Shown: positions 1 through 64,000 of the stretch, piece after piece
Layout of the letters: every line of letters begins with the position of its first letter
Numbering within the stretch: position 1 is the first letter of the stretch
Source of the DNA: a virus
Strand: one strand, 5' to 3'
Length of the DNA stretch: 64,000 bases
Virus record (IMG/VR): IMGVR_UViG_3300049847_000663
Span: 1 to 64,000 of that record
Notes under the pieces: generated by a model
What the model saw: the letters and a program-made list of their open reading frames with translations, nothing else
Databases searched by the model: none
What the model was told of the DNA's origin: nothing
Translations under genes and position numbers: made by a program

Positions 1-1015
1 AAACTTCTCGACCAAATAAATATCTCCACAAATTAGTATTAGAGTTTGCTCCCAATGCTCTATTTGCTGAATCTGGTATTAAGCTCGCGTTAATTGAAGT
101 TGTGCCTAAATTATTAAGCGTAGTTGACGCTTTTCCGTCAAGTTGAGTTTGAATTGGTGATGTAACACCATCTAGACTTTGGAATTCAGAATTACTAACT
201 GATCCATCTGCAATTTTAGCTGCATCTATGGCAGCACTCGCGTTAATATCAGCATTAACTAAAGAGGCAGGAACTATAGTTGCTGTTATAGTATTACCTG
301 CATCATTATAAGTGAAATCGATTTTAGAAGAATCAGTAAGAATACTACCAACAGCATCCTGAGCTCTTTCATCAGTAAAATAAAGATTACTTCCTTCAGC
401 AACGTCACTTGTAGTAAGAGTGACTACACCAGTTTGACCATTTACGGAAACAACAGCATTTGAATTAACTGATTTTTGCCAAATACTACCACTATACACC
501 ACCCAATCACCCACACCAAAGGTGATAGAACCTGACCCTAAATTTTGAGTACCTGCCACGCTAACTAAATAAACATCTCCGGCGCTCCCGGTACCATCGG
601 CTAAAGTGGGGGAATTTGTAGAAGCGTTCCATGTACCTAAATAATCCATCACTGAATTGGGAAGTTGAGATGCTGGAATTTTTCCTCCAGCGTCTAGAGA
701 AGCAACTCCGTTATTAGCACCTTTTTGAGTTAATGGGATTTTAGCATCTAGTTGAGTTTGAATTGAACTTGTTACGCCATCAAGATATTGAAATTCAACA
801 TTACTTACACTTCCATCTGCTAATTTAGCTGCGTCAATAGCCGCACCAACTTTTATATCAGCATTTTCAATGTTTGTAATAGTATTACTATCAGCGTCGA
901 TTGTTTTATTGACTAACGTCTGAGATGCACTATTCGTGGTAATATTATCACCACCGACAGTCGCTGTACCAGTTACGGCTATACCTGTTTTAAATTTTCT
1001 TGGATCGTTTGACAT
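1..1015 (-). CDS. Tail fibre protein, 3' end outside window
   Basis: The reading frame is open from an ATG at 1015 to the left edge, about 338 codons, and the C-terminus lies outside the window. A good AGGAG site precedes the start. The protein contains the phage-fibre segment LVNKTIDADSNTITNIENAD near residues 34-53, then repeats of an IDAAKLADGSVSN-type motif and an LYFTDERAQDAVG segment. All of these are common in tail-fibre shafts. The first segment also occurs twice in the collar-domain fibre at 2177-3790, so the two genes share modules. It probably forms part of the adsorption apparatus; the receptor-binding tip is not visible. Confidence 0.8.
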   Translation of the reverse strand, partial: MSNDPRKFKTGIAVTGTATVGGDNITTNSASQTLVNKTIDADSNTITNIENADIKVGAAIDAAKLADGSVSNVEFQYLDGVTSSIQTQLDAKIPLTQKGANNGVASLDAGGKIPASQLPNSVMDYLGTWNASTNSPTLADGTGSAGDVYLVSVAGTQNLGSGSITFGVGDWVVYSGSIWQKSVNSNAVVSVNGQTGVVTLTTSDVAEGSNLYFTDERAQDAVGSILTDSSKIDFTYNDAGNTITATIVPASLVNADINASAAIDAAKIADGSVSNSEFQSLDGVTSPIQTQLDGKASTTLNNLGTTSINASLIPDSANRALGANSNTNLWRYLFGREV

Positions 1016-1025
1016 TTATTTCTCC

Positions 1026-1361
1026 TTATATATTATTAGCTATTATAATTTTACCAGCGAATCTACTATCTGGACTCTGAAGAGATTTAATAGATATCGC
1101 ATTTGTTAAACTGTCTATAAAAATTGTAGTATCTATAACATCGTAATCACTACCAACTAGTTCAAATACTTGAATAACTGGATTTGCTCCTCTTAAGTGA
1201 GTAGCTGCTGGAATCGTAATTGTATAGTAACCAGCAGATGGACTTCCCCAATCGGTAGTTGCGTTGAACGTTTGTTCAAAGTTAGGGAGACCGCCACTAC
1301 CACCAGTTTCAACGTAGTCGAAATTTCCAGTAAATGGATTAAAAGTTATCTTAGTTGCCAT
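1026..1361 (-). CDS. Small virion/tail-associated protein
   Basis: 111 aa. The N-terminus MATKITFNPFTGNFDYVE is a recognisable start of small phage structural proteins, followed by a glycine-rich linker (GGSGGLP). The rest is predicted beta-rich with no catalytic motif. Its ATG abuts the stop of the gene upstream on this strand, so the two are probably translationally coupled. It lies in the fibre cluster, which points to a tail or fibre accessory role. The exact function is unknown. Confidence 0.7.
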   Translation of the reverse strand: MATKITFNPFTGNFDYVETGGSGGLPNFEQTFNATTDWGSPSAGYYTITIPAATHLRGANPVIQVFELVGSDYDVIDTTIFIDSLTNAISIKSLQSPDSRFAGKIIIANNI

Positions 1362-1649
1362 TTAGCTTTTTACCACACTAGTTAAACGGTTACTTCCATC
1401 ATAAGAAAGAGTTAAAGTTGCTACAGTTGCTACGCCAAGTTTATAAACAACGGTTCCAATTTCACCAATACCAGGACCTGAAACAATGTATGACAGATCA
1501 ATGCCGTCATAAACTTTAGGAACTAATTGTCCACCAACGTTAACAACACGCTGGGCAATAGTACCGTCATCAAGAATGTCAGTTGCAGTCCTGATGACTT
1601 GTGGAGCGTCTATATCTATCATTCCATTGGCATCTTTAGTATAAGCCAT
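1362..1649 (-). CDS. Small virion protein of the fibre cluster
   Basis: 95 aa, beginning MAYTKDANGMIDIDAPQVIR, with an AGGAAA site upstream. The C-terminal half (YKLGVATVATLTLSYDGSN) looks like a small beta-sandwich accessory module. It sits between two other small genes of the fibre operon, with no gap to the next. No family function is recognised. Confidence 0.65.
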   Translation of the reverse strand: MAYTKDANGMIDIDAPQVIRTATDILDDGTIAQRVVNVGGQLVPKVYDGIDLSYIVSGPGIGEIGTVVYKLGVATVATLTLSYDGSNRLTSVVKS

Positions 1650-1660
1650 TTATTTATTTC

Positions 1661-2167
1661 CTATTGTAAAGTAGTTATTCTTACAAAACTACCAGCTCTT
1701 ACTTCACCAAAAGTTCCAGCATGTGAAGAATATTTAAAAACTATATTTCCCGAACTTGCGCCAGTTTCTACATATAAACTTAATACGCATAAAGTATAGT
1801 CACCAATCTGTGTTGAAATATATTGACCAATCTGTGTTCCGTTTGAAGGAGTTTCAGATAAAGCCGCCGAACCTGAAGATTGCGGTCCGCCAGTACCAGC
1901 ATAAGTTTTTACGATACTAGCCGGATAATCAGGTTTAAATCGTAATGTAGCTTGAGCATCGGAATGAACAAATAGATAATATTCTAATAAGTATTTAGTA
2001 TTAGCCGCAGCTGCATAAGTAAAATCACTAACAGTTACTACTGTGGTATTAGTTGATACAGTCGATGTATTATATTTAATTTCAGGAGCCGCTATGTTAA
2101 AACCATTAACTTTAGCCGATCCGGAAATACTAACACCATTTTTAAAATTTCTTACTGTATTAGCCAC
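1661..2167 (-). CDS. Putative fibre or head-decoration protein
   Basis: 168 aa. It starts MANTVRNFKNGVSISGSAKVNG, a typical N-terminal tag of phage fibre modules. A beta-rich body (VVTVSDFTYAAAANTKYLLE) resembles the trimeric jelly-roll tips of fibres. No enzymatic motif is seen. It lies directly downstream of the collar-domain fibre, consistent with a second fibre or tip protein. Confidence 0.65.
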   Translation of the reverse strand: MANTVRNFKNGVSISGSAKVNGFNIAAPEIKYNTSTVSTNTTVVTVSDFTYAAAANTKYLLEYYLFVHSDAQATLRFKPDYPASIVKTYAGTGGPQSSGSAALSETPSNGTQIGQYISTQIGDYTLCVLSLYVETGASSGNIVFKYSSHAGTFGEVRAGSFVRITTLQ

Positions 2168-2176
2168 ATTTACTTT

Positions 2177-3790
2177 CTATAATTTAATAATTTTATTTGT
2201 TACCCAAGTAGGCTGAATATTGTTATGAGCAGCTCCGCCACCGGTATTTTGGTTAGTTGCTGTTGTATTTTGAATAGCGACTGTATCAGTAACAACGTTT
2301 CCGTTAGTATTAGATACAGATCCTCGATTTATAACAGTACCGGCTCCACCACCAAACGCACTTATGAAATTATGATCATGCGCATTTTGTATATGAGTGT
2401 GTGAAGGCATTTCAGTTGTACTTAAAGTAATTCCTTCAAATCCACCAGTTGCTCCAAGTCCACCATTTATAAAAGTTCCTAGACGGTTAGCCGAAGTTCC
2501 GCCCATGTTATCTCGACCGGCTGCTACTCTACCTCTAAGATCGGGAGTAGGTAATCTTTTATTTGCAGCAAAGTCAGCAGTTGCACTAACACCCCGTGTA
2601 GTAGCAACACCAGAACTATCTTGAATAGGAAGAATTGTATTTGAATAAGAATTCCAAAATAAAGTATAGAGAGTAGCAGTATCGGTATTTGCTCTTTCAG
2701 TTGCGCCAGATGCAGCTGAACCTATAGTATTACCGCTTGCTAAAATATATCCAGTAGGAGAAGTAGTGCCTAAATAATCAAACATACTTCCTGTAGGGGT
2801 AGCGTTAGCTGAAGCTGCCCAAATTAAACCTGTAGCTTGAGTATTATCAGCAGTTAAAACGTCACCGTTTGATCCAACCCCGATACGAGTAACTGTATCA
2901 GATGCAGTTGCTACATAAAGATCACCTTTTGTAGTTAAAACTGATCTAGTTTGTTTACTATCAATTTGTGGTTGAATTGAGCCAGTCACGCCATTCACAT
3001 ATCCGATTTCTGTAGCTGTGGTTGTAGCTGGTGAAATTACACCAGAACCGTCACTTATTAAAGCTCGACTTGCTGTAGTAGCTGCTAATTTATTTAAAGA
3101 AATTGATGCACCAGATTTAATATCAGCATTTTCAATGTTTGTAATAGTATTGGAATCAGCATCAATTGTTTTATTTGTTAACGTTTGTGTATCACTGATA
3201 CCAACCGCAGAACTTAAAATTCCGGTTAATTGACCAAGTTCAGTGGACGTAACCGCTGAAGCACTTAAAACACCAGAACCATCCGATTGAATCGCTTTAT
3301 TTGATGTTAAACTGGCAAGTTTATTTAGAGAAATAGCTGCGCCGGATTTAATATCTGCGTTTTCGATATTAGTAATTGTATTTGAATCCGCGTCTATAGT
3401 TTTATTTGTTAGAGTTTGAGCGTCACTTGTTCCAACCACGGTACCAGTAGGAACTGTATTTGTTGAAATAGCTTGACCAGAACCATCACGAACTATGAAC
3501 TTATTAGCATCAACTAAAACCGTTTTTAAAGAACTAAGGGCTAAATCCTGAATGGTATTATTATCACCGTCGATTGTTTTATTTGTTAATGTTTGAGAAA
3601 AATCTTTTTCAACTAAAGTTCCTGATGTATCAGGAAGATCAAGGGTTCTATTTACTGTCTGTTTAGAAACTAAAGTGGTACCGGTACCGCTAGATGCGGT
3701 ATTATCGACAGTTAAGCCTAATTCTTTAGTTCGGTCAGTTTCGTTCTGGACAAAAAGACCTTTAACAAACTTAGGAAATGATAAAGCCAT
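2177..3790 (-). CDS. Tail fibre protein with Tail Collar domain
   Basis: 537 aa. The N-terminal two-thirds are shaft repeats, including two copies of the NKTIDADSNTITNIENADIK segment. The C-terminal part (about residues 335-537) carries the phage Tail Collar signature: GSMFDYLGTTSPTGYILASG, PDLRGRVAAGRDNMGG and the terminal GGGAAHNNIQPTWVTNKIIK. Collar-domain proteins form short tail fibres that contact the host surface. It is preceded by a 160-aa gene in the same transcription unit. The repeats are probably recombination points with the fibre at the left edge. Confidence 0.9.
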   Translation of the reverse strand: MALSFPKFVKGLFVQNETDRTKELGLTVDNTASSGTGTTLVSKQTVNRTLDLPDTSGTLVEKDFSQTLTNKTIDGDNNTIQDLALSSLKTVLVDANKFIVRDGSGQAISTNTVPTGTVVGTSDAQTLTNKTIDADSNTITNIENADIKSGAAISLNKLASLTSNKAIQSDGSGVLSASAVTSTELGQLTGILSSAVGISDTQTLTNKTIDADSNTITNIENADIKSGASISLNKLAATTASRALISDGSGVISPATTTATEIGYVNGVTGSIQPQIDSKQTRSVLTTKGDLYVATASDTVTRIGVGSNGDVLTADNTQATGLIWAASANATPTGSMFDYLGTTSPTGYILASGNTIGSAASGATERANTDTATLYTLFWNSYSNTILPIQDSSGVATTRGVSATADFAANKRLPTPDLRGRVAAGRDNMGGTSANRLGTFINGGLGATGGFEGITLSTTEMPSHTHIQNAHDHNFISAFGGGAGTVINRGSVSNTNGNVVTDTVAIQNTTATNQNTGGGAAHNNIQPTWVTNKIIKL

Positions 3791-3803
3791 TTAATGTATC
3801 CTT

Positions 3804-4286
3804 TTACTGCAAAATCGATTTAGCGTAAAATGTCATAAGTCCACTATAATTAACTGACCCAATATCGTTCGATGTATATAATATCTGCCCAGAATTAGTT
3901 ATATCTAGATTCACACCCGAATAACCGTTTACATTACATTGCGTCATTGTCCAAGGATTAGATGCGTTACTATCGTAAAGAACAGTCAATGTTCCACTTT
4001 CAGAAAAACCTGAAGGATTTGAATCACTTATGCGATAAATATTATAATTAATTATAGAAGATCTAACAGCTCCGCCATCGAAAATAAGACCAGTAACATC
4101 AGAAGGTGTAGTTTGATTATTAGCTACAGTAAATGAAGTTGGGAGAATGTCTGCAGAACCTACTATACTATCTAGAACATCAGTTACTGCTGACATCCAG
4201 TCAGTAGTGTCACCTCCCCAACCGGGTGGATCTCCAGCGTCGGGGATTTCATATGGTGTATTATTAATAATAAGAGTGCGAGACAT
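3804..4286 (-). CDS. Virion protein, first gene of the fibre unit
   Basis: 160 aa, starting MSRTLIINNTPYEIPDAGDP, an N-terminus often seen in small phage tail proteins. The C-terminal half is beta-rich and resembles other fibre-associated modules. No catalytic motif is seen. It is the first gene after the conserved late-promoter motif at 4314-4336, with a leader of roughly 40 nt. Function beyond virion association is unknown. Confidence 0.65.
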   Translation of the reverse strand: MSRTLIINNTPYEIPDAGDPPGWGGDTTDWMSAVTDVLDSIVGSADILPTSFTVANNQTTPSDVTGLIFDGGAVRSSIINYNIYRISDSNPSGFSESGTLTVLYDSNASNPWTMTQCNVNGYSGVNLDITNSGQILYTSNDIGSVNYSGLMTFYAKSILQ

Positions 4287-4313
4287 CTTACCTCTAATTT
4301 TATGAATGGAACG

Positions 4314-4336
4314 TTCTATTATATTTGTTAAAATTT
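4314..4336 (-). promoter_or_regulatory. Putative late promoter, copy A
   Basis: On the minus strand this reads TTTTAACAAATATAATAG, one of five near-identical copies placed upstream of minus-strand units. It lies about 30 nt before the 160-aa virion gene. There is no -35 box at normal spacing, so a phage-specific or modified polymerase is inferred. Confidence 0.6.
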
Positions 4337-4374
4337 CCCTTGTTTTTCTTTAAAATTAATGTAATACTCTAAAA

Positions 4375-4581
4375 ATGGTTTTAATGCTTTATTTCATTGT
4401 TATGTTTTTACTAGTTTATGCGTTTAGTCCTTCAAAAAATGTAACAAAATCAAATACTTGTGAGAAAATGCATAAGTGGATTTATAAAAATGAAGGAACT
4501 GAGGAAGAATATATGGTTTGTAGTGTATGTAATAAAACTCCGGGTCAGCTAGTATCCGGTTCAGAAGGGATTGAATTATGA
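4375..4581 (+). CDS. Membrane-anchored small protein with CxxC motif
   Basis: 68 aa. One N-terminal membrane helix (MLYFIVMFLLVYAF) is followed by a soluble part with a CEK...HKW...CSVC pattern that could bind zinc. A second start at 4384 would shorten it by three residues. The 27224-27448 product has a similar CYHKW...CEKC pattern, suggesting a related small family. It is the first gene of the plus-strand lysis and accessory block. Function is unknown. Confidence 0.6.
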   Translation: MVLMLYFIVMFLLVYAFSPSKNVTKSNTCEKMHKWIYKNEGTEEEYMVCSVCNKTPGQLVSGSEGIEL

Positions 4582-4850
4582 CAATTGACCAATTAAAGTG
4601 TAATTATAAAAAAATACTAGTTAAATTTGGTAAACGTGAATTAAAAACGAATAAACATTTAAAACAGGTAATAAAAGACATTCAAAATCATTTTAAAGTG
4701 GATTCGTACTCTTTAACTTACGATGGCTATAAGGAAATTGCAGAAGTGAAGGTTTCAGACCTGTTTAATATATGCCTGGAATTAAAAGGATTTATTCCTT
4801 ATTATGATACTAAATCTTCTAGATTTTTAATTAAAAGGAAGAGAAAATGA
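4578..4850 (+). CDS. Hypothetical protein
   Basis: 90 aa, lysine-rich, no membrane segment. It overlaps both neighbours by 4 nt (ATGA-type coupling), which supports a real gene in an operon with the M15 endolysin. No known domain is recognised. Confidence 0.6.
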   Translation: MTIDQLKCNYKKILVKFGKRELKTNKHLKQVIKDIQNHFKVDSYSLTYDGYKEIAEVKVSDLFNICLELKGFIPYYDTKSSRFLIKRKRK

Positions 4851-5269
4851 AAATCTATATCACAGTTAATGACATTTTAACTAGCTCAGGTAAATATCCA
4901 GAACGAGCTGCACATCCAGAATGCACTAATGAAGTTAAAACTAACGCCGCTAAGCTTTGCGATGCCGTTAACGCTCTTTTTACTGATTTGAAATATAAAA
5001 GCAATTTAACCGTAAATTCCGGCTTTAGGACCAGTGAAGTTAATAAAAACATCCCAAACGCAGCTAAGAAGTCTCAGCACATGCTAGGAAACGCTGTAGA
5101 CCTTTCTGATGTTGATGGTAAACTAGATGAATTATTAACTTTAGACGCAACAGATGTTTTACTTAAAAAACATGGACTTTGGGTAGAAGATCCATCGGTG
5201 ACTAGATTTTGGACACATTTAGATTGTAAAGATCGAGGAAAACGCTCTAAAAATATATTTAAACCATAA
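4847..5269 (+). CDS. Peptidase M15 family endolysin
   Basis: 140 aa. It matches the Peptidase_M15_3 / D-Ala-D-Ala carboxypeptidase-like fold used by phage endolysins to cut peptidoglycan peptide cross-links. Zinc ligands fit His78 and Asp85 in SQHMLGNAVDLSD and His124 in FWTHLDC. The GFRTSEVN segment near residue 60 is the usual substrate-side loop. There is no signal peptide, so release would need a holin or membrane damage. It is coupled by a 4-nt overlap to the gene before it. Confidence 0.88.
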   Translation: MKIYITVNDILTSSGKYPERAAHPECTNEVKTNAAKLCDAVNALFTDLKYKSNLTVNSGFRTSEVNKNIPNAAKKSQHMLGNAVDLSDVDGKLDELLTLDATDVLLKKHGLWVEDPSVTRFWTHLDCKDRGKRSKNIFKP

Positions 5270-5272
5270 CTA

Positions 5273-5301
5273 TTGATTTTTGTAAAATTATAGATTATTA
5301 T
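5273..5301 (+). promoter_or_regulatory. Sigma70-like promoter for the PA14 lipoprotein
   Basis: TTGATT at 5273-5278 and TATTAT at 5296-5301 with exactly 17 nt between them. It lies 29 nt before the lipoprotein start and right after the endolysin stop. Confidence 0.6.
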
Positions 5302-5330
5302 TAGTAAAAGAAACTTAAATGGAGACTAAA

Positions 5331-5999
5331 ATGAAAAAAATGCTATTAATCGGAACGTTTTTGCTATTAGCAGCTTGTGCTGGAGAAAAAGGAGTTAAAG
5401 GTGAAAAAGGAGATTCAGCACCCGTACCAACAGTTACACCTCTTGAACAAGACATTCAAAATTTAGTAAATGAAGAAAATGAATATCGTTTAACTCTTGG
5501 ACAAACTGTATTAACTTCGGGTCTTAGTTGCTCAGTTCAACAAGTTGCTTCAGGTCAACGTATTTCTAGTTCAAGTTCTTCAGGTTTAGGTACTGTTATT
5601 GTTACTACCGGAACTCGCTATACTTTTCTTTTAAAAGACGAGATTAACTTCGTTGGTGGTAATATGGGCGTTCAAAATAACCTTCTACCTTCAGCTCTTA
5701 GACCAGTATTTCAATCTTTAAACTATCTTCTTCGTTGTGAAGGTCAAATTGTAGTAACTGAAACCGACTATTATAATTTTGAATTAAATTCCGATGATGG
5801 TTCAATTTTAACGATTGACGGATCTGTTGTAATTAATAATGATGGAAATCATGGAATGACTGTAAAAACTGGATTTAAACATCTTAGACGCGGAGTTAGT
5901 CAATTTAAACTTGAATATGCACAAACTGGATCTGGAGCTTCTGGGCTAATTCTAACTTCTTCCGGTGAAACAATTCATCCAATGTTTTTATTTCACTAA
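5331..5999 (+). CDS. Exported lipoprotein with PA14-like domain
   Basis: 222 aa from the ATG at 5331, chosen because GGAGA lies at proper spacing; an ATG 12 nt earlier is possible. A lipobox (LLLAAC, Cys16) predicts a lipid-anchored envelope protein. A short collagen-like GEKGVKGEKGD run follows. The C-terminal half has the PA14 hallmark YNFELNSDDGSILTIDG, and PA14 domains usually bind carbohydrate. The gene has its own promoter and could act in superinfection exclusion or surface modification; that role is inferred. Confidence 0.75.
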   Translation: MKKMLLIGTFLLLAACAGEKGVKGEKGDSAPVPTVTPLEQDIQNLVNEENEYRLTLGQTVLTSGLSCSVQQVASGQRISSSSSSGLGTVIVTTGTRYTFLLKDEINFVGGNMGVQNNLLPSALRPVFQSLNYLLRCEGQIVVTETDYYNFELNSDDGSILTIDGSVVINNDGNHGMTVKTGFKHLRRGVSQFKLEYAQTGSGASGLILTSSGETIHPMFLFH

Positions 6000-6007
6000 G
6001 GGATCTT

Positions 6008-6157
6008 ATGATTAAAAAGCAAGCTAACGGTAAATTTAAAGTAACTTCCGAGGACGGTAATAAAATCCTCGGAAAAGACATGACAAAAGAAGAAGCTAAA
6101 GAACGAATTAAACAAGTAGAAATATTTAAACGTATAAAAAATAAAGTAAAAAAATGA
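6008..6157 (+). CDS. Hypothetical small basic protein
   Basis: 49 aa (MIKKQANGKFKVTSEDGNK...), with an AAGGGA site just upstream. Its stop overlaps the next start (ATGA). It is lysine-rich, soluble and helical at its C-terminal half. Function unknown. Confidence 0.55.
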   Translation: MIKKQANGKFKVTSEDGNKILGKDMTKEEAKERIKQVEIFKRIKNKVKK

Positions 6158-6324
6158 AGTATTTTGTAAGAACCGTTGAAGATTGTACACCAAAAATGTA
6201 TAAGTTTAAAACTAAAAAAGAAATGAATAAATTTTTAAAGAAGTTTAATAAGAAAAACGACGATTTTTGGGTAGATTTAATTTTTAAAGGTAAACTTATT
6301 TCTAAGGATGAATATTATGATTAA
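6154..6324 (+). CDS. Hypothetical small protein
   Basis: 56 aa (MKYFVRTVEDCTPKMYKFK...), overlapping the previous gene by 4 nt and the next by 8 nt. It is rich in Lys, Phe and Asp, with no membrane segment. The tight overlaps on both sides are the main evidence that it is translated. Confidence 0.5.
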   Translation: MKYFVRTVEDCTPKMYKFKTKKEMNKFLKKFNKKNDDFWVDLIFKGKLISKDEYYD

Positions 6325-6583
6325 ACTTTTATTTTTCTTTAATTTATTATTTGCTCAAGAACGGTTCGTTTGTACAATCAAGGAAACCGGCGATCTACCT
6401 AAAATTCGTTTTCGTGGAGAAACTCGAGTCGAAGCTATGGAACGAGCTGTTAGGCTTTGTATGAACATTAGAACTCAAAAGTACGTAGGACTACGATTAA
6501 AAGCACCAAGTCCCGAGCGTTTAATTGTGTTTATGGAAGATTGTGTAAACAATGCTTATTGTATGGAGCTTAACCATGAGTAG
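6317..6583 (+). CDS. Exported small protein
   Basis: 88 aa from ATG 6317, preferred over 6308 because of the AAGGA at 6304. It begins with a short signal peptide (MIKLLFFFNLLFAQE) closely resembling the one at 53801. The mature part has four cysteines and could be disulfide-bonded in the periplasm. No family is recognised. Confidence 0.6.
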   Translation: MIKLLFFFNLLFAQERFVCTIKETGDLPKIRFRGETRVEAMERAVRLCMNIRTQKYVGLRLKAPSPERLIVFMEDCVNNAYCMELNHE

Positions 6584-6767
6584 ATATAAATTCATTAAAG
6601 AACGTGATGAAAATAATACTTTCGATATAACCGAAATTACGTTTAATGTGGAAGCCGTTCAATTGGAAGATCTAATCCAAGAATTTGAACTCTTTCTAAA
6701 AGCATCCGGATTTATTTTTGATGGTAATTTAGAAATTCTTAATTTAGAGGTAGATACCAATGATTAG
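6576..6767 (+). CDS. Hypothetical acidic protein
   Basis: 63 aa from ATG 6576 (MSRYKFIKERDENN...), which overlaps the stop of the exported protein upstream. The acidic C-terminus ends LEVDTND. No domain recognised; the operon position and the 8-nt overlap with the next gene support translation. Confidence 0.55.
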   Translation: MSRYKFIKERDENNTFDITEITFNVEAVQLEDLIQEFELFLKASGFIFDGNLEILNLEVDTND

Positions 6768-6999
6768 TTTTCCTATTTATAATTTTAATAATGAATTTTG
6801 GCTTGCTGACATAGTTTTAAACGTTAAAAACGGAGAAAGATACCACAAGCTTTTTCGCTTAACTGACGGTAAAACTGATTACGTGGAATCTAAGATTCTT
6901 TTTGTACAAGAACCAATCTCTTATGAGACTAGTAACTATGCTGATTTGAATTATCTAGTTAGTCGTCTAATTGAAGAAAATAAATATGGTAAAAAATAA
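6760..6999 (+). CDS. Hypothetical protein
   Basis: 79 aa, soluble, mixed alpha/beta composition (MISFPIYNFNNEFWLADIVL...). It overlaps its neighbours by 8 and 14 nt within the small-gene operon. No function can be assigned. Confidence 0.55.
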   Translation: MISFPIYNFNNEFWLADIVLNVKNGERYHKLFRLTDGKTDYVESKILFVQEPISYETSNYADLNYLVSRLIEENKYGKK

Positions 7000-7156
7000 A
7001 AAGAAAAAATTACAACTTCTTTATCATACCGACGGCACTTACGTTAAAAAAAGCGAATACGATAAGCTTAAAAAACAAATTAAAATATTGCAAACAATCT
7101 TACGTTCACATAATACAATAAGTCAATTAGAGGACAATTATGGAAAAATCAAATAA
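6986..7156 (+). CDS. Hypothetical small coiled-coil protein
   Basis: 56 aa from ATG 6986 (MVKNKKKKLQLLYHTDGTYV...), very basic at the N-terminus and then a short heptad-like helix (YDKLKKQIKILQTIL). It overlaps both neighbours. Unknown function. Confidence 0.5.
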   Translation: MVKNKKKKLQLLYHTDGTYVKKSEYDKLKKQIKILQTILRSHNTISQLEDNYGKIK

Positions 7157-7334
7157 AACCGTAGCTCAGGATCACGTAGAAGATTGGCAAAATGACGATC
7201 AACTTAGATTATTTAGATTTTTAAATGAAGACGAAGTTCCGGATGATGTTAAGTATCGTTTACGTGATGATTCAGCTATTGAACGTTGGATTCAGGAAAA
7301 CCCCGTAATAATTAAAAATAAAGAAAATAAATGA
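7140..7334 (+). CDS. Hypothetical protein
   Basis: 64 aa, charged and soluble (MEKSNKTVAQDHVEDW...). It overlaps the previous gene by 17 nt and the next by 4 nt. No recognisable motif. Confidence 0.5.
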   Translation: MEKSNKTVAQDHVEDWQNDDQLRLFRFLNEDEVPDDVKYRLRDDSAIERWIQENPVIIKNKENK

Positions 7335-7810
7335 TACAAACTATTCTTAATTTTTTTAGAACATTAAAACGTATGTATGATTATGCGATGTTAGGTAAAG
7401 ATACCTACGACTGGGATTGTGGTTATTTACATACTTTAACTTTATTTTATCTTAAACGTCTTAAAATTGGATTAGAGATGGGTTATGCTGTACATGAACC
7501 TAATGACTTAAAAGCATTGAACGTTGCTATAAAGCTATTAGAAATCGCTTTAAAAAATGATTACGGTCCAAGTAGCGATAGGCATGATGAAAAGTGGGGA
7601 AAGCTTGAAACTTGGTTTGAACTATGTGTGGATCGCCCCGATATGTATGAATGGAAATCAAAAAGGGCAAATGCTATTACTGAAGAAGAGAAAAAACAAG
7701 AAAGAGAAGAGTTTTTACATTGTTATCAAATGGATGGATATCTTCAAGAAAAACGTATTCAAATTGCGTATAAGATTATAATGAAATATTACAGAAAATG
7801 GTGGGACTAA
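7331..7810 (+). CDS. Hypothetical conserved phage protein
   Basis: 159 aa, mostly helical, rich in Tyr and Trp (DTYDWDCGYLHTLTLFYLKR; YYRKWWD at the C-terminus). The local sequence GYLHTLTLFYLKRLKIGLE and the acidic DRHDEKWG segment look like a conserved phage family, but I cannot name a function. It is coupled to the gene before it by a 4-nt overlap. Confidence 0.6.
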   Translation: MIQTILNFFRTLKRMYDYAMLGKDTYDWDCGYLHTLTLFYLKRLKIGLEMGYAVHEPNDLKALNVAIKLLEIALKNDYGPSSDRHDEKWGKLETWFELCVDRPDMYEWKSKRANAITEEEKKQEREEFLHCYQMDGYLQEKRIQIAYKIIMKYYRKWWD

Positions 7811-7816
7811 AGTTTT

Positions 7817-8026
7817 ATGGCGAAGAATAAGAAAAATAAAGATTTAGGTTATTTATTTTATAGCGAAAAATATAATATTATTACTATTTTACGAATAGTA
7901 AATCCAAATAATGCACATTTTGAGTGGGATTGGGAAGATATGATTGATGTACAAATGGATCATATGGATTTTGACACGCATCCGCATCTATTAGTTGATG
8001 AATGGATTTATTTAGGACCTTTATGA
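7817..8026 (+). CDS. Hypothetical protein
   Basis: 69 aa, acidic in its second half (FEWDWEDMIDVQMDHMDF). Its stop overlaps the next start as ATGA. Unknown function. Confidence 0.5.
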   Translation: MAKNKKNKDLGYLFYSEKYNIITILRIVNPNNAHFEWDWEDMIDVQMDHMDFDTHPHLLVDEWIYLGPL

Positions 8027-8211
8027 AATACAAAGCCTATATGTGCGCAACCGATTTTAGGTTAGAATGGGTTCTTGATGATAGAGCCGAGTGTCCGGAA
8101 ATGTATAAAACAATAAAAGGACTAAAAAAAGATAGAATTTGCTGGAAAGAATGTGGTATAGTTGAAGTGGAAGTAAAGTTAGTCAAAATTAAAGTAAAGG
8201 GAACTATATGA
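8023..8211 (+). CDS. Hypothetical protein
   Basis: 62 aa from ATG 8023 (MKYKAYMCATDFRLEWVLDD...). It has three cysteines and is basic at the C-terminus, and overlaps both neighbours by 4 nt. No motif recognised. Confidence 0.5.
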   Translation: MKYKAYMCATDFRLEWVLDDRAECPEMYKTIKGLKKDRICWKECGIVEVEVKLVKIKVKGTI

Positions 8212-8570
8212 CTAAAACACCAAAAAATCAAAATTACTTGAACTCCTTTAATGACATACGTGATGCTAAAGCTAAAGAACTTTATGGACCTTACGGGGAC
8301 GAGGTTCCAAATACAAATTGTTTTCGGAAGGGATGGGATTCTTGTCGAGATGAGCTTACTAAACTGATCAATCCAAGCAAACTTCCTGACTATTTACATG
8401 AGGCAGTTCGTCAACGAAATATAACTCTCGAATCTGAAAATAAAAAGCTACGTGAGGTGCTTGAGTTAGGTATTAAGGCATCAAAAATGTGTACAGTTTT
8501 AGATGATAAAGATGCGATGGTTTTAGAAGCATTCGGAATAAAGGCCGAAGAAGCTCTGGAGAAAAAATGA
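8208..8570 (+). CDS. Hypothetical protein with GWD / KLREVLE signature
   Basis: 120 aa. It carries an FRKGWDSCRDEL segment and a later ENKKLREVLELGIK helix. Both have counterparts in the 41233-41727 product (FKKGWDAAITEM, ENQKLREALEFAI), so the two are probably related small phage proteins. The C-terminal helix is coiled-coil-like. Function unknown. Confidence 0.6.
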   Translation: MTKTPKNQNYLNSFNDIRDAKAKELYGPYGDEVPNTNCFRKGWDSCRDELTKLINPSKLPDYLHEAVRQRNITLESENKKLREVLELGIKASKMCTVLDDKDAMVLEAFGIKAEEALEKK

Positions 8571-8773
8571 AACTTAAATACGAAGATATAATTAAAGTGG
8601 CTAAATATTTAGAAGAACATTGTAAACTTTCTCCCGTTTACGTAAATCCTAATGATCGAGGAACTGCTTTGATTATTAATGTTACAAACACAAAGCAAGA
8701 AAAGCTTACTATTACAATTTATGATGAGCAGTATTATATGAATGCTAAAATTGTAAAAGAGGAAGAGCTATGA
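8567..8773 (+). CDS. Hypothetical protein
   Basis: 68 aa, soluble, alpha/beta pattern (MKLKYEDIIKVAKYLEEHC...). It overlaps both neighbours by 4 nt in the operon. No known domain. Confidence 0.5.
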   Translation: MKLKYEDIIKVAKYLEEHCKLSPVYVNPNDRGTALIINVTNTKQEKLTITIYDEQYYMNAKIVKEEEL

Positions 8774-9141
8774 GCACTGAGCCTAGAAATATCCGCGAAG
8801 TCTTCCGAGAACATCAAGAAGATGACTTTGCTTGGTTTTGCTATAACCCAAATATCTGCGAAATAGCAGATGAAATAAAAGAGCTATTAGCGGCGCACGA
8901 TACCCTAGAACAAAAACTCGCTGTGGCGGTTGAGGCTTTAGAGTTTTATGAGAATGCAATTAATTACGCAAGCTCATCAATGGAAATTACAAAGGTTTGT
9001 GATAAAACAAATACTATAACGCTCGTCGAAAAGTTTGAGCAAGGTGATACTTATAACTACGGGACACCAATAATTTTAGACTCGGGTAATCGAGCAACTC
9101 AAGCTCTCTCTATCATTAATTCTAACAAGGAGGTAATTTGA
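8770..9141 (+). CDS. Hypothetical phage protein, ALEFYEN-type
   Basis: 123 aa. The pattern LEQKLAVAVEALEFYEN, then a gap, then NRATQALSIIN is common in small accessory proteins of phages and prophages, whose role is not known. The stop overlaps the next start (TTGA). Local base composition is slightly richer in GC than its neighbours. Confidence 0.6.
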   Translation: MSTEPRNIREVFREHQEDDFAWFCYNPNICEIADEIKELLAAHDTLEQKLAVAVEALEFYENAINYASSSMEITKVCDKTNTITLVEKFEQGDTYNYGTPIILDSGNRATQALSIINSNKEVI

Positions 9142-9326
9142 CTACTGAAATATATTGTAGTTTTTGTGAATATAAGTTTACAATAGAAGATTATTCATTT
9201 GGTCAAAATATACAATGTCCAAAATGTGAAAAACTAAATGGAACCGATTGGGACTACGTAGGTGACGGGGATAGTTTTGCTATTTGGACAACAAGTGAAC
9301 CTTTTATCTCAAAAGAGGAATTATGA
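9138..9326 (+). CDS. Small zinc-ribbon protein
   Basis: 62 aa with TTG as start. The choice is supported by a strong AAGGAGG 5-6 nt upstream and the TTGA overlap with the previous stop. Two CxxC pairs (YCSFCEYKF and IQCPKCEKL) form a classical zinc ribbon, followed by an acidic tail. It may bind nucleic acid or protein; target unknown. Confidence 0.65.
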   Translation: MTTEIYCSFCEYKFTIEDYSFGQNIQCPKCEKLNGTDWDYVGDGDSFAIWTTSEPFISKEEL

Positions 9327-9682
9327 GCTTCTTTTCATTAAATGAATTAAAAACAATCCAAGTAATACTAGATTCTAGAAGTAAAGCTGGAGACGGTACG
9401 GATGAAAATCCATACAGAAGTATTGTTAATGTATTTACCACTGGTGGTGAATTGATTGCAACAAATGATCATTTTGTTAATAACATGATAAATGATTATT
9501 ACAGAAATCTTCACAAACAGAGAAATAAAAAGATTAGCGATGAGCCTAAAGAATTCTCACTTGACGAAATTCACATGCAGATAGATAATAAGGCTTTAAG
9601 TATTACTATGCATTTAGATCAATGGAATAAAATCAAACTTTATGTTGAAAGTTTAGAAAAACAATTGAAAGAAAAAGAATAG
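9323..9682 (+). CDS. Hypothetical protein
   Basis: 119 aa (MSFFSLNELKTIQVILDSRS...). It contains a small beta segment followed by a C-terminal coiled coil. It overlaps the previous gene by 4 nt and the next by 1 nt. No family recognised. Confidence 0.55.
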   Translation: MSFFSLNELKTIQVILDSRSKAGDGTDENPYRSIVNVFTTGGELIATNDHFVNNMINDYYRNLHKQRNKKISDEPKEFSLDEIHMQIDNKALSITMHLDQWNKIKLYVESLEKQLKEKE

Positions 9683-9891
9683 TGAGTTTAACGCAATTAA
9701 ACCCGCAAATACCATTAATTACACCAAAAGGTGGAGCACAAGCAGTAGCCATTATTGATTATTCAGAAGAGCACGATTTAAAATGGGTTTGTATTTTAGA
9801 TGAAAATGGTGAAGTTTGGACGTTTAAGAATAGTGATGTTAGAGGGTATCCGAATGAGACAATGGGAAGAAAGAAGTTTAAAATTAAGTAA
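9682..9891 (+). CDS. Small phage protein (NPQIPLITPKG family)
   Basis: 69 aa with a GTG start. The opening TQLNPQIPLITPKGGAQAVA and the following IIDYSEEHDLKWVCILD match a family of tiny phage proteins of unknown function. It is the last gene of this plus-strand unit and ends convergently with the minus-strand endonuclease, overlapping it by 8 nt with no visible terminator between. Confidence 0.65.
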   Translation: MSLTQLNPQIPLITPKGGAQAVAIIDYSEEHDLKWVCILDENGEVWTFKNSDVRGYPNETMGRKKFKIK

Positions 9892-11200
9892 CTTTCCATT
9901 CATAAACATTAGAACCGGGAATTGGTATCTTTTTGTATCCAGCATCTAGCATATTTCGAGTTTCACTCTTTAAAGAACTATACTGCTCTCCCAATAACTT
10001 AAATAATCTTTTCTTTTGCGCTCGAGTTCTACTAATCACAATATCGTCTTTTTTGTAAACATAGCTAGGTTGACTTGATCTTAAAAATGTAAAGCCTAGT
10101 TTTTCATAAACTTTACCACCAGTTGAAAATCCTATAGTTGCATAAGTTAAAACATTAATTGGGTTTTTATCTTTTATAAAAAACTTAAACAAACGACTAG
10201 CTCCACCATGAACGAATGTGTTCTTTTTTGTACAAAGTCTTAGGATTTCCCATTGATAATTCTTATTAAAGCGCGGCTTTCCCATAGTCAATATACAAAC
10301 GAGTTCTTTATTATAAAACAAACCGTAAGACCAACTAGAAGCTATATACTTTTGTTTGTGGTTTAAATCCAAAAATTCCCGCTCTTCATTAACAAAAACT
10401 TCTTGAATTAAGCAATCACTAGCTCTAATTTTTTGAGGTGAATTGTCTATATAAGACCATAGATAGTTTTTATGCGGTCGATTTTTTAATATATTTCGCC
10501 TAATTGAAGTTTTATCAAAACCATGTTTAACAGCTTCAGATCCCGATTTAAACTCCAAGGCTTCTCCGGTCACTACATGTACACCTCTAACAGGCTTATC
10601 TTTTGTTTGGCGATTTTTATAGGATAAGTCTAGTTCTTCTTTAGTAAGAGTTTTTTTATTAGGACTTTTGTATGTAAGTTGGTGTTTTTTTTGGCAGTCT
10701 CTACAGATTCGCATAAGCCTATCCCAAGACTGACTGGATTTATTATACTCAGAAAGCAATTTTAGTTCTTCACATTTCGGACATTTTTTATGTGGGATAT
10801 TGTCAACTAAAACATGTTTATTCTTATTACTCGGCTCTCTTTTTTCATAATTCTTAGCTTTATTTGATATTTTTTGTCTAGTTTCTAAACTTTTAACAAA
10901 GGAACCGTCAACAATATTAGTTGTATTATAACCATTCGGGGCTATTGAGTTATATTGTTTAATATAGAATTCTTCTTTTTCCTTAAGAAGATTTACTGGA
11001 ATATTATCTTCAATAACAGAAGATTCAAAAGAATCCCAACCATAAGATTTAAGTGCATTGTAAAATGCTGGGCATTGATTGTAGGATTTGAAAGAATTAT
11101 TAGATTTACGCCATCTACGTTTAGGATCTTGAGTAGTTGAACCTACGTAGACTTTATTGTTAGTTTTATTCACATGTTTATATACGACGCCGGTTTTCAT
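9884..11200 (-). CDS. Composite GIY-YIG homing endonuclease
   Basis: 438 aa. The N-terminal GIY-YIG nuclease has GVVYKHVNKTNNKVYVGST with the downstream R and E residues (RRWRK; EKEEFYIKQYN). A CPKC...CRDCQ zinc pair lies near residues 139-171. A NUMOD-like DNA-binding segment (AVKHGFDKTSIRRNIL) follows. The C-terminal 150 residues (WSYGLFYNKELVCILTMG; YEKLGFTFLR) look like the GNAT-like domain found at the end of some homing endonucleases. It lies immediately downstream of the MCP terminator as a free-standing mobile gene. Confidence 0.85.
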   Translation of the reverse strand: MKTGVVYKHVNKTNNKVYVGSTTQDPKRRWRKSNNSFKSYNQCPAFYNALKSYGWDSFESSVIEDNIPVNLLKEKEEFYIKQYNSIAPNGYNTTNIVDGSFVKSLETRQKISNKAKNYEKREPSNKNKHVLVDNIPHKKCPKCEELKLLSEYNKSSQSWDRLMRICRDCQKKHQLTYKSPNKKTLTKEELDLSYKNRQTKDKPVRGVHVVTGEALEFKSGSEAVKHGFDKTSIRRNILKNRPHKNYLWSYIDNSPQKIRASDCLIQEVFVNEEREFLDLNHKQKYIASSWSYGLFYNKELVCILTMGKPRFNKNYQWEILRLCTKKNTFVHGGASRLFKFFIKDKNPINVLTYATIGFSTGGKVYEKLGFTFLRSSQPSYVYKKDDIVISRTRAQKKRLFKLLGEQYSSLKSETRNMLDAGYKKIPIPGSNVYEWKVT

Positions 11201-11263
11201 ATAAAGAGTATCTCATATTGTGATCAGGCTGTCAAGAATTATGTTTTGTCTGAGGACAAATAA

Positions 11264-11287
11264 AAAAGGGGCTTGGTAGCCCCTTTT
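11264..11287 (-). terminator. Rho-independent terminator after MCP
   Basis: Perfect 10-bp stem AAAAGGGGCT / AGCCCCTTTT with a 4-nt loop, followed on the minus strand by more T residues. The A/T-flanked stem could work in both directions. It sits between the MCP stop and the free-standing endonuclease. Confidence 0.85.
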
Positions 11288-11313
11288 AGTTAACTAGTTG
11301 AAATTGTTAAGTT

Positions 11314-12392
11314 TTAATTAACAATATTCGATACAAGTACGTTCTGACCTGGAGCATAGCAAAAAAGTGCTTGATCACAGTAACAACGTAGCTCATATCC
11401 GTTAGCTTCTTCAAGTTCACGGAAGAATTTACCTTCAGCACCAGGACGGTTGAAAGTAATATCAGTAGAACCGATTCTCTCCATAGTCTCAAGGCTAAGA
11501 ATATAAGCATAACCTTGTTTGCAATAGATAGAAGAAACGATTTCAACTTTACCGTTTTGACCGTAGAATGTGATTTCTTGAGATCCGTTAGACAAACTGT
11601 TAACAGAATAAGATTGATCGTACATTCTAAGAGCAGCTTGTTCAGTCAAAAGATCAGACCAAGTGCGTGGGTTAACAAGAACCAATACTGCACTGTCAAG
11701 ACCTTTTTCTACTGCACGAGCGATTGCATCTTGCAATTTAGCAAAAGAAAGCGTAGAAGAACCGGCAGAGTAAACGTTTCCAGTCCACAAGCTATAGTTA
11801 GCTCCGTTAATTCCGAAAAGTGTACCAGTATTAGAAATGATTGAGTGAACACCCAAGAATTCCTGACCTTTAGCAGACTTGTAGAAAATAACGTCAGTAG
11901 CAACTGTACCAGCAGGAACTGCATCAACAGTGATGCTTTGATTCTGCATGCTTACAGCAGTTACTTGAGCAGACCCACGAAGAGTAGAAAGAGTAGCATC
12001 GTAGATTTCGATCTTCATTTGCTCTCCACCAACCCAGATTCCTGGAGCCCATTCGCTAGTAGTGATAGTGATTACACCTGCGCCCGGAAGAGCAGCAACT
12101 GTACCAATACCAACACCACCGTACATCATACCAACTTCAACGCGCTTAGTCATTGAACGTAGCATGTTACGTACTAGGAACTTAGTAGATTGTTCAAACG
12201 CAGCTTCGCTTGTCATAGAACGAGAAGCAGCAGCAACGCTGATACGTGAACGAAGAACCATTTCGCTTGAAACGATTGAAGCTTCTTTCAATTGACCAGC
12301 AACAGCTGCATCAAGAGCAAAAGCATCGCCAGAGTTACTGTAAGTAACACCGTGTTCCAATCCAAGTACTACCGGTTGTAGATCATTTGTTA
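11314..12392 (-). CDS. Major capsid protein, exon 2
   Basis: C-terminal exon of the split capsid gene. In frame it reads VTNDLQPVVLGLEHGVTYS and continues to the stop at 11314. The PVVLGLEHGVTY segment, followed by helices and LVNPRTWSDLL, is typical of HK97-fold capsids of podovirus-like phages. The 3' splice point at 12393/12392 is a prediction: it is the only G near the intron end that restores the frame with exon 1. The joined product is 407 aa. Without splicing, frame 12360-11314 starting at TTG would lack the N-arm. Confidence 0.85.
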
Positions 12393-12463
12393 CGCGCTTT
12401 TTAAGCGGGATTGAGCATTTCTGTCAATCTCTGACGTTTTATATATAGCGTCAGGTCGGAAAT

Positions 12464-13075
12464 TCATTGAATTTTATATAACATACTAGGATGAATGTGT
12501 TTTTTTATTAATTTTACAAATTTTTCTTTATTTTCTTTTTTTGTAAATTTAATACATGGATATTTTTTATGTTCTAAATACACTTTACATTCTAGATTAA
12601 AAGTTTTTCTTATGTGATCAGCCAATAAATTAACTTCATTTAAAGAAAAATCACCTATCGAAATTTTAAAAGCTTTAATCTTACCTTCAAAAGTTTCTTT
12701 ACAACCATCATCCATAAATAAAACAGCCAAAGAAATCTCATTAAAATGTTTTAATATCTCAGGAGTTATTGTTTTTTTACCATCAATATACATTCTTTTA
12801 TATAAAGCTGTAAATCGGTGGTCAGAACGTGTCCAGAATCTATAAAAATTACTTCTTTTACCCGATGGACTGGTCATTCCTTTAGCCAAACAACTTTTAC
12901 TAGCTACCGAAAACCACTTAGAAATAGAATATAATTTCCATTCTCCGTAATTTTTTTGTTTTTCGCAGTGTCCAAAAAGAATATGTTTCTTCTCTTTGCC
13001 CGCAAAACTAGCATCTCCCAAAAGTGTACCTATTAAAAATGCTCTTCTTTGTTTCCTAGTCATTCTCACTCCCAT
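12464..13075 (-). CDS. LAGLIDADG homing endonuclease in the MCP intron
   Basis: 203 aa. Two LAGLIDADG-type motifs are visible: AFLIGTLLGDASF near residue 13 and LAVLFMDDGCKE near residue 118. The layout fits the LAGLIDADG DNA endonuclease family commonly carried by group I introns. It lies between the P7-like element and the 3' splice site, in the same orientation as the capsid gene. It should cut intron-less capsid genes; some relatives also act as splicing maturases. Confidence 0.9.
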   Translation of the reverse strand: MGVRMTRKQRRAFLIGTLLGDASFAGKEKKHILFGHCEKQKNYGEWKLYSISKWFSVASKSCLAKGMTSPSGKRSNFYRFWTRSDHRFTALYKRMYIDGKKTITPEILKHFNEISLAVLFMDDGCKETFEGKIKAFKISIGDFSLNEVNLLADHIRKTFNLECKVYLEHKKYPCIKFTKKENKEKFVKLIKKHIHPSMLYKIQ

Positions 13076-13226
13076 AAGCAGGGTTGATTTTATTTTTTCA
13101 ATGAAACTATCGCTTCTTCCATAAGGAAGTCAATTCATTTAGTCTCTCAGGCCGAAATTATCTTGCCCCTTGTTGTCCTAAAAGTCATTATACCACTTTA
13201 GGAGTTCCAAGTCAATTAGAATTGAT

Positions 13227-13769
13227 TTATAGGAATTTAAACTTATACCCTCTAGTGTGCGGTCTTTTTCCATTGCACACTAAAGATACCTTACTTTCTC
13301 GAAGACCCAAAGCTACACAAGCTTGTCGCATACTTTTGTATGTTTTTCCGTCGTTTAAACAGATAACTGGCCTAGAGTTAGCTTCGCTTATTTTTCTATT
13401 ATGTTCTGGACTATTTGGAGTAGTTCGTTTATAGTCATGATTCGGAAAAGGTTTTCCTTTTCTTTCTAATGACCATTTGGCTTTTTGCTCTTCTGAGTGT
13501 AAATTAGAATAACCGTTAATTGATTTTGGGCTAATATTCCAACCAGTTTTTCTAGTTTGATATTGTTCAATTAATAATTCTTCTAAAGTTACCGCTTCTT
13601 GAAGAGTTAAATCTTCTTGAGCTATTTCCATAAAATAGTCTTTTTTAACAAACTTTTTTCTATCTACGTGCTGTTGAAAGCGTTTAGCTAGAGGTTGACT
13701 TGTTAAACCGACATACATAATAAAATTATCAGATCTTCTTTTAATAAGATAAACTTTATAAGTTTTCAT
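13227..13769 (-). CDS. GIY-YIG homing endonuclease in the MCP intron
   Basis: 180 aa. The GIY-YIG core is degenerate but clear: YKVYLIKRR...MYVGLTSQPLAKRFQQH, with the catalytic Glu region LEELLIEQYQ. A C-terminal NUMOD-type recognition segment (KSMRQACVALGLRESKVSLV) resembles a helix-turn-helix. It occupies the 5' part of the intron, like the endonuclease of the T4 td intron. It is the second endonuclease gene in this one intron. Confidence 0.88.
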   Translation of the reverse strand: MKTYKVYLIKRRSDNFIMYVGLTSQPLAKRFQQHVDRKKFVKKDYFMEIAQEDLTLQEAVTLEELLIEQYQTRKTGWNISPKSINGYSNLHSEEQKAKWSLERKGKPFPNHDYKRTTPNSPEHNRKISEANSRPVICLNDGKTYKSMRQACVALGLRESKVSLVCNGKRPHTRGYKFKFL

Positions 13770-13842
13770 TTTTTATATCCTTCCCGAGCGGGATTGAATT
13801 TTTCCTAAAGGGATTTGAACCCTCAAACAGCATCTATAGTTT

Positions 13843-13987
13843 ACTGTTTACCGATTTGACCTTGTCCCTTAACAAAGGGAATTCTCTGCATGAGCTTCGT
13901 ATTTTCTGGTTCCAAATTTTCGATTTTGGAAGCATATACGTTTTTAAAGTTACCATCCAAGGTACTTAAATTATTCGTAGTAGCCAT
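13843..13987 (-). CDS. Major capsid protein, exon 1
   Basis: N-terminal exon, ATG at 13987 with AGGAG upstream. It encodes MATTNNLSTLDGNFKNVYAS then ENLEPENTKLMQRIPFVKGQ, and reaches an in-frame TAA just past the predicted splice site after GGT AAA CAG T. Joining to exon 2 gives GKQ-LTNDLQPVVLG without a stop. The N-terminal arm pattern followed by the IPFVKG segment is typical of phage capsid proteins. Confidence 0.85.
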
Positions 13988-14178
13988 TATATACTCCTTA
14001 TTAATTAGTTAAATGGCGGTTCATATTGAACCATTAATTAATTAAAAGTTGCATAACATGACCTTATTTACATTGATGGGCGTATCAGCTAGGCCAAAAG
14101 GGTACTAGAGATTCCTAAAAAGTAAAAAGGACTATTATGTTACCTTTTTTAAACACTATCGGACCCATTCCTCAAGTG
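13988..14178 (-). promoter_or_regulatory. MCP leader with inverted repeat near the RBS
   Basis: The untranslated leader runs from late-promoter copy B to the MCP start. It contains a near-perfect inverted repeat centred at about 14025 (GGTTCA at 14018-14023 with TGAACC at 14027-14032, extended by AT-rich arms). The hairpin sits just upstream of the AGGAG site and may affect mRNA stability or translation. No ORF is seen. Confidence 0.45.
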
Positions 14179-14200
14179 CATACTATATTTGTTAAAATTT
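14179..14200 (-). promoter_or_regulatory. Putative late promoter, copy B (MCP)
   Basis: Minus strand reads ATTTTAACAAATATAGTATG, identical over about 18 nt to copy C. It lies upstream of the MCP leader and downstream of the scaffold terminator, so the capsid gene would have its own promoter. Confidence 0.65.
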
Positions 14201-14261
14201 TGCAATAAAAATCTAAATAGTATCGCTTTTTTATAGTTTAAATCTGTAAGTCTTTGAATTT

Positions 14262-14304
14262 ATTAGATATTGCATATTAGAATATGGAATATCTAATATG
14301 CAAT
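14262..14304 (-). repeat. Two mutually exclusive hairpins
   Basis: Arms ATTGCATATTAG (14269-14280) and CTAATATGCAAT (14293-14304) pair perfectly. ATTAGATATT (14262-14271) and AATATCTAAT (14288-14297) also pair perfectly. The pairs overlap, so only one can form at a time. The element lies between the scaffold terminator and promoter B. Confidence 0.6.
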
Positions 14305-14335
14305 AAAAAGAGGAGGAAGATTTTATCCTTCCTCC
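14304..14335 (-). terminator. Rho-independent terminator after scaffold gene
   Basis: Minus strand has the 8-bp stem GGAGGAAG / CTTCCTCC (14312-14319 with 14328-14335) followed by TCTTTTTAT. It ends the portal-to-scaffold transcript before the separate capsid promoter. Confidence 0.75.
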
Positions 14336-14378
14336 CCGGGTTTGGTAGAGTATATTTCATCTCATCCAAAAATTCAAA

Positions 14379-15350
14379 TTAACGACCGATTTTATTCCAA
14401 AAATCTTTAGGATTTACTTTCTTAGCCGGTTCAGCTTTTGCTTGATTTCTAGCAATTTCAGATTCTCCGGTTGACTTAATAGAAGAAGGAGATTGAACTT
14501 CTTTCATCTTAGCTAAACGTCTTTTTTTCATTTTATTAAGAACGTTATCACCAAGAAATCCCTCAATAATATCTTCCGGAAATGCTTCAAACATTTCACG
14601 AATTTCATTTTTAATGCTTTTTTGAACTAAAGGAACTACATCTTTTACTGAAAGTTGTTTACCTTGTTCAAGACCTATAGAAAGATATTCAGCGATTCTT
14701 TTTACGACATATGGGGATTTTGGTAACTCTGCTGTCGATAAAGCTGTTGTGATTTGATCGTCCATATCACGCATATAAGATTCGCGAATACGAGCTTCTT
14801 CAGCGTCAGTCTTTTCTCTTTCCAAAGATTCTCTACGTTGACGTTCAGTTTCTAATTGACGTTGAAGTTCTTCACGTTCTTTTTGTTCAGGAGATTTTTC
14901 CATTTCCTTAAGGCGTTCTTCCATGTACTTAGCAGTTAAATCATCTGGATCATACCCAGCTTCTTTAAGTAGCGCGAAAGGATCGCGTTGAAGCATCTCG
15001 GCGATTGCTTGCATTTGTTTCTTAACTTTAGCTGATTCTTGAAAAGTTTGATCTGCACCTAAAGCTTTTTCGTACATTTGTTTAATTTCTTTTTCATTCA
15101 TGAAATCAATCTCTCGCTCAAGTTCTTTACCGTGAACTTTAAGCTTAAGTTTCTTTTTCATTTCTTTTACTTCTTGTTTAGAAGGGTCGGCTTGAGGTTG
15201 TTCAGGTTGTTGACCTGTACGCTCTTCGGCTAAAATTTGTTGTACATCAGCTTCGCCAATTTCATTAGAAGCGGTACTAGCTCCTGTAGAAGTAACTGGG
15301 GCTGTATTTGTTGATGTTGGTGCAGCGGGAGCTGCGACGGGTTGTGACAT
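14379..15350 (-). CDS. Scaffolding protein
   Basis: 323 aa, highly charged. It has a low-complexity Ala/Thr/Pro N-terminus, then LKLKVHGKELEREIDFMNEK, a segment typical of podovirus scaffolds. A long coiled coil (about residues 145-195, rich in Glu/Arg/Gln) follows, and a basic C-terminal tail (MKKRRLAKMK) could contact the capsid protein. It lies immediately upstream of MCP, the usual scaffold position. The start is preceded by AGGAGAAACAA. Scaffold is an inference from composition and position. Confidence 0.8.
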   Translation of the reverse strand: MSQPVAAPAAPTSTNTAPVTSTGASTASNEIGEADVQQILAEERTGQQPEQPQADPSKQEVKEMKKKLKLKVHGKELEREIDFMNEKEIKQMYEKALGADQTFQESAKVKKQMQAIAEMLQRDPFALLKEAGYDPDDLTAKYMEERLKEMEKSPEQKEREELQRQLETERQRRESLEREKTDAEEARIRESYMRDMDDQITTALSTAELPKSPYVVKRIAEYLSIGLEQGKQLSVKDVVPLVQKSIKNEIREMFEAFPEDIIEGFLGDNVLNKMKKRRLAKMKEVQSPSSIKSTGESEIARNQAKAEPAKKVNPKDFWNKIGR

Positions 15351-15419
15351 TTGTTTCTCCTGGAACGGCGCTGATGCTTAGTTCCTATTTCATTAAAATG
15401 CGACTTCTGGAAGCCAGAT

Positions 15420-15587
15420 TTATCGCAAAAGTTTTGCTATATAATCAACCAACTGTTCTTTATGTGCGACATAAAAAACTAATATCGCAATTAATAAACG
15501 ATTAGAATATTTCTTAATTTTAAGATTTTTCTTAAAACGTTTTTTATCTTTAGACTCGCCCGGTTTTGTAAATCTAAGTTTTGCCAT
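15420..15587 (-). CDS. Small membrane protein (holin candidate)
   Basis: 55 aa (MAKLRFTKPGESKDKKRFKK...), with a basic N-terminus and one membrane helix (LLIAILVFYVAH). It overlaps the end of the papain-like peptidase gene by 14 nt. A single membrane span plus charged end would fit a holin or a virion-associated membrane peptide, but nothing specific identifies it. Confidence 0.55.
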   Translation of the reverse strand: MAKLRFTKPGESKDKKRFKKNLKIKKYSNRLLIAILVFYVAHKEQLVDYIAKLLR

Positions 15588-16089
15588 TGGACTTCTTTAA
15601 AAAATAGTTACACATTTTAGCGGGGGTTGTCATGGAGTAGTTGTATCCAGATAACCTTCCGGCAAATTCAGTACAAAAAAAGTAATCTTCTCTTTCCCAT
15701 TTATTAGTTTCAGGTAATGGTGTATTAAATATATGTTTTTTAAGCATACATTTAGCAAAATATAAAATACCTAACCAATCGTATTTTTTTCCCCACATCT
15801 CAAAAAGAAGATCTTTTTTCTTTTCTTCTAAAACCTCAAAATCATGTGGACATTCTAGCTTGTATAATTCTTGATTGATCTCAAGCCATTTATTATAAGG
15901 GATTAATCTTACTCCAGTAGATAGTGTAGATTCAATTACCAAACAGTCACCAAACAGAACAGCAACATGAGATGGAATTCCTTTATTTAATTCGGTAACA
16001 TCGTCTTTATAAAAACCGCTACCCCAAGAAATAAGCTTAGATCCTATTTTTTTATTTTTACTAAATAAATAATAAACTTTTTTATTCAT
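15574..16089 (-). CDS. Permuted papain-like peptidase/amidase (YiiX-like)
   Basis: 171 aa. The pattern resembles the circularly permuted NlpC/P60 (YiiX/YebB-like) superfamily: HVAVLFGDCLVIEST early with the His, VRLIPYNKWL, YDWLGILYF, and the cysteine in FFCTEFAGRLSGY. Such enzymes act on peptides or acyl groups. In the virion block it could be a structural enzyme that acts on the host envelope at entry. The assignment rests on motif order only. Confidence 0.7.
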   Translation of the reverse strand: MNKKVYYLFSKNKKIGSKLISWGSGFYKDDVTELNKGIPSHVAVLFGDCLVIESTLSTGVRLIPYNKWLEINQELYKLECPHDFEVLEEKKKDLLFEMWGKKYDWLGILYFAKCMLKKHIFNTPLPETNKWEREDYFFCTEFAGRLSGYNYSMTTPAKMCNYFLKKSNGKT

Positions 16090-16090
16090 A

Positions 16091-16501
16091 CTATTTAGTC
16101 AATCGTTGCTGTAGCTTGTACTGTCTCACTTCAGATTTATCTGCAATTCCACCAATTAACTGTTCGGTCCCAACTGACACTTGATTAGATCGAACTAATT
16201 GTTCTATTATTTGACAAGAAGCTTTTTCTAAATCTAAACACGCATGTAATTTGCTATAATTATCTTGACCTAATTGAATCGATACCGCTTTTTGACAAGC
16301 TAACATATTAATTTCATTTAAATTAGGAGAAAGTCCTAAACCTATCATACGTTCAACTACGTCGTCGTAATTACTATCAGCTTCGGAATATATTTCACCA
16401 AGAAACTCATGATCTTGATTAAAAACAACACGGGATACTAAATTATGTGCATTATGTGCAAATATATTTAGTGTTTTTAAAATAACAGCCAGTTCTTTCA
16501 T
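16091..16501 (-). CDS. Dps/ferritin-like protein
   Basis: 136 aa. The segment HNLVSRVVFNQDHEFLGEIY followed by YDDVVERMIGLG matches the Dps family. His19, His31, Asp46 and Glu50 reproduce the spacing of the ferroxidase ligands (12, 15 and 4 residues apart). The residue four after the second His is Gly rather than Asp, so iron oxidation may be impaired. It lies between structural genes and may be packaged or made late. Dps proteins oxidise iron and protect DNA; a phage role is inferred. Confidence 0.7.
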   Translation of the reverse strand: MKELAVILKTLNIFAHNAHNLVSRVVFNQDHEFLGEIYSEADSNYDDVVERMIGLGLSPNLNEINMLACQKAVSIQLGQDNYSKLHACLDLEKASCQIIEQLVRSNQVSVGTEQLIGGIADKSEVRQYKLQQRLTK

Positions 16502-16509
16502 AGTATCTC

Positions 16510-16920
16510 CTACACGACTTCGTGTAATGTAAAGTTAACTCCAATTAACGGAGTTGTGTCCGTATCATTTTTTACAACAAGCTGAATGACCATTCCTAAA
16601 TACAAATCCGCATCATATTCACTGTGATCTCTATAATAATCTTTAGACATATTAACATTAAATCCAAATTGATTTAATTTATAATTAGGGACTGTTGAAT
16701 AAGTACCTACTGGAGTATCTATAATTGAAAAATCAACTTTTACCATATGAGTAAGACCGACAACTTCAATCGTTGTAATTTTACACCAATTATATGGAAT
16801 TATAAATTCAATTACAGTGTTCCCGTTTGGATTTAAAGTTGCTTGAACGCCTCTTGATCTTCTAAATAATTTTTTTTGTATATCTGGTAATTCTTTTGAA
16901 TGAAATGGATATAATTTCAT
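16510..16920 (-). CDS. Hypothetical virion protein
   Basis: 136 aa, beta-rich (MKLYPFHSKELPDIQKKLFR...), with several Tyr/Asp-rich loops. It lies between the beta-repeat proteins and the Dps-like gene, in the same transcription unit. No motif identifies it; a decoration or stopper role is possible but unsupported. Confidence 0.6.
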   Translation of the reverse strand: MKLYPFHSKELPDIQKKLFRRSRGVQATLNPNGNTVIEFIIPYNWCKITTIEVVGLTHMVKVDFSIIDTPVGTYSTVPNYKLNQFGFNVNMSKDYYRDHSEYDADLYLGMVIQLVVKNDTDTTPLIGVNFTLHEVV

Positions 16921-16921
16921 A

Positions 16922-18577
16922 CTAAACGTCCTCTACTGTAAATACTACAGTAATTGTGAAAGTCCCTACTATGGTATTTGTGTTACATTTTACATGCAGA
17001 CCTTGGTTTTGAATAAGTGTTATACCTTCTTCATTTCCTTCAGCTTTATACCAGGGAGTCAATTCCTGACTAGTATGATCTGTAGATTCGACATCAGGTG
17101 TTCCTGGTGCCCATTCATCATTTGACCAAAATGTGTTTCTAAACATAGCACTTTCAGATGTAAAAGTTGCTCCTGTTGCCATTGTTATTGTTCCAGGAAG
17201 TACGTTTACTGTATTGTGTGGATAAGAAATTAAAGCGGTACCGGCACTAAAACTAGCTATACGTTGTAGTGTTATGTTAGCAATTACTCCAGTAACCGCT
17301 GTTGTAGTTTCGTTCACTAAATAAATTTTAGAAATACGAACAACCGAGGTTCCTGTATTTTGTATAGCAAATAAACTTTTTTGATTCCCCAAAGCGACTT
17401 GTGACGCTGTTACTGAATAAGTAGGTGGTCTATAAGGAATAGCTCTAACAACAAGAGCCGGTGATGAATATGCAGGATTGACGTTTGATACTGCAGAATT
17501 GTTAGTACCATCTGTAATTCTGGTTCTTGCTGTACCATCTGTCTGTTTAGTATCTATACTATTTAAAGAACTATTTCCTGTAGTTTGTAAAGCCGACGTA
17601 GCGGCTCCTGAAGGTAAAGGTAAAGAAGCAGCTGATATCGGTTGAGTAGTGGCTGAACCGTCAACTTTTAAAGAATTAGTTTGATTTACTGCTGTATCAG
17701 CTTTTATAGTTACTGTATTAGTAATAGATGTTACGGCAGCTAATGTAGAAGCCGGTTTCAATAAAGAATTAACACTAGTATCTAAGGCCAAACCATTAGT
17801 AGTTCCTATATTTGACGTAACTGTACCGTTTACGCTCTGAGTACCTGAAGGTATATTTCTAACAATCAATGCTTGTTCAGTCCCGACTGGTGTTGTATTC
17901 GTTAACGTTGCATTATTAGTTCCGTCTGTTATTTTTGTTCTAGCAGTACCGTCGGTTTGTTTGGTATCTATAGACGCTAAAGATGAATTTCCTGTAGTTT
18001 GTAAAGCTGAAGTTGATGCCCCTGTAGGAAGAGAAACTGTACCCGAAATATTAGTTATATTCCAAGTACCACTTTGGTTTGTTGAAACCGTTCCAGATAT
18101 CGGAACCGCTGTCGCTCGTAACTGCGTATCAGTTAACGGACCCGTTACTGTAATAGAAGATTGATCTGATGATAAAACTACAGGAACTGAATTTAACATA
18201 GGTTTTTGACCAAGAGAATTAAATTTACCGTTAAGTGCCGACAGTGTAGTCTCAGTTGCGGCTCCGGTAGGTAATGCGCTAGCTGTGACATTTACGTTTT
18301 GGGTAGCCGGAAAATTACTTACGCTTATGTTACCATCAACAGTTATACTATTACCACCGTCTTGTATATTAACAGCACCGGCTCCTGACGAATTTTGTAC
18401 GGTAATCGATTCTAAAGCCGTCAATGTAGCTGAATCTAATGCAATTGGTCCACTTACAGCAACTGATCCACTTGATACACTAACATTAACCGACGGTTGA
18501 TCAGCAGCTAATACGACAGAAACTGAATCTGTTGATGTTTGTTGACCTACTATAGGATTACTTGATTCTATACCCAT
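16922..18577 (-). CDS. Beta-repeat virion protein, paralogue 1
   Basis: 551 aa. It is built from repeated low-complexity beta segments such as GPLTDTQLRA, TGASTSALQTTGNSSLASID and NIGTTNGLALDTSVNSLLKP. The same units are found in the protein encoded upstream, so the two are tandem paralogues. The C-terminal 150 residues form a distinct domain with IQNTGTSVVRISKIYLVNE. The start codon overlaps the stop of the upstream paralogue. It is probably a fibrous head or tail component. Confidence 0.75.
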   Translation of the reverse strand: MGIESSNPIVGQQTSTDSVSVVLAADQPSVNVSVSSGSVAVSGPIALDSATLTALESITVQNSSGAGAVNIQDGGNSITVDGNISVSNFPATQNVNVTASALPTGAATETTLSALNGKFNSLGQKPMLNSVPVVLSSDQSSITVTGPLTDTQLRATAVPISGTVSTNQSGTWNITNISGTVSLPTGASTSALQTTGNSSLASIDTKQTDGTARTKITDGTNNATLTNTTPVGTEQALIVRNIPSGTQSVNGTVTSNIGTTNGLALDTSVNSLLKPASTLAAVTSITNTVTIKADTAVNQTNSLKVDGSATTQPISAASLPLPSGAATSALQTTGNSSLNSIDTKQTDGTARTRITDGTNNSAVSNVNPAYSSPALVVRAIPYRPPTYSVTASQVALGNQKSLFAIQNTGTSVVRISKIYLVNETTTAVTGVIANITLQRIASFSAGTALISYPHNTVNVLPGTITMATGATFTSESAMFRNTFWSNDEWAPGTPDVESTDHTSQELTPWYKAEGNEEGITLIQNQGLHVKCNTNTIVGTFTITVVFTVEDV

Positions 18578-20136
18578 TAAGCACCTTCAACTATTGTAAA
18601 TGTTGCATTTGCGGCTCCGCCTCTAATAACATTAACTGATTGTGTTGTTATAGTGTTATTTTCTAGAGTAAAAGATGATCCGCTTGTTAATTGTAATGAC
18701 GGAGCAGCTGCTACCGCCGCTGCTCCAAATCTAAGCCAAATTGTTTGATTGCTATTATTTTGTATTAATAAATATTTTCTTGATGTATTTGCTGCTAGTG
18801 CAACTGAAGACGCGTTCGTCGCTGTTGCGCTTGAGTGAGTAAATGTTACAGGGAGAGGACCTCTAGGATCAATTTGTACCCCGGCTACATTTATACCTAC
18901 ATCTAGTGCTTGTTGTGAACCATTTGTCTGAGATGTTAAATTGTTACCAGCACCATCTTGAGTTCTAGAACTCCATGTACCACTTTGAGTTGCTGAAACT
19001 GGAATCGAACTTTGATTCGATGCAATAACGACCGGAGTAGAACCTGACATCGTAGATTGACCTAAAGCTGGAGTTTTAGCATCAATTGAAGATAATGAAG
19101 AATTTCCTGTAGTTTGTAGAGCGCTTGTTGAAGCTCCGGTTGGTAATGGTAAACTAGAAGCCGAAATTGGTTGAGTTGTTGCGCTTCCGTCAACCTTAAG
19201 AGCGTTCGTTTGATTTACTGCAGTATCCGCCTTTATAACAACAGTATTGGTAATTGAACCGAGTGTAGTAACTGCTGATAAAGTTGATGTTGGTTTTAAT
19301 AAAGAATTTACTGAAGTGTCTAAAGCTAATCCGTTTGTTGTACCAATATTAGCAGTAATTGTACCAGAAACGGGTACTGGGGTCGCTCTAAGTTGAGTGT
19401 CAGTTAGAGGACCGGTAACCGCGACAGAACCAGTTATCGAAACTGAACCGTCTACTGTGATTGAATTTCCGCCGTCCTGTATATTAACGGCAGAAGATCC
19501 GCCGGGATTCTGTACAGTAACTGACTCTAGGGCAGCTAATGTAGTAGCGCTTAAATCCACAGTTCCACTCACTGGCTGTACGGCAGGAAAATTAGAAACA
19601 GAGATACTAGATCCCGATGTATCTACTTTATCTGTAGCAAAAGCTAGATCTCTAATATCTAAATCGGCAGCTTGTACAGTTAATGGCGATGTTAATTTAC
19701 TATCAATACTAGCTAAACTAGAATTACCTGTAGTCTGTAAAGCTGATGTAGACGCTCCTGTTGGTAACACAGAAGATACAACAGTAACATCTAAACTAGT
19801 GGGAAATCCAGATATCGCAATAGTACTTCCGCTTACGTCAACTTTATCTGTAGCAAAAGATAAATCTCGAATATCTAAATCAGTAGCCGTTACAGGAAGA
19901 GGGACATTTATAATAGCAACATCTAAACCGACCTGCGGTCCGACATGTGTACTTGTTAAAAAGTCGGTTCCATCACCCAATCTAACAGAATCTTCAGTGT
20001 GTGTAATTAAAACTTCTAATTCTCCCCCGCCGCCAGGAGTACCATTTACAACTTTTACGCGCAAACAATTGTCTTCTACTTCAAAGACGCTACGTAAAAC
20101 CTGAGGAAAATCATATTTTTTTAAATCAACAGCCAT
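18577..20136 (-). CDS. Beta-repeat virion protein, paralogue 2
   Basis: 519 aa. The N-terminal 70 residues are unique; they are followed by the repeat units shared with paralogue 1, including two copies of DLDIRDL[SA]FATDKVD. The C-terminal segment RKYLLIQNNSNQTIWLRFG with LTSGSSFTLENN is a compact beta domain often seen in phage head decoration proteins. It is likely a virion fibre or decoration protein. Confidence 0.75.
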   Translation of the reverse strand: MAVDLKKYDFPQVLRSVFEVEDNCLRVKVVNGTPGGGGELEVLITHTEDSVRLGDGTDFLTSTHVGPQVGLDVAIINVPLPVTATDLDIRDLSFATDKVDVSGSTIAISGFPTSLDVTVVSSVLPTGASTSALQTTGNSSLASIDSKLTSPLTVQAADLDIRDLAFATDKVDTSGSSISVSNFPAVQPVSGTVDLSATTLAALESVTVQNPGGSSAVNIQDGGNSITVDGSVSITGSVAVTGPLTDTQLRATPVPVSGTITANIGTTNGLALDTSVNSLLKPTSTLSAVTTLGSITNTVVIKADTAVNQTNALKVDGSATTQPISASSLPLPTGASTSALQTTGNSSLSSIDAKTPALGQSTMSGSTPVVIASNQSSIPVSATQSGTWSSRTQDGAGNNLTSQTNGSQQALDVGINVAGVQIDPRGPLPVTFTHSSATATNASSVALAANTSRKYLLIQNNSNQTIWLRFGAAAVAAAPSLQLTSGSSFTLENNTITTQSVNVIRGGAANATFTIVEGA

Positions 20137-20151
20137 TTTACAATCCTGACA

Positions 20152-20319
20152 TTAATTATCTTTTGACTTCTTCTTTAATACTTCGTCAATTTTTTTAAAA
20201 AATTTATTTTTACTTTTTTTATTATATTCCATTTCAACGATTTGATCCTCGTTGTATGCTTTTCCATCAGAATGAAGTCTAACCTGAGCACCTTTTCCAT
20301 GTAGTGGTAATTTTTTCAT
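20152..20319 (-). CDS. Hypothetical small basic protein
   Basis: 55 aa (MKKLPLHGKGAQVRLHSDGK...), lysine-rich C-terminus, with a GGGAAG site inside the end of the previous gene. It is packed between the 126-aa gene and the beta-repeat genes. No family recognised. Confidence 0.55.
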   Translation of the reverse strand: MKKLPLHGKGAQVRLHSDGKAYNEDQIVEMEYNKKSKNKFFKKIDEVLKKKSKDN

Positions 20320-20322
20320 ACA

Positions 20323-20703
20323 TTACTTCCCGTAGCGTTTTCTTAATTTTTCAAAATTTTCAATTGAATTAAAATTAGGATTATCAATGAATTTTTGTTT
20401 AATTGAATCGGTCGTTTTTTGATAATCGGATTCTTCTACCGGTTGACTTTCTCCAGCATATTTAGTATCGACTGTTACATCTGGCGTTGGTTTAAAATTT
20501 TCGTCAGGTTTCATTGAAGATGGTAAGTTGCGAACTACCTCTTTAATTTTAGAAAATTGATCCGGTCTTTTTGAATAATCTCCGCGAGGAGGTTCCATAA
20601 GAGAAGCTTCGTGTACGCTAGGTACATCATCAGAAGCTGCTATCTTAATGTTACCTTGATCTTGTAACATTTTTAACGCTTGTTTTAGTTGTTCGTCTGT
20701 CAT
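20323..20703 (-). CDS. Hypothetical protein of the head block
   Basis: 126 aa, hydrophilic, probably largely disordered (MTDEQLKQALKMLQDQGNIK...). Its ATG overlaps the stop of the 36-aa gene upstream. Position directly after portal suggests a head-assembly accessory role. No motif supports a specific function. Confidence 0.6.
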   Translation of the reverse strand: MTDEQLKQALKMLQDQGNIKIAASDDVPSVHEASLMEPPRGDYSKRPDQFSKIKEVVRNLPSSMKPDENFKPTPDVTVDTKYAGESQPVEESDYQKTTDSIKQKFIDNPNFNSIENFEKLRKRYGK

Positions 20704-20810
20704 TTCTTCTTTCCTTGTTTTAAAAATTTTAATAGTTTTTTAAAGTTTTTAGTTTCAAAAGGATCTACTATTTCTTTAGCGTAAACGCTTTTTAAGTTAG
20801 CGTTATCCAC
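20700..20810 (-). CDS. 36-aa peptide resembling the MCP N-arm
   Basis: GTG start inside the last codons of portal (overlap 8 nt); the stop overlaps the next ATG. The peptide begins (M)DNANLKSVYAKEIVDPFETK. This aligns with the MCP N-terminal arm GNFKNVYASKIENLEPENTK: matching positions include N, K, VYA and I. Tight coupling at both ends supports translation. Confidence 0.55.
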   Translation of the reverse strand: MDNANLKSVYAKEIVDPFETKNFKKLLKFLKQGKKK

Positions 20811-22854
20811 CTTGATTTAGTCCTACTTGGTCGGCAGTTACGGGAGCATTTTCAAATGGAGGCGGAGGAGCTGGGGGTTGAGGCAAAGAAACACCCTGTT
20901 CAGCTGCCATATTATTAGCAGGTTGATTAGGTATCTGTTGATTTACTGGTGCGTTGGGGTCCATTTGTGAAGTATTAACCATTTGATCGGGACTTGGTTG
21001 ATTAGCCGGACTTCCGCCAATTGGCGCTAGTGGTTGTTCACCATTAATCTTTAAAAGATTAGGGTCAGTTGTACGAAGTAAATCTAAATGTGCTTGAATA
21101 TGAGTTAAAACTCTTTCAACAAGAACCGGATCATTCTTTAAATCTGGATCAGCGAGAACGTTCATATGTTGTTTAATATGAATACTATGTTTTTCCGTAG
21201 CAACAGCGTTTACGTCGTCTCCGCCAACGAGTTTATCGTTCTCGGCTCGAATTAACATCATTGTTCTATCAACGTCGTCGGTCATTACATCAAGATTTCC
21301 TGTATTAAGAACTGTGATATATTGTTGTGGTGTATCAATCAATCCCATTTGTAAAAGTTCACTTGCCATCTGAGCTTTACCTGCTGTAGTTTTACTCAAG
21401 GGGTTTGTAACATCAACAATTACGCGATTAATTTCAGAGAGATCATCCCCAGTAAACTCTTTCATGTAAGAACGATTAGCATCCCCGACAATTGCAGCAA
21501 TTCTAGGTACAGAAGCGAAGTCTTTTAAGATATTAATAAGACCGGTTCCAACATCTTCAATAAGTTTTACGTAGGATTGTTGAAGGCCAGAAGCGTATTG
21601 AAGCGCCATTGAAGAAACGAGAGCTAAAGCGTTACCTGACTTCAATGAACTTTCGGGATTTCCTCGAGCAACAGAGTTAACTCCGGATAATGTTTCAATA
21701 GTTTGTTCTAATTGTTGTAAGAAACTAAAAATCTCAGGAGGGGTTTGAGTTAAATTCATAGGTTCAGGTTTACCGAACTCTTGATTAAACTCAATTACGT
21801 TAAGACCACCAGCTAAAACGCTACTATCTACTTCACAACCGCGAGGAACTAGAACGTTTTGTACACCGAATGTAGTTTGGTTAGTTAGAATTGTGCTATA
21901 AAGAGAGTTAATTGCGTTCTGAAGGGGAAGAACGTCAAACATATCAGTATATCCAAAAGGAGTACCAAGAATATCTGAAGCGCTTACTCTATAAATAGGT
22001 AATGTTCTATAAGGCATTGGTACATCAAGAAGAACGATGTCATGATCCAAGAACATTAAGTAACGACCTTGAGGCATAGACTCAGTTCGCTTATGATAAA
22101 ACTCATAAACAAAAACATCATCGGTCTTATCTCTATACATAGCGAAGTAAGATCCACCATACATACGATTGTCTTTAGTGTCTACCTTAAGAATTTTATC
22201 ACGAAGTTCTGGATATTTTTCTGCGAGATCGTATCTATTTTTACTAGTGCGAGTAAGAACCCAATCCTGAAGACTCGAATCTTCTTTAGTTGGATCAAAA
22301 ACAACATCAAATGGAGAAAGAGTTTTAAAAAGAACATCACCTTGATAAATTGGGGTATTTGTTTCTTCGTTAAAATCGTAAATTTCGCCCGTAGTAGCAT
22401 TCCATTCAAGTTTAACGAAACCTGAACCCATTATAATAGCCATCTCAATAGCACGTTTAAAATAGTCTTCTAAACGCTTTTCGCGAATATAATAATCCAA
22501 TAGACCATTAGCTAATTTAGTTTGAACTAAAGATTTATAATCAGTATTTGTTGCACGAGCTTGCATAGCGGGTCGAGTAGCCGTGACCATTACTAAAAGA
22601 TGTCTAGCTAAATTTCTAAAGTGATTGACAGGAAGAGTTGTTAATTCACCTTGCTCTCCAGCAAATGTAATCTTATGGGCATTTCCTAAGTTATCGTAAA
22701 AACCACCGTAATAGGCCGTAGATGATTCTCTAAGTACGTTTAGGTAGCCATTGCTATCAAGCCCTAGAAACCAACCCTCAGCTTTAGTTAATACGATTTT
22801 AGCTGTTTCATTAGCTTCTCTCGCCGCAAAATACTTGTTTTTACTTGTATCCAT
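20803..22854 (-). CDS. Portal protein
   Basis: 683 aa, the expected size for a podovirus-type portal (head-tail connector). Recognisable segments include the N-terminal helix with KAEGWFLGLDSNGYLNVL, the central YTDMFDVLPLQNAINSLYS, SGVNSVARGNPESSLKSGNA and the late VDVTNPLSKTTAGKAQMASE. The C-terminal 80 residues are Pro/Gln/Asn-rich and probably flexible. Twelve copies would form the DNA-packaging channel with TerL. It follows TerL and late-promoter copy C by a leader of about 30 nt. Confidence 0.92.
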   Translation of the reverse strand: MDTSKNKYFAAREANETAKIVLTKAEGWFLGLDSNGYLNVLRESSTAYYGGFYDNLGNAHKITFAGEQGELTTLPVNHFRNLARHLLVMVTATRPAMQARATNTDYKSLVQTKLANGLLDYYIREKRLEDYFKRAIEMAIIMGSGFVKLEWNATTGEIYDFNEETNTPIYQGDVLFKTLSPFDVVFDPTKEDSSLQDWVLTRTSKNRYDLAEKYPELRDKILKVDTKDNRMYGGSYFAMYRDKTDDVFVYEFYHKRTESMPQGRYLMFLDHDIVLLDVPMPYRTLPIYRVSASDILGTPFGYTDMFDVLPLQNAINSLYSTILTNQTTFGVQNVLVPRGCEVDSSVLAGGLNVIEFNQEFGKPEPMNLTQTPPEIFSFLQQLEQTIETLSGVNSVARGNPESSLKSGNALALVSSMALQYASGLQQSYVKLIEDVGTGLINILKDFASVPRIAAIVGDANRSYMKEFTGDDLSEINRVIVDVTNPLSKTTAGKAQMASELLQMGLIDTPQQYITVLNTGNLDVMTDDVDRTMMLIRAENDKLVGGDDVNAVATEKHSIHIKQHMNVLADPDLKNDPVLVERVLTHIQAHLDLLRTTDPNLLKINGEQPLAPIGGSPANQPSPDQMVNTSQMDPNAPVNQQIPNQPANNMAAEQGVSLPQPPAPPPPFENAPVTADQVGLNQGG

Positions 22855-22881
22855 GAACTACCTTTATTTGAAGGAAAAGGA

Positions 22882-22902
22882 CATACTATATTTGTTAAAA
22901 TC
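22882..22902 (-). promoter_or_regulatory. Putative late promoter, copy C (portal)
   Basis: Minus strand reads ATTTTAACAAATATAGTATG. It overlaps the last codons of the TerL gene and lies about 30 nt before the portal start. Confidence 0.65.
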
Positions 22903-24322
22903 TTCGCTTAAAAATTTTAACTAATTTATCCCGCTTTTCGTTAGTGTTTTTATATACATGCACGTTTTCCCCAACAAGATCACCATAACCCGGAGGAAAC
23001 GGGTTTTTTCCGTAGCTTATATTACGTATAAGATAAAGTAATGCATCTAGGGCATCAAAGTGGGAACCGTCGGCTCCATATCCAAATTTCTTATAGTTTC
23101 CAATAGTTTGCGACTTAGACCAGGTGGCATTTTTTATGTGATATTGTAATGTTTTACATTTAGAACTGATTAAGATCTTACGGTTTTGAACTTTTACCCG
23201 TAATGTATTTATGGAAGCTTCTTTGTTATCTTTTTTTGTAGCTATAAACCGTAAATCATGCTGTATAAACAAGTCGTTAAGCAATATTTGATTATTATTA
23301 TCAGCAAACATCAAATAAGGAGCCCTGTCTTCCCAAAGCTCAAACATCTTATCCTTGATTTTCTTAGCTAATTCCATAGAATTCTGGCGGTTTTTCATGA
23401 CGACCTCGTCCTCAACTACCACTATTCCCTGCATAAAATCGTAATAACCGAATAGAACTACAGTGAAATCCTTACCACCAATATCCATACTTACGTATTT
23501 ATCGCTAACTTTTGGTCGCATATAAGAATCAACGATGATTTCTTTTTCAGCCATTGCATCAAATTCAGGAATAACTATGCTTGCTGAGTTACGATCAATC
23601 TTACACATGTACTCAGCTTGGAATTGTGGATTATTTACACCACCGGGATATTCGTCAATAATTTCTTGTCTTTTTTTATCATCAATTAAAGGATTATCGA
23701 AAATGGTATATTTAAAAAGTTTACCCTTAGATTCAGCCGGCTCTACAAAATCAGTAATAAATTCATGATCAGGCTTTGCTGGATTTGGGGTTGAAGCTAA
23801 TATCCCACGACCTTTAGTAGTTGCTGTAGTTGGAGAAAGAACAGATCTAACTATAGTCTTAAGTTCTCTACAGAAACCGGCTTCATCAACAATCCAAAGA
23901 TCAGATTTACCACCACGCAGTCTATCATAATGGCCGCTATCACTACCGGCAATTCTAAGAATACTACCATTTTTAAACTGATAACATTTATCAGCCTCTT
24001 TCCATTCAGGTTTTAAATGTTCGGGACAATCTTCTATTATAGGTTCGATATTTTGTCGAACAATTTGTTTAACCATTTCTTTAGTTTGACAAACATAAAG
24101 GACAATAGCATTCTTTTGTCTTAAGCACGTTTCAATACCAAGAACACACATAAGATAAGTTTTACCTGAACGCCGAGCAAGAAGCATCGTCGTGATATAA
24201 TCTTCGCCTGTATAGAATTGATCGTAGATCTTTTGTTGAAGCGCGTGAAGTTTATGACGTAGAACGCCTCTACCCCAAAGAATCTTCTCCGCTTCCGACT
24301 GGACTTTCGATTTTTTGGACAT
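22895..24322 (-). CDS. terL: Terminase large subunit
   Basis: 475 aa from the ATG at 24322; a TTG 18 nt upstream is also possible. The ATPase domain has LLARRSGKT (Walker A, about residues 48-55) and LWIVDEAG (Walker B). The C-terminal nuclease has the RNase H-like acidic sites SMDIGGKDF, FADNNNQ and DALDALLYL. It powers DNA translocation into the prohead and cuts the concatemer. It overlaps the TerS gene by about 53 nt and precedes portal. Confidence 0.95.
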   Translation of the reverse strand: MSKKSKVQSEAEKILWGRGVLRHKLHALQQKIYDQFYTGEDYITTMLLARRSGKTYLMCVLGIETCLRQKNAIVLYVCQTKEMVKQIVRQNIEPIIEDCPEHLKPEWKEADKCYQFKNGSILRIAGSDSGHYDRLRGGKSDLWIVDEAGFCRELKTIVRSVLSPTTATTKGRGILASTPNPAKPDHEFITDFVEPAESKGKLFKYTIFDNPLIDDKKRQEIIDEYPGGVNNPQFQAEYMCKIDRNSASIVIPEFDAMAEKEIIVDSYMRPKVSDKYVSMDIGGKDFTVVLFGYYDFMQGIVVVEDEVVMKNRQNSMELAKKIKDKMFELWEDRAPYLMFADNNNQILLNDLFIQHDLRFIATKKDNKEASINTLRVKVQNRKILISSKCKTLQYHIKNATWSKSQTIGNYKKFGYGADGSHFDALDALLYLIRNISYGKNPFPPGYGDLVGENVHVYKNTNEKRDKLVKIFKRRF

Positions 24323-24719
24323 CGGTTTTTTCACTTTCAATTAGCTGAAGTAATTGTTCATTCGTCATACTATCGTTGACGGGTAGAGAATTAAAATCAG
24401 CATTTAAGGTGCTCTTATCTTGTAGTAATCTTTTATTTTTAATATAAAGATCAAGCATTTTGGCTTCGTTCATCTCAAGCATTCCTACTCTAGATTTAGC
24501 TTGAAGCAATCTAATTTGCTGATCTAAAATTTCTTCTTCGGGAGTAACGTGTATTTTAATTAGTTGAGGCTTAGGAACAATAGTCGATCTAAGCGTGTCT
24601 ATTTCTTTAAGTAATTTATCTACTGTTAGTTGAAGTGCTTGATTTTCTTTTTCTAATTTTAATTTTTCAACAGCATCTTCAAAGCCTTCAGATATTTTTT
24701 TAATATTTGAAGTGGACAT
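24270..24719 (-). CDS. terS: Putative terminase small subunit
   Basis: 149 aa, helical. An N-terminal coiled coil is followed by VTPEEEILDQQIRLLQAKSR and LDLYIKNKRLLQDK, a pattern seen in small terminases of podovirus-like phages, and the gene is directly upstream of TerL. TerS proteins recognise the packaging site. No obvious helix-turn-helix is visible, so the call rests on position and the central conserved segment. Confidence 0.7.
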   Translation of the reverse strand: MSTSNIKKISEGFEDAVEKLKLEKENQALQLTVDKLLKEIDTLRSTIVPKPQLIKIHVTPEEEILDQQIRLLQAKSRVGMLEMNEAKMLDLYIKNKRLLQDKSTLNADFNSLPVNDSMTNEQLLQLIESEKTDVQKIESPVGSGEDSLG

Positions 24720-25033
24720 TAAAAGTACCGCTTACCTTCTTGTGGCATTTGTTTAGGTGCGCCAGTAAAAGTAGTTAAAACCGATAATGAATGTTTTAAA
24801 GTTTTAAGTTCTTCTTCAGTTTGTTTTTTATATTTATCTTCAACTGAATCGCGCTCAAAGCGGGCACAATGAGTCTTATAACCAGATAAAGCACAAAGAG
24901 CAACAAAAACAAGAGCATCTTCATAAGCTACTGAAATAGTTAAACATTTAACTAAATATAGAAATAGAACAATGGATTCAAATTTTACTGATTTTTGTAA
25001 AGTATTGAAACCATTCATAAAAAGTTCTTTCAT
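24719..25033 (-). CDS. Membrane protein upstream of terminase
   Basis: 104 aa. Two hydrophobic stretches (IVLFLYLVKCLTISVAY and ALVFVALCALSGY) are followed by a charged coiled coil (DKYKKQTEEELKTLKHSL). The stop overlaps the TerS start. It is the first gene after late-promoter copy D. A role in lysis or in anchoring is possible, but no family is recognised. Confidence 0.65.
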   Translation of the reverse strand: MKELFMNGFNTLQKSVKFESIVLFLYLVKCLTISVAYEDALVFVALCALSGYKTHCARFERDSVEDKYKKQTEEELKTLKHSLSVLTTFTGAPKQMPQEGKRYF

Positions 25034-25138
25034 ATAAATATCCTTTTTAGAATGTTTTAAAACACGTTATTATTGGGCGTAACTACCTAGTTTATTTTAA
25101 ACTGCGACTAACCGCTGTGTATATTGCCGTAATAGCGT

Positions 25139-25157
25139 TATACCTTATTTGTTAAAA
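25139..25157 (-). promoter_or_regulatory. Putative late promoter, copy D (terminase unit)
   Basis: Minus strand reads TTTTTTAACAAATAAGGTAT, the most diverged of the five copies. It lies in the divergent gap between the minus-strand packaging genes and the plus-strand subtilase, roughly 105 nt before the first gene. Confidence 0.5.
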
Positions 25158-25198
25158 AAACGGTTTTCTTTTTTAATTGTTTATGGTACATTAAATAA

Positions 25199-25825
25199 AT
25201 GATACTATTTTTATTGATGTTATTTGTTCAAGCAAAAGAACCAATGCGAGTAGCGGTCATTGATTCCGGATTTAATCCTTATGTTGTTGAAAAATTACAT
25301 AGATGTGATAACCTCCAAGTAAAATCCTTTGGAAATCCCACTACTTATAAACAAATAGAACATGGTACTAACGTTGCGGGTTTAATTGAAAAGTATGCAA
25401 AAAATAAATCTAAATTTTGTTTCATTCTAATTCGGGGATTATATACAACAAAAAGTACAATTGAATCAATACGTTATGCTATATTAATGAAAGCTAATAT
25501 TATTAATTATAGCGGAACTGGAAAATATGAATCTAAAGAAGAACATCAAGCTATATTAGATTTTTTAAATACTGGGGGAAAGTTTTTTACAGCTACTGGA
25601 AATGACTCTAAAAATTTAGATAAAGAATGTTCTGCATTTCCTGCATGTTATTCGTCACTTAAGATAAATGTAATAACTAATAGAGAATCCTATTCAAACA
25701 AATATTCAAAAGCTTTTATTTCCGATAAAGATGGAAAAAACGAAAACGTATATGATACTGAAATGACTGGAACTAGTCAATCAACTGCTATAGAGACGGG
25801 AAGATTTATTAATGAATCAAATTAA
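25199..25825 (+). CDS. Secreted subtilisin-like serine protease (S8)
   Basis: 208 aa, compact for the family. A signal-like N-terminus (MILFLLMLFVQAKEP) is followed by the complete S8 triad: Asp22 in AVIDSGF, His55 in EHGTNVAG and Ser193 in MTGTSQSTA. The oxyanion Asn135 sits in TATGND. It is likely exported and active in the envelope or outside the cell. It is the first gene of a plus-strand unit that diverges from the packaging genes. Phage-encoded S8 proteases are unusual. Confidence 0.85.
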   Translation: MILFLLMLFVQAKEPMRVAVIDSGFNPYVVEKLHRCDNLQVKSFGNPTTYKQIEHGTNVAGLIEKYAKNKSKFCFILIRGLYTTKSTIESIRYAILMKANIINYSGTGKYESKEEHQAILDFLNTGGKFFTATGNDSKNLDKECSAFPACYSSLKINVITNRESYSNKYSKAFISDKDGKNENVYDTEMTGTSQSTAIETGRFINESN

Positions 25826-25952
25826 CGTGCAATATTATAAATATACAAGCAATATTAAAGAATATATTTTTGATTATATTGCTTGTGAAAATGATAGATT
25901 AATACTTTGTATTTTTTATTATGAAAACTATTTTTACATGGAAATAACATGA
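25812..25952 (+). CDS. Small protein of the VxVQYY family, copy 1
   Basis: 46 aa (MNQINVQYYKYTSNIKEYIF...). It shares the opening NVQYY.Y and the later [ILC][CL].FY.E.[YN] pattern with the products at 26157 and 26335. It overlaps the subtilase gene by 14 nt and the next gene by 4 nt. Unknown function. Confidence 0.55.
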   Translation: MNQINVQYYKYTSNIKEYIFDYIACENDRLILCIFYYENYFYMEIT

Positions 25953-26107
25953 AGCGCGTTGATATGGTAGATAAAATCATTCATTTCGTTAATACCATCA
26001 CTAAAGGTAAAACTATACTTAACTCTATAGAGTCTGATATTTTACTAACGAGGATAGAGCAAACTGGTATGGTACCACCAAAAATTACAAAAATGAAAGA
26101 TACTTAG
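25949..26107 (+). pseudogene. Small gene with in-frame amber codon
   Basis: 52 codons (MKRVDMVDKIIHFVNTITKG...) ending at TAG 26105. The same frame continues past TAG as FRDTGDYGYEVHEWDEDE to TAA at about 26162. The extension looks like genuine protein (acidic, with a clear HEWDEDE tail), so the TAG is either a nonsense mutation or a readthrough site. TAG serves as an ordinary stop elsewhere (for example at 6581), so general recoding is unlikely. The start overlaps the gene before it by 4 nt. Confidence 0.5.
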
Positions 26108-26156
26108 TTTCGTGATACGGGTGATTATGGTTATGAGGTTCATGAATGGGACGAAG

Positions 26157-26342
26157 ATGAATAAAGTAATAGTAAAATACTACAACATAAGATCGATTAA
26201 AGAATATCCACTAGAATCTTTAACTATCATTTTAAATAGCGGAGCTATTACAATGGAAGACAATTCTATTTCATTTCCGGAACATGAATGTCTTTTAATG
26301 GGTCTTTTTTTGATTGAAGAAAACGGAGAATTCTATGAATAA
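26157..26342 (+). CDS. Small protein of the VxVQYY family, copy 2
   Basis: 61 aa from ATG 26157 (MNKVIVKYYNIRSIKEYPLE...). It is a longer relative of the 46- and 48-aa products on either side and shares the KYY-N and [15 protein letters not shown] patterns. It overlaps the next gene by 8 nt. Function unknown. Confidence 0.55.
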   Translation: MNKVIVKYYNIRSIKEYPLESLTIILNSGAITMEDNSISFPEHECLLMGLFLIEENGEFYE

Positions 26343-26481
26343 TGTTAACGTACAATATTATGATTATCGCCCAGGTATCGAGTTAATAGATATTTTTTTT
26401 GATGCTTGTATACGAATGGGACATAGAAGTATGTTACTTTGTCTTTTTTATGTAGAAAGTTATTATGACTTCTATAACTGA
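26335..26481 (+). CDS. Small protein of the VxVQYY family, copy 3
   Basis: 48 aa ([20 protein letters not shown]...). It is closest to the product at 25812. It overlaps the uracil-DNA glycosylase start by 17 nt. Function unknown. Confidence 0.55.
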
Positions 26482-27064
26482 TCTATGTTTAAAAATAGCT
26501 AAAGAAAACGGACCTTTTTTCCCAGAAGAGAAGAATGTTTTTCGTGCATTAGAACTAACACCAAATCCTAAAGTAATTATCCTAGGCCAAGATCCTTATC
26601 ATGGAGAAGGTGAAGCTAACGGACTAGCGTTCGGTATAAATCAAAATATAAAAATCCCCCCATCTCTTAGAAACATTTTAAAAGAATTAAAAAATGATTT
26701 AGGTATTGAGTGCCAAAATTTGTCACTAGAAGGTTGGGCGAACCGAGGCGTTCTTCTTTTAAATACAGTACTCACTGTTAAACCTAACAGACCTGGGTCT
26801 CATTTTGGAATCGGCTGGGAAATATTTACAGACGAGATAATAAAACAACACGCCGATACCGGAAACAAGGTATTTATTCTTTGGGGAAAGAAAGCCCAAT
26901 TAAAAAAAAGCTTGATTAATCCTAACAAAAACTGTATATTAGAAAGTAACCATCCATCCCCTTTATCAGCAAATCGAGGTGGATTTTTTGGTACAAAACC
27001 TTTTAGTAAAGCTAACGCTTTTCTTGAAAGTATAGGAGAAGAACCCATTGACTGGAGTAAGTAA
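26465..27064 (+). CDS. ung: Uracil-DNA glycosylase, family 1
   Basis: 199 aa, close to the usual size of about 220. The catalytic water-activating loop [18 protein letters not shown] (Asp43, His46), the [15 protein letters not shown] segment and the minor-groove loop [15 protein letters not shown] are all intact. It removes uracil from DNA and leaves an abasic site. Together with the dUTPase and ThyX encoded further right, it implies a thymine genome kept free of uracil. It lies at the head of a run of small genes. Confidence 0.95.
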
Positions 27065-27065
27065 G

Positions 27066-27227
27066 TTGTTAAAAGCTTTAATTTACGCTGGATTTAGTGC
27101 ATTAATGGGGTATTATTTTGTTAATACTCAACCATTAAATTATATATTACTAGCTATGCAGATTTTAAATTTAATCTTAAGTATTTATTATTTATTAACT
27201 GCAATTGATGAGATTAAAAGTAAATGA
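27066..27227 (+). CDS. Small membrane protein
   Basis: 53-54 aa with a TTG start one base after the glycosylase stop; the stop overlaps the next ATG. Two membrane helices are predicted (LIYAGFSALMGYYFV and LLAMQILNLILSIYYLL). Unknown role. Confidence 0.5.
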   Translation: MLKALIYAGFSALMGYYFVNTQPLNYILLAMQILNLILSIYYLLTAIDEIKSK

Positions 27228-27448
27228 GTTCTAATAGCGATGAAGAAATTCAATTACCATTAGGTATTAACAGTTGGTGGGGAGAAGCTTTTGATAAAGA
27301 CGGTAAATCGAATTGTTATCATAAATGGGTTAAGTATGAAGGCTTCACTGATAAATATGAGTTTTGTGAAAAGTGCGATGAAAAAAGAACATTAACTGAG
27401 GGACATGATTATGAAAAATCAGGAACAAGTTCTAAAAGAACTTTTTGA
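27224..27448 (+). CDS. Small putative zinc-binding protein
   Basis: 74 aa. The CYHKWVKY...FCEKCDEKR pattern could bind zinc and resembles the soluble part of the 4375 product. The C-terminus ends in a Ser/Thr/Lys-rich tail. It overlaps neighbours on both sides. Confidence 0.55.
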   Translation: MSSNSDEEIQLPLGINSWWGEAFDKDGKSNCYHKWVKYEGFTDKYEFCEKCDEKRTLTEGHDYEKSGTSSKRTF

Positions 27449-27629
27449 ATTTGCTGAAAGTTTAGGTATGTTTGTTTTTTTCAATAGTGACAGTGAAGAA
27501 GAACATATGAATGGTTTTATTATAGGAACTGAAGATTATTTTTATAATATCGCCGATGGGCTTGAAGATTTAGAAAATTATAACAAAGTTATGGGTGTAG
27601 AGACTATATCAAAACCGGATATGCATTAA
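27411..27629 (+). CDS. Hypothetical acidic protein
   Basis: 72 aa from ATG 27411, preferred over 27405 because the GAGGG site is then at a normal distance. It is acidic and soluble (ESLGMFVFFNSDSEEEHMNG). It overlaps the previous gene by 38 nt and the next start by one base. No known domain. Confidence 0.5.
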   Translation: MKNQEQVLKELFEFAESLGMFVFFNSDSEEEHMNGFIIGTEDYFYNIADGLEDLENYNKVMGVETISKPDMH

Positions 27630-27775
27630 TGAATTTTTTTACATTTGCTTTTTATTTTTTTATATGTCAAACTGTATACGATGTAATTTCTAGTTTAGTT
27701 AGAAGTTACATGTTAAAAAAAGAATTTGAAAAAATTAGAGAACAATTAGTAGAGGATAAAAATATATGGAATTAA
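27629..27775 (+). CDS. Small membrane protein
   Basis: 48 aa. An N-terminal membrane helix (FFTFAFYFFICQTVYDVI) is followed by a charged helix (KKEFEKIREQLVEDK). It overlaps the next gene by 10 nt. Unknown. Confidence 0.5.
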   Translation: MNFFTFAFYFFICQTVYDVISSLVRSYMLKKEFEKIREQLVEDKNIWN

Positions 27776-27996
27776 AAAACTACGTGATTACTCTTTCAAA
27801 CGGCCAAGGATATCCAGTAACGTCCAAGGCGGTTAACGGAACTGAACTAATTTTACGCCTAAAGGGTAGTGATGTAATTGAAATTATGAAAGTAAATACA
27901 TCCAAGTTTATAGTAACCGATCATATTGTAGAAGTTTACGAAACTGAAAATAATGTATATCAAACCGAGAAGTCTTGGACTTTAGCTAGGGAGTAA
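27766..27996 (+). CDS. Hypothetical protein
   Basis: 76 aa, beta-rich, soluble (MELKNYVITLSNGQGYPVTS...). No motif recognised. It is placed in the small-gene run downstream of the glycosylase. Confidence 0.5.
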   Translation: MELKNYVITLSNGQGYPVTSKAVNGTELILRLKGSDVIEIMKVNTSKFIVTDHIVEVYETENNVYQTEKSWTLARE

Positions 27997-27998
27997 TT

Positions 27999-28223
27999 AT
28001 GAAACAAATTGTTATGTTATTAATCGATGTTAATGGAAATATAGTAGCTTCTTATAATAATAAGGATTTTATTCAAAAACTCCTTCCCGCTATTGAAGCC
28101 AAACTTGTTACTAATATTGTACAAATTAAAGAAGTGCTGTTAAATCCACCACTAGACTTAATTGGTAATGAAAATTTTACTAAAACATATACAACAGAAG
28201 AATTTCTTAGGACTTTAGGATGA
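27999..28223 (+). CDS. Hypothetical protein
   Basis: 74 aa (MKQIVMLLIDVNGNIVASYN...). A small alpha/beta protein with no membrane segment, coupled to the next gene by a 4-nt overlap. No function assigned. Confidence 0.5.
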   Translation: MKQIVMLLIDVNGNIVASYNNKDFIQKLLPAIEAKLVTNIVQIKEVLLNPPLDLIGNENFTKTYTTEEFLRTLG

Positions 28224-28420
28224 GAATCGAATATGTATGTTACAGCGAAACTTTAGATAATTTGGTTATTGTAAGTCAAATACCTAAAAGTGAATTTAGA
28301 AATATACAATTTTCTTTAACTACCGAGTTTGGAGAAGATCCAGTAAATAAACCTGATCTTAAACAAATGGAATCTAATTTAAAACTTCACCTAATTGCGA
28401 TGGAGACAGTATGCGATTAA
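28220..28420 (+). CDS. Hypothetical protein
   Basis: 66 aa (MRIEYVCYSETLDNLVIVSQ...), soluble; overlaps the next gene by 10 nt. No motif recognised. Confidence 0.5.
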   Translation: MRIEYVCYSETLDNLVIVSQIPKSEFRNIQFSLTTEFGEDPVNKPDLKQMESNLKLHLIAMETVCD

Positions 28421-28596
28421 AGATATTATTATCAGTATTAACATTAGTTATTGTTACCGGTACATATTTCTACGGTCACAACAAAGGTAGCATGGAAACG
28501 CGGTTGTTTGTAAAACAAGTAGTTCTTCCTTTATGTTACCTTATGACACCAAATGATAAAGAACAACTAACAGTTTGTTTGGATCAGAACTTATGA
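28411..28596 (+). CDS. Small membrane-anchored protein
   Basis: 61 aa. One N-terminal membrane helix (ILLSVLTLVIVTGTYFYG) and a short outer domain with two cysteines. The stop overlaps the next ATG (ATGA). Possible periplasmic accessory protein; unknown function. Confidence 0.55.
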   Translation: MRLKILLSVLTLVIVTGTYFYGHNKGSMETRLFVKQVVLPLCYLMTPNDKEQLTVCLDQNL

Positions 28597-28847
28597 GTAG
28601 TGATGTAAAGATCAGACCCATTCCGGGGTACGAATCCCAATACCTAATTGATACCTATGGTAACGTGTTCTCTGTTAATCGCTTTGTGCCAACTGGCATT
28701 GGTGATAAACTAAGAGAAGTTGGTGGTAATATGGTTCGTCCATACACAAATAAAAAGAATCGGCAGGTTTGCGTTAAGCTAAACAAAAACGGCAAACGGT
28801 CAACTCATATGATTTCGACCCTCCTTAAGCGAACTTTTGGAGAATAA
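28593..28847 (+). CDS. NUMOD4-like protein without nuclease domain
   Basis: 84 aa from ATG 28593. The N-terminus IRPIPGYESQYLIDTYGNVF is the NUMOD4 signature normally found in front of HNH homing endonucleases. The usual HNH is absent: the protein ends after a basic KKNRQVCVKLNKNGKR segment. It may be a remnant of a mobile endonuclease or a domesticated DNA-binding protein. Confidence 0.7.
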   Translation: MSSDVKIRPIPGYESQYLIDTYGNVFSVNRFVPTGIGDKLREVGGNMVRPYTNKKNRQVCVKLNKNGKRSTHMISTLLKRTFGE

Positions 28848-28850
28848 ATA

Positions 28851-29141
28851 ATGCTTCTTGAAGCTTTGGTAATTGGAATGTGTTTAGGTAAGTATGAATG
28901 CGCAAAAACTCCACAAGCCTATTACCTTTCTAAGCCTAAACTTCGTAGCTGGGTTAAGGAAAAAACCGACACAATGAAAGATAGTCTTAAGACACGTCCA
29001 GTAGCTCAGGTGGTGGTGCCTACTTTGCTCGGTTCTGCCTTTCTAATGACTGGCGGTAAACCTCGAATCAGGGTAACTGATAACGCATCTTTAACCCTAA
29101 GTCAAAGACAACTGGACATTACTTTTACTTATGTTTTTTAA
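28851..29141 (+). CDS. Hypothetical envelope-associated protein
   Basis: 96 aa. A hydrophobic N-terminus (MLLEALVIGMCLGK) and a second hydrophobic segment (AQVVVPTLLGSAFLMTGG) precede a short beta C-terminus ending in Phe (LDITFTYVF). The C-terminal Phe recalls outer-membrane proteins but the protein is too small for a barrel. Unknown. Confidence 0.5.
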   Translation: MLLEALVIGMCLGKYECAKTPQAYYLSKPKLRSWVKEKTDTMKDSLKTRPVAQVVVPTLLGSAFLMTGGKPRIRVTDNASLTLSQRQLDITFTYVF

Positions 29142-29149
29142 GGAATCTT

Positions 29150-29290
29150 ATGAATCGTAATTATACCTTCCTTGCTACTTTTGTTCAACAAAGACGTCGT
29201 AGAATTTTAATATTTGATGAAATTTATAAAATGTGCCCATGTATATCATATACAATTAAAAATGCTATATATCAAGACCTGTTTTATTAA
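29150..29290 (+). CDS. Hypothetical small protein
   Basis: 46 aa (MNRNYTFLATFVQQRRRRIL...), basic, with an AAGGAA site upstream. No motif; the case rests on the ribosome site and operon placement. Confidence 0.4.
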   Translation: MNRNYTFLATFVQQRRRRILIFDEIYKMCPCISYTIKNAIYQDLFY

Positions 29291-29322
29291 GAATAAATAC
29301 GGTCGATAAGAAAAGAAAAACC

Positions 29323-29589
29323 ATGAAAAAACAAATATCAGAAAACCATAAGTCGATAAGCGCCACAAAAACAGCAATGAGTCCTGAAGTGGAGCTTGAA
29401 TATAACTACTATAAATTACTAGAAGATATTAAAGAATGTTATGATAAAGAAGTGAACCATTTAGAGGTACCCTTTTCTTGCGCTAAAGACTATCCAAAAG
29501 ACCTATGTTATCGACTACAAAAACTACAACTCAATGTTGACATTACAAAACAATCAATTCTCATCCAACTTCCCATAAAAAAAGCTTGA
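29323..29589 (+). CDS. Hypothetical protein
   Basis: 88 aa, soluble, charged helices (MKKQISENHKSISATKTAMS...). It sits at the end of the plus-strand run, just before the promoter at 29586. No family recognised. Confidence 0.5.
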   Translation: MKKQISENHKSISATKTAMSPEVELEYNYYKLLEDIKECYDKEVNHLEVPFSCAKDYPKDLCYRLQKLQLNVDITKQSILIQLPIKKA

Positions 29590-29614
29590 CTTATCGACTA
29601 CTTCCAAATATTCT
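29586..29614 (+). promoter_or_regulatory. Sigma70-like promoter
   Basis: TTGACT at 29586-29591 and TATTCT at 29609-29614, 17 nt apart. It precedes the 63-aa gene, whose AGGAGG site follows about 20 nt later. Confidence 0.6.
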
Positions 29615-29644
29615 ATTATCTGTGACGCAATTAGGAGGAATAAA

Positions 29645-29836
29645 ATGCTTGACTATCTCAAGGCTAATTTGGATCTGAGCGAGATTCTCAGTTTCAATTA
29701 TAACGTTCAAAATGGCGTTTTAACGGTACATGGTAAGAACGACCTCGGTCAGCTAGCAGTTCGCACTAAAACGCTTTCTAGGCTTGATGGAGCGCGTTTA
29801 TTTAGGCTGCATATTTCTAACATGCCGGGACTCTAA
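29645..29836 (+). CDS. Hypothetical protein with strong RBS
   Basis: 63 aa (MLDYLKANLDLSEILSFNYN...). It is preceded by a consensus AGGAGG and its own promoter, so it is probably well expressed early. Soluble, no known domain. Confidence 0.6.
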   Translation: MLDYLKANLDLSEILSFNYNVQNGVLTVHGKNDLGQLAVRTKTLSRLDGARLFRLHISNMPGL

Positions 29837-29938
29837 ATGGAACTAATTAAAATAAGAAACCCTAGATTTTGGGCTCTAACTGACCTAAAGTTTGATTCAC
29901 TATTTAATGCTTTATTTGGAATTAGTTTTTTTATTTGA
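29837..29938 (+). CDS. Possible 33-aa peptide
   Basis: ATG starts directly after the previous stop (MELIKIRNPRFWALTDLKFD..., hydrophobic end). There is no separate RBS; translation would depend on coupling. Confidence 0.35.
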   Translation: MELIKIRNPRFWALTDLKFDSLFNALFGISFFI

Positions 29939-29970
29939 ATACTACAATTAATTCAATAAGTTAGGATAAT

Positions 29971-30105
29971 ATGCTTAAGGTAAACATAAATAATGAGGAC
30001 TATTATTGGCTTCTAATTCGGATGAAGACTCGTCATTTGTGGGAGGACATCCTCCCTTGCAACGATGTACCAATTACTATACAAGATCTTTATTATTATA
30101 ACTAA
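29971..30105 (+). CDS. Hypothetical small protein
   Basis: 44 aa (MLKVNINNEDYYWLLIRMKT...), with AGGATAAT just upstream of the ATG. It is the last likely coding ORF before the structured non-coding region. No family. Confidence 0.4.
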   Translation: MLKVNINNEDYYWLLIRMKTRHLWEDILPCNDVPITIQDLYYYN

Positions 30106-30336
30106 AATTCTTCCCCAAATCCTTAACAATTATAAGCATTTAAATTAGAATTTCTTTGGGGAAGGGGAGCTAGTAAACTTCACAAGCTCAGTTTCCTGCG
30201 CTCATAAAGCCCTATACAAACTGACTGGAAGTAATGCTGGACTGATAGTAGAGGAGATATATATTTTATTGTACATAGCACAATCTCAACACAACACAGA
30301 CTACCCTACCCCCCCCTACCGCCTCAGATCTAGCTG

Positions 30337-30352
30337 CGCTACGATCGTAGCG
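30337..30352. repeat. Perfect 16-bp palindrome
   Basis: CGCTACGATCGTAGCG, GC-rich inside an AT-rich genome and within the long non-coding region. It could be a binding site for a dimeric protein or part of a replication origin. Confidence 0.6.
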
Positions 30353-30661
30353 GCTTGCTATCCTATTAGGATCATTCATCTATTTAGAATGAGAAGCTTC
30401 GCACAGTGTTATGATCTTAAATCTCATCAGTGCTAAACATCAGATCGGGATTGCAGATGTGATCTTTAATAAATTTCTTTACAGCATCTATTAGTTTTTT
30501 CATTGAACGCAAGTTCATTGTGTACCGCCTTTTGTATATAACTCATCGGCGGACTTCTTTAAAACTTAAGGACTATTTGCATTATTAATTATTTTCTTTT
30601 TTATGCAAGAATCATACCAATTTATTTGCTGTATCATTGTGGGATTAAGTGACGTAAGTAG

Positions 30662-30689
30662 TTGATATCATTGATGAATATGTTACAAT
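30662..30689 (+). promoter_or_regulatory. Sigma70-like promoter candidate
   Basis: TTGATA at 30662-30667 and TACAAT at 30684-30689, 16 nt apart. No plus-strand gene follows until 31192, so the transcript would run antisense to the 30707-31006 gene. Confidence 0.4.
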
Positions 30690-30706
30690 CATTCTGTCCA
30701 GTACTA

Positions 30707-31006
30707 CTATTCTTCATTCATCCTATTTACTATCGACCGCAGTGAAGCAAGGTCATCGTTTGTTTTGGATATGGAAACACCTACTGTCTCGTTTTGATAC
30801 GTTTCAGCATTTATTTCCTTAAGATCATTTCCTATCTCAGGTTTGGACTTTTTCAATCCATGTCTTTTGTTGACGGTCTTTACGCTAGTGACTACTCTCA
30901 AACGTCTACTAGAATCCACGATGGACTTAGGATGTGAGCGACCTAAGCTTAGAGGTGGACCTGTCTCGGTGTCTTTTCTCATTTTGAGACGACTGCCCTT
31001 TTTCAC
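30707..31006 (-). CDS. Isolated minus-strand hypothetical protein
   Basis: 99 aa with a GTG start, basic N-terminal half (MKKGSRLKMRKDTETGPPLS...) and polar C-terminus. It is the only minus-strand gene in a long plus-strand region. Late-promoter copy E lies immediately upstream, with a very short leader, which supports the gene as late-expressed. Unknown function. Confidence 0.55.
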   Translation of the reverse strand: MKKGSRLKMRKDTETGPPLSLGRSHPKSIVDSSRRLRVVTSVKTVNKRHGLKKSKPEIGNDLKEINAETYQNETVGVSISKTNDDLASLRSIVNRMNEE

Positions 31007-31014
31007 GGTCCCGT

Positions 31015-31036
31015 CTTAATATACTTGTTAAATTTT
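31015..31036 (-). promoter_or_regulatory. Putative late promoter, copy E
   Basis: Minus strand reads AAATTTAACAAGTATATTAA, matching the other copies at about 15 of 18 positions. It lies directly upstream of the isolated minus-strand gene. Confidence 0.55.
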
Positions 31037-31139
31037 CCTCATTAAAAGTGTATCAAATTGAGATAGTTTTGTCAACTTTTCTTTATTCTTAAGTAAAATC
31101 AATGAGTTCTCATTATTTTTATTTTTTCCTTAAGTTTTA

Positions 31140-31168
31140 TTGAAACTGCCCGATAAGTAGTATATAAG
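31140..31168 (+). promoter_or_regulatory. Sigma70-like promoter for the 31192 unit
   Basis: TTGAAA at 31140-31145 and TATAAG at 31163-31168, 17 nt apart, 23 nt before the ATG at 31192. It opens the long plus-strand early unit. Confidence 0.65.
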
Positions 31169-31191
31169 ATTGATAACTAAGGGAGACTAAG

Positions 31192-31674
31192 ATGAGTTTG
31201 ATTCAAGAATTGAAAAATAAGCTAAACGAAGCAAAAAAACGGTTTTATAGCCTTAAGACCAAAAGAGCAAAGGAAAAACAACGCGACATCATTCGGGACC
31301 TTAATTTTCAGCTTGAGGACGCTCTACTTGAAGGACTAAAACCTTACCTAAACATGAGGCATGAGGGTGTCATTGTTTCCGGTGGGACTGACGCATTAGC
31401 AAGGACTGAATTTGGTATTGTGCCGGTTTATGCGGTGAATGACCGACTAAGCAAATCGTGGTATGATACTACTTGCTGCGTGTCTTATAAGGATGGAGAC
31501 AAGATCACTTTTGAAATAAAACATCCCAACGTTGAAAATGGTCGTCTTAATTGGTTTGCCGCCGAGGTTGAGGGTGGCTCTTTAGATACAGAAAAATATA
31601 ACAAGTTATGTAAACAAGACAATTTGGCGTTCTTTAAAAAACAAGACGGTTCAATGACCGGACTATTTAAATAA
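31192..31674 (+). CDS. Hypothetical early protein
   Basis: 160 aa. An N-terminal charged coiled coil (LIQELKNKLNEAKKRFYSLK) precedes a beta-rich domain. GGGAGA sits upstream of the start and a good promoter precedes it, so it is the first gene of a long early operon. First-in-operon early phage genes often encode host-takeover proteins; that is only an inference. Confidence 0.65.
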   Translation: MSLIQELKNKLNEAKKRFYSLKTKRAKEKQRDIIRDLNFQLEDALLEGLKPYLNMRHEGVIVSGGTDALARTEFGIVPVYAVNDRLSKSWYDTTCCVSYKDGDKITFEIKHPNVENGRLNWFAAEVEGGSLDTEKYNKLCKQDNLAFFKKQDGSMTGLFK

Positions 31675-31683
31675 GGAGACTTT

Positions 31684-31791
31684 ATGAGGACTAAAGAGTT
31701 TACAATAATGTGCGCGATTGTGATGACGATTGTTACAATCCCAATGTGGTTGTTGTTTCAGTTTTTTGTGCTACTTAATACAGGACTTTAA
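31684..31791 (+). CDS. Tiny membrane peptide
   Basis: 35 aa, one long membrane helix (MCAIVMTIVTIPMWLLFQFF), preceded by AAGGAGAC. It is one of several tiny hydrophobic peptides scattered through this operon. Confidence 0.5.
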   Translation: MRTKEFTIMCAIVMTIVTIPMWLLFQFFVLLNTGL

Positions 31792-31793
31792 GT

Positions 31794-31937
31794 ATGTGGG
31801 TTATTAAGACTAAATCAGGACACGAATACGACCTAGTTTTTAAATCTTATGAGACCGCTGAGGATTGGTTGTATTCAACGCTGCTTAAAGGGGCGACTTA
31901 TGTTAGGGACCGTTACTTAATTGTGCCTGTAGACTAA
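31794..31937 (+). CDS. Hypothetical small protein
   Basis: 47 aa (MWVIKTKSGHEYDLVFKSYE...), soluble, alpha/beta pattern. Two bases separate it from the previous stop. No family. Confidence 0.5.
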   Translation: MWVIKTKSGHEYDLVFKSYETAEDWLYSTLLKGATYVRDRYLIVPVD

Positions 31938-31953
31938 ACAAGGGAGTTTTTAG

Positions 31954-32160
31954 ATGAAAACAAAAGAAGACATGAAAAATACATACGAAGTGATAAGATC
32001 TTATGTTAATGAAGTTATAGGCCTTGAGCTTGACCTTCCACGCGCTCTGAACCTGATAGAACAAACGCTTGATACTGAGATTGATTGGTCAAACAAGGAA
32101 GCCTCACAACGGGCACTATTTGACTTCATTGAAAAACGTCAAGGTGAGGTGATACAATGA
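31954..32160 (+). CDS. Hypothetical protein
   Basis: 68 aa, helical and acidic (MKTKEDMKNTYEVIRSYVNE...), with a GGGAG site. Coupled to the next gene by a 4-nt overlap. Function unknown. Confidence 0.55.
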   Translation: MKTKEDMKNTYEVIRSYVNEVIGLELDLPRALNLIEQTLDTEIDWSNKEASQRALFDFIEKRQGEVIQ

Positions 32161-32282
32161 AAATTTTTTCTTATGAACTAACTAAAGTTACGTTCAGGGT
32201 TGCAGACCTAGTTATGGGTTTTTCCATCGTTTTAGTTTCCATGGTGTTTTTAATTAAAATCTTATGCGAGGTGTTTTCATGA
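32157..32282 (+). CDS. Small membrane protein
   Basis: 41 aa with one membrane helix (LVMGFSIVLVSMVFLIKIL). Overlaps both neighbours by 4 nt (ATGA). Unknown. Confidence 0.5.
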   Translation: MKIFSYELTKVTFRVADLVMGFSIVLVSMVFLIKILCEVFS

Positions 32283-32539
32283 AATACCTAACTAATTCTT
32301 TACGTTCTACCGGTTTAGTTAGTGAGTTTGATTTACAGCAACTAAAGAAAGAAGCTATTGAATTCACGAACTTAATCAAACAGTTAAAAGCTGACGGTCA
32401 ACATAGCTCTAGTGATTTAATACGATCTTCAGTAAAAAGACTTTATGAAATTAGGGCAATTGCTGAGCTACACATTAAGTCTCTTAAAAGAGCGCATCTA
32501 CGGATTGTATCAAATGAAACAGATGAAAATGAAAAATAA
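32279..32539 (+). CDS. Hypothetical helical protein
   Basis: 86 aa from ATG 32279 (MKYLTNSLRSTGLVSEFDLQ...), helical. It overlaps the start of the LuxR-type HTH gene by 26 nt. An ATG at 32264 is less likely. No known domain. Confidence 0.5.
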   Translation: MKYLTNSLRSTGLVSEFDLQQLKKEAIEFTNLIKQLKADGQHSSSDLIRSSVKRLYEIRAIAELHIKSLKRAHLRIVSNETDENEK

Positions 32540-32858
32540 ACGTAGAAACTCAATTGAGATTAGTCCTGAAACGCGGTTAAAAACGCTGTATTTCCTGTTA
32601 CAAGGGCTTGACGCACATGAGTTAGCCGTTAACCTAGAAATAGGTTTTAAGGCTTTAAAACACCGTTTAACCCTTATTTATAAGTTTTACGGGGTTAAAA
32701 ACAGGATTCAATTGATGAGTCTTTATATAAACATCCCAACACGAGTTAGAAAATCTTTTATAAATGATGAAAATAAAGTAGTTACGCGTAAAAAATACAA
32801 AACTAAAGAGCAATTTAAAGAAAATGAAAATATTTTGCCACAAGGCCTAAAGTTTTAA
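32514..32858 (+). CDS. LuxR/GerE-type helix-turn-helix protein
   Basis: 114 aa. The segment SPETRLKTLYFLLQGLDAHE, then LAVNLEIGFKALKHRLTLIY and VKNRIQLMSLYI, follows the GerE/LuxR C-terminal HTH layout. There is no receiver or sensor domain. A basic tail follows (VTRKKYKTKEQFK). It probably binds DNA as an early regulator; target unknown. The start is among three close ATGs and 32514 is the longest plausible one. Confidence 0.65.
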   Translation: MKQMKMKNKRRNSIEISPETRLKTLYFLLQGLDAHELAVNLEIGFKALKHRLTLIYKFYGVKNRIQLMSLYINIPTRVRKSFINDENKVVTRKKYKTKEQFKENENILPQGLKF

Positions 32859-32922
32859 AAAATTAGTCCGATGAGATATATGAACCGCGATGAACATGGT
32901 TCGAGCATAAGGGAGAAATAAA

Positions 32923-33174
32923 ATGACAATGATTTACAAAATAACAAAAAAATTCACAAAACTTGATAAAAATCCTTATTTCGAAGACACCAGAGCATGG
33001 CATACATTTATTGATATATGTTGTACACATAACGTCGTTGAAGGTTATGAATTAAATATCGATTTAATGATGAAAGAGCACTCTCAAACTTATGATTATT
33101 ATGATGATACTTTGTTGTTGTTTGTTGAAGATGGACTTCTTGAATGTATTTACGACCTTAAAAAGGAGAAATAA
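32923..33174 (+). CDS. Hypothetical protein
   Basis: 83 aa, acidic C-terminal half (MTMIYKITKKFTKLDKNPYF...), with a GGGAGA site. The short leader contains TCCGATGAGATA (32867-32878), which recurs with one change upstream of 34284. No family recognised. Confidence 0.5.
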   Translation: MTMIYKITKKFTKLDKNPYFEDTRAWHTFIDICCTHNVVEGYELNIDLMMKEHSQTYDYYDDTLLLFVEDGLLECIYDLKKEK

Positions 33175-33175
33175 A

Positions 33176-33589
33176 ATGAAATACATGAAAAGATCAAAAA
33201 TTTATAAAGCTTCGAACGTAATATTTAATCCTAACACCATTGAGGCGTTTTCCTATCGTTGGTGGAAATTTGTTAAAGTTATTGATGGTTTAGTGGTTTT
33301 TAATAAATATCGCTATTCAGTTTCAACCGCCAAACATCAAGCTAAAGTCAGACAACTAATGATTGAATTAGGAATTAAGGTTGATCTATATGTTAATGTG
33401 CGCGAATCATTAATAGACCAGACGATTGAAGAGCTTATTATTCAAACTGAAGAGAACATATGTGATGACTTTTTGTATAAAAAACTAAAACAAGGCGAAG
33501 CTTATGATAGAAAAAAAGCTAAACAAGCTTCATTAGTCGAGCGTGTTATTGAGAATACTTATAACCAAGTTGAGGTGAGTTGTGGATAA
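33176..33589 (+). CDS. Conserved phage/bacterial hypothetical protein
   Basis: 137 aa from ATG 33176, which has AAGGAG at ideal distance. The stretch YKASNVIFNPNTIEAFSYRW, then WKFVKVIDGLVVFNKYRYS and TAKHQAKVRQLM, is a recognisable family of small proteins in phages and bacteria with no assigned role. The C-terminal half is helical and acidic. It overlaps the next gene by 8 nt. Confidence 0.65.
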   Translation: MKYMKRSKIYKASNVIFNPNTIEAFSYRWWKFVKVIDGLVVFNKYRYSVSTAKHQAKVRQLMIELGIKVDLYVNVRESLIDQTIEELIIQTEENICDDFLYKKLKQGEAYDRKKAKQASLVERVIENTYNQVEVSCG

Positions 33590-33821
33590 AAAAATAATTT
33601 TAAGTAAAACTGATGAAATTTTATTAGAAGATATTTTAGAATATTTGTTACATGATAAAGAAAAAGAAGACTTGTTAACTTCTTTTGAAGTTAATGAAAC
33701 AGATTTTTTTGATGAAAATGGTGATTTAATGGTAGATAGACTACCAAGAACCGCGCACGATCATATTTATGTAAAAGCTTTTAAATTATTTAGTCAATTA
33801 AAAGAGGTACAAAATGTTTAA
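33582..33821 (+). CDS. Hypothetical acidic protein
   Basis: 79 aa with a GTG start (MDKKIILSKTDEILLEDILE...), overlapping both neighbours by 8 nt. Acidic and soluble. Unknown. Confidence 0.5.
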   Translation: MDKKIILSKTDEILLEDILEYLLHDKEKEDLLTSFEVNETDFFDENGDLMVDRLPRTAHDHIYVKAFKLFSQLKEVQNV

Positions 33822-34083
33822 CTATAAAAACTTAATTCAAGATTGCGCGATTAATCAAGGGTATTGTTTAGGCCTTGAAGCGTTTCATCGCTTAAAAGGG
33901 TCTTTAGACCACGCTAACTTTTACTTAAACCTAGCTTCAGACTTTAATAAAGTAGCTGTAAAACTTAAAAATAGAGCTTTAAAACAAGGTTTAAACCTAA
34001 ACCGTGAAGAGCTAACTTCGTTGATTTATTCAGGCCTTAAACAAGGTAAACAGGAAGCTTCGGAGAATGTGAAATGTTGTTAA
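33814..34083 (+). CDS. Hypothetical helical protein
   Basis: 89 aa (MFNYKNLIQDCAINQGYCLG...), four helices likely, Cys-Cys C-terminus. It has AAGAGG upstream inside the previous gene and overlaps the next by 10 nt. Unknown. Confidence 0.55.
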   Translation: MFNYKNLIQDCAINQGYCLGLEAFHRLKGSLDHANFYLNLASDFNKVAVKLKNRALKQGLNLNREELTSLIYSGLKQGKQEASENVKCC

Positions 34084-34154
34084 TCCTGATTATTTTAGCA
34101 TGTTTTGGTTATATACCGTTTTGGGTTGTGTTAATTGGATTGTTTTTTTGTTAG
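34074..34154 (+). CDS. Tiny membrane peptide
   Basis: 26 aa, almost wholly hydrophobic (MLLILIILACFGYIPFWVVL...). Coupled by overlap to the previous gene. Confidence 0.4.
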   Translation: MLLILIILACFGYIPFWVVLIGLFFC

Positions 34155-34165
34155 AAAGGTTAAGT

Positions 34166-34243
34166 ATGAATAAATATTTATATAATTTAGTTTTGATAAT
34201 TATATTTTCATTATTTTTTATTAGTTTAGGTAAAGTTTTTTAA
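34166..34243 (+). CDS. Tiny membrane peptide
   Basis: 25 aa, one membrane helix (LVLIIIFSLFFISLG), preceded by AAAGGT. It is adjacent to another hydrophobic peptide. Confidence 0.4.
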   Translation: MNKYLYNLVLIIIFSLFFISLGKVF

Positions 34244-34283
34244 AAATCTTCCGAAGAGATAGTAACGACAAAGGAGTAAGATA

Positions 34284-34586
34284 GTGAGTAAAAATAAATT
34301 CACGTCCGGACCATGGACACCTGAATTAGACACAACACAACTTAATCATAAGACATACATAAGGACGACTAAAGATAAAGATAACGAATTTGTTCAAATT
34401 GCTGAGATAAATCGTTTTGTTGATATTAAGCTTGACGGAGCTAACTCTGCTCTTATCGCCGCCGCGCCGGAAATGTACGAAGCTTTAGAAGAGTTACTTG
34501 AAGTTGTTAGACGTTTTGGTGGTATTCCTCTTGAAGATCCTTTTAAGTATGACAAGTTACTAAAAAAAGCCCGAGGTGAAAAATGA
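34284..34586 (+). CDS. Conserved phage protein (NSALIAAAPEMYEAL family)
   Basis: 100 aa with a GTG start preceded by AAAGGAG. The opening KFTSGPWTP and the motif GANSALIAAAPEMYEALEEL are hallmarks of a very widespread phage/prophage accessory family with no known function. Confidence 0.75.
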   Translation: MSKNKFTSGPWTPELDTTQLNHKTYIRTTKDKDNEFVQIAEINRFVDIKLDGANSALIAAAPEMYEALEELLEVVRRFGGIPLEDPFKYDKLLKKARGEK

Positions 34587-34714
34587 GTGAAGAAACAAAG
34601 AAAAAAATTGAAGATTTAAAATATAGAATAAACTTAGGGTCATGTAATACTGAACAATTAGCAGCATGGCTTTTTGAGTTGTTAGAGATTTTATCAGGAG
34701 ATCAACATGAGTGA
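34583..34714 (+). CDS. Hypothetical small helical protein
   Basis: 43 aa (MSEETKKKIEDLKYRINLGS...), helical. It overlaps the previous gene by 4 nt and the transglycosylase gene by 8 nt. Confidence 0.5.
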   Translation: MSEETKKKIEDLKYRINLGSCNTEQLAAWLFELLEILSGDQHE

Positions 34715-35126
34715 ATTATTTTTATTATTTAACTTAGTTTTTGCATCAAATGAATTAGATTTAGCTATTGATAAGGCAGCGCAGAAATACAACATTGAGT
34801 CTCAAGACCTAAGACTAATTGCGGCGGTTGAGTCGAGCTATTCAGTTAATCCTAAAATCAATGAAAATAGGAATAAAACTATTGACATGGGACCTTTTCA
34901 AGTAAATTCAATACACAAAAACACAACTTGTAAAATGTTTAATATTGAAACACTTGACGGGAATGTTCTTTGCGCGGCTAAACTAATAGCTATGCATAAA
35001 AAACATAAAGGGACTGATTTTTACTGGCTTGCACGTTATCATTCTAAAACACCTAAATATAAAAAAATATATCAAGAAAAACTAGAAAAAGCTAAAGTTT
35101 TATTTTTAATTGCCGATAAGAATTAA
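34707..35126 (+). CDS. Exported lytic transglycosylase (SLT domain)
   Basis: 139 aa. A short signal peptide (MSELFLLFNLVFAS) precedes an SLT-type domain. The catalytic Glu42 is in LIAAVESSYS, then DMGPFQVNSIH, NVLCAAKLIAMHK and ARYHSKTPKYK follow. It cleaves glycan strands of peptidoglycan. Its place in the early operon, far from the M15 endolysin, suggests a role in envelope remodelling or in delayed lysis rather than in the virion. Confidence 0.85.
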   Translation: MSELFLLFNLVFASNELDLAIDKAAQKYNIESQDLRLIAAVESSYSVNPKINENRNKTIDMGPFQVNSIHKNTTCKMFNIETLDGNVLCAAKLIAMHKKHKGTDFYWLARYHSKTPKYKKIYQEKLEKAKVLFLIADKN

Positions 35127-35138
35127 AAGGAAGAAATT

Positions 35139-35258
35139 ATGAATAAAGAAATATTAATTATAGTTTTAACAATTTTACTTTTACCGATTTGGTTTCCTAT
35201 GTTTTTAATTAGATTTTGTTTTGATAGAGCTGAAATATGCATGAAAATATTAGAATAA
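35139..35258 (+). CDS. Small membrane protein
   Basis: 39 aa, one membrane helix (ILIIVLTILLLPIWFPMFLI), with AAGGAAG upstream. It follows the transglycosylase gene by 12 nt; a holin-like partner role is only speculative. Confidence 0.45.
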   Translation: MNKEILIIVLTILLLPIWFPMFLIRFCFDRAEICMKILE

Positions 35259-35272
35259 AGGCGGTAAAACAA

Positions 35273-35455
35273 ATGATTTTTAAAAATGTATATGATTATT
35301 TCTATTGGTTAGGCGTTCAAGATAAAAGAACAAAAATTAATAGAAATTTTATCAAAACTGGAATTGTAAAGAAAATTAAAATAGCTTATTTAAAAGGTTA
35401 TAACAAAGGAAACAAAAATGCAAATAAACAAAAAAGAAATTCTAGAGCAAGCTAA
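35273..35455 (+). CDS. Hypothetical basic protein
   Basis: 60 aa from ATG 35273, chosen over 35237 for its AAGGCGG site (MIFKNVYDYFYWLGVQDKRT...). Very basic C-terminus. It overlaps the next gene by 38 nt. Confidence 0.45.
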   Translation: MIFKNVYDYFYWLGVQDKRTKINRNFIKTGIVKKIKIAYLKGYNKGNKNANKQKRNSRAS

Positions 35456-35774
35456 GCAATTAAAAGTGGATTTTATTGTGGGAAATAGTGGGACTAAACA
35501 TTTATGCGGGCTTCACGTTAAAGACGAAGGGTCAGCCAGCCTTAATGAAGCTTTATCTCAAGCTTTAAAGATCGGTTACGACAGAGTTTATCTTTACAGA
35601 GAAGATCCCAAAAAAGTAACAAATGTGTCTAAAATTAATACAAATTTTAACTCAAATCAAAGTGAATATAGCAAAATTAAAATGTCTTTAGATAACTTGA
35701 AAAACACCTTTGGGGTTGATATACTTAAAGCTGTAGCTATGACTGAATTAACTTTAACTGAAAATAGAGGATAA
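35418..35774 (+). CDS. Hypothetical protein
   Basis: 118 aa, soluble (MQINKKEILEQAKQLKVDFI...), ending in a helix (DNLKNTFGVDILKAVAMTEL). AAAGGAAAC precedes the ATG. No family recognised. Confidence 0.55.
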   Translation: MQINKKEILEQAKQLKVDFIVGNSGTKHLCGLHVKDEGSASLNEALSQALKIGYDRVYLYREDPKKVTNVSKINTNFNSNQSEYSKIKMSLDNLKNTFGVDILKAVAMTELTLTENRG

Positions 35775-35776
35775 AT

Positions 35777-36004
35777 ATGAACATTTATCAAGTTAAGTTT
35801 GACGCTAAAAAAGAAAACATACAAAACAGCTTTACAATTGTTGTTGACGCGCATTGTGCTTATGAAGGTGACGCGATTGAAGAGGCTAAAAACCACATTA
35901 AACGTCATTATGAAGGTATTTTAAGCCTTGAGTTAAAGTCGGTTTGTTTTCTTGAAACGGTTGAAAATAGAAGTAAAAAGATTAATCAATTTAATAGGGA
36001 TTAA
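35777..36004 (+). CDS. Hypothetical protein
   Basis: 75 aa (MNIYQVKFDAKKENIQNSFT...), alpha/beta pattern with a central HCAYEGDAIEEAKNHI segment. AGAGG lies upstream. No known domain. Confidence 0.5.
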   Translation: MNIYQVKFDAKKENIQNSFTIVVDAHCAYEGDAIEEAKNHIKRHYEGILSLELKSVCFLETVENRSKKINQFNRD

Positions 36005-36005
36005 T

Positions 36006-36206
36006 ATGAAACCAATTAAATTTATCGATTTAGATGTTGATGGAATTGATACAAACGACTACCCTGATTTTTGCGACGCTTTTATTTCATCAGCTACGGC
36101 GGTTTTTGAAGACGGTTCTATGCGCGATGCTAACGATGATGAATTAGAAGAATTAAACGAAGATTCAGATTTAGTCTATTCACTTGTTTTAGAGCGTATT
36201 TACTAG
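36006..36206 (+). CDS. Small acidic phage protein
   Basis: 66 aa from ATG 36006. Strongly acidic, with the pattern DTNDYPDFCDAFISSATAVF then DELEELNEDSDLVYSLVLE. A similar layout is seen in small phage proteins of unknown function; it could act as a DNA-mimic inhibitor, but nothing proves it. Confidence 0.55.
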   Translation: MKPIKFIDLDVDGIDTNDYPDFCDAFISSATAVFEDGSMRDANDDELEELNEDSDLVYSLVLERIY

Positions 36207-36216
36207 GGAGAAAAAA

Positions 36217-37266
36217 ATGAACATTCAAGAATTTAAAAAAGTATATCCTTTTCTAAGGAAACATAAAGTAACTCCTTTTTTGTGGGGAAACGAAGGGGTA
36301 GGTAAAACTCAAATTGTGGGACAAATTGCTAAAAGTCTAGACACTGGACTTGTTCATTTGTATCTAGCCACTCAAGACGTTGGGGATTTAATTGGCCTTT
36401 TAAAACACAATCCTGACGGTTCAGTTTCACATTCTAAACCTAGTTGGTTTCCAACCCAAGGAAATGGTATTATTTTCCTAGATGAAGCAAACAGATGCCA
36501 TCCTGACGTTATGCAGGCTATGTTTAGCTTTATCACGCGAGGAATGCTTCATGAGCATGTTTTACCTCAAGGTTGGACTATTATTGCAGCAGGAAACTAT
36601 GATAACGAAGATTTTAATGTGACGAGCACTTCAGACGCCGCTTGGTTATCGCGTTTTTGCCACATTGATTTTCAACCAACAACGGAAGAATTTGTTTTGT
36701 ACGCGGAAAATAAAGAAGCTTATGACGTTGCCGGTTTTATCCGCGAAAATGCTGATTGTCTTGAACGAGCTAACAAAAAAGACAATTTAAACTTTATAAC
36801 TCCAGATAGACGTGCTTGGCTTGAAATGGTAAGTCCACTTGACAATGAAGATGAGATTGAAAATGAGAAGTTTGAATTATTTAAAGGATGTGTTGGCCAA
36901 GCTGCAGCAAGTAGTTACATGACTTATAAAAAGAAAAAGGAAAAAGCAGTTTCTGCAGGTCAAATCATCAATAACTACGAAAAAGTGCGAGAAACAATTT
37001 TAACTTTATCTAATCCTGAAAATGTTAGGCTTGATATGATTACAAAAACTTGTAACGAATTAATTGCTAGAATTAAAACTGATGATGAATTCCTAAAAGA
37101 TGAAACAAAACTTAATAATGTATTTCAGTTTGTTTTAGATATTCCCCGAGAATCTTCTCTTACTTTTATTAATGAAATTGTTAAAACAACAAGCGTTAAT
37201 AAAGGACTTATCTTAAATAATAAGAATTTTTCAAATAGAATGAAAGTTAGAATTTTAGAAAAATAA
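36217..37266 (+). CDS. MoxR-type AAA+ ATPase
   Basis: 349 aa. Walker A is LWGNEGVGKTQIV (about residues 22-34), Walker B is GIIFLDEANRCHPDV and sensor 1 is WTIIAAGNYDN. The arrangement is that of MoxR/CbbQ-like AAA+ proteins, which use ATP to remodel partner complexes and usually pair with a VWA protein. The very next gene encodes such a partner 9 nt downstream. The pair probably acts as a chaperone or maturation machine; the phage target is unknown. Confidence 0.88.
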   Translation: MNIQEFKKVYPFLRKHKVTPFLWGNEGVGKTQIVGQIAKSLDTGLVHLYLATQDVGDLIGLLKHNPDGSVSHSKPSWFPTQGNGIIFLDEANRCHPDVMQAMFSFITRGMLHEHVLPQGWTIIAAGNYDNEDFNVTSTSDAAWLSRFCHIDFQPTTEEFVLYAENKEAYDVAGFIRENADCLERANKKDNLNFITPDRRAWLEMVSPLDNEDEIENEKFELFKGCVGQAAASSYMTYKKKKEKAVSAGQIINNYEKVRETILTLSNPENVRLDMITKTCNELIARIKTDDEFLKDETKLNNVFQFVLDIPRESSLTFINEIVKTTSVNKGLILNNKNFSNRMKVRILEK

Positions 37267-37275
37267 AGGAATAAA

Positions 37276-38376
37276 ATGCGTTTAGATAAAGCTATTAAAA
37301 TATTATTAAATGAAAAACCGTTTTATGCTTATTTTTTAATTAATAGCACGGTTCTTTGGGATGCTTATGGTGTTGAAACTGCTGCGGCGGGAGTAATGAA
37401 CGCCACCCCTACGCTATTATTTAATAGTAAATTTGTTTCAACTTTAACAACTGAAGAATTAGCTGGAGTTATTGAACACGAAGTTGAACATTTAGTTCAC
37501 GACCATGTAAATACGGGAAAAAACTTATCACTTGATAAACATATTCACAACATAGCAACTGACTGGTCAATTAATCAAAGAATTAAAGTTCTTCCCGAAT
37601 GTGCAATTACTCACGAATCAATGGAAAAAAAATTAGAACAACAAATAGAAAAATACCAAGATTCTATTTTTTATTATAATCTTTTACTTAAAAATCAGGA
37701 TAAAATTAAAGATCTAATGCCAATGGATGACCATGATTTAGAAGAATTAATAGGAAAACTTGAAAAAAGTGGTTTAAGTCAAGCTGCTATAAAAGAAGCT
37801 TTAAGTAAAGCAATTAAACAAGCTAATGGGAATGTACCGGAACATTTAAAAAACGTTATTTCTTCTATTATGAAGCCACAAGAATTACCTTGGCAACAAA
37901 TATTAAGAAATTTTATTTCAACATCGACCTCTTCTTTAAATTTAAACACGAGGAAGAAAATTAATAGAAGATTTGGACTTGATGCGCCAGGAAAAAAGAA
38001 AAAACGCGTTTTAAATTTAGCAGTTTGTGTTGATAGTTCAGGATCAGTAAGTGACGAGCTATTTAGTCAATTTTTAAGCGAAATTTATCACATTACTAAA
38101 CACACAGGTTCTACTTATTTAATTGAAATTGACTGCGAAATTAAAAAGGTTGAAAAACTTAAGAAAAAGACTAAAATTAATGAAAGAACTGGTTACGGCG
38201 GAACCGCCTACAATCCAGGCCTTAAAAAGGCTAAGGAATTAGGCTGTGACGCTGTGGTTTATATGGGTGATGGTGATTGCGCAGATACCCCAGAAAACCC
38301 TAAAATGCCAGTTCTTTGGGTTTTACCTAAAGAGACTAAATGTCCTGCTAATTTTGGAAAAACATTATACATTTGA
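37276..38376 (+). CDS. VWA-like metallopeptidase (DUF2201 type)
   Basis: 366 aa. The N-terminal half has a zinc-peptidase motif VIEHEVEHLVHDH (His68-Glu69, His72) and HNIATDWSINQ, typical of the DUF2201 N-terminal domain. The C-terminal half is a VWA-like domain with the MIDAS motif DSSGSVS near residue 253 and GYGGTAYNPG, DAVVYMGDGDC. These proteins are partners of MoxR ATPases, which fits the gene immediately upstream. Protease activity is predicted, not shown. Confidence 0.85.
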   Translation: MRLDKAIKILLNEKPFYAYFLINSTVLWDAYGVETAAAGVMNATPTLLFNSKFVSTLTTEELAGVIEHEVEHLVHDHVNTGKNLSLDKHIHNIATDWSINQRIKVLPECAITHESMEKKLEQQIEKYQDSIFYYNLLLKNQDKIKDLMPMDDHDLEELIGKLEKSGLSQAAIKEALSKAIKQANGNVPEHLKNVISSIMKPQELPWQQILRNFISTSTSSLNLNTRKKINRRFGLDAPGKKKKRVLNLAVCVDSSGSVSDELFSQFLSEIYHITKHTGSTYLIEIDCEIKKVEKLKKKTKINERTGYGGTAYNPGLKKAKELGCDAVVYMGDGDCADTPENPKMPVLWVLPKETKCPANFGKTLYI

Positions 38377-38391
38377 TTTTAAAGGAGTTAT

Positions 38392-38454
38392 ATGTTATTA
38401 TTTGAATTGTTTTGTATTTATGCGCTTTTTATTGTGTTTAAAGGGATTTTATGA
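38392..38454 (+). CDS. Tiny membrane peptide
   Basis: 20 aa, hydrophobic (MLLFELFCIYALFIVFKGIL), with a strong AAAGGAG site, overlapping the next start by 4 nt. Possibly only a leader that couples translation of the repeat protein. Confidence 0.4.
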   Translation: MLLFELFCIYALFIVFKGIL

Positions 38455-39227
38455 TTAAAAGTTTAACAAAACATCAAGAAAACCAAATAGATGTATATTT
38501 ACAAAAATGGCTTAAAATAGGATTAAGAACCGAACCTATTTGTGTAGAAAAAGCTAAAGAAGCTGCTGAATTTTTTTATGAAGAAATTTTACAAATAAAA
38601 ACACCACAAATTATTTTTTTAGATTCACCGATGGCCTGTCAGATTTTTTTGAATAAAAATTCACAGCTTTATTCACAGCTTTATTCACAGCTTCGTTCAC
38701 AGCTTTATTCACAGCTTCGTTCACAGCTTGATTCACAGCTTCGTTCACAGCTTGATTCACAGCTTGATTCACAGCTTTATTCACAGCTTTATTCACAGCT
38801 TGATTCACAGCTTTATTCACAGCTTGATTCACAGCTTGATTCACAGCTTGATTCACAGCTTTATTCACAGCTTCGTTCACAGCCAAATTTAGAGCATTTT
38901 TATCCAGCCTGGTCTAATTTATTTATGAATTATTATGGATTGTATGATTATATTTTAAATGAAATCTTTGAAGATAAAAAACCTCACTTTAATAAATTTT
39001 TACAATTTTTAAAACATTGTGAAGAATTTCATCAAATTTATATGTCTAAAGAAGTATGTTTAATATCTAATTTTCCTAAAGAAATTCACAGAAATAACAA
39101 AGGTCAATTACATAACGTTAATGATTTAGCTTTAAGATATAGAGATGGATTTGGTCTTTATTCAGTTAATGGATCTTTAAAAAATAGTTTACTTGAAACT
39201 GTAATGGAAGAATGTTATAATTACTAA
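38451..39227 (+). CDS. SQL[Y/D/R] tetrapeptide-repeat protein
   Basis: 258 aa. Residues about 71-144 consist of 18 tandem SQLx units in which x is only Tyr, Asp or Arg. The repeats follow IIFLDSPMACQIF. The C-terminal 100 residues are non-repetitive and end with LALRYRDGFGLYSVNGSLKN, shared with the next gene product (IEYKDGTGIYAIDGFLKK). The layout recalls DUF6745-type bacterial proteins, which also follow a DSP segment with SQL runs. Function is unknown. Confidence 0.75.
   Translation: MIKSLTKHQENQIDVYLQKWLKIGLRTEPICVEKAKEAAEFFYEEILQIKTPQIIFLDSPMACQIFLNKNSQLYSQLYSQLRSQLYSQLRSQLDSQLRSQLDSQLDSQLYSQLYSQLDSQLYSQLDSQLDSQLDSQLYSQLRSQPNLEHFYPAWSNLFMNYYGLYDYILNEIFEDKKPHFNKFLQFLKHCEEFHQIYMSKEVCLISNFPKEIHRNNKGQLHNVNDLALRYRDGFGLYSVNGSLKNSLLETVMEECYNY
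38661..38876 (+). repeat. 18 x 12-bp tandem repeat (TCACAGCTT + TAT/CGT/GAT)
   Basis: The first nine bases TCACAGCTT are invariant in all 18 units while the last codon is TAT, GAT or CGT. A partial unit follows. No synonymous change is seen in the constant part, indicating recent expansion or ongoing homogenisation. Confidence 0.9.
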
Positions 39228-39258
39228 GCTGAGCTAAAGCTCGATAAAAGGGAGTAAA

Positions 39259-39906
39259 ATGTCCGAATTAAAATTAACACCAGAACAACAAAAAATAGCA
39301 GAAAAATATAAAACATTTTATAAAAATGTTAATTTATGTACAAAACCCGCGGATAGAGCTTTAGTTGAGGAAACTTTTAGAAAAATATATAAAAAACAAA
39401 AAGAAAATGGTGAAAATGTAAGCTTAAATCCCATATTTCATTGGGAAGATTCACCACTTAAAGGGGCTAAAAAAGTAATTGAGCTTTTAAAAGCGCACCC
39501 AGAAACTAAAGAAAAACATAAAGATTATGATGTAAACAAAAAAGCAGACATTACAAATATTTTAAGTTTTGCAAATTATGGTTCATTTGAAGCTTATTGG
39601 GTGGCTTATTATGATTTTGAAAATACAGTATTAAATAATAACAGAAATCAAGAAGAAGTAAATTTAACAAAAACAATCTGTCAAGAATGTGGCGTTTTCT
39701 GGACTTTTAATGAAAATATTATTATTACTGAAAAACCCATTAGAATTACAGTAAAAGATAATAAAATCCATTCTTATGACGGAGAAAAATGTATTGAATA
39801 TAAAGATGGAACTGGGATTTACGCAATTGATGGATTTCTTAAGAAAAGTCTCCTTGAAGCGGTACTTGATTCTTGTTATGAAGAGCCTAAAAATAATAAT
39901 TTATAA
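39259..39906 (+). CDS. Paralogue of the repeat protein, without repeats
   Basis: 215 aa. It shares with its neighbour an internal DSP segment (FHWEDSPLKGAKKVIELL), a YGSFEAYWVAYYDF segment and the C-terminal CIEYKDGTGIYAIDGFLKKS. It lacks the SQL repeats, having a short linker instead. It has a GGGAG site and a 31-nt gap upstream containing a small GAGCT/AGCTC hairpin. Tandem duplication is likely. Unknown function. Confidence 0.7.
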   Translation: MSELKLTPEQQKIAEKYKTFYKNVNLCTKPADRALVEETFRKIYKKQKENGENVSLNPIFHWEDSPLKGAKKVIELLKAHPETKEKHKDYDVNKKADITNILSFANYGSFEAYWVAYYDFENTVLNNNRNQEEVNLTKTICQECGVFWTFNENIIITEKPIRITVKDNKIHSYDGEKCIEYKDGTGIYAIDGFLKKSLLEAVLDSCYEEPKNNNL

Positions 39907-39915
39907 AGGATTTAT

Positions 39916-40155
39916 ATGACAAAAGAAGAAATTGAATTAGTTGAAAATGCTTTAAGACAAGACTGTCCTCCTGGAATGAAAGTTTTAGAAATTGTAACTA
40001 TTCAAAATAAAGTTAAATATTTTAATATGCCGGCCTTTTTAACCCATGTTAAGATTGAAGATGAAAAAACCGGCCTTCAAGGATCGGTTAGCCATAATAC
40101 ATTAAAAAGATTTAGAGAAATTAAGAAAAAAGAAAAATATAAGGATGTTTTATGA
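39916..40155 (+). CDS. Hypothetical protein
   Basis: 79 aa ([20 protein letters not shown]...), alpha/beta, basic C-terminus. AAAGGA precedes the start; it overlaps the HNH gene by 4 nt. Unknown. Confidence 0.5.
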
Positions 40156-40664
40156 AATCCATGCTTGAGCAAATAGAAGCGGCGGGGGCTTGGGAAGATC
40201 CACTGTTTAATTCCTTGGAACGATTTTTTTCTAAAATAAATATTCAAGAAGAAGATAGGTGCTGGGAATGGATAGGATGCAAAAACCGAAAAGGATACGG
40301 ATATATCGGTTTTAAAAATAGAAACTTTTTAGCACACAGGCTTATGAAATTTTTAGCAGAACCATACGAGTTTAAAAATCAAAAACTTTTGGTTTGTCAT
40401 CATTGTGATAATCCAAGTTGTGTAAATCCGAATCATTTATTTTTAGGGACTCACGCTGACAACCTGGCAGATATGTCAAAGAAAAAAAGACATTGGCTTG
40501 GAAAGAGAAGCCACTGCAAAAATGGGCATGAGCTTAACGAAGAAAACTCGCGACCTAGAAAGATCGGCGGTAGAAAATGTTTAATATGCTGTCGAAAAGC
40601 TAATGCTGCTTATAGGCGCAGACAAAAAGAAATCGCCGCGCTCGTGCCGAAGGGGGATGAATAA
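40152..40664 (+). CDS. HNH homing endonuclease
   Basis: 170 aa. The HNH_3-type core reads [48 protein letters not shown] and THADNLADM. The HH...N...H residues of the beta-beta-alpha metal fold are intact. A C-terminal zinc-like pair follows (HCKNGH, CLICCRK). It is probably a free-standing mobile endonuclease. The GC-richer genes that follow may have arrived with it. Confidence 0.88.
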
Positions 40665-40894
40665 TGAGAAGTAAAGATCATTGTGCGTTTCCTATAGTTG
40701 TAGACGACGCATCAACAAAACAAATGCTGCTAGATCTTTGCGACAAGCACAAAGAGATCATCGTGGAGTTGGTTGAAAGCTTAGAAGAAATAAACGAGCG
40801 CACTGTAGACGGGCCAGACGCTTGGCATAGAGCACAACAAGCCCTCGCAAAAGTCGAGGCGCGATTGAAACAAACCCACGGCGCGGAAGGATAG
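40664..40894 (+). CDS. Hypothetical protein in GC-richer patch
   Basis: 76 aa ([20 protein letters not shown]...), helical C-terminal part. Codon use shifts to G/C-ending codons, unlike the surrounding operon. It overlaps the HNH stop by one base. Confidence 0.55.
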   Translation: MRSKDHCAFPIVVDDASTKQMLLDLCDKHKEIIVELVESLEEINERTVDGPDAWHRAQQALAKVEARLKQTHGAEG

Positions 40895-40897
40895 AGG

Positions 40898-41236
40898 ATG
40901 AGTAATTTACTTAAGGAAACAATAGAATACTTAAAAAGAAACAATAAAACTCCTTCTGACGTACTTTGGTGCGGAAACACCGAATTTTATTTTTCGTGGG
41001 AAGTTTTCACAGAAATGGCGAACAAAGAATATAACGACGGCTATGGCGGTAATAACGTGCCTCTTGAGCTAAAGATCGTAGGTAAAGATTTTTGGCTTGA
41101 AAGACATGAATATGACGGATCAGAATGGTGGGAGTATAAAGAACTTCCAATGAAACCTGAATTGAATTCCGCTCCAAATGATTTATTCTGTGGTTCTTGC
41201 GACTTAGAACCCCAAGACAAAAAGGGCGAAGGATGA
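40898..41236 (+). CDS. Hypothetical protein
   Basis: 112 aa (MSNLLKETIEYLKRNNKTPS...). The C-terminus has a CGSC pair. The central YGGNNVPLELKIVGKDFWLE segment is found in small phage proteins of unknown function. AGAGG lies upstream. Confidence 0.6.
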   Translation: MSNLLKETIEYLKRNNKTPSDVLWCGNTEFYFSWEVFTEMANKEYNDGYGGNNVPLELKIVGKDFWLERHEYDGSEWWEYKELPMKPELNSAPNDLFCGSCDLEPQDKKGEG

Positions 41237-41727
41237 GTGAATCATGTACTTACTGCGAAAATAAAATCTGCGGCTGTTGCTGTGAAAACGGTAAGTTTGG
41301 CGACGGCCACGAATGTAGAAAGCAGCCTGACACCACCCCAAAGCCCACACAGAGCGATAGCGACGAAAGTCGCCGCTCCCTCGACGAGCGAAGGGATGAG
41401 CTGGCTAAAAAAGAAATCTTTGAAGCTATGTCACAGGACACGCTTGAGACGATGTTTAAAAAAGGCTGGGACGCCGCCATAACCGAGATGCAGGCGGAAT
41501 TTGAACGGCTGTGTGGTGTGCAAAATTGCCCATCTTGCGGAGAGCAGATGCAATGGACACCAGACGACTACAAAACATTCAAAGCTACTGAAATAGAAAA
41601 CCAAAAGCTGCGTGAGGCGCTTGAGTTTGCAATCGAATATTTAGAGCCAAGACTTGCAAATAAACACGGTTCGCGTGGCCTAAAGGTAATATTACCTGCA
41701 TTGAAAAAAGTCCTGGAGGGGAAATGA
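41233..41727 (+). CDS. Cysteine-rich phage protein
   Basis: 164 aa from ATG 41233. The N-terminus is Cys-rich (CTYCENKICGCCCENGKFGD), then a disordered Ser/Asp/Arg linker, FKKGWDAAITEM, a second CPSCGEQM and a C-terminal KLREALEFAIEYL helix. It is related in layout to the 8208-8570 product. Probably metal-binding. Base composition is the most GC-rich of the window. Confidence 0.6.
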   Translation: MSESCTYCENKICGCCCENGKFGDGHECRKQPDTTPKPTQSDSDESRRSLDERRDELAKKEIFEAMSQDTLETMFKKGWDAAITEMQAEFERLCGVQNCPSCGEQMQWTPDDYKTFKATEIENQKLREALEFAIEYLEPRLANKHGSRGLKVILPALKKVLEGK

Positions 41728-41981
41728 GTGAGCACGAAAAGGTAACTAAAGACATAATTCCCCACGCTCAAATGATCTCTATGTACATTGGTCAGTGGCG
41801 TAGAGTTGATGGAGAATACACCAAAGCCCTAGATCTCCTGCGCGAGGTCTCAACTTATCTTAACGACAAGATTGCAGTTTTACCTTGCGAAAGTCGCCAG
41901 CGAGATTTACCAGAGGATGAGTGGGGGCACTTAATGTTTTTAAGAGACAAGCTCGACAAGTTTTTAGGGAGAGATGCATAA
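41724..41981 (+). CDS. Hypothetical helical protein
   Basis: 85 aa (MSEHEKVTKDIIPHAQMISM...), helical, coupled to the previous gene by a 4-nt overlap. GC-richer codon use as for its upstream neighbours. No function. Confidence 0.55.
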   Translation: MSEHEKVTKDIIPHAQMISMYIGQWRRVDGEYTKALDLLREVSTYLNDKIAVLPCESRQRDLPEDEWGHLMFLRDKLDKFLGRDA

Positions 41982-41984
41982 AAG

Positions 41985-42215
41985 ATGGAAATTTATAAAT
42001 GTCTAGTGTGCGGGGTGCAGAACTGGAAGCATTCAATAGTAAGCTGTGAAGGATGCAAACCGCATCCTGCCGTAGAATGTATAAATTGTAAAACGCAATG
42101 GGATAATTTGCATGGAAGTATAATTTATGAAGCGGTTTGTAAAAGTTACGGAGTGAACAACTCAAGAGATATAAATAAAAAGCTTGATGAGTTTTTAGGA
42201 GAAGGAAATGAATAA
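41985..42215 (+). CDS. Small zinc-binding protein
   Basis: 76 aa. Three CxxC pairs (KCLVCG, SCEGCK, ECINCK) suggest one or two zinc sites, followed by a helical tail (INKKLDEFLGEG). It overlaps the next gene by 8 nt. Unknown target. Confidence 0.6.
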   Translation: MEIYKCLVCGVQNWKHSIVSCEGCKPHPAVECINCKTQWDNLHGSIIYEAVCKSYGVNNSRDINKKLDEFLGEGNE

Positions 42216-42507
42216 ATTAAAAGAAATTATCGATAAATGGTCTCAAGAAGGAATTAGATTCCCATTCGCTTATGATAACGAAGGTGGAAAAGGAAGTGCA
42301 ACTCTTTTATTTTACTACGTTTTTAGTGTATTTTTAATTATATCTTTAATTCTTCTTCATTTTAATATAGAATATACCATGGCAACTTGTGTAACAGCTA
42401 TGGTTTGGATTATTTCTTATATTTGCTATAGAGTTAGAAAAATTGATAAGTTTAAACTAGATTTAGATGATAAGAGTCTAGAGGTTGAAGCGGATGACGC
42501 GGATTGA
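42208..42507 (+). CDS. Membrane protein with two helices
   Basis: 99 aa. Two predicted membrane helices (TLLFYYVFSVFLIISLILLH and MATCVTAMVWIISYICY) with short polar ends and an acidic C-terminus (LDDKSLEVEADDAD). AAGGAAATG supports the start. Unknown. Confidence 0.6.
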   Translation: MNKLKEIIDKWSQEGIRFPFAYDNEGGKGSATLLFYYVFSVFLIISLILLHFNIEYTMATCVTAMVWIISYICYRVRKIDKFKLDLDDKSLEVEADDAD

Positions 42508-42649
42508 TTTTACTAATATATATCATCATTATAATTCAAATTTATACATTGATGAACTTGATATATTAAATAATATAATTTTTTATAAAAAGCCGGGAAA
42601 TTATTTTTTAATTGGATTTTTTAAACAGGATATTGATTATTATGAATAA
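42494..42649 (+). CDS. Hypothetical small protein
   Basis: 51 aa (MTRIDFTNIYHHYNSNLYID...). The ending FLIGFFKQDIDYYE recalls the small VxVQYY family near 26 kb. It overlaps neighbours by 14 and 8 nt. Confidence 0.5.
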   Translation: MTRIDFTNIYHHYNSNLYIDELDILNNIIFYKKPGNYFLIGFFKQDIDYYE

Positions 42650-42803
42650 AGTTAAAGTATTTAGAAAACGATGCCAAAATTGGGAAGTTGAGGAGAGAAT
42701 CATATTTATAACAATGTGCTATAAAATATGGACACGTTGTGATTATACATATACTACGTATTTAGATGGTATTTTTGTTTATGATGGTGATTTTTATGGC
42801 TAA
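42642..42803 (+). CDS. Hypothetical small protein
   Basis: 53 aa from ATG 42642 (MNKVKVFRKRCQNWEVEERI...). Tyr- and Cys-rich; overlaps both neighbours by 8 nt. Confidence 0.5.
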   Translation: MNKVKVFRKRCQNWEVEERIIFITMCYKIWTRCDYTYTTYLDGIFVYDGDFYG

Positions 42804-43068
42804 AAGAAAAAGAATTGAATATACAAAACACCCAGAAGATCCCAACATTTGGATTTCATGTGAAATTTCTTTAAAAAAGAAACGAGTGCGCGCTGTTATA
42901 AACTGGCATAATCACACTTTTGAAATTATGGATTCAATTGGGGAATCTGTTTTTAGTGGAGAAAAAACTGGAGAAGACTACGAATCTCTTCTTAGACGAG
43001 TTAAGCGTGTATTAATTAAACTTGGAGCTAAAGTTGAAAAGAAAAAAGTTAAACCTAAGCAAAAGTAG
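42796..43068 (+). CDS. Hypothetical basic protein
   Basis: 90 aa from ATG 42796 (MAKRKRIEYTKHPEDPNIWI...), with a very basic C-terminal tail (VEKKKVKPKQK). Possible nucleic-acid contact; no domain recognised. Confidence 0.55.
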   Translation: MAKRKRIEYTKHPEDPNIWISCEISLKKKRVRAVINWHNHTFEIMDSIGESVFSGEKTGEDYESLLRRVKRVLIKLGAKVEKKKVKPKQK

Positions 43069-43267
43069 TTATACTCGAATTAGAGAAGCTGCGTTAAATA
43101 GCTATAAAACTGCGGTAGTTACATCTGACTTAACTGATGTATTTCTTTCAGCTTGTTGGACAAGCGCCGTAGTTATTGAACTTCAAAAATTAGGATTAAT
43201 GGAAGAAATTGACTGGACGTCTATTGATTTAAAACAAAATATAAACGTGGAAAGTGACGATGAATAA
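43034..43267 (+). CDS. Hypothetical protein
   Basis: 77 aa with a TTG start at 43034, preferred because GGAG lies 6 nt upstream. A helical middle (SDLTDVFLSACWTSAVVIEL) and an acidic end. It overlaps the previous gene by 35 nt. Confidence 0.5.
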   Translation: MKRKKLNLSKSSYTRIREAALNSYKTAVVTSDLTDVFLSACWTSAVVIELQKLGLMEEIDWTSIDLKQNINVESDDE

Positions 43268-43394
43268 AATTATAGTTTGTAGAACTAAAACTTTAGTACC
43301 ATCGTCTTTTGATATGAAATATCCGGTGTGCATGATATATGATTTGTATCCATTGAACATAATAAATTTATTCAGACATGGGTTTTTCGTATGA
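43260..43394 (+). CDS. Hypothetical small protein
   Basis: 44 aa (MNKIIVCRTKTLVPSSFDMK...), overlapping the previous gene by 8 nt and the nuclease gene by 4 nt. Confidence 0.45.
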   Translation: MNKIIVCRTKTLVPSSFDMKYPVCMIYDLYPLNIINLFRHGFFV

Positions 43395-44245
43395 TAAAAT
43401 TATCTCACTCAGCTAAAGAACTTTATAAAAGATGCCCTAAAGCTTATTACATTCATTACATGCTTAACTTAAGAAAAAAAGTTGTAGGATCGGCGCTGCC
43501 GTTTGGTTCAGCTATCGATGCTGCTCTTGAAGTTCTTCTTAAAGAAAAAGATTTAGTAAAAGCTAAGGAAATTTTTAAAACTAAATGGTTTACCTTTGAA
43601 ATTAATAAAAAACCGGTAAATGGACCAGAAACAACCCAAATACGTTATTATAAGGCCGATATGGACCCGGCAATGTTTGAGGAAGGTGAAGTTACCACTC
43701 AACACGAAAGTCTTTATAGAAAAGGAATAATGTTTCTAGAGGCTTATAAAGATCAGGTGGTCCCAAAAGTTAAAAAGGTTTTAGGCACGCAAATCCCAAT
43801 ATCTATTAAAAACGCAACGGGAGACGAAATAGTTGGATTTATTGACTTAAAATGTGAATGGGAAGATGGTCGAATCTTAATCGTTGATAATAAAACTTCA
43901 AGTCGAGCCTATAAAACTGATATAATTCAAACAATTGACGCTAGCCAGCTGGCCTTATATGGGTTTGCCGATAAAGAACATGATGCTTTAGCTTATTTTG
44001 TTATTAATAAAGAAATTAGGAAGAAAAAAGAACCTAGGGTTGTTATTCAAACTATTATAGACAAAGCACCAAAAGAAGTAATTGAAAAAACTCTTGACAG
44101 TTTCGATCAAACGTTATATAACATAAGAAATGGTTTATTTCCTTCAAATAATCCTGACTGTTTTGCTTACGGAGAAGAATGTACTTGTCAGCTATTTGAA
44201 CGAGAAGGCTACACCGCTTTTGATTATGTCGGAAAGGACAAATAA
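43391..44245 (+). CDS. PD-(D/E)XK nuclease (RecB/Cas4-like)
   Basis: 284 aa. It starts with LSHSAKELYKRCPKAYYIHY, the usual RecB-family opening, followed by GSAIDAALEVLL. The catalytic core is GFIDLKCEWEDGRILIVDNK (D...DxK), then SQLALYGFA. Cysteines near the C-terminus (ECTCQLF) might support a Cas4-like cluster. It probably resects or trims DNA ends for the ERF annealing protein encoded 340 bp downstream. Confidence 0.85.
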   Translation: MIKLSHSAKELYKRCPKAYYIHYMLNLRKKVVGSALPFGSAIDAALEVLLKEKDLVKAKEIFKTKWFTFEINKKPVNGPETTQIRYYKADMDPAMFEEGEVTTQHESLYRKGIMFLEAYKDQVVPKVKKVLGTQIPISIKNATGDEIVGFIDLKCEWEDGRILIVDNKTSSRAYKTDIIQTIDASQLALYGFADKEHDALAYFVINKEIRKKKEPRVVIQTIIDKAPKEVIEKTLDSFDQTLYNIRNGLFPSNNPDCFAYGEECTCQLFEREGYTAFDYVGKDK

Positions 44246-44589
44246 TGAGCACCAATCAAACTAAGAATAAGGATATTTTAAAAACTATTTCTGAGCGTTT
44301 TATTAAACCTAAAGTTACAGAAGATTCAGTAACTGAAGTTAAAACTGAAACGGTCCCACAACACATTGAAGTTACCCCAACAAAAAAACATATAGCTTTT
44401 GATGTTATTTCTATGGGAAAAGATTATTTAATTGTTGAAATTGAATACGATCTTAACACTATGACTTCTACTTTACTTTCATCAACTCCTCTGGATAACC
44501 GAGTAGCGGGTCTTTCTTTTCAACACGGAAAAAGCGGTCTTGAAGGTGTAGTTAATAGAACGAAACGAATGAAGGAAGGTAAAAAATGA
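44245..44589 (+). CDS. Hypothetical protein of the recombination block
   Basis: 114 aa (MSTNQTKNKDILKTISERFI...). A disordered Thr/Val/Glu-rich N-terminal half, then a beta segment (DVISMGKDYLIVEIEYDLN). It lies between the nuclease and ERF genes with 1-nt and 4-nt overlaps. Function unknown. Confidence 0.55.
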   Translation: MSTNQTKNKDILKTISERFIKPKVTEDSVTEVKTETVPQHIEVTPTKKHIAFDVISMGKDYLIVEIEYDLNTMTSTLLSSTPLDNRVAGLSFQHGKSGLEGVVNRTKRMKEGKK

Positions 44590-45119
44590 GCAATTTGATT
44601 TACAAAAAAATGTCAGAAGTAATGATGGATGTAGGATCTATTTCTAAAGATCAAACTAATTCAGCTCAGGGTTTTAAATTTAGAGGAATTGACCAGTTTG
44701 TAAACGCTCTTTATCCAGCATTAACTAAACATGGTGTTTTTATGACACCCCGCACTACTCAATATGAAACCGAACTTAGAGAAGTAACTCGTTCTAATGG
44801 AAAGTCTGGAGTAGATAAACATGTAAAGTTAATGGTGGAGTATGACTTTTTTGCAGAAGATGGATCTAAAGTTACAGTTGGGCCAATTGCAGCGGAAGGT
44901 TTGGACTCAGGGGATAAAGCTACTAACAAGGCATTAAGTGCCGCTTTAAAGTACGCTTTAATTCAAACATTTAGTATCCCGACAGTAGACATGGTTGATA
45001 GTGACAGTGATAGCCCTGAAATTACGACAACTAAAACAACACAAGTAAAAACAGTAACGTCTAACGGTAAACTTGATTCAAAATCTTCATTCTCTAACGG
45101 AACGACAAAGGCATTTTAA
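44586..45119 (+). CDS. erf: ERF-family ssDNA annealing protein
   Basis: 177 aa. The ERF superfamily pattern is clear: GFKFRGIDQFVNALYPALTK near residue 30, GVFMTPR, then AEGLDSGDKATNKALSAALK and YALIQTFSIPT. ERF proteins anneal complementary ssDNA and drive phage recombination and genome circularisation. The C-terminal 40 residues are a flexible Thr/Ser tail, often the contact site for single-strand binding protein. It is operonic with the PD-(D/E)XK nuclease. Confidence 0.92.
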   Translation: MSNLIYKKMSEVMMDVGSISKDQTNSAQGFKFRGIDQFVNALYPALTKHGVFMTPRTTQYETELREVTRSNGKSGVDKHVKLMVEYDFFAEDGSKVTVGPIAAEGLDSGDKATNKALSAALKYALIQTFSIPTVDMVDSDSDSPEITTTKTTQVKTVTSNGKLDSKSSFSNGTTKAF

Positions 45120-45445
45120 TGAGCGAACAAAAACAAACAATCCAAGATCCAGAAAAAGAATATGAAGCCGCCAGACATTTATTTCACACTGAAACTTATC
45201 AAAATCAATTAGCGACTATTGTAAACGGTATGGCTCAAAAAAAAGGTAAAGGAATTGGTCGAGTACTTAGAAAATTGGTTCTTGAGCCAATGGACGGAGT
45301 AAACGGCGCTCCAGTAGAACTTTTAGGAGACGACGAAAGAAGTCTTTATGAGTACTGCAAAGAGATTATGTACGCAAAAGGTGTAATTGTTAGAAATCAT
45401 ATTAATTCGTTAAATGAAGAAAATAAAGGAGAAACAAATGGGTAA
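45119..45445 (+). CDS. Hypothetical protein of the recombination block
   Basis: 108 aa (MSEQKQTIQDPEKEYEAARH...), helical, overlapping the ERF stop by one base. The GIGRVLRKLVLEPMDG segment may be conserved, but no function is known. Confidence 0.55.
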   Translation: MSEQKQTIQDPEKEYEAARHLFHTETYQNQLATIVNGMAQKKGKGIGRVLRKLVLEPMDGVNGAPVELLGDDERSLYEYCKEIMYAKGVIVRNHINSLNEENKGETNG

Positions 45446-45896
45446 ATGGGCAAAAATCGGAAATGTAGTAAAATCTAAAGAAAATAATGGACAGTATATT
45501 AAGTTTGCTGATAATATTACAGTTCTTAAAGACAGCGAAGAAATGGATATGAACGTTTCTCGAACTGCAAATATTATAATGTTTGAAGCTACTGGAATGG
45601 TTCTTGGGGAAATTCTTATTAAAAAAGAAAAGATTGCGGAGATTCGCAAAGGAAAAGAAGGTAAACCTAATTATGTTAGTTTTGATAAAAATGTAAGTTT
45701 TAAGGTAGACGCGGTTCCATTTAAAGCGAATAAAGATAATGTTGCGCACTTACAAGATCCCGTTCAGAATTTAGAAAAACTTATTAAACTAGGTAAAGTT
45801 AAAGAAGAAGACGTTGAATCTCGACGAAAAAAAGTAGAACAAATCGCCACATGGCTCATTTATGAAGTAGTTGCTCCTGACAATACGACAAAATAA
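45438..45896 (+). CDS. Putative ssDNA-binding or replication accessory protein
   Basis: 152 aa from ATG 45438, with AAAGGAGAAAC upstream. The beta-rich N-terminal half (GKWAKIGNVVKSKENNGQYI then KFADNITVLKD) could be an OB-like fold. Position between ERF and the terminator, followed by the replication genes, would suit a single-strand binding protein. No diagnostic motif is present, so this is a guess. Confidence 0.5.
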   Translation: MGKWAKIGNVVKSKENNGQYIKFADNITVLKDSEEMDMNVSRTANIIMFEATGMVLGEILIKKEKIAEIRKGKEGKPNYVSFDKNVSFKVDAVPFKANKDNVAHLQDPVQNLEKLIKLGKVKEEDVESRRKKVEQIATWLIYEVVAPDNTTK

Positions 45897-45930
45897 GATT
45901 ACTTCGTAAAATCTCCCTCCTTTAGTTTGG

Positions 45931-45959
45931 GGGCAGGGGTAAAATCCTGCCCTTTTTTT
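45931..45959 (+). terminator. Strong rho-independent terminator
   Basis: Stem GGGCAGG (45931-45937) / CCTGCCC (45946-45952), 8-nt loop, then seven T. It closes the recombination operon before a new promoter at 45962. Confidence 0.92.
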
Positions 45960-45961
45960 AT

Positions 45962-45990
45962 TTGTAAAAATTTATATCTAGTGGTATAAT
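45962..45990 (+). promoter_or_regulatory. Sigma70-like promoter for the replication operon
   Basis: TTGTAA at 45962-45967 and a perfect TATAAT at 45985-45990, 17 nt apart. The transcript would start near 45997, so the downstream ATG at 46016 is the usable start. Confidence 0.75.
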
Positions 45991-46015
45991 AATTTTAATG
46001 AAACAGGAGAAAAGA

Positions 46016-47983
46016 ATGTACGTTAGACTTACTCGTGGCTTAGCTGATGTCGGCACCTTAATTCCTAAGAATGAAAATCCATTCAATTACATTAAAAATT
46101 TTGACGAAGATTATTATCTCTCTCTTTACGAATATACAGAAGAGCAAAAAAATCAAGCAGAAGAAGTTATTTTAATAACTGACGAAGCTAAGGGTTCAAG
46201 CTATAAAAGACAGCGCGGAGTTAGCGGAATCAACAACGTAGTTACTGACTGCTTAGCTTTTGATTTTGACTCTAAGGATCTAGAAGTTGCCCGAAAAGAT
46301 ACTGTAGTTTTAGTTGATAGATTGATTGATTATGGGATTGATAAGAATTCAATTAAGGTTTCGTTTTCAGGTAATAAAGGATTCTCTGTAGTTGTTAATC
46401 ATGACACCGAACTTAGTCCTGAAAAGCATAAACAAATCGCTAAAGCTTTAGCTGGAGACCTTGAAACTTTTGACACTAAAATTTATAATGCTTCTCGCAT
46501 TTTTCGTTTGGATTACACTCGTCACGGAGAAACTCATCTTTATAAAACTCCTTTGAACATAAGCAATCTAAAATCATTAACGATTGATTCAATTAAAAAA
46601 CAAGCAAAGAATAAAAAAGATCCCTACTATGAAAAAACTTTAACTAAACTTCCCGAAAAACTTCTAGCAATTAAAGAACAAGAAGTACCTAAATCCTTAG
46701 TTGAACTGGACATAAAGGAAGAGATCGATTTTTCTAGTAGACCTAACTTTTTGACACAAGCCAAGTTTGTTCTTCATAAAGGATTCATTCCTGAAGGCTA
46801 TGGTAATACAGCTTTTATGATTTTAGCCGCCACTTATAAGAAAGCCGGTTTCGATAGGAACGACGCTTTTAATATGCTTTGGTCAGTTAATGAGAAACGC
46901 GCTGCTATTTACGGCGAAGCTAAAAAACGGTCTGAAGACGAAATAATGACTCAGGTTATTAACGTTGTTTACAGCGACTCCTGGCAAGGGGGAACTTATT
47001 CCGAAAAGGATAACGAGCTTTTAGCTAGCATTAATGAGAAATATCAAGTTAAAGCTGAAAAAAGCGATTCAAAACTCGTTTCTTTAAATGATGTAACTGG
47101 TATTTTTAAAGATTTTGCTGAAAATATTGATAAAAATACAATTAAAATTGGAATTAAAACTATTGATGATAATGTTAGAATGACGACTTCAATGTTGGTT
47201 GAACTATTGGCAGCACCTTCGGCAGGAAAAAGTTCTATTACCTTTGGTATCCTTGAAAGTCTTTCTTCAATGAATATCGACTCTATGTTTTTATCTTTAG
47301 ATATGGGAGCGCCTTTAGTTTATCAAAGATTGGTACAAAGAGCATTAGGGTTCTCTGGAGATAAAATCTTTGCTGCCTTTAGAAATAAAGATACAGGAAG
47401 AATTCTTCAAATACAAAGAAGCGTAAGTGATAAATATAAAAATGTTAGTTTTTGTTTTAGATCCGGTATTACAGTTTCTGATATTAGATTAATGTTAGAA
47501 GAAGAGCGTAAAAACGGAAGAAATATCAAATTCTTAGCAATTGACTATTTAGAGTGTTTACAAGGTCCATATAGCGATTCTACTGCGAACAAAGGATTTT
47601 TAGCTCAACAATTAAAAGATATTGCTAATGATTTCGAATTGTGTTTATTTCTTTTAGTTCAACCTCAGAAGCACGCTGGAGATCCCTCAGACGAATTAAA
47701 TAGTTATCGGCTCGTCAAAGGAAGCTCAGTTTTGGAGGAACAGGCCTCAATAATTCTTTCCATGCATAGACCGGGCTTTGATCCTCAACACGTTGACGAC
47801 GATAATTTTTTAAATATTACGGTACTTAAAAACCGAATGGGACAACTTGGAAGTTACGATTTTAATTGGGACGGTTTGCGCGGATCAATTACTGAAATGT
47901 CTCCAGAAGATCGGGCCACTCTTAAAACTTTACGAGAACAAGTTAGTTTGCGTAAAAAAGCAAAAGAAGAGAAGCCTTTTTAA
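46016..47983 (+). CDS. Fused AEP primase and DnaB-like helicase
   Basis: 655 aa from ATG 46016, with CAGGAGAAAAG upstream; ATG 45998 lies at the transcription start and is unlikely. The N-terminal archaeo-eukaryotic primase has CLAFDFDSKD (metal acids), SFSGNKGFSVVV and SRIFRLDYTRHG. The C-terminal RecA-like SF4 helicase has AAPSAGKSS (Walker A, about residue 400), FLAIDYLE (Walker B) and VLKNRMGQLG. It primes and unwinds at the fork. Its stop overlaps the polymerase start. Confidence 0.92.
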   Translation: MYVRLTRGLADVGTLIPKNENPFNYIKNFDEDYYLSLYEYTEEQKNQAEEVILITDEAKGSSYKRQRGVSGINNVVTDCLAFDFDSKDLEVARKDTVVLVDRLIDYGIDKNSIKVSFSGNKGFSVVVNHDTELSPEKHKQIAKALAGDLETFDTKIYNASRIFRLDYTRHGETHLYKTPLNISNLKSLTIDSIKKQAKNKKDPYYEKTLTKLPEKLLAIKEQEVPKSLVELDIKEEIDFSSRPNFLTQAKFVLHKGFIPEGYGNTAFMILAATYKKAGFDRNDAFNMLWSVNEKRAAIYGEAKKRSEDEIMTQVINVVYSDSWQGGTYSEKDNELLASINEKYQVKAEKSDSKLVSLNDVTGIFKDFAENIDKNTIKIGIKTIDDNVRMTTSMLVELLAAPSAGKSSITFGILESLSSMNIDSMFLSLDMGAPLVYQRLVQRALGFSGDKIFAAFRNKDTGRILQIQRSVSDKYKNVSFCFRSGITVSDIRLMLEEERKNGRNIKFLAIDYLECLQGPYSDSTANKGFLAQQLKDIANDFELCLFLLVQPQKHAGDPSDELNSYRLVKGSSVLEEQASIILSMHRPGFDPQHVDDDNFLNITVLKNRMGQLGSYDFNWDGLRGSITEMSPEDRATLKTLREQVSLRKKAKEEKPF

Positions 47984-50475
47984 TGACAACAATTGATTTC
48001 GGTAAATACAAAGGTAAATCAATCTCCGACGTAGAGGAATCCTATTTACGTTGGGGAGCCGAGAATCTTAATAACCAATGGAAAGAAGTCTTTAAAAGTG
48101 AACTCGTTCTTAGGTCAGCTAAAAAGATATTAAAAAATCACAGCAATACTTTGTCAAAACTATCCGATAGAACTTATGACCCTTTAATCTTTGGTAAAGA
48201 TTCCACCGAGTACATCACAAACATTTCGTTCAAAGATAATAAAATCTACAAGTATTTATTAACTGGAATTGTTATTGAAGAAGATTACAAGCCTTGGTAT
48301 TTAAATATAAATCGAGAAGGAACTAAGCTAAAAGGTCCTCAGTTTTATAATTATATTAATCATGTAGATTTTGATGAGTACGCAGAATTAAGTTCAAGAT
48401 GGGATAAAAGTAAATGGTTTCCTAGAAGTATCGAAGAAGGTTACATGATGCTTACGGGGACCACTTTATTTAAAAATATGAAGATCTCAGAAGTAAGTCT
48501 TCATTCATTCGACATTGAAACTACCGGGGTCGATCCTGAAGATAAAAACGCCAAGGTTCTTTTAATTTCAAATACAGTTAAAAAGAATGGTACTTTAACT
48601 AACAAGCTTTTTGATATAAAAGATTACGAAACCGAAGAAGCGATGATAAATGATTGGTGCGCTTTTGTTAGAGAGTCTAACTGTGACGTTTTAATCGGGC
48701 ATAACATTTTTAGCTTCGATTTACCTTATCTAGCTCGTTATGAATTAAACATAGGTCGAGATGGGAGCTCTCTTAAATTTAGCGAGAAGTCATCTAAAAA
48801 GCGTAAAGACGGAAGTCAATCTTACGAATACCACGAAGCTTATTGTCATGGACGAAGTATTGTTGATAGTATGTTTTTATCTATTACTTATGACATCGGT
48901 CGAGCGTTTCCAAGCTACGGATTAAAACCAATTGAAAAACATTTAAAACTAGTTGATGAAAATCGTATTGAATGGGATTTTGATAAATACCCAGCTAGAC
49001 TTATAATAGACAATGAAGAATTGTGGGCTAAGTTTCGGGAATATTGTAAACAAGATAGCGACTCTCCAATTAAGATGTTTGAAATTATGGCTCCAAGTTT
49101 TTTTTATATGAATCAATCGGTTCCTAAAACATTTCAACAAATGATTAATGAAGCGACGGGAAGTCAGCTCGATTCAATGATGATTCGATCCTATCTTCAA
49201 GACGGGAATAGTATTCCTAAGACGTCACCTAAAGTAGAGTTTGAAGGCGCGATCTCTATGGGGATTCCTGGTGTGTATACTGCTGGGCGTAAAATTGATA
49301 TAGTTTCTATGTATCCAAGTATAATGCTTGAGTACGATATTTATGATAAACAAAAAGATCCGAATAAACATTTAATTAAAATTTTAGAATATTTTAGGAA
49401 CGAGCGTATTTTTAATAAAAAAAGATTTAAAGAAACTTCAGATAAATATTTTGATGATTTGCAAGGTAGCCAAAAAATTGCGATAAATTCGTTGTATGGA
49501 TACCTTGGGGCTGGCTATTTGCTTTTTAATTATCCCGAAGGTGCCGCAGAGGTAACTAGACACGGAAGAGAAATTATTCAAAATGCTATTTTATGGGCAA
49601 CGGGATATTCAATTAAAAAAGATATTAAAAAAACGCGTAATAAAGGTAAAGAAAACGAAGAAAACGAAATGCATTGGATTCTAGATAAAAAAATCCAAGA
49701 AGGAAAAGGCTATTCATTAATAAATACAGACACTGATAGTATAACCTATACCAACAAAATTACCCCCACAAAAGAAGAGTTTAAAAGAGAAATTGACGAA
49801 ATTAACACAACACTTCCTTCAAATATAGTTTTTGAAGATGACAGCGTTTACGATAAATTGATTGTATCAAAAGCCAAAAACTACATAATGAAAAAGAATC
49901 CCAATTGGTGTAAACCCGATGATTTTGATCTAAACGGTAATGTTAAACTGACAATCAAAGGATCTTCTTTTAAGAGTTCAAACAAAGAACCCGCACTAAA
50001 AGAGTTTCAAATTACAGTAGTTAACGAAATGTTAGGAAACAACGATCTTAATGTTATCAAAACTATTTATAAAAAATATATAGAAGAAGCTAAAAACATC
50101 AAAGACATATCCCGATGGACTACAAAAAAGACTTATACTGAAAAAGTAGAAGAAAGTGAACGCGCTAACGAAACCAAAGTTATGGACGCAATTAAGGAAG
50201 GTTTAGATAAAGGGGTTTTAAAATCCATTCAACAAGGCGACAAGATCTATCTTTACCAAACTATTAACGGGACTAAACAAAAGAAAGCAAAAGGAGAATT
50301 TCTTTTTTATAAGAAAACTGGCCTTCCAATAATGGAACCCAATAGAATCCTTAGACTTTATGCTTTATTTAATAATGACGCTGATTCAGAACATTACGAA
50401 GATCGAGTAAAAGCCACCCTTGAGATCCTAAGCTCGGTTTTACCTGTTAAGGAAATTATTAATGAAGATATATGA
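47983..50475 (+). CDS. DNA polymerase B with N-terminal DUF3820-like module
   Basis: 830 aa. Residues 1-60 (FGKYKGKSISDVEESYLRWG) match the small DUF3820 type. The exonuclease has SFDIETTGVD (about 175), GHNIFSFDLPYL and YCKQDSDSP. The polymerase has motif A DIVSMYPSIML (about 437), motif B KIAINSLYGYLGAGYLLF and motif C NTDTDSITY (about 583). All catalytic acids are present. It replicates the phage genome with proofreading and overlaps the primase-helicase gene by one base. Confidence 0.95.
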   Translation: MTTIDFGKYKGKSISDVEESYLRWGAENLNNQWKEVFKSELVLRSAKKILKNHSNTLSKLSDRTYDPLIFGKDSTEYITNISFKDNKIYKYLLTGIVIEEDYKPWYLNINREGTKLKGPQFYNYINHVDFDEYAELSSRWDKSKWFPRSIEEGYMMLTGTTLFKNMKISEVSLHSFDIETTGVDPEDKNAKVLLISNTVKKNGTLTNKLFDIKDYETEEAMINDWCAFVRESNCDVLIGHNIFSFDLPYLARYELNIGRDGSSLKFSEKSSKKRKDGSQSYEYHEAYCHGRSIVDSMFLSITYDIGRAFPSYGLKPIEKHLKLVDENRIEWDFDKYPARLIIDNEELWAKFREYCKQDSDSPIKMFEIMAPSFFYMNQSVPKTFQQMINEATGSQLDSMMIRSYLQDGNSIPKTSPKVEFEGAISMGIPGVYTAGRKIDIVSMYPSIMLEYDIYDKQKDPNKHLIKILEYFRNERIFNKKRFKETSDKYFDDLQGSQKIAINSLYGYLGAGYLLFNYPEGAAEVTRHGREIIQNAILWATGYSIKKDIKKTRNKGKENEENEMHWILDKKIQEGKGYSLINTDTDSITYTNKITPTKEEFKREIDEINTTLPSNIVFEDDSVYDKLIVSKAKNYIMKKNPNWCKPDDFDLNGNVKLTIKGSSFKSSNKEPALKEFQITVVNEMLGNNDLNVIKTIYKKYIEEAKNIKDISRWTTKKTYTEKVEESERANETKVMDAIKEGLDKGVLKSIQQGDKIYLYQTINGTKQKKAKGEFLFYKKTGLPIMEPNRILRLYALFNNDADSEHYEDRVKATLEILSSVLPVKEIINEDI

Positions 50476-50716
50476 CCTTTACGCTTATAAACAAGCTAAA
50501 GCGAAACTTGAGCGTTATGAGCCTCATTATAACTATTTATGTAAAGTTAGTGACTATTTGTTTAAAAACTTGCAATTACCTGGAGTTTTTGATATAATTG
50601 AACAAGTGGAATCTCAAAAAGTCGCGTATTATATTGAAATTAGTGAATGTAAACGTATAATTAATGGTAAATCTTTAAAAAATCAAGTAATACTTTTAAA
50701 ACGGGATGAGAAATAA
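50462..50716 (+). CDS. Hypothetical protein in the replication operon
   Basis: 84 aa, helical (MKIYDLYAYKQAKAKLERYE...), overlapping the polymerase end by 14 nt and the exonuclease start by one base. Possibly a small polymerase accessory; no motif supports it. Confidence 0.55.
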   Translation: MKIYDLYAYKQAKAKLERYEPHYNYLCKVSDYLFKNLQLPGVFDIIEQVESQKVAYYIEISECKRIINGKSLKNQVILLKRDEK

Positions 50717-51489
50717 TGAAACACACTGGACCTAAGATTTTGCTCGTAGACATTGAGACTATGCCCATAATTGCACATGTTTGGAGCCTTTGGGATAATA
50801 ACGTCGCTTTGAATCAAATTCAACAAGACTGGAGCATTTTATCTTGGTCAGCGAAATGGCTTCATGACCCAAAATCAAAAATAATGTACGAAGATCAAAG
50901 AAACGCTAAAGACATCAACGACGATAAAAAACTACTGAAAAATATTCACAAGCTTATGGACGAAGCTGATGTGATTTTAGGACAAAATTCAAAACGTTTT
51001 GACACTAAAAAATTAAATGCTCGGTTTATTTTAAATGGATACCCGCCGCCTAGTAAGTATCAACAAATTGATACAATGGTTATGGCTAAAAAGCATTTTG
51101 CCTTTAGTAGCAATAAACTTGAATACCTTTCAAATAATCTCGGCGTAAAACATAAAAAACTTAAAACAAAAAAATTCCCAGGACATGCTCTTTGGTCTGA
51201 ATGTATGAAAGGTAATATCGAAGCTTTTAAAGAAATGGAAGCTTATAATAAAATGGACGTTTTAGCTTTAGAAGATGTTTATAAAAAACTTGCTCCTTGG
51301 GATAATATGGTTAATCTTAATGTTTACGGAGAAGAGTTAGTTTGTACTTGTGGGCATAAACAATTTCAAAAGCGCGGATTTCAATATACAAATGGCGGAA
51401 AATATCAAAACTATCGTTGTAGTCATTGCGGAAAATCCTACCGAGATGGTGTAAATTTATTAAAAAATACAAAAACTATATTGAGATAA
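50716..51489 (+). CDS. DEDD 3'-5' exonuclease with C-terminal zinc ribbon
   Basis: 257 aa. An RNase H-like exonuclease with ExoI LLVDIETMP (Asp12, Glu14), ExoII LGQNSKRFDTKKLNARF and ExoIII YNKMDVLALEDVY. A C-terminal zinc ribbon (CTCGHKQFQKRGF with CSHCGKSY) follows. Separate exonucleases of this type in phages may act in repair, RNA removal or host DNA breakdown. It is coupled to the replication operon. Confidence 0.85.
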   Translation: MKHTGPKILLVDIETMPIIAHVWSLWDNNVALNQIQQDWSILSWSAKWLHDPKSKIMYEDQRNAKDINDDKKLLKNIHKLMDEADVILGQNSKRFDTKKLNARFILNGYPPPSKYQQIDTMVMAKKHFAFSSNKLEYLSNNLGVKHKKLKTKKFPGHALWSECMKGNIEAFKEMEAYNKMDVLALEDVYKKLAPWDNMVNLNVYGEELVCTCGHKQFQKRGFQYTNGGKYQNYRCSHCGKSYRDGVNLLKNTKTILR

Positions 51490-51491
51490 TT

Positions 51492-51983
51492 ATGGGAATT
51501 AGGGACGAAGAATTAAAGCGAGTTGAAAAATACTGCCAAGCCTTAGGAATTAAAGTTACCTATAAGAAACAAGGTAAAACTGACCCTGAAGCTGAATGGG
51601 CTACTGATGGTAGTGAAATTACTGTATATTTACGTCCCAAACAATCAATCACTCAAATTATTTTAGATTTAATTCATGAGCTGGGACATCACCAAGCTTG
51701 GGTTTATAATGATCGAAAAACTGCCATTAGTCTCGATAACGCTTTAGGTCGAGAAAAACACAATAAAAAAGACAGACTTGCTATTTTAAAAGATGAAGAA
51801 AATGGTGCCGAATATCATTTGATGATTTATAAAGAACTGGGACTTAAAATCCCAGAATGGAAAGTGCGACTTGAACGGGACCTATCTTTAGAGATTTATC
51901 GTTATTATGCTAAAAACAACAATTGGCCGACGTTTAAGTGGAGAAAAGAAAAGAAGAAGGAACTCCAGGAGAAATTAAAATGA
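51492..51983 (+). CDS. Putative zinc metallopeptidase (HExxH)
   Basis: 163 aa from ATG 51492. LDLIHELGHHQAW (His62, Glu63, His66) is a clear HExxH site and a Glu later in DEENGAEYHLM may be the third ligand. No signal peptide is seen, so it would act in the cytoplasm. The layout resembles small ImmA/IrrE-like or SprT-like phage peptidases. Substrate unknown. It lies in the replication operon. Confidence 0.75.
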   Translation: MGIRDEELKRVEKYCQALGIKVTYKKQGKTDPEAEWATDGSEITVYLRPKQSITQIILDLIHELGHHQAWVYNDRKTAISLDNALGREKHNKKDRLAILKDEENGAEYHLMIYKELGLKIPEWKVRLERDLSLEIYRYYAKNNNWPTFKWRKEKKKELQEKLK

Positions 51984-52195
51984 AAACAAACGACATTACT
52001 TATACCGGAATTGACATTAATGAAATGGTAAAAAAACTTAATGAAGAAAGGTCAAAGATCCTAAATGAGTTCAGTAAAGCTTATTTAGCCGAAACAGGGA
52101 TTATGCCTTCAGAAGTTGAACTTGTAACAATTCAGGAAACTAAAGATAAAACCATTGAAACTATTTGCTTTTTTCGTAAAAAACAGAATCCCTAA
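51980..52195 (+). CDS. Hypothetical small protein
   Basis: 71 aa from ATG 51980, with CCAGGAGAAAT upstream (MKTNDITYTGIDINEMVKKL...). Helical, last gene of the replication operon, ends five bases before the tRNA-like gene. Confidence 0.5.
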   Translation: MKTNDITYTGIDINEMVKKLNEERSKILNEFSKAYLAETGIMPSEVELVTIQETKDKTIETICFFRKKQNP

Positions 52196-52199
52196 AATT

Positions 52200-52273
52200 A
52201 GCCTAGGCAGGTTTGCACATTGGGCTCCTTCAAGGCCTTAATGACCTAAGTTCGATTCTTAGCTAGGCTTCCA
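52200..52273 (+). tRNA. tRNA-like gene, anticodon UUC if read as tRNA-Glu
   Basis: 74 nt. Perfect 7-bp acceptor AGCCTAG / CTAGGCT, perfect T-arm CTAAG-TTCGATT-CTTAG and encoded CCA. The anticodon arm GGGCT-CCTTCAA-GGCCT would give UUC (Glu), but position 33 is C rather than U and the D-arm (GCA-GGTT-TGC) is very small. It may be a degenerate tRNA or a tRNA mimic. T-rich sequence follows. Confidence 0.6.
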
Positions 52274-52281
52274 TTTTTTTC

Positions 52282-52310
52282 TTGATTCTTAATAAAATAA
52301 TTGTTATTCT
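52282..52310 (+). promoter_or_regulatory. Promoter of the structured RNA
   Basis: TTGATT at 52282-52287 and TATTCT at 52305-52310, 17 nt apart. Position +1 would fall at 52317, exactly the first base of the RNA closing helix. Confidence 0.65.
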
Positions 52311-52316
52311 AATTTT

Positions 52317-52530
52317 GTAACGTGCGGCGTGGAAAGCAGTGATACAGAGTTTAAGAAACTTACTACCCCGACCAGGGCAGCCTTGTTGCCTGACTCGAGC
52401 GGGTTCTTGTAATCAGAGGTACACCGGAGACACGCCCCTGCAAGCTGGGCCAGAGCTGTCCCCTTAAATGGGAAAAGCGTCAGTAGTTATCCTGGGAGCA
52501 AGAGTCGCGTCTTGCCACGTTACGCTTTTT
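52317..52530 (+). ncRNA. Structured non-coding RNA, about 214 nt
   Basis: GC-rich island in AT-rich DNA, with no ORF. Ends pair perfectly: GTAACGTG (52317-52324) with CACGTTAC (52516-52523), then GC and TTTTT, so the closing helix also forms the terminator. A nested helix GGCGTG (52326-52331) / CACGCC (52431-52436) closes a subdomain with AGTTT-AAG-AAACT and a CCCG/CGGG hairpin. It has its own promoter at the expected place. I do not recognise it as 6S, tmRNA, RNase P or a group I intron. Confidence 0.75.
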
Positions 52531-52544
52531 ATTAAAGGAGATTC

Positions 52545-52982
52545 ATGAGCAAAGTTTATCGCCATTCTGATGGAACATATAACGATTACCCAGAACAGAC
52601 TATCGTAAACAGAATTCCAACAACAGTTAATATTTATAGTACATTTGAAGAAATCCCAGTTTCCAAAGGTTTAAAATTTGACGAAAACAAAGTACCTCTT
52701 GATTTAATTCCTTATGATGCTTTAGTTGAAATTGGTAAAGTTTTACAAGCCGGAGAAAAAAAGTACGGGACTGCTAACTGGTCAAATGGAATCGAAATGC
52801 GAAGGCTTCTTGCTGCGGCAATGCGACATTTAGGACAATTTAATAATGGCGAGGACATTGACGAGGAAACTCAAACACTTCACATAGCAAATTCTGCTAC
52901 TAATTTATTATTTGCAATTTGGATGTATAAGAATCGCCCGGACCTAGATAATCGTTGGGCTAAGAAAAAGGATTCAAAATGA
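52545..52982 (+). CDS. dATP/dGTP diphosphohydrolase-like (MazG fold)
   Basis: 145 aa. SKGLKFDENKVPLDLIPYDA, AGEKKYGTANWSNGIEMRRL, AAAMRHLGQFNNGEDIDEE and HIANSATNLLFAIWMY match the phage family annotated as dATP/dGTP diphosphohydrolase (DUF5664). Related enzymes (MazZ) serve 2-aminoadenine genomes, but no PurZ homologue lies in this window. It hydrolyses dNTPs to dNMPs and helps set the nucleotide pool. AAAGGAG precedes the start. Confidence 0.85.
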   Translation: MSKVYRHSDGTYNDYPEQTIVNRIPTTVNIYSTFEEIPVSKGLKFDENKVPLDLIPYDALVEIGKVLQAGEKKYGTANWSNGIEMRRLLAAAMRHLGQFNNGEDIDEETQTLHIANSATNLLFAIWMYKNRPDLDNRWAKKKDSK

Positions 52983-53251
52983 AAAACTATTTATTAGGAT
53001 TTTTTACTTTTTTTTGTTTAAATGTAACAACCCATTATTTATGGGTTAAACACTTAGATTTAAATAACGACTGTTTAGCTAGTTTTTATTACAACTTAAA
53101 CGCTAAACTAGACGGAACTGGTGTAGTTCATGTTATTACTGGAAGATGCAAAACCAAAAAACAGATTGAATATTTTGATTGTAGTAAAGTTCAAATATTT
53201 TTAAGTAATTTAATTTATGGAGTCGAAAATGAGCAAAAAGAGATCAATTAA
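52979..53251 (+). CDS. Exported or membrane-anchored protein
   Basis: 90 aa. N-terminal hydrophobic segment (YLLGFFTFFCLNVTTHYLW) then a small domain with four cysteines. Overlaps neighbours. Function unknown. Confidence 0.55.
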   Translation: MKNYLLGFFTFFCLNVTTHYLWVKHLDLNNDCLASFYYNLNAKLDGTGVVHVITGRCKTKKQIEYFDCSKVQIFLSNLIYGVENEQKEIN

Positions 53252-53591
53252 AGATGTGAGTAAAGAAGTGGCTATGCTTCACAGAAATCTAGTTCCTAAC
53301 AAGAAGCTCGGGAAGATCAAACTCTTTATCCTAAATTTACTTGGAATCAAGCTTAAGCCTGTATTGTTTGTTGTGGGCGACCTTCTTAAGCGTACTTCAA
53401 GCGAAGACCCTACAGAACTTTATGAAGTTAAAGATAATTTGCTAGATAAGAATTTTGATCGAGTTCTTTACGTTTACGACATGAAACAAAAGCAGTTTGT
53501 GGTTATTTACGAACGAAACTTTGAAAGCTTTAAGGTTTGTAATGGCGTAATCCCAGGAACCTTAATAAATCCCGCCGATAAATTCGACTAG
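53229..53591 (+). CDS. Hypothetical protein
   Basis: 120 aa from ATG 53229 (MSKKRSIKDVSKEVAMLHRN...), basic N-terminus and beta-rich C-terminal half. GGAG lies 8 nt upstream. No family recognised. Confidence 0.55.
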   Translation: MSKKRSIKDVSKEVAMLHRNLVPNKKLGKIKLFILNLLGIKLKPVLFVVGDLLKRTSSEDPTELYEVKDNLLDKNFDRVLYVYDMKQKQFVVIYERNFESFKVCNGVIPGTLINPADKFD

Positions 53592-53612
53592 TCTCAAAAT
53601 GGTACTTAGCTA

Positions 53613-53641
53613 TTGACATTTAACCTTTTTATTGATAATCT
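53613..53641 (+). promoter_or_regulatory. Sigma70-like promoter
   Basis: Consensus TTGACA at 53613-53618 and TAATCT at 53636-53641, 17 nt apart, just before the AAGGAGG site of the 46-aa gene. Confidence 0.75.
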
Positions 53642-53660
53642 TTCTGTATAAGGAGGAAAA

Positions 53661-53801
53661 ATGTACAAGCTAATTATGCAAAGCGATTACGCGACATTTG
53701 AGCAATTATTCATATCTGAAATTGAATTAATGAAAAAATTTAACGATCTTAAGGGTTTATTTAAAACTTATAAGATTGAAATCATAAAGGAGAGCCTATA
53801 A
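53661..53801 (+). CDS. Hypothetical small protein
   Basis: 46 aa (MYKLIMQSDYATFEQLFISE...), preceded by AAGGAGG and a strong promoter. The stop overlaps the next start by one base. Helical; unknown. Confidence 0.6.
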   Translation: MYKLIMQSDYATFEQLFISEIELMKKFNDLKGLFKTYKIEIIKESL

Positions 53802-54181
53802 TGCTTTTTATTACACTTTTAATCAGTAACCTACTATTTGCCCAAGAACCAACAATTGACGCTTTAAAAGCCGAAAACGAGCGTTTAAAGAAGGAAAATT
53901 ATGAGCTTTCGGTTCAAGTTGGACTTCTTGAGTCAAATCTTATGCAAACTCAAATGAAACTTGAAGAAGGTCCGCCAGTTTTGCTTCAAAAAATTGAAGT
54001 GCCTGTAAAAGTTCATGTTTATCGTGTTAATCGTTTATCAGTTCTGACTGGAAGCCAATCTAATCGAAATGGTCTTTTAGGCGGAGTTCAATACCAAAGA
54101 ATGCTTAATAGCCGAGTTAGCTTTGGTGGACAAGTTCAAACTAACGACACCGTTTTATTGAATTTAGGCCTGGAGTTTTAA
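53801..54181 (+). CDS. Exported protein with coiled coil and outer-membrane-type end
   Basis: 126 aa. Signal peptide (MLFITLLISNLLFAQE), then a coiled coil (IDALKAENERLKKENYELSV), a Pro/Val linker, then amphipathic beta strands ending LGLEF with a C-terminal Phe, as in outer-membrane proteins. It might span from periplasm to outer membrane, for instance as a spanin-like or receptor-shielding protein. That role is inferred. Confidence 0.6.
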   Translation: MLFITLLISNLLFAQEPTIDALKAENERLKKENYELSVQVGLLESNLMQTQMKLEEGPPVLLQKIEVPVKVHVYRVNRLSVLTGSQSNRNGLLGGVQYQRMLNSRVSFGGQVQTNDTVLLNLGLEF

Positions 54182-54182
54182 A

Positions 54183-54389
54183 TTGTACCTAAGTGATGAT
54201 AAAAATTTAAATTATGTATTAAAAAATACAGATTTAACTTTAAATGAATTAGAGTTAATTGTTGGAAGATTTAAAAAAGATCATCACTCTTGGGCAAACA
54301 AATTTAAAGGTTTATATTTAGAAGACTGGGATGGTAATAAGAAAATTGTTCATCATTTTACGCGAAAAGTTTTATGGAGGAATAAATGA
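54183..54389 (+). CDS. Hypothetical protein
   Basis: 68 aa with a TTG start (MYLSDDKNLNYVLKNTDLTL...), His-rich C-terminal part. It overlaps the next gene by 4 nt. No motif. Confidence 0.5.
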   Translation: MYLSDDKNLNYVLKNTDLTLNELELIVGRFKKDHHSWANKFKGLYLEDWDGNKKIVHHFTRKVLWRNK

Positions 54390-54637
54390 CGGTTTATTAC
54401 ACTAAATTGAAAGTAGCGGGAACTAATTTTCATTATTATGGTTGTTATTATAAAAGAAATTCAAGCAATTTTATTGACGTTTTTAGTTGCATTGATAATC
54501 CACAAAAACCCCATAAACACGAGGAGTATCTAAAAGAAAAATTATCAGAAATGATAACTTTCTTAAGTCCTTATAAATTAACAGTCGAGCCTACTGAAAC
54601 GTATCGTGAAATAGTTTCAAGAGAGATTTATAAATGA
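54386..54637 (+). CDS. Hypothetical protein
   Basis: 83 aa (MTVYYTKLKVAGTNFHYYGC...), Tyr-rich; ATGGAGG upstream. Overlaps the next gene by 4 nt. Unknown. Confidence 0.5.
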   Translation: MTVYYTKLKVAGTNFHYYGCYYKRNSSNFIDVFSCIDNPQKPHKHEEYLKEKLSEMITFLSPYKLTVEPTETYREIVSREIYK

Positions 54638-55014
54638 AAAAAATATTCCAGCCGAGTGATTTTATGTTTACAGGACTAGAACCAAAAGAAGCCGCTGATA
54701 TCGCTAACGCCAAAATGGAAAAGCTCATGAGCGAGTGGCCAACTTGGTATGCCGATAAGAGTATGCGAGAGGTGTCACCAACAATTCAAGATGAAAAAAA
54801 TCATGTAGCGATAAGCTCTAACTTTAGAAATTCCTATTACCAATTTAAAATGGCATTCATCGAGCCGATCAAGCGGGAGCCTTGTAAGCATGAGCCAGTT
54901 CTTTTTTCAGTTAATGCGGTTTATAGGCCTAATGGCCCGGTTCCTGAAGATGAAAACTATAAATGCAAACACTGCGGCGTCTCCTTAGAGGTAACATGGA
55001 CGGAAAAAACGTGA
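54634..55014 (+). CDS. Hypothetical phage protein with CxxC end
   Basis: 126 aa. The opening FQPSDFMFTGLEPKEAADIA and the NAKMEKLMSEWPTW segment are found in small phage proteins of unknown role. The C-terminus has CKHE...YKCKHCGVSL, a likely zinc site. Confidence 0.6.
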   Translation: MKKIFQPSDFMFTGLEPKEAADIANAKMEKLMSEWPTWYADKSMREVSPTIQDEKNHVAISSNFRNSYYQFKMAFIEPIKREPCKHEPVLFSVNAVYRPNGPVPEDENYKCKHCGVSLEVTWTEKT

Positions 55015-55139
55015 TTTACCCAGAATTCAAACAGAAACCTGCATATATGTTTTTGCTCGCTCGCATTTTCGGCAAGCGTATTGGTAAAGGTGCTTATGAG
55101 TGGCGAAATCAAATTTGGATTGTACAGGATGTTCTATGA
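54996..55139 (+). CDS. Small conserved phage protein
   Basis: 47 aa (MDGKNVIYPEFKQKPAYMFL...), with RIFGKR...YEWRNQIWIVQ, a pattern known from tiny phage proteins. AGAGG lies upstream. It overlaps the previous gene by 19 nt and the next by 4 nt. Confidence 0.55.
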   Translation: MDGKNVIYPEFKQKPAYMFLLARIFGKRIGKGAYEWRNQIWIVQDVL

Positions 55140-55642
55140 AAATCATCCCAAACCCAATTTTATACAAAGTATTAAATCGAGGAAGACTTGAAGGATTTAT
55201 TGTAGCTTCCTTTTTTTGTATACTATTCTTTTTACTTTCAGGATGCTCAAGTTATAAAAAAGTATATTCAGTGGATGAAAAACTTCAACCTTATGTAACC
55301 CAATTTGAGAAAATAAGCAATAAAAAAATAGATAATTTAATTGTAAAATTTAGCTATTTATCTAATAAAATCGTAGCTCAATGCACTCAAGGATTTAACC
55401 CTTTAATTGAAGTAAATTCACGTTTTATAAACAAAATAGGAAATTCGGCTGAAATGGAATCTATTATGTTTCATGAGCTTGGTCATTGCATTTTATTAAG
55501 AACTCACACAAAAGATACCAATTCTATAATGTACCCATACATGATTCCTGTGGATTTCTATTTAGTTAATTATAAACTTTACATTTCAGAGCTTTTTGGT
55601 GTAGAATATGATAAAGAATTTGACTGGAGTGTTTATGACTAA
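55136..55642 (+). CDS. Lipoprotein zinc metallopeptidase
   Basis: 168 aa from ATG 55136. A membrane segment with lipobox FFLLSGC (Cys37) predicts a lipoprotein. The zinc site MFHELGHCILLRTH has His113, Glu114, His117 and His124; this spacing is one residue longer than the classical metzincin motif. A Met-turn-like NSIMYP follows, as in metzincins. It should act at the envelope. Coupled to neighbours by overlaps. Substrate unknown. Confidence 0.75.
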   Translation: MKIIPNPILYKVLNRGRLEGFIVASFFCILFFLLSGCSSYKKVYSVDEKLQPYVTQFEKISNKKIDNLIVKFSYLSNKIVAQCTQGFNPLIEVNSRFINKIGNSAEMESIMFHELGHCILLRTHTKDTNSIMYPYMIPVDFYLVNYKLYISELFGVEYDKEFDWSVYD

Positions 55643-55943
55643 ACTAATGTGTTTTCTTTTTCTTTTACCGTTACAAGCCAATGCCTTTTTCTATAAACAA
55701 GAAGATAAAAATCTTCATTTGGCGACAAGCATGGCGCTAACTTATACTATTTCAAGTGGACTTATGCTAACAAATCCTAAAATGAGCTCAAGAAAAGCCG
55801 CTCTTATTGCTGCAACTTCGGTACTTTTAATTGGATTAGCTAAAGAGTCTTTTTATGATGATAAATTTGATTGGAAAGATATGGAAGCTAATACTGTAGG
55901 AGTCGCTTTAGGTGCAGTTCCATTTTTAATCTGGGAGTTTTAG
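55635..55943 (+). CDS. Exported YfiM-like (DUF2279) protein
   Basis: 102 aa from ATG 55635. Signal peptide (LMCFLFLLPLQANAF), then DKNLHLATSMALTYTISSGL, LLIGLAKESFYD and DMEANTVGVALGA, resembling the YfiM/DUF2279 layout. Two or three hydrophobic helices suggest association with the envelope. Function of the family is unclear. Confidence 0.65.
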   Translation: MTKLMCFLFLLPLQANAFFYKQEDKNLHLATSMALTYTISSGLMLTNPKMSSRKAALIAATSVLLIGLAKESFYDDKFDWKDMEANTVGVALGAVPFLIWEF

Positions 55944-56134
55944 TGGTAAACATTTTAGAAGGTATTGTAAACGGCGTTTTTAAACTAGTAAAAGTAATTG
56001 CTTCTGTAGTTTTATTATGGTATATTTGTTATGGTTTAAGTCACGTTTTAGATTTAAACACTAGAGAAATATTTATTCGAATTACATCAATTTCAACTGT
56101 TTTGTTTATTTTATATAGTTTAGGAAGAAAATAG
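55943..56134 (+). CDS. Small membrane protein
   Basis: 63 aa with a GTG start. Two membrane helices (VIASVVLLWYICYGLSHVL and ITSISTVLFILYSLG). One-base overlaps with both neighbours. Unknown. Confidence 0.55.
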   Translation: MVNILEGIVNGVFKLVKVIASVVLLWYICYGLSHVLDLNTREIFIRITSISTVLFILYSLGRK

Positions 56135-56490
56135 TGAAAGTTATAAAATCAAATAATATAACAGTTTTTGATATAGATGACACACTTTTAATGCATATTG
56201 ATCGTAGAGTTCGTACTAAAGATAAAATAGAAATTGAGTACGGAGATGAAAAAATCTATTTGACTCCCCATAAATTTCACGTTACATTTTTAAAACATTG
56301 TCATAAACGTGGCGATTTTGTTGTTATTTGGTCTAAGAATGGTCATCAATACGCCGAACAAGTAGTTAAAAAGCTTAACTTAAGTAAATATGTTCATTTA
56401 ATTATGAGTAAACCAAGTCGTCACGTTGATGATAAAAAAGATTTAAGTTCTATCGTTGGTGATTGTATCTATTTACCTTTTGAGGAGTAA
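56134..56490 (+). CDS. HAD-family hydrolase
   Basis: 118 aa with a GTG start. Motif I VFDIDDTLL and motif II VVIWSKNG are clear, and KPSRHVDDKKDLS with IVGDCIYLPF gives motifs III/IV. Small HAD proteins of phages are often phosphatases acting on nucleotides or nucleic-acid ends. It precedes the ribonucleotide reductase gene by 5 nt. Confidence 0.8.
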   Translation: MKVIKSNNITVFDIDDTLLMHIDRRVRTKDKIEIEYGDEKIYLTPHKFHVTFLKHCHKRGDFVVIWSKNGHQYAEQVVKKLNLSKYVHLIMSKPSRHVDDKKDLSSIVGDCIYLPFEE

Positions 56491-56495
56491 CAGCA

Positions 56496-59303
56496 ATGAA
56501 TGCATCAAATATGCTACTTAGCGCAATTGTAGCTTTTAGAACTTACGCGAAATTTGTTCCACATTTAGGCCGAAGAGAATCATTAGCGGAATCTATTAAT
56601 AGAAACATGAACATGCATCTAGATAGATTTCCTAAACTATCTAGTGATATTACTAAAGCATACAATTATGTTCATAATCTTAAAGTAATGCCTTCAATGC
56701 GAGCTTTACAGTTTTCGGGCGAAGCAATTTTAAAGAATCACGCAAGACAATATAACTGTTCATTTACGAATATTGATAATGTGAGAGTTTTTGGTGAAAT
56801 TCTATATTTACTTCTTTCTGGTGTTGGAGTTGGTTTTTCAGTTCAAAAACATCACACTAGAAATTTACCAAAATTAAAACAACCAAAAGAAAATGGATTT
56901 TTTTCAGTTCAAGATTCTATAATGGGTTGGGCTCAGTCTATCGATTTATTAATGGAAGCTTATTTTTATGGAAGAGTAAAGCCGCGTTTTGATTTTGGTG
57001 ATATTAGACCAAAAGGTAGTTATTTAGTTACAACGGGCGCAAAAGCTCCAGGACCTGAACCTCTAAAAAAAATGTTAGAAATGGTTGAAGAAAAATTAAA
57101 AAATGCTATCGGTAGGCAATTAAGACCTATAGAATTACACGACATTATTTGTATAATTTCCGATGCTGTATTGGCTGGAGGTATAAGAAGAGCTGCGTTA
57201 ATTTCTCTATTTGATCGAGACGATACCGAAATGCTTAAAAGTAAATCAGGTGAGTGGTGGAATAATTTTCCATGGAGAGCGAGAGCTAATAACAGCGCGG
57301 TTCTTCCAAGAAACGAAGTCTCCAAAGATGAATTTTTTGAAATATTTAAAATTTGTAAAGAATCAGGAAGCGGAGAGCCGGGTTTTAGTTGGAGTAATAA
57401 CACTGATTGGGGATTCAATCCGTGCGTTACTGGCGAAACAGAAATCTTAACTTCGGAAGGTTATCAAAGAATTGACGAATTAGTAGATCAACCTACTAAA
57501 ATATGGAACGGTTTTGAGTGGAGTGAAGTGACGCCAAAAATTACAGGTTATAATCAAGAAATCCTCACAATTAACTTTTCTGATGGAAGAACTCTAAACT
57601 GCACTCCTTATCATAAATTTCATATTTCTATTGATTATCGCGGAGGAACTAAAATAGTAGAAGCTAAAGATTTAGAGCCCGGAATGAAGTTAATTAAACA
57701 CGAGTTTCCGATAATGGATACCATGTTAGAATTAGAAGACGCTTATACCAACGGATTTGTTTCAGCTGAAGGTATGGAATTAAATAAAACTTTATATGTT
57801 TATAAACCGAAAGAAATGTGCTTAGAAAGAATACAAAATAAAAAATTAGTAAAATGGGAAGAAAACAATAATAGATATAGAGTTATTTTAAATAAAACTC
57901 CATTATCTAAAAATTTTGTACCACTTGATTATAGCGTAAATTCTAAACTGGAATGGTTATCTGGTTTGTTTGATGGTGACGGAACTGAATTAAAAGAAGG
58001 CGGATTACAATTAGTTTCGATTAATCGAGATTTTCTAACAAATTTACAAAAATTATTATCAACTTTAGGTATCCAGTGTAAAGTATTATTTGCAAATAAA
58101 GCGGGAATGAGATTAATGCCCGATGGTAAAGGTGGTAGCGCTTTTTTTCAATGTCAAAATGCGTATAGAATTTGTATTGGTGCTAAACAAATGCAAAATT
58201 TAAAATCTCTAGGATTAAAGTGCGAAAGAATGAGTTTTGAAAAAACGCCACAAAGAGACGCATCTCAGTTCGTTTCTGTTGTTGATATCACAGAAAATGG
58301 ATTTGCTGAAAAAGTATATTGTTTTAATGAGCCTAAACGCCATATGGGTATTTTTAATGGAGTATTGACTGGTCAATGTCATGAAATTGCACTGAATTCA
58401 AATCAATTTTGTAATTTAACAACAATTAATCAAACTGACATAAAAAGCGAAAAAGATTTTTTAAATCGAGTTTATCAAGCAGCTTTACTTGGTACTTTAC
58501 AAGCCAGCTATACTAATTTTGATTATCTCCGTCCATCTTGGCAGATTACAACAGAAAGAGAATCTCTCTTGGGTGTTAGTTTTACAGGAATAGCGGATAG
58601 TAAATCTATGATTAATGCTGAAATGCTTAAGAAAGCCAGTCAATTAGTTTTAGATGTAAATGAAAAATATTCTAAAAAAATTGGTATTAATTTAGCGGCT
58701 AGAACAACCACGATTAAACCCGAAGGTACGTCTAGTTGCGTTCTAGGTAGTTCAAGTGGAATTCACGCTAGACACGCGCAACACTATATTAGAAGAATTA
58801 GAATGAATAAAGATGACAGTCTCGCTGTCTATTTAAAAAACACAATCCCAAGTCTAGTTGAAGATGATATTTTTAGCTCAACTGGTGTTGTAGTGAGTAT
58901 CCCACAAGAAAGTCCAAATGGTGCTATTTTAAGAGAAAACGAAACCGCTCTTTCTTTGTTTAATAGAACTCTTTATTACAGTAGAAATTGGGTGAATCCG
59001 GGACATAGATATGGCGATAACAAACACAACGTTTCTGTTACCATTTCCGTAAAAGATAATGAGTGGGAAGATTTACGTAATCAAATGTGGGAAAATAGAG
59101 ATCTTTATTCAGGAATCAGTTTGTTGCCTTATGACGGCGGAAATTATCAACAGGCACCTTTTGAAGAGTGTTCTAAAGAAAAATATGAAGAAATGAGTAA
59201 GCAGGTAAAAGATATAGATTTAAAACAAGTTAAAGAAGAAACAGACAATACAGCCAGAGTAAAAACTGTTGCTTGTAGCGGTGGAGCTTGTGAGATTGTA
59301 TGA
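56496..59303 (+). CDS. nrdJ: Class II ribonucleotide reductase with intein
   Basis: 935-aa precursor; extein 617 aa. It matches the monomeric adenosylcobalamin-dependent ribonucleotide reductase. Cys88 (QYNCSF) and Cys639 fit the redox pair and Cys628 fits the thiyl-radical cysteine, 11 residues before Cys639 as in the Lactobacillus enzyme. Cys927 and Cys932 (CSGGAC) fit the C-terminal shuttle pair. It makes dNTPs independent of oxygen but needs host B12. The intein must be removed for activity, since it lies just before the radical Cys. Confidence 0.93.
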   Translation: MNASNMLLSAIVAFRTYAKFVPHLGRRESLAESINRNMNMHLDRFPKLSSDITKAYNYVHNLKVMPSMRALQFSGEAILKNHARQYNCSFTNIDNVRVFGEILYLLLSGVGVGFSVQKHHTRNLPKLKQPKENGFFSVQDSIMGWAQSIDLLMEAYFYGRVKPRFDFGDIRPKGSYLVTTGAKAPGPEPLKKMLEMVEEKLKNAIGRQLRPIELHDIICIISDAVLAGGIRRAALISLFDRDDTEMLKSKSGEWWNNFPWRARANNSAVLPRNEVSKDEFFEIFKICKESGSGEPGFSWSNNTDWGFNPCVTGETEILTSEGYQRIDELVDQPTKIWNGFEWSEVTPKITGYNQEILTINFSDGRTLNCTPYHKFHISIDYRGGTKIVEAKDLEPGMKLIKHEFPIMDTMLELEDAYTNGFVSAEGMELNKTLYVYKPKEMCLERIQNKKLVKWEENNNRYRVILNKTPLSKNFVPLDYSVNSKLEWLSGLFDGDGTELKEGGLQLVSINRDFLTNLQKLLSTLGIQCKVLFANKAGMRLMPDGKGGSAFFQCQNAYRICIGAKQMQNLKSLGLKCERMSFEKTPQRDASQFVSVVDITENGFAEKVYCFNEPKRHMGIFNGVLTGQCHEIALNSNQFCNLTTINQTDIKSEKDFLNRVYQAALLGTLQASYTNFDYLRPSWQITTERESLLGVSFTGIADSKSMINAEMLKKASQLVLDVNEKYSKKIGINLAARTTTIKPEGTSSCVLGSSSGIHARHAQHYIRRIRMNKDDSLAVYLKNTIPSLVEDDIFSSTGVVVSIPQESPNGAILRENETALSLFNRTLYYSRNWVNPGHRYGDNKHNVSVTISVKDNEWEDLRNQMWENRDLYSGISLLPYDGGNYQQAPFEECSKEKYEEMSKQVKDIDLKQVKEETDNTARVKTVACSGGACEIV
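57423..58376 (+). mobile_element. Intein with LAGLIDADG endonuclease in nrdJ
   Basis: 318 codons from Cys310 (CVTGETEILTSEGY) to Gln627 (MGIFNGVLTGQ), followed by Cys628. Hint block motifs are visible, including NCTPYHKFH (block B) and YCFNEPKRHMGIFNGV (blocks F/G). The LAGLIDADG motifs are GFVSAEG (degenerate) and WLSGLFDGDGTE. A C-terminal Gln instead of Asn is unusual but known in some inteins. Confidence 0.92.
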
Positions 59304-59593
59304 AATTGATTAAATTAATTTTAATTGGAGCAGTTTCCAGTTTAGCGTCACTTGGTGCAGGTATTGTTTTTGGTTTTCCTGCATGGTTTTCTTGGGCGGT
59401 AATTATGTCACAGGTAACAGTTAGTTTAGAAAAATCACTAATAATTGCTCTAATTACCAATGTAATATGGTATAATATTTGGGTATTAATTTGGCCACAA
59501 CCTTCATTTTTTGTATTATATTTTTTTCTTTGTTCTCCGGCTGTTTTATTAAGTTCAGTTCTAACGCACACTTTTAAGGAAAAATTAAAATGA
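59300..59593 (+). CDS. Membrane protein
   Basis: 97 aa, three predicted membrane helices ([53 protein letters not shown]). It overlaps both the nrdJ and thyX genes by 4 nt. A transport or lysis role cannot be told from sequence. Confidence 0.6.
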
Positions 59594-60210
59594 ATGTAAA
59601 ACTCATATCGATTACTCCAGAAGCTGAAAAAAATATAATGTATATGGCAAGAGTTTCAAACCCTAAAAATCAAGATAGCGAAAATACTAAACTATTAGAT
59701 TATTGTATTAAACATGGCCATTGGTCTGTTTTTGAAATGGCTCATATGACGGTCGAGATTGTTACAAGTCGAGCTATCGCAGCACAGATCCTAAGACACC
59801 GATCATTTTCTTTTCAAGAATTTTCCCAACGCTACAGCGAAGCTCAGAACTTTGAAATATACGATGCCCGAAGACAAGATACAAAAAATCGTCAAAATAG
59901 TATTGACGATTTGTCAGTAGAAGAACAAGCCTGGTTTCACGATGCTCAAAGCCAAATTATACTATTAGCAAATGATCTTTATGCAAAAGCCTTAGAGAAA
60001 CAAATAGCAAAAGAATCGGCTAGATTTTTATTACCACTATCAACTCAAACTAAGCTATATATGACAGGATCAGTTCGTTCATGGCTTCACTATCTTGATG
60101 TTCGTTGCGGTTCGGGAACTCAGCTCGAACATGTCGAAATAGCTAATGAAATTAAAAAAATATTTATTGAACAATTACCCATTATAGCAAAAGCTAAAGA
60201 ATATCAATAA
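59590..60210 (+). CDS. thyX: Flavin-dependent thymidylate synthase
   Basis: 206 aa, normal for ThyX. The signature [18 protein letters not shown] is intact, with [11 protein letters not shown] before it and [20 protein letters not shown] later for FAD and dUMP binding. It methylates dUMP to dTMP using methylene-tetrahydrofolate, FAD and NADPH. With the dUTPase it supplies thymine for the phage genome. Confidence 0.95.
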
Positions 60211-60270
60211 CTTATAAAATAATTGAATAAATATTTGACATTACTTTAAATATAAGTTAAGGTAAAAGTT

Positions 60271-60477
60271 ATGAAATTAATTTGTTTAATTGAAATTGTT
60301 TTTAGCCTAGGAAATGTTAATTTCGTTCAAAAAGAACAAGTTGAAGGTGTTTTATTAAAGAACGATTTGACTAGTGAATATTATCTTGTTGATTTCTCAA
60401 AAGAAGCTAAAGATAAACAATATATAGGCGATTATTCTAAAAAATTAGTAAAAAAAGAAAATTGTGTTGAATTATGA
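60271..60477 (+). CDS. Putative exported small protein
   Basis: 68 aa (MKLICLIEIVFSLGNVNFVQ...), a signal-like start and a short soluble domain with many Lys and Tyr. A TTGACA at 60235 might belong to a promoter, but no good -10 follows. Overlaps the dUTPase start by 4 nt. Confidence 0.5.
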   Translation: MKLICLIEIVFSLGNVNFVQKEQVEGVLLKNDLTSEYYLVDFSKEAKDKQYIGDYSKKLVKKENCVEL

Positions 60478-60923
60478 AATTTAAAAAGCTTCATGAAAAC
60501 GCTAAGCTCCCAACTCAGGCAACTACTGGATCTGCGGGCTACGACATTTATGCCGTAAAAGAAGAGTTCGTTGCTTCTCCTACAGGACCCATCTGGGAGT
60601 ATGAAACTGGATTGGCAGTAGAGATCCCTAAAGGCTTTGTTGGTCTTTTATGTGCTCGAAGTAGTGTTACTAAAAAAACTACTCTAAGTTTAGGTAATTG
60701 CGTTGGAATCATCGACAGCGATTATCGCGGAGAAATGAAGTTTCAGTTTAGAGATATAAAAAGCATGGGCGCTCCAACTAAGCGATTTGATTTAACTCAA
60801 GCCATTGGTCAACTAGTTGTAGTTCCTTATCACTCGTCTCCAGCGGAGTTTGTTGATAATTTAAGCGAAACAACTCGCGGTAGTGGCGGATTTGGTAGTA
60901 CCGATGTTAAGGATAAAAAATGA
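60474..60923 (+). CDS. dut: dUTPase
   Basis: 149 aa, trimeric all-beta dUTPase. Motifs: AGYDIYAV (1), CARSSVTKKT (2), GNCVGIIDSDYRGEM (3, catalytic Asp), QAIGQLVVVPY (4) and TTRGSGGFGST (5). It splits dUTP to dUMP and PPi, keeping uracil out of DNA and feeding ThyX, which is encoded 264 bp upstream. Motif 5 is complete. Confidence 0.95.
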   Translation: MKFKKLHENAKLPTQATTGSAGYDIYAVKEEFVASPTGPIWEYETGLAVEIPKGFVGLLCARSSVTKKTTLSLGNCVGIIDSDYRGEMKFQFRDIKSMGAPTKRFDLTQAIGQLVVVPYHSSPAEFVDNLSETTRGSGGFGSTDVKDKK

Positions 60924-61168
60924 AAACTATTATTATCAGTGCTATTGTTTTTAGTTTAGGTTTATACTCAGGTATTTACATAGCTAATGCACCAAAGAAA
61001 ACTACTAAAATTGAAGTCGGAGATTGTGCTAAAATGAAAACTAGCACTATCCCATTTGCTTATTTAGTTACGGCTATAAATGGAACTGATGCTGAATTAG
61101 AAATGGCACCCGGACTATTAATGATTTATCCGATTGATCAATTAGAAAAAACAGATTGTCCAAAATAA
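60920..61168 (+). CDS. Exported or membrane-anchored small protein
   Basis: 82 aa. N-terminal membrane helix (IIISAIVFSLGLYSGIYIA), then a small outer domain with two cysteines (GDCAKMK and TDCPK) that may form a disulfide. Overlaps dut by 4 nt. Unknown. Confidence 0.55.
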   Translation: MKTIIISAIVFSLGLYSGIYIANAPKKTTKIEVGDCAKMKTSTIPFAYLVTAINGTDAELEMAPGLLMIYPIDQLEKTDCPK

Positions 61169-61176
61169 AGGAAAAA

Positions 61177-61626
61177 ATGACACATTTACAATTAGATCAA
61201 ATGTATTCTTCACTTTTTAGCGATGAAGTTATAAAAAATTATACACCATTCACGTTTGATATTACAAAACTAAATCCAACATTAGAGCCTAAAAACGTAG
61301 ACGCGTTTATGTTAAACGATTGTATTGTTGGATTATTGAAATCGAATGAAAGTTTAAGTCTGGTTGATTACAGTATAGAAAATTGCGGACTTATTATTAG
61401 AGCAAGAGTTAGTTATTTTTTAGCTAATGATGCTTTAAAAAACTATAATCAAGGTTGTATTATTTTTGGTACTATAATTAATGGAATGTTATTAAAAGCG
61501 GAACGATATAAAGATAAGCAAAATCAACAATTTAAATCGGTGACGTTTAAATCACCGAATGGATCAATTTTTAGAGAATTAGAAAGTACAAATGCATATG
61601 AGATCCGACTTTACGTGAAATTTTAA
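61177..61626 (+). CDS. Hypothetical protein
   Basis: 149 aa from ATG 61177 with AAAGGAAAA upstream (MTHLQLDQMYSSLFSDEVIK...). Alpha/beta, no membrane segment. Overlaps the next start by one base. No family recognised. Confidence 0.6.
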   Translation: MTHLQLDQMYSSLFSDEVIKNYTPFTFDITKLNPTLEPKNVDAFMLNDCIVGLLKSNESLSLVDYSIENCGLIIRARVSYFLANDALKNYNQGCIIFGTIINGMLLKAERYKDKQNQQFKSVTFKSPNGSIFRELESTNAYEIRLYVKF

Positions 61627-62138
61627 TGGTAAAAAAAGTTAACTACCTTGGTATTAATCATGAACTAGTTCCTAAGCATTTCAAAGGAAATCCTAAGTTC
61701 ATTAATTATTTTAATATTAATGGGATAGTTACTGCCGTTTATTTAAATAGTGATAAATTAGCTAAAAAATTATATGACTATAAGAAGTACATGCTTCTTT
61801 ATAAGCAAGACGATAAGTTTATGGTTTCTGGACTCGATAAACTTAATCATATAGTAAATGCCGTTAAATGTGATCTCTGTGGTGATGTTATTTATTCTTG
61901 TTATACACATGATTACAATACATGTTCTTGTCTTGAATCTTTTATCGATGGTGGACTTGATTATACTAGATATAACCCAGATAGCGCAAAAATTGGTACT
62001 TTAAATTTATTAAATGACACATTTAAGGAATCTAAAATTGGGAAAGATAAAAAACAGCAACAGATCCGAAGTAGAACATCTTCGCGGGGAAATAAGAAAG
62101 CTACGAAGCGAAATCAAAAGAATAAAACAAGAAAATAG
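61626..62138 (+). CDS. Phage protein with Cys-His cluster (DUF7695-like)
   Basis: 170 aa. The central CDLCGDVIYSCYTHDYNTCS followed by CLESFIDGGLDYTRYNP is typical of the small DUF7695-type phage proteins and likely binds zinc. The last 40 residues are very basic and low in complexity, perhaps due to the long overlap with the next gene. Unknown function. Confidence 0.65.
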   Translation: MVKKVNYLGINHELVPKHFKGNPKFINYFNINGIVTAVYLNSDKLAKKLYDYKKYMLLYKQDDKFMVSGLDKLNHIVNAVKCDLCGDVIYSCYTHDYNTCSCLESFIDGGLDYTRYNPDSAKIGTLNLLNDTFKESKIGKDKKQQQIRSRTSSRGNKKATKRNQKNKTRK

Positions 62139-62328
62139 ATCTTTATCAAAAAAGTCTCATTTTTACGAAAATATAGTTGATGACGTTGCGGAAGAAATAG
62201 ACATGGCCCCTGAGATTTGCGAGAATTGCGGGAAAGGTCACATTGTCGTAATAGAACTTCCCCACTTGAATATTGAAACTTGCGATCTTTGTGAAAATCG
62301 ACAAACAGTTAAGAAAAGAAAAAAGTAA
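62038..62328 (+). CDS. Coiled-coil zinc-ribbon protein
   Basis: 96 aa from a TTG at 62038 with AAGGAATC upstream; ATG 62014 is the alternative but has no ribosome site. A coiled coil (VEHLRGEIRKLRSEIKRIKQ) precedes a zinc ribbon (CENCGKGHIV and CDLCENRQ). It overlaps the previous gene by about 100 nt and the HNH gene by one base. Confidence 0.6.
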   Translation: MGKIKNSNRSEVEHLRGEIRKLRSEIKRIKQENRSLSKKSHFYENIVDDVAEEIDMAPEICENCGKGHIVVIELPHLNIETCDLCENRQTVKKRKK

Positions 62329-62666
62329 TGGAACCTAAAAAATTCCAATCTTGGTTAAAGGCGCATCTTAGAACAGCTTCCAAGTATTGGCCAGAAAAGA
62401 CTAAAGTTTATCATCGAGTCAAACAAGGTCGAGGTGAATATAAATGCGAAGCTTGTGGGATTGTTCTCCCTCAAAAACAGTTACAAATTGATCACATTGA
62501 ACCTGTAATTGATATAACCGGCTTTCATGACTGGAATACTTATATTGAGAGATTGTTTTGTGATTCTAGTAAGTTACAAGCTTTATGTAAACCGTGTCAT
62601 ATGAATAAAAGTCGAATTGAGAATGAAAAAAGAAGATTATTTAAAACAAATAAGAAAAAACGTTGA
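62328..62666 (+). CDS. HNH endonuclease
   Basis: 112 aa. HNH core: YKCEACGIVLPQ, LQIDHIEPVID, then LQALCKPCHMNKSRIEN. Two CxxC pairs bind structural zinc. The compact form is common in phages as a free-standing or packaging-associated nuclease. Target unknown. Confidence 0.85.
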   Translation: MEPKKFQSWLKAHLRTASKYWPEKTKVYHRVKQGRGEYKCEACGIVLPQKQLQIDHIEPVIDITGFHDWNTYIERLFCDSSKLQALCKPCHMNKSRIENEKRRLFKTNKKKR

Positions 62667-62691
62667 CAAAACTGTATAAATAATATACAGT
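62663..62691 (+). promoter_or_regulatory. Promoter with operator-like inverted repeat
   Basis: TTGACA at 62663-62668 and TACAGT at 62686-62691 (17 nt) or TATACA at 62684-62689. The spacer and -10 are covered by a perfect inverted repeat ACTGTAT (62671-62677) / ATACAGT (62685-62691), as expected for a repressor site. Confidence 0.6.
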
Positions 62692-62720
62692 AATTGTAAA
62701 GTAATTAGACAGGAGAAAAA

Positions 62721-63071
62721 ATGTCAAATGACGTAACATATACCGATGACCTAACCCTCGACTTTCCCGATGCGGAAGAAGTTCGAAATGAAACAACACC
62801 TAAAGAAGTTATTTATCGAAATAAAAAGCGCACGTTTCTTGCAAGCCTTGGAAGTGACATTTTAAATCGAGCCCGCACTCAAGGTATTTTCGATCATTCA
62901 GCAACATTAACTGCTAATTTTTTAGGGTTAACTTCAGAAGATCAAGAACGAATGATTAATGAAGTTATTGCAGTTGTACAAAATAATGGATTTAAAATTG
63001 AAGTTACGAAAAACGAAGATGGTTCACGTTTAGTTAAAGTTGACTGGAGTAAAACTGATGTTTCTAATTAA
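62721..63071 (+). CDS. Hypothetical protein under a regulated promoter
   Basis: 116 aa (MSNDVTYTDDLTLDFPDAEE...), acidic N-terminus, then a domain with SLGSDILNRARTQGIFDHSA and a beta C-terminus. CAGGAGAAAAA precedes the ATG. First gene after the operator-bearing promoter. No family recognised. Confidence 0.6.
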   Translation: MSNDVTYTDDLTLDFPDAEEVRNETTPKEVIYRNKKRTFLASLGSDILNRARTQGIFDHSATLTANFLGLTSEDQERMINEVIAVVQNNGFKIEVTKNEDGSRLVKVDWSKTDVSN

Positions 63072-63885
63072 TTTAATTCTTATTACATTTTCTTTCGCTT
63101 CAGTAAATCAACCTAAAACAAATAAAGAGCTTCGAAATGCTGCTGTAATGGTCGTTAATAACGAAATGTCAAGTGGGGGGACTGGCTCTATTTTAAAAAG
63201 CGATAATACGGGCTCTTTAATTTTAACTAATAAGCACGTTTGCCGTGTTGTTGAAAACGGAGGCTATATTATTCACGAAAGACTTCGCTCAAAAGTTGTT
63301 GCTTATAAAGTTTACACAAAACACGATCTGTGTATTATTAAAATTAAAAACAATCTAGGTGTTAATTTAAAGCTCGCTGATAAACGACCGGAAATGGCAG
63401 ATACCAGCGTAGTTTCTGGCTTTCCCCAGCTTAAACCTAACACGATCACTAGAGGTCACTTTTCCGACCTACTATTAGTTAATGTTATGGTTGGAGAAGA
63501 TGAATGTACCGAAGAGGAATTCCTTACTAATATGTATTGTATTTTTATGGGATTTAAGCCTCGAATCGAAACGTTCAAATCCCAACATACCTCTAATCTA
63601 ATTCAACCCGGAAATTCCGGTAGTGCCGTTTTTAATGGCGACGGTGATCTTGCTGGTGTGGTGTTTGCTGGAAGTGGAGATCTTGGATTTGCTTTAATTG
63701 TCCCTTATGATTTTGTTGTTGACTTTGTTAAAAATCAAGAAACATATCCATTTGTTAAGCCTACTTTTAATTTCACAATCATGACTGCATCTAGATCTAC
63801 CGATGCAATTAAAAATATATGTAATTTAATTGATATTGATCTTTGCAAGAAAACCGCATTTAATATGCCTTATATTTCGAGATAA
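63058..63885 (+). CDS. Secreted trypsin-like serine protease
   Basis: 275 aa from ATG 63058. Signal peptide (MFLINLILITFSFASVNQ), then the chymotrypsin-fold triad: His60 in ILTNKHVC, Asp90 in KHDLCIIKI and Ser187 in QPGNSGSAVF. GTGSILKSDNTGSLIL is typical of HtrA-like trypsin folds, but no PDZ domain follows. It is probably periplasmic. Overlaps the gene before it by 14 nt. Confidence 0.85.
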   Translation: MFLINLILITFSFASVNQPKTNKELRNAAVMVVNNEMSSGGTGSILKSDNTGSLILTNKHVCRVVENGGYIIHERLRSKVVAYKVYTKHDLCIIKIKNNLGVNLKLADKRPEMADTSVVSGFPQLKPNTITRGHFSDLLLVNVMVGEDECTEEEFLTNMYCIFMGFKPRIETFKSQHTSNLIQPGNSGSAVFNGDGDLAGVVFAGSGDLGFALIVPYDFVVDFVKNQETYPFVKPTFNFTIMTASRSTDAIKNICNLIDIDLCKKTAFNMPYISR

Positions 63886-63887
63886 TT

Positions 63888-64000
63888 ATGGAATATCTAC
63901 TTACTGTAGTCGCCACATTAGTCGCTCTTTATTTTTACCAAACCTCTAAACGAAAAGACGCTGAAGTTAATTCTCTAATTGCAAATACCAAAGGTCAAGA
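63888..64000 (+). CDS. Membrane-anchored protein, 5' end only
   Basis: Frame open from ATG 63888 to the window edge (37 codons). N-terminal membrane helix (YLLTVVATLVALYFYQ) then a polar helix. Too short to identify. Confidence 0.5.
   Translation, partial: MEYLLTVVATLVALYFYQTSKRKDAEVNSLIANTKGQ

Follow-up and report, generated by a model that had tools for sequence, protein, structure and literature searches.

A family of structured RNAs in tailed-phage contigs, defined by covariation and probably acting in trans

Large structured RNAs associated with phages and prophages include GOLLD and ROOL, whose function is unknown and which lie in part near tRNA genes. Y RNA and YrlA combine a helix that closes the ends of the molecule with a U-rich 3′ end and a tRNA-like part, and in tRNA itself the Levitt pair joins position 15, in the D-arm region, to position 48, the base before the T stem. 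Widespread structured RNAs maintained across many unrelated phages are uncommon, and behind each there is usually an unknown host interaction. Here we describe a conserved RNA fold whose presence in numerous unrelated contigs of tailed phages, as well as in one prophage, has been shown computationally. We put at roughly 70% the probability that it represents a discrete structured RNA gene of a new, widespread phage family that acts in trans.

The window, the whole stretch of DNA that was analysed, comprises 64,000 nucleotides of a virus record 79,820 bases long. A preliminary description had picked out within it a GC-rich island that lacks an open reading frame, lies beside a tRNA-like gene and folds through a closing helix, a nested helix and several hairpins. 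The island has 54% GC against 34% for the window, with only 18 window positions reaching 54%, and no convincing open reading frame was seen in a reading-frame check. On one side it is flanked by a small open reading frame and a gene that weakly matches a phage metalloprotease, and on the other by a dATP/dGTP diphosphohydrolase gene. The tRNA-like neighbour does fold as a degenerate tRNA-Glu(UUC) with CCA; its score with the Rfam tRNA model lies below the cut-off of 29 bits, ARAGORN recognises it in relaxed modes only, its D arm is short and it has C instead of U at position 33. It is unlikely to be an ordinary translating tRNA. Elsewhere in the window, at 56496–59303, a ribonucleotide reductase gene contains an intein with a LAGLIDADG-like domain.

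The described helices are likewise present: the 8-bp closing helix P1 (GTAACGTG/CACGTTAC), the nested 6-bp helix GGCGTG/CACGCC (52326–52331/52431–52436) and, among the hairpins, GCAAGA-GTCGCG-TCTTGC, which is also a conserved element of the family (hairpin E, Table 1). The nested helix is P2 of the family, which in the window is longer by one pair, G52326–C52436. The folding energy of the window RNA is unexceptional (z −0.54), and its single-sequence fold ensemble gives P1 and P2 a low probability. At the level of sequence comparison, the structure is proved by covariation and not by folding energy.

Table 1 Features of the RNA gene and its upstream region, in window coordinates
Feature	Position	Strand	Evidence or remark
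Degenerate tRNA-Glu(UUC)-like gene with CCA, close upstream of the RNA gene	52200..52273	+	Rfam tRNA model, 19 bits; ARAGORN relaxed modes
Possible sigma-70 promoter TTGATT-17-TATTCT, +1 at 52317	52282..52310	+	8/12 consensus matches by inspection; weak alone
RNA gene	52317..52530	+	Conserved core 52317–52523 plus U-rich 3′ end; match to model R2
P1 5′ strand (closing helix)	52317..52324	+	Covaries in 46 homologues; both sides change in all 8 pairs
2-nt connector P1–P2	52325..52326	+	C invariant in 46/46
P2 5′ strand, pairs with 52431–52435	52327..52331	+	Both sides change in 3/5 pairs; 99.1% of cells paired
Purine internal loop, 5′ side, GRAAG	52332..52336	+	Near-invariant; A52333 is the R and covaries with 52497
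P3 5′ strand, pairs with 52421–52427 around a bulge	52337..52342	+	Covariation, RNAalifold; partly degenerate in window
Variable region B	52343..52420	+	18–78 nt across family
P3 3′ strand	52421..52427	+	Covariation, RNAalifold
Purine internal loop, 3′ side, AGA	52428..52430	+	Invariant
P2 3′ strand	52431..52435	+	Covariation in alignment
Variable region D	52436..52497	+	30–116 nt across family; last base A52497 covaries with A52333
Hairpin E (stem of 5 bp, loop AGUCGCGU of 8 nt), running straight into P1	52498..52515	+	Both sides change in all 5 pairs; loop AGU(C/A)GCG near-invariant
P1 3′ strand	52516..52523	+	Covariation; 8/8 pairs formed in window
T5 run, probable terminator U-tail	52526..52530	+	Family enrichment 53% vs 7%

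BLAST of the RNA region against 50,697 phage records gave no match, and nor did a first viral pattern derived from the window alone. Homologues were reached through the portal gene: a portal alignment led to 80 related IMG/VR contigs, and searching their DNA for the RNA returned two short co-linear matches in one relative (G036) and a single match in another (G025). The three loci share one architecture in different sequence: P1 differs in all three yet pairs in all three, the hairpin keeps its loop GUCGCG but has altered both sides of its stem, and all three have the strand GAGACAC. The pattern GCNAGAGTCGCGNCTNGCC was found in 34 contigs, most of which also carried P1 and the other blocks although the pattern did not require them. 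An independent pattern for the 5′ block, GGCGTGGRAAGCTGTGG, was found in 53; the block CCACTGGAGACACGC accompanies it in most of them, and in many the hairpin and P1 lie at a constant offset. Together, the two patterns yielded about 60 IMG/VR contigs, and 54 distinct sequences carry the motifs; member contigs range from small fragments up to 165 kb. Directly after a short member in G025 lies a GC-rich stretch of about 300 nt (L165, minus strand, ~230–520) with no obvious open reading frame, possibly another RNA.

GC-rich gaps in the relatives G013, G001 and G010, considered as counterparts of the window locus, proved mostly coding or unrelated. In G010 no member of the new family was found. 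That relative has a 174-nt GC-rich noncoding stretch between DNA polymerase I-like and deaminase-like genes (L019:1486–1659), which has no Rfam match, and a tRNA-like sequence that seems to contain an insertion and is preceded by a terminator-like hairpin (L053:16877–17168).

Covariation of the two main helices had been set as the test beforehand, and both covary strongly in the homologues, in alignment A3 and among the matches to model R1. In the 46 sequences of A3, 95.0% of cells form standard pairs, compared with 29–44% when the partners are slid, 19 of the 22 pairs change on both sides, and double-change cells number 218 as against 59.9 in shuffled data. The base pairs of P1, P2, P3 and E are all conserved by compensatory change. 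The R1 matches, mostly sequences outside the set from which that model was built, are 95.7% paired and hold 138 double changes against 37, in an alignment fitted to the model. Unguided RNAalifold on the homologues gave the same helices, with C21–G111 and U22–R110 in addition. In a set chosen only on the 5′ block and independent of the window, 95.4% of cells are paired, and P1 and E still covary. Model R2, derived from this 5′-block set without the window or the first-found homologues, matches the window at exactly the conserved core (60.1 bits, E 2.6e-11) and has no second match within it.

A scan of all column pairs by corrected mutual information placed nine proposed helix pairs at the top; the tenth pair joins columns 17 and 181, that is, the purine internal loop and the base just before hairpin E. 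Across the 46 sequences this pair is A–A in 25, G–G in 8 and G–U in 7, and none of 20,000 permutations, which ignore kinship, reached its value. New members mostly keep it when the internal loop is intact. We regard the contact as suggestive, the correlation being one that could partly reflect shared ancestry.

The family consensus runs from P1 through the dinucleotide C G to P2 (5 bp), the GRAAG/AGA internal loop (in its fuller form GGRAAG/AGA), P3 closing region B, region D, hairpin E and the P1 3′ strand. Hairpin E has 5 bp and the loop AGU(C/A)GCGN and is joined without a linker to P1, whose core is 6–7 bp (mode 7 bp) and often extended, apparently by chance. The conserved consensus amounts to about 60–70 nt in members of about 116–290 nt; regions B and D vary completely, even between the two copies of one phage (L187). 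Region D of one member (L171, minus strand, ~300–410) holds a hairpin resembling a T arm, together with a helix that matches it, which gives the impression of a degenerate tRNA lodged inside the RNA. At L213:6560–7140, the 3′ end of the family RNA and the ribosome-binding region that follows it are repeated about 530 nt downstream, past one gene and a simple-repeat stretch.

The RNA had been called unrecognised, and this still applies: Rfam gave no match at curated thresholds in the window and at permissive ones only the sub-threshold neighbouring tRNA, while the main helices covary in homologues. Rfam 15 also gave no match at the RNA in the loci of ten other members, and no paper was found with the consensus strings in a literature search that had most subscription journals and CC BY-NC papers outside its reach. 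The family is almost certainly previously undescribed, although an unnamed candidate motif could exist in the large motif lists from virus collections, and we call it categorically new as an RNA class. ARAGORN and the Rfam tRNA model recognised no cloverleaf in the RNA gene, and none of 34 members encodes CCA, with or without a discriminator, after P1, which excludes an ordinary tRNA. The idea that the window RNA contains a diverged twister (P1 GGTTCTTG/CAAGAGTC, CAAG loop) was rejected: no twister model gave a match at E up to 10, and the family conserves other pairs. RNase P RNA, tmRNA, SRP RNA, a group I intron and a cobalamin riboswitch were considered by eye and set aside, without Rfam support.

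The claim that the gene has its own promoter and terminator has statistical support across the family and is not proven for the window copy. A promoter score of at least 9/12 occurs at the expected place in 20% of the family against 1.4% of background, and four or more consecutive Ts stand right behind P1 in 26 of 49 members (53%) against 7%. Both background values come from neighbouring sequence, coding DNA among it, and the enrichment over intergenic DNA will be smaller. The candidate promoter of the window reaches only 8/12 and was not reported upstream of the RNA by a consensus promoter scan. Its T5, said to follow the closing helix directly, begins 2 nt past P1. Transcription would start at the first P1 base and end at the U-run after P1; in some phages the RNA may instead be co-transcribed with tRNAs.

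Promoter-like sequence just upstream and a U-run just after P1 would equally suit a cis-acting leader, the main rival explanation, in which the RNA is either a put-like element of general antitermination or a switch with P1 and the U-run as terminator for the downstream gene. Of 52 copies, 34 have a co-directional next gene, often 13–31 nt away, which is 34 of the 43 copies that could be classified and about two thirds of all copies; a put-like element, moreover, needs no single fixed downstream gene. Against a leader, nine copies face a convergent gene, nine have none within 400 nt, and tandem copies occur. The downstream genes are unrelated and of no common kind, which argues against a metabolite riboswitch. 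Overall, we consider a cis-acting leader improbable.

The distribution of the RNA bears on the same choice. Within the portal-related clade, it occurs in 8 of 33 viral records, at different places and twice in two of them; two copies are also found in L187, L182 and L201, and probably in L230. Among 58 loci no neighbour protein recurs generally, the largest cluster, which looks like terminase, being present at 8. A subset of copies adjoins tRNA genes: the two copies in L182 precede tRNA-Met (by 7 nt) and tRNA-Phe (by 6 nt), the L185 copy lies ~31 nt after tRNA-Thr, the L220 copy ~10 nt after tRNA-Tyr, and the window copy also belongs here; most copies are not next to tRNAs. The two L182 copies fall inside a phage tRNA cluster with a tmRNA gene (L182:1649–5209).

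In bacteria, the family is nearly absent. One copy (G086:C12:107817–108003) was found in 369 genomes of the phylum of the Bdellovibrionales MAG G073; integrase and recombination genes and tRNA-Val adjoin it, which places it in a prophage. Two further groups of 398 and 395 genomes gave no member, a soft negative with few candidates scored per genome, making one copy in 1,162 genomes across the bacterial sets. A copy is also present on contig C237 of MAG G070, to which its portal gene had led. BLAST with the window DNA against phages and plasmids, and with canonical members against phages (including cultured ones), plasmids and Escherichia coli, gave no credible match.

A constant fold combined with varying gene context, orientation and copy number leads us to regard the RNA as probably a discrete molecule acting in trans. 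Its unrelated downstream genes, varying orientation and patchy distribution within the clade suggest that it is probably an accessory RNA, and very probably it serves a job needed by many phages.

A trans-acting RNA could also be a guide, with a conserved scaffold whose variable regions pair with targets. Regions B and D would suit such a role in that they differ completely even between the copies of one phage, and other phages also have two copies. The longest antisense match of the window RNA in its own phage, however, is 12 nt, whereas shuffled sequences reach 13, and no effector gene recurs beside the family RNA, leaving a guide a distinctly poor prospect. Fainter still is the case for a new ribozyme or RNA-processing element: the near-invariance of the internal and hairpin loops amid variable insertions, the phage location and a twister ribozyme match in the related phage G013 would fit it, but the RNA ends are apparently set by promoter and U-run and not by cleavage, and no Rfam ribozyme family matches. 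Chance GC-rich intergenic sequence without function, with which the ordinary folding energy would agree, is refuted by homologues with strong compensatory change and by the R2 match to the window.

In G013, a noncoding RNA region of about 375 nt (L060:3682–4056) is apparently flanked by two twister ribozymes, one matching RF03160 below its cut-off (L060:3689–3743; 38 bits, E 9e-7) and the other fitting the twister pattern by eye (~3984–4040). The region may give rise to a phage RNA that is processed by ribozymes and is perhaps circular.

For the discrete trans-acting RNA that we favour, a tRNA-like fold of the upper half is a tentative proposal, to which we give somewhat less than even odds. 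It is drawn from the 7 + 5-bp stack without a linker, the 2-nt connector, the D-arm-like helix, the 17–181 contact and the tRNA neighbours; the lack of CCA, P1 extending beyond 7 bp in many members, the 8-nt E loop without T-loop consensus and the many copies away from tRNA genes count against it. P1 (7 bp), the connector, E (5 bp) and the 17–181 contact would then form an acceptor/T-arm stack plus elbow. The tRNA-like surface so made would be offered to a conserved host factor with a role in tRNA handling, such as a processing or cleaving enzyme, including defence nucleases. The RNA could act as a decoy, inhibitor or adaptor, with variable regions that tune it to the host. A decoy or ligand for a tRNA-handling host factor is our best guess at its role, though a doubtful one. 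We also think it unlikely that the complete picture holds, in which an RNA with a tRNA-elbow fold, itself not a tRNA, mimics the acceptor/T-arm half to bind, block or divert a host factor that handles or cleaves tRNAs, its variable domains being phage-specialised, with two divergent copies in several phages. If this picture is right, the factor bound is a conserved host factor and no phage partner gene is needed; neighbour clustering and an antisense search in the own genome of the window RNA found no partner protein or target.

Ordinary annotation misses the family because it is absent from Rfam, BLAST-negative in cultured phages, plasmids and E. coli, and scarce in the bacterial genomes searched. 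Its sharply defined consensus now opens it to searches, expression and pull-down. Should the tRNA-like reading hold, phage–host conflict would include a tRNA mimic of a new kind.

Among described RNAs, the pRNA of phi29 is also a small phage RNA closed by its own ends, but the family is patchy within phages that share a portal and has no common packaging neighbour. The put RNAs of HK022 resemble it as structured phage RNAs, often at the start of a transcript; the family differs in being a single closed domain followed by a U-run, of which some copies face convergent genes. Compared with GOLLD and ROOL, it is much smaller, unrelated in sequence and without an Rfam match. With Y RNA and YrlA it shares the closing helix, the U-rich 3′ end and a putative tRNA-like part, and it departs from them in lacking an Rfam match and, by general clustering, a widely recurring neighbour protein, and in having other conserved motifs. 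Likenesses to tRNA and the tRNA-like domain of tmRNA are a closing helix of about 7 bp stacked without a linker on a 5-bp hairpin, 2 nt connecting it to the following arm, a putative long-range contact where tRNA has the Levitt pair, and some copies next to tRNA genes. In contrast to these RNAs, the family has no CCA, and its E loop, AGU(C/A)GCGN, has 8 nt and stands where they have the T loop; the D-arm position is occupied by a long helix that a purine internal loop interrupts, a variable region replaces the anticodon arm, and the RNA usually has a putative promoter and U-run of its own.
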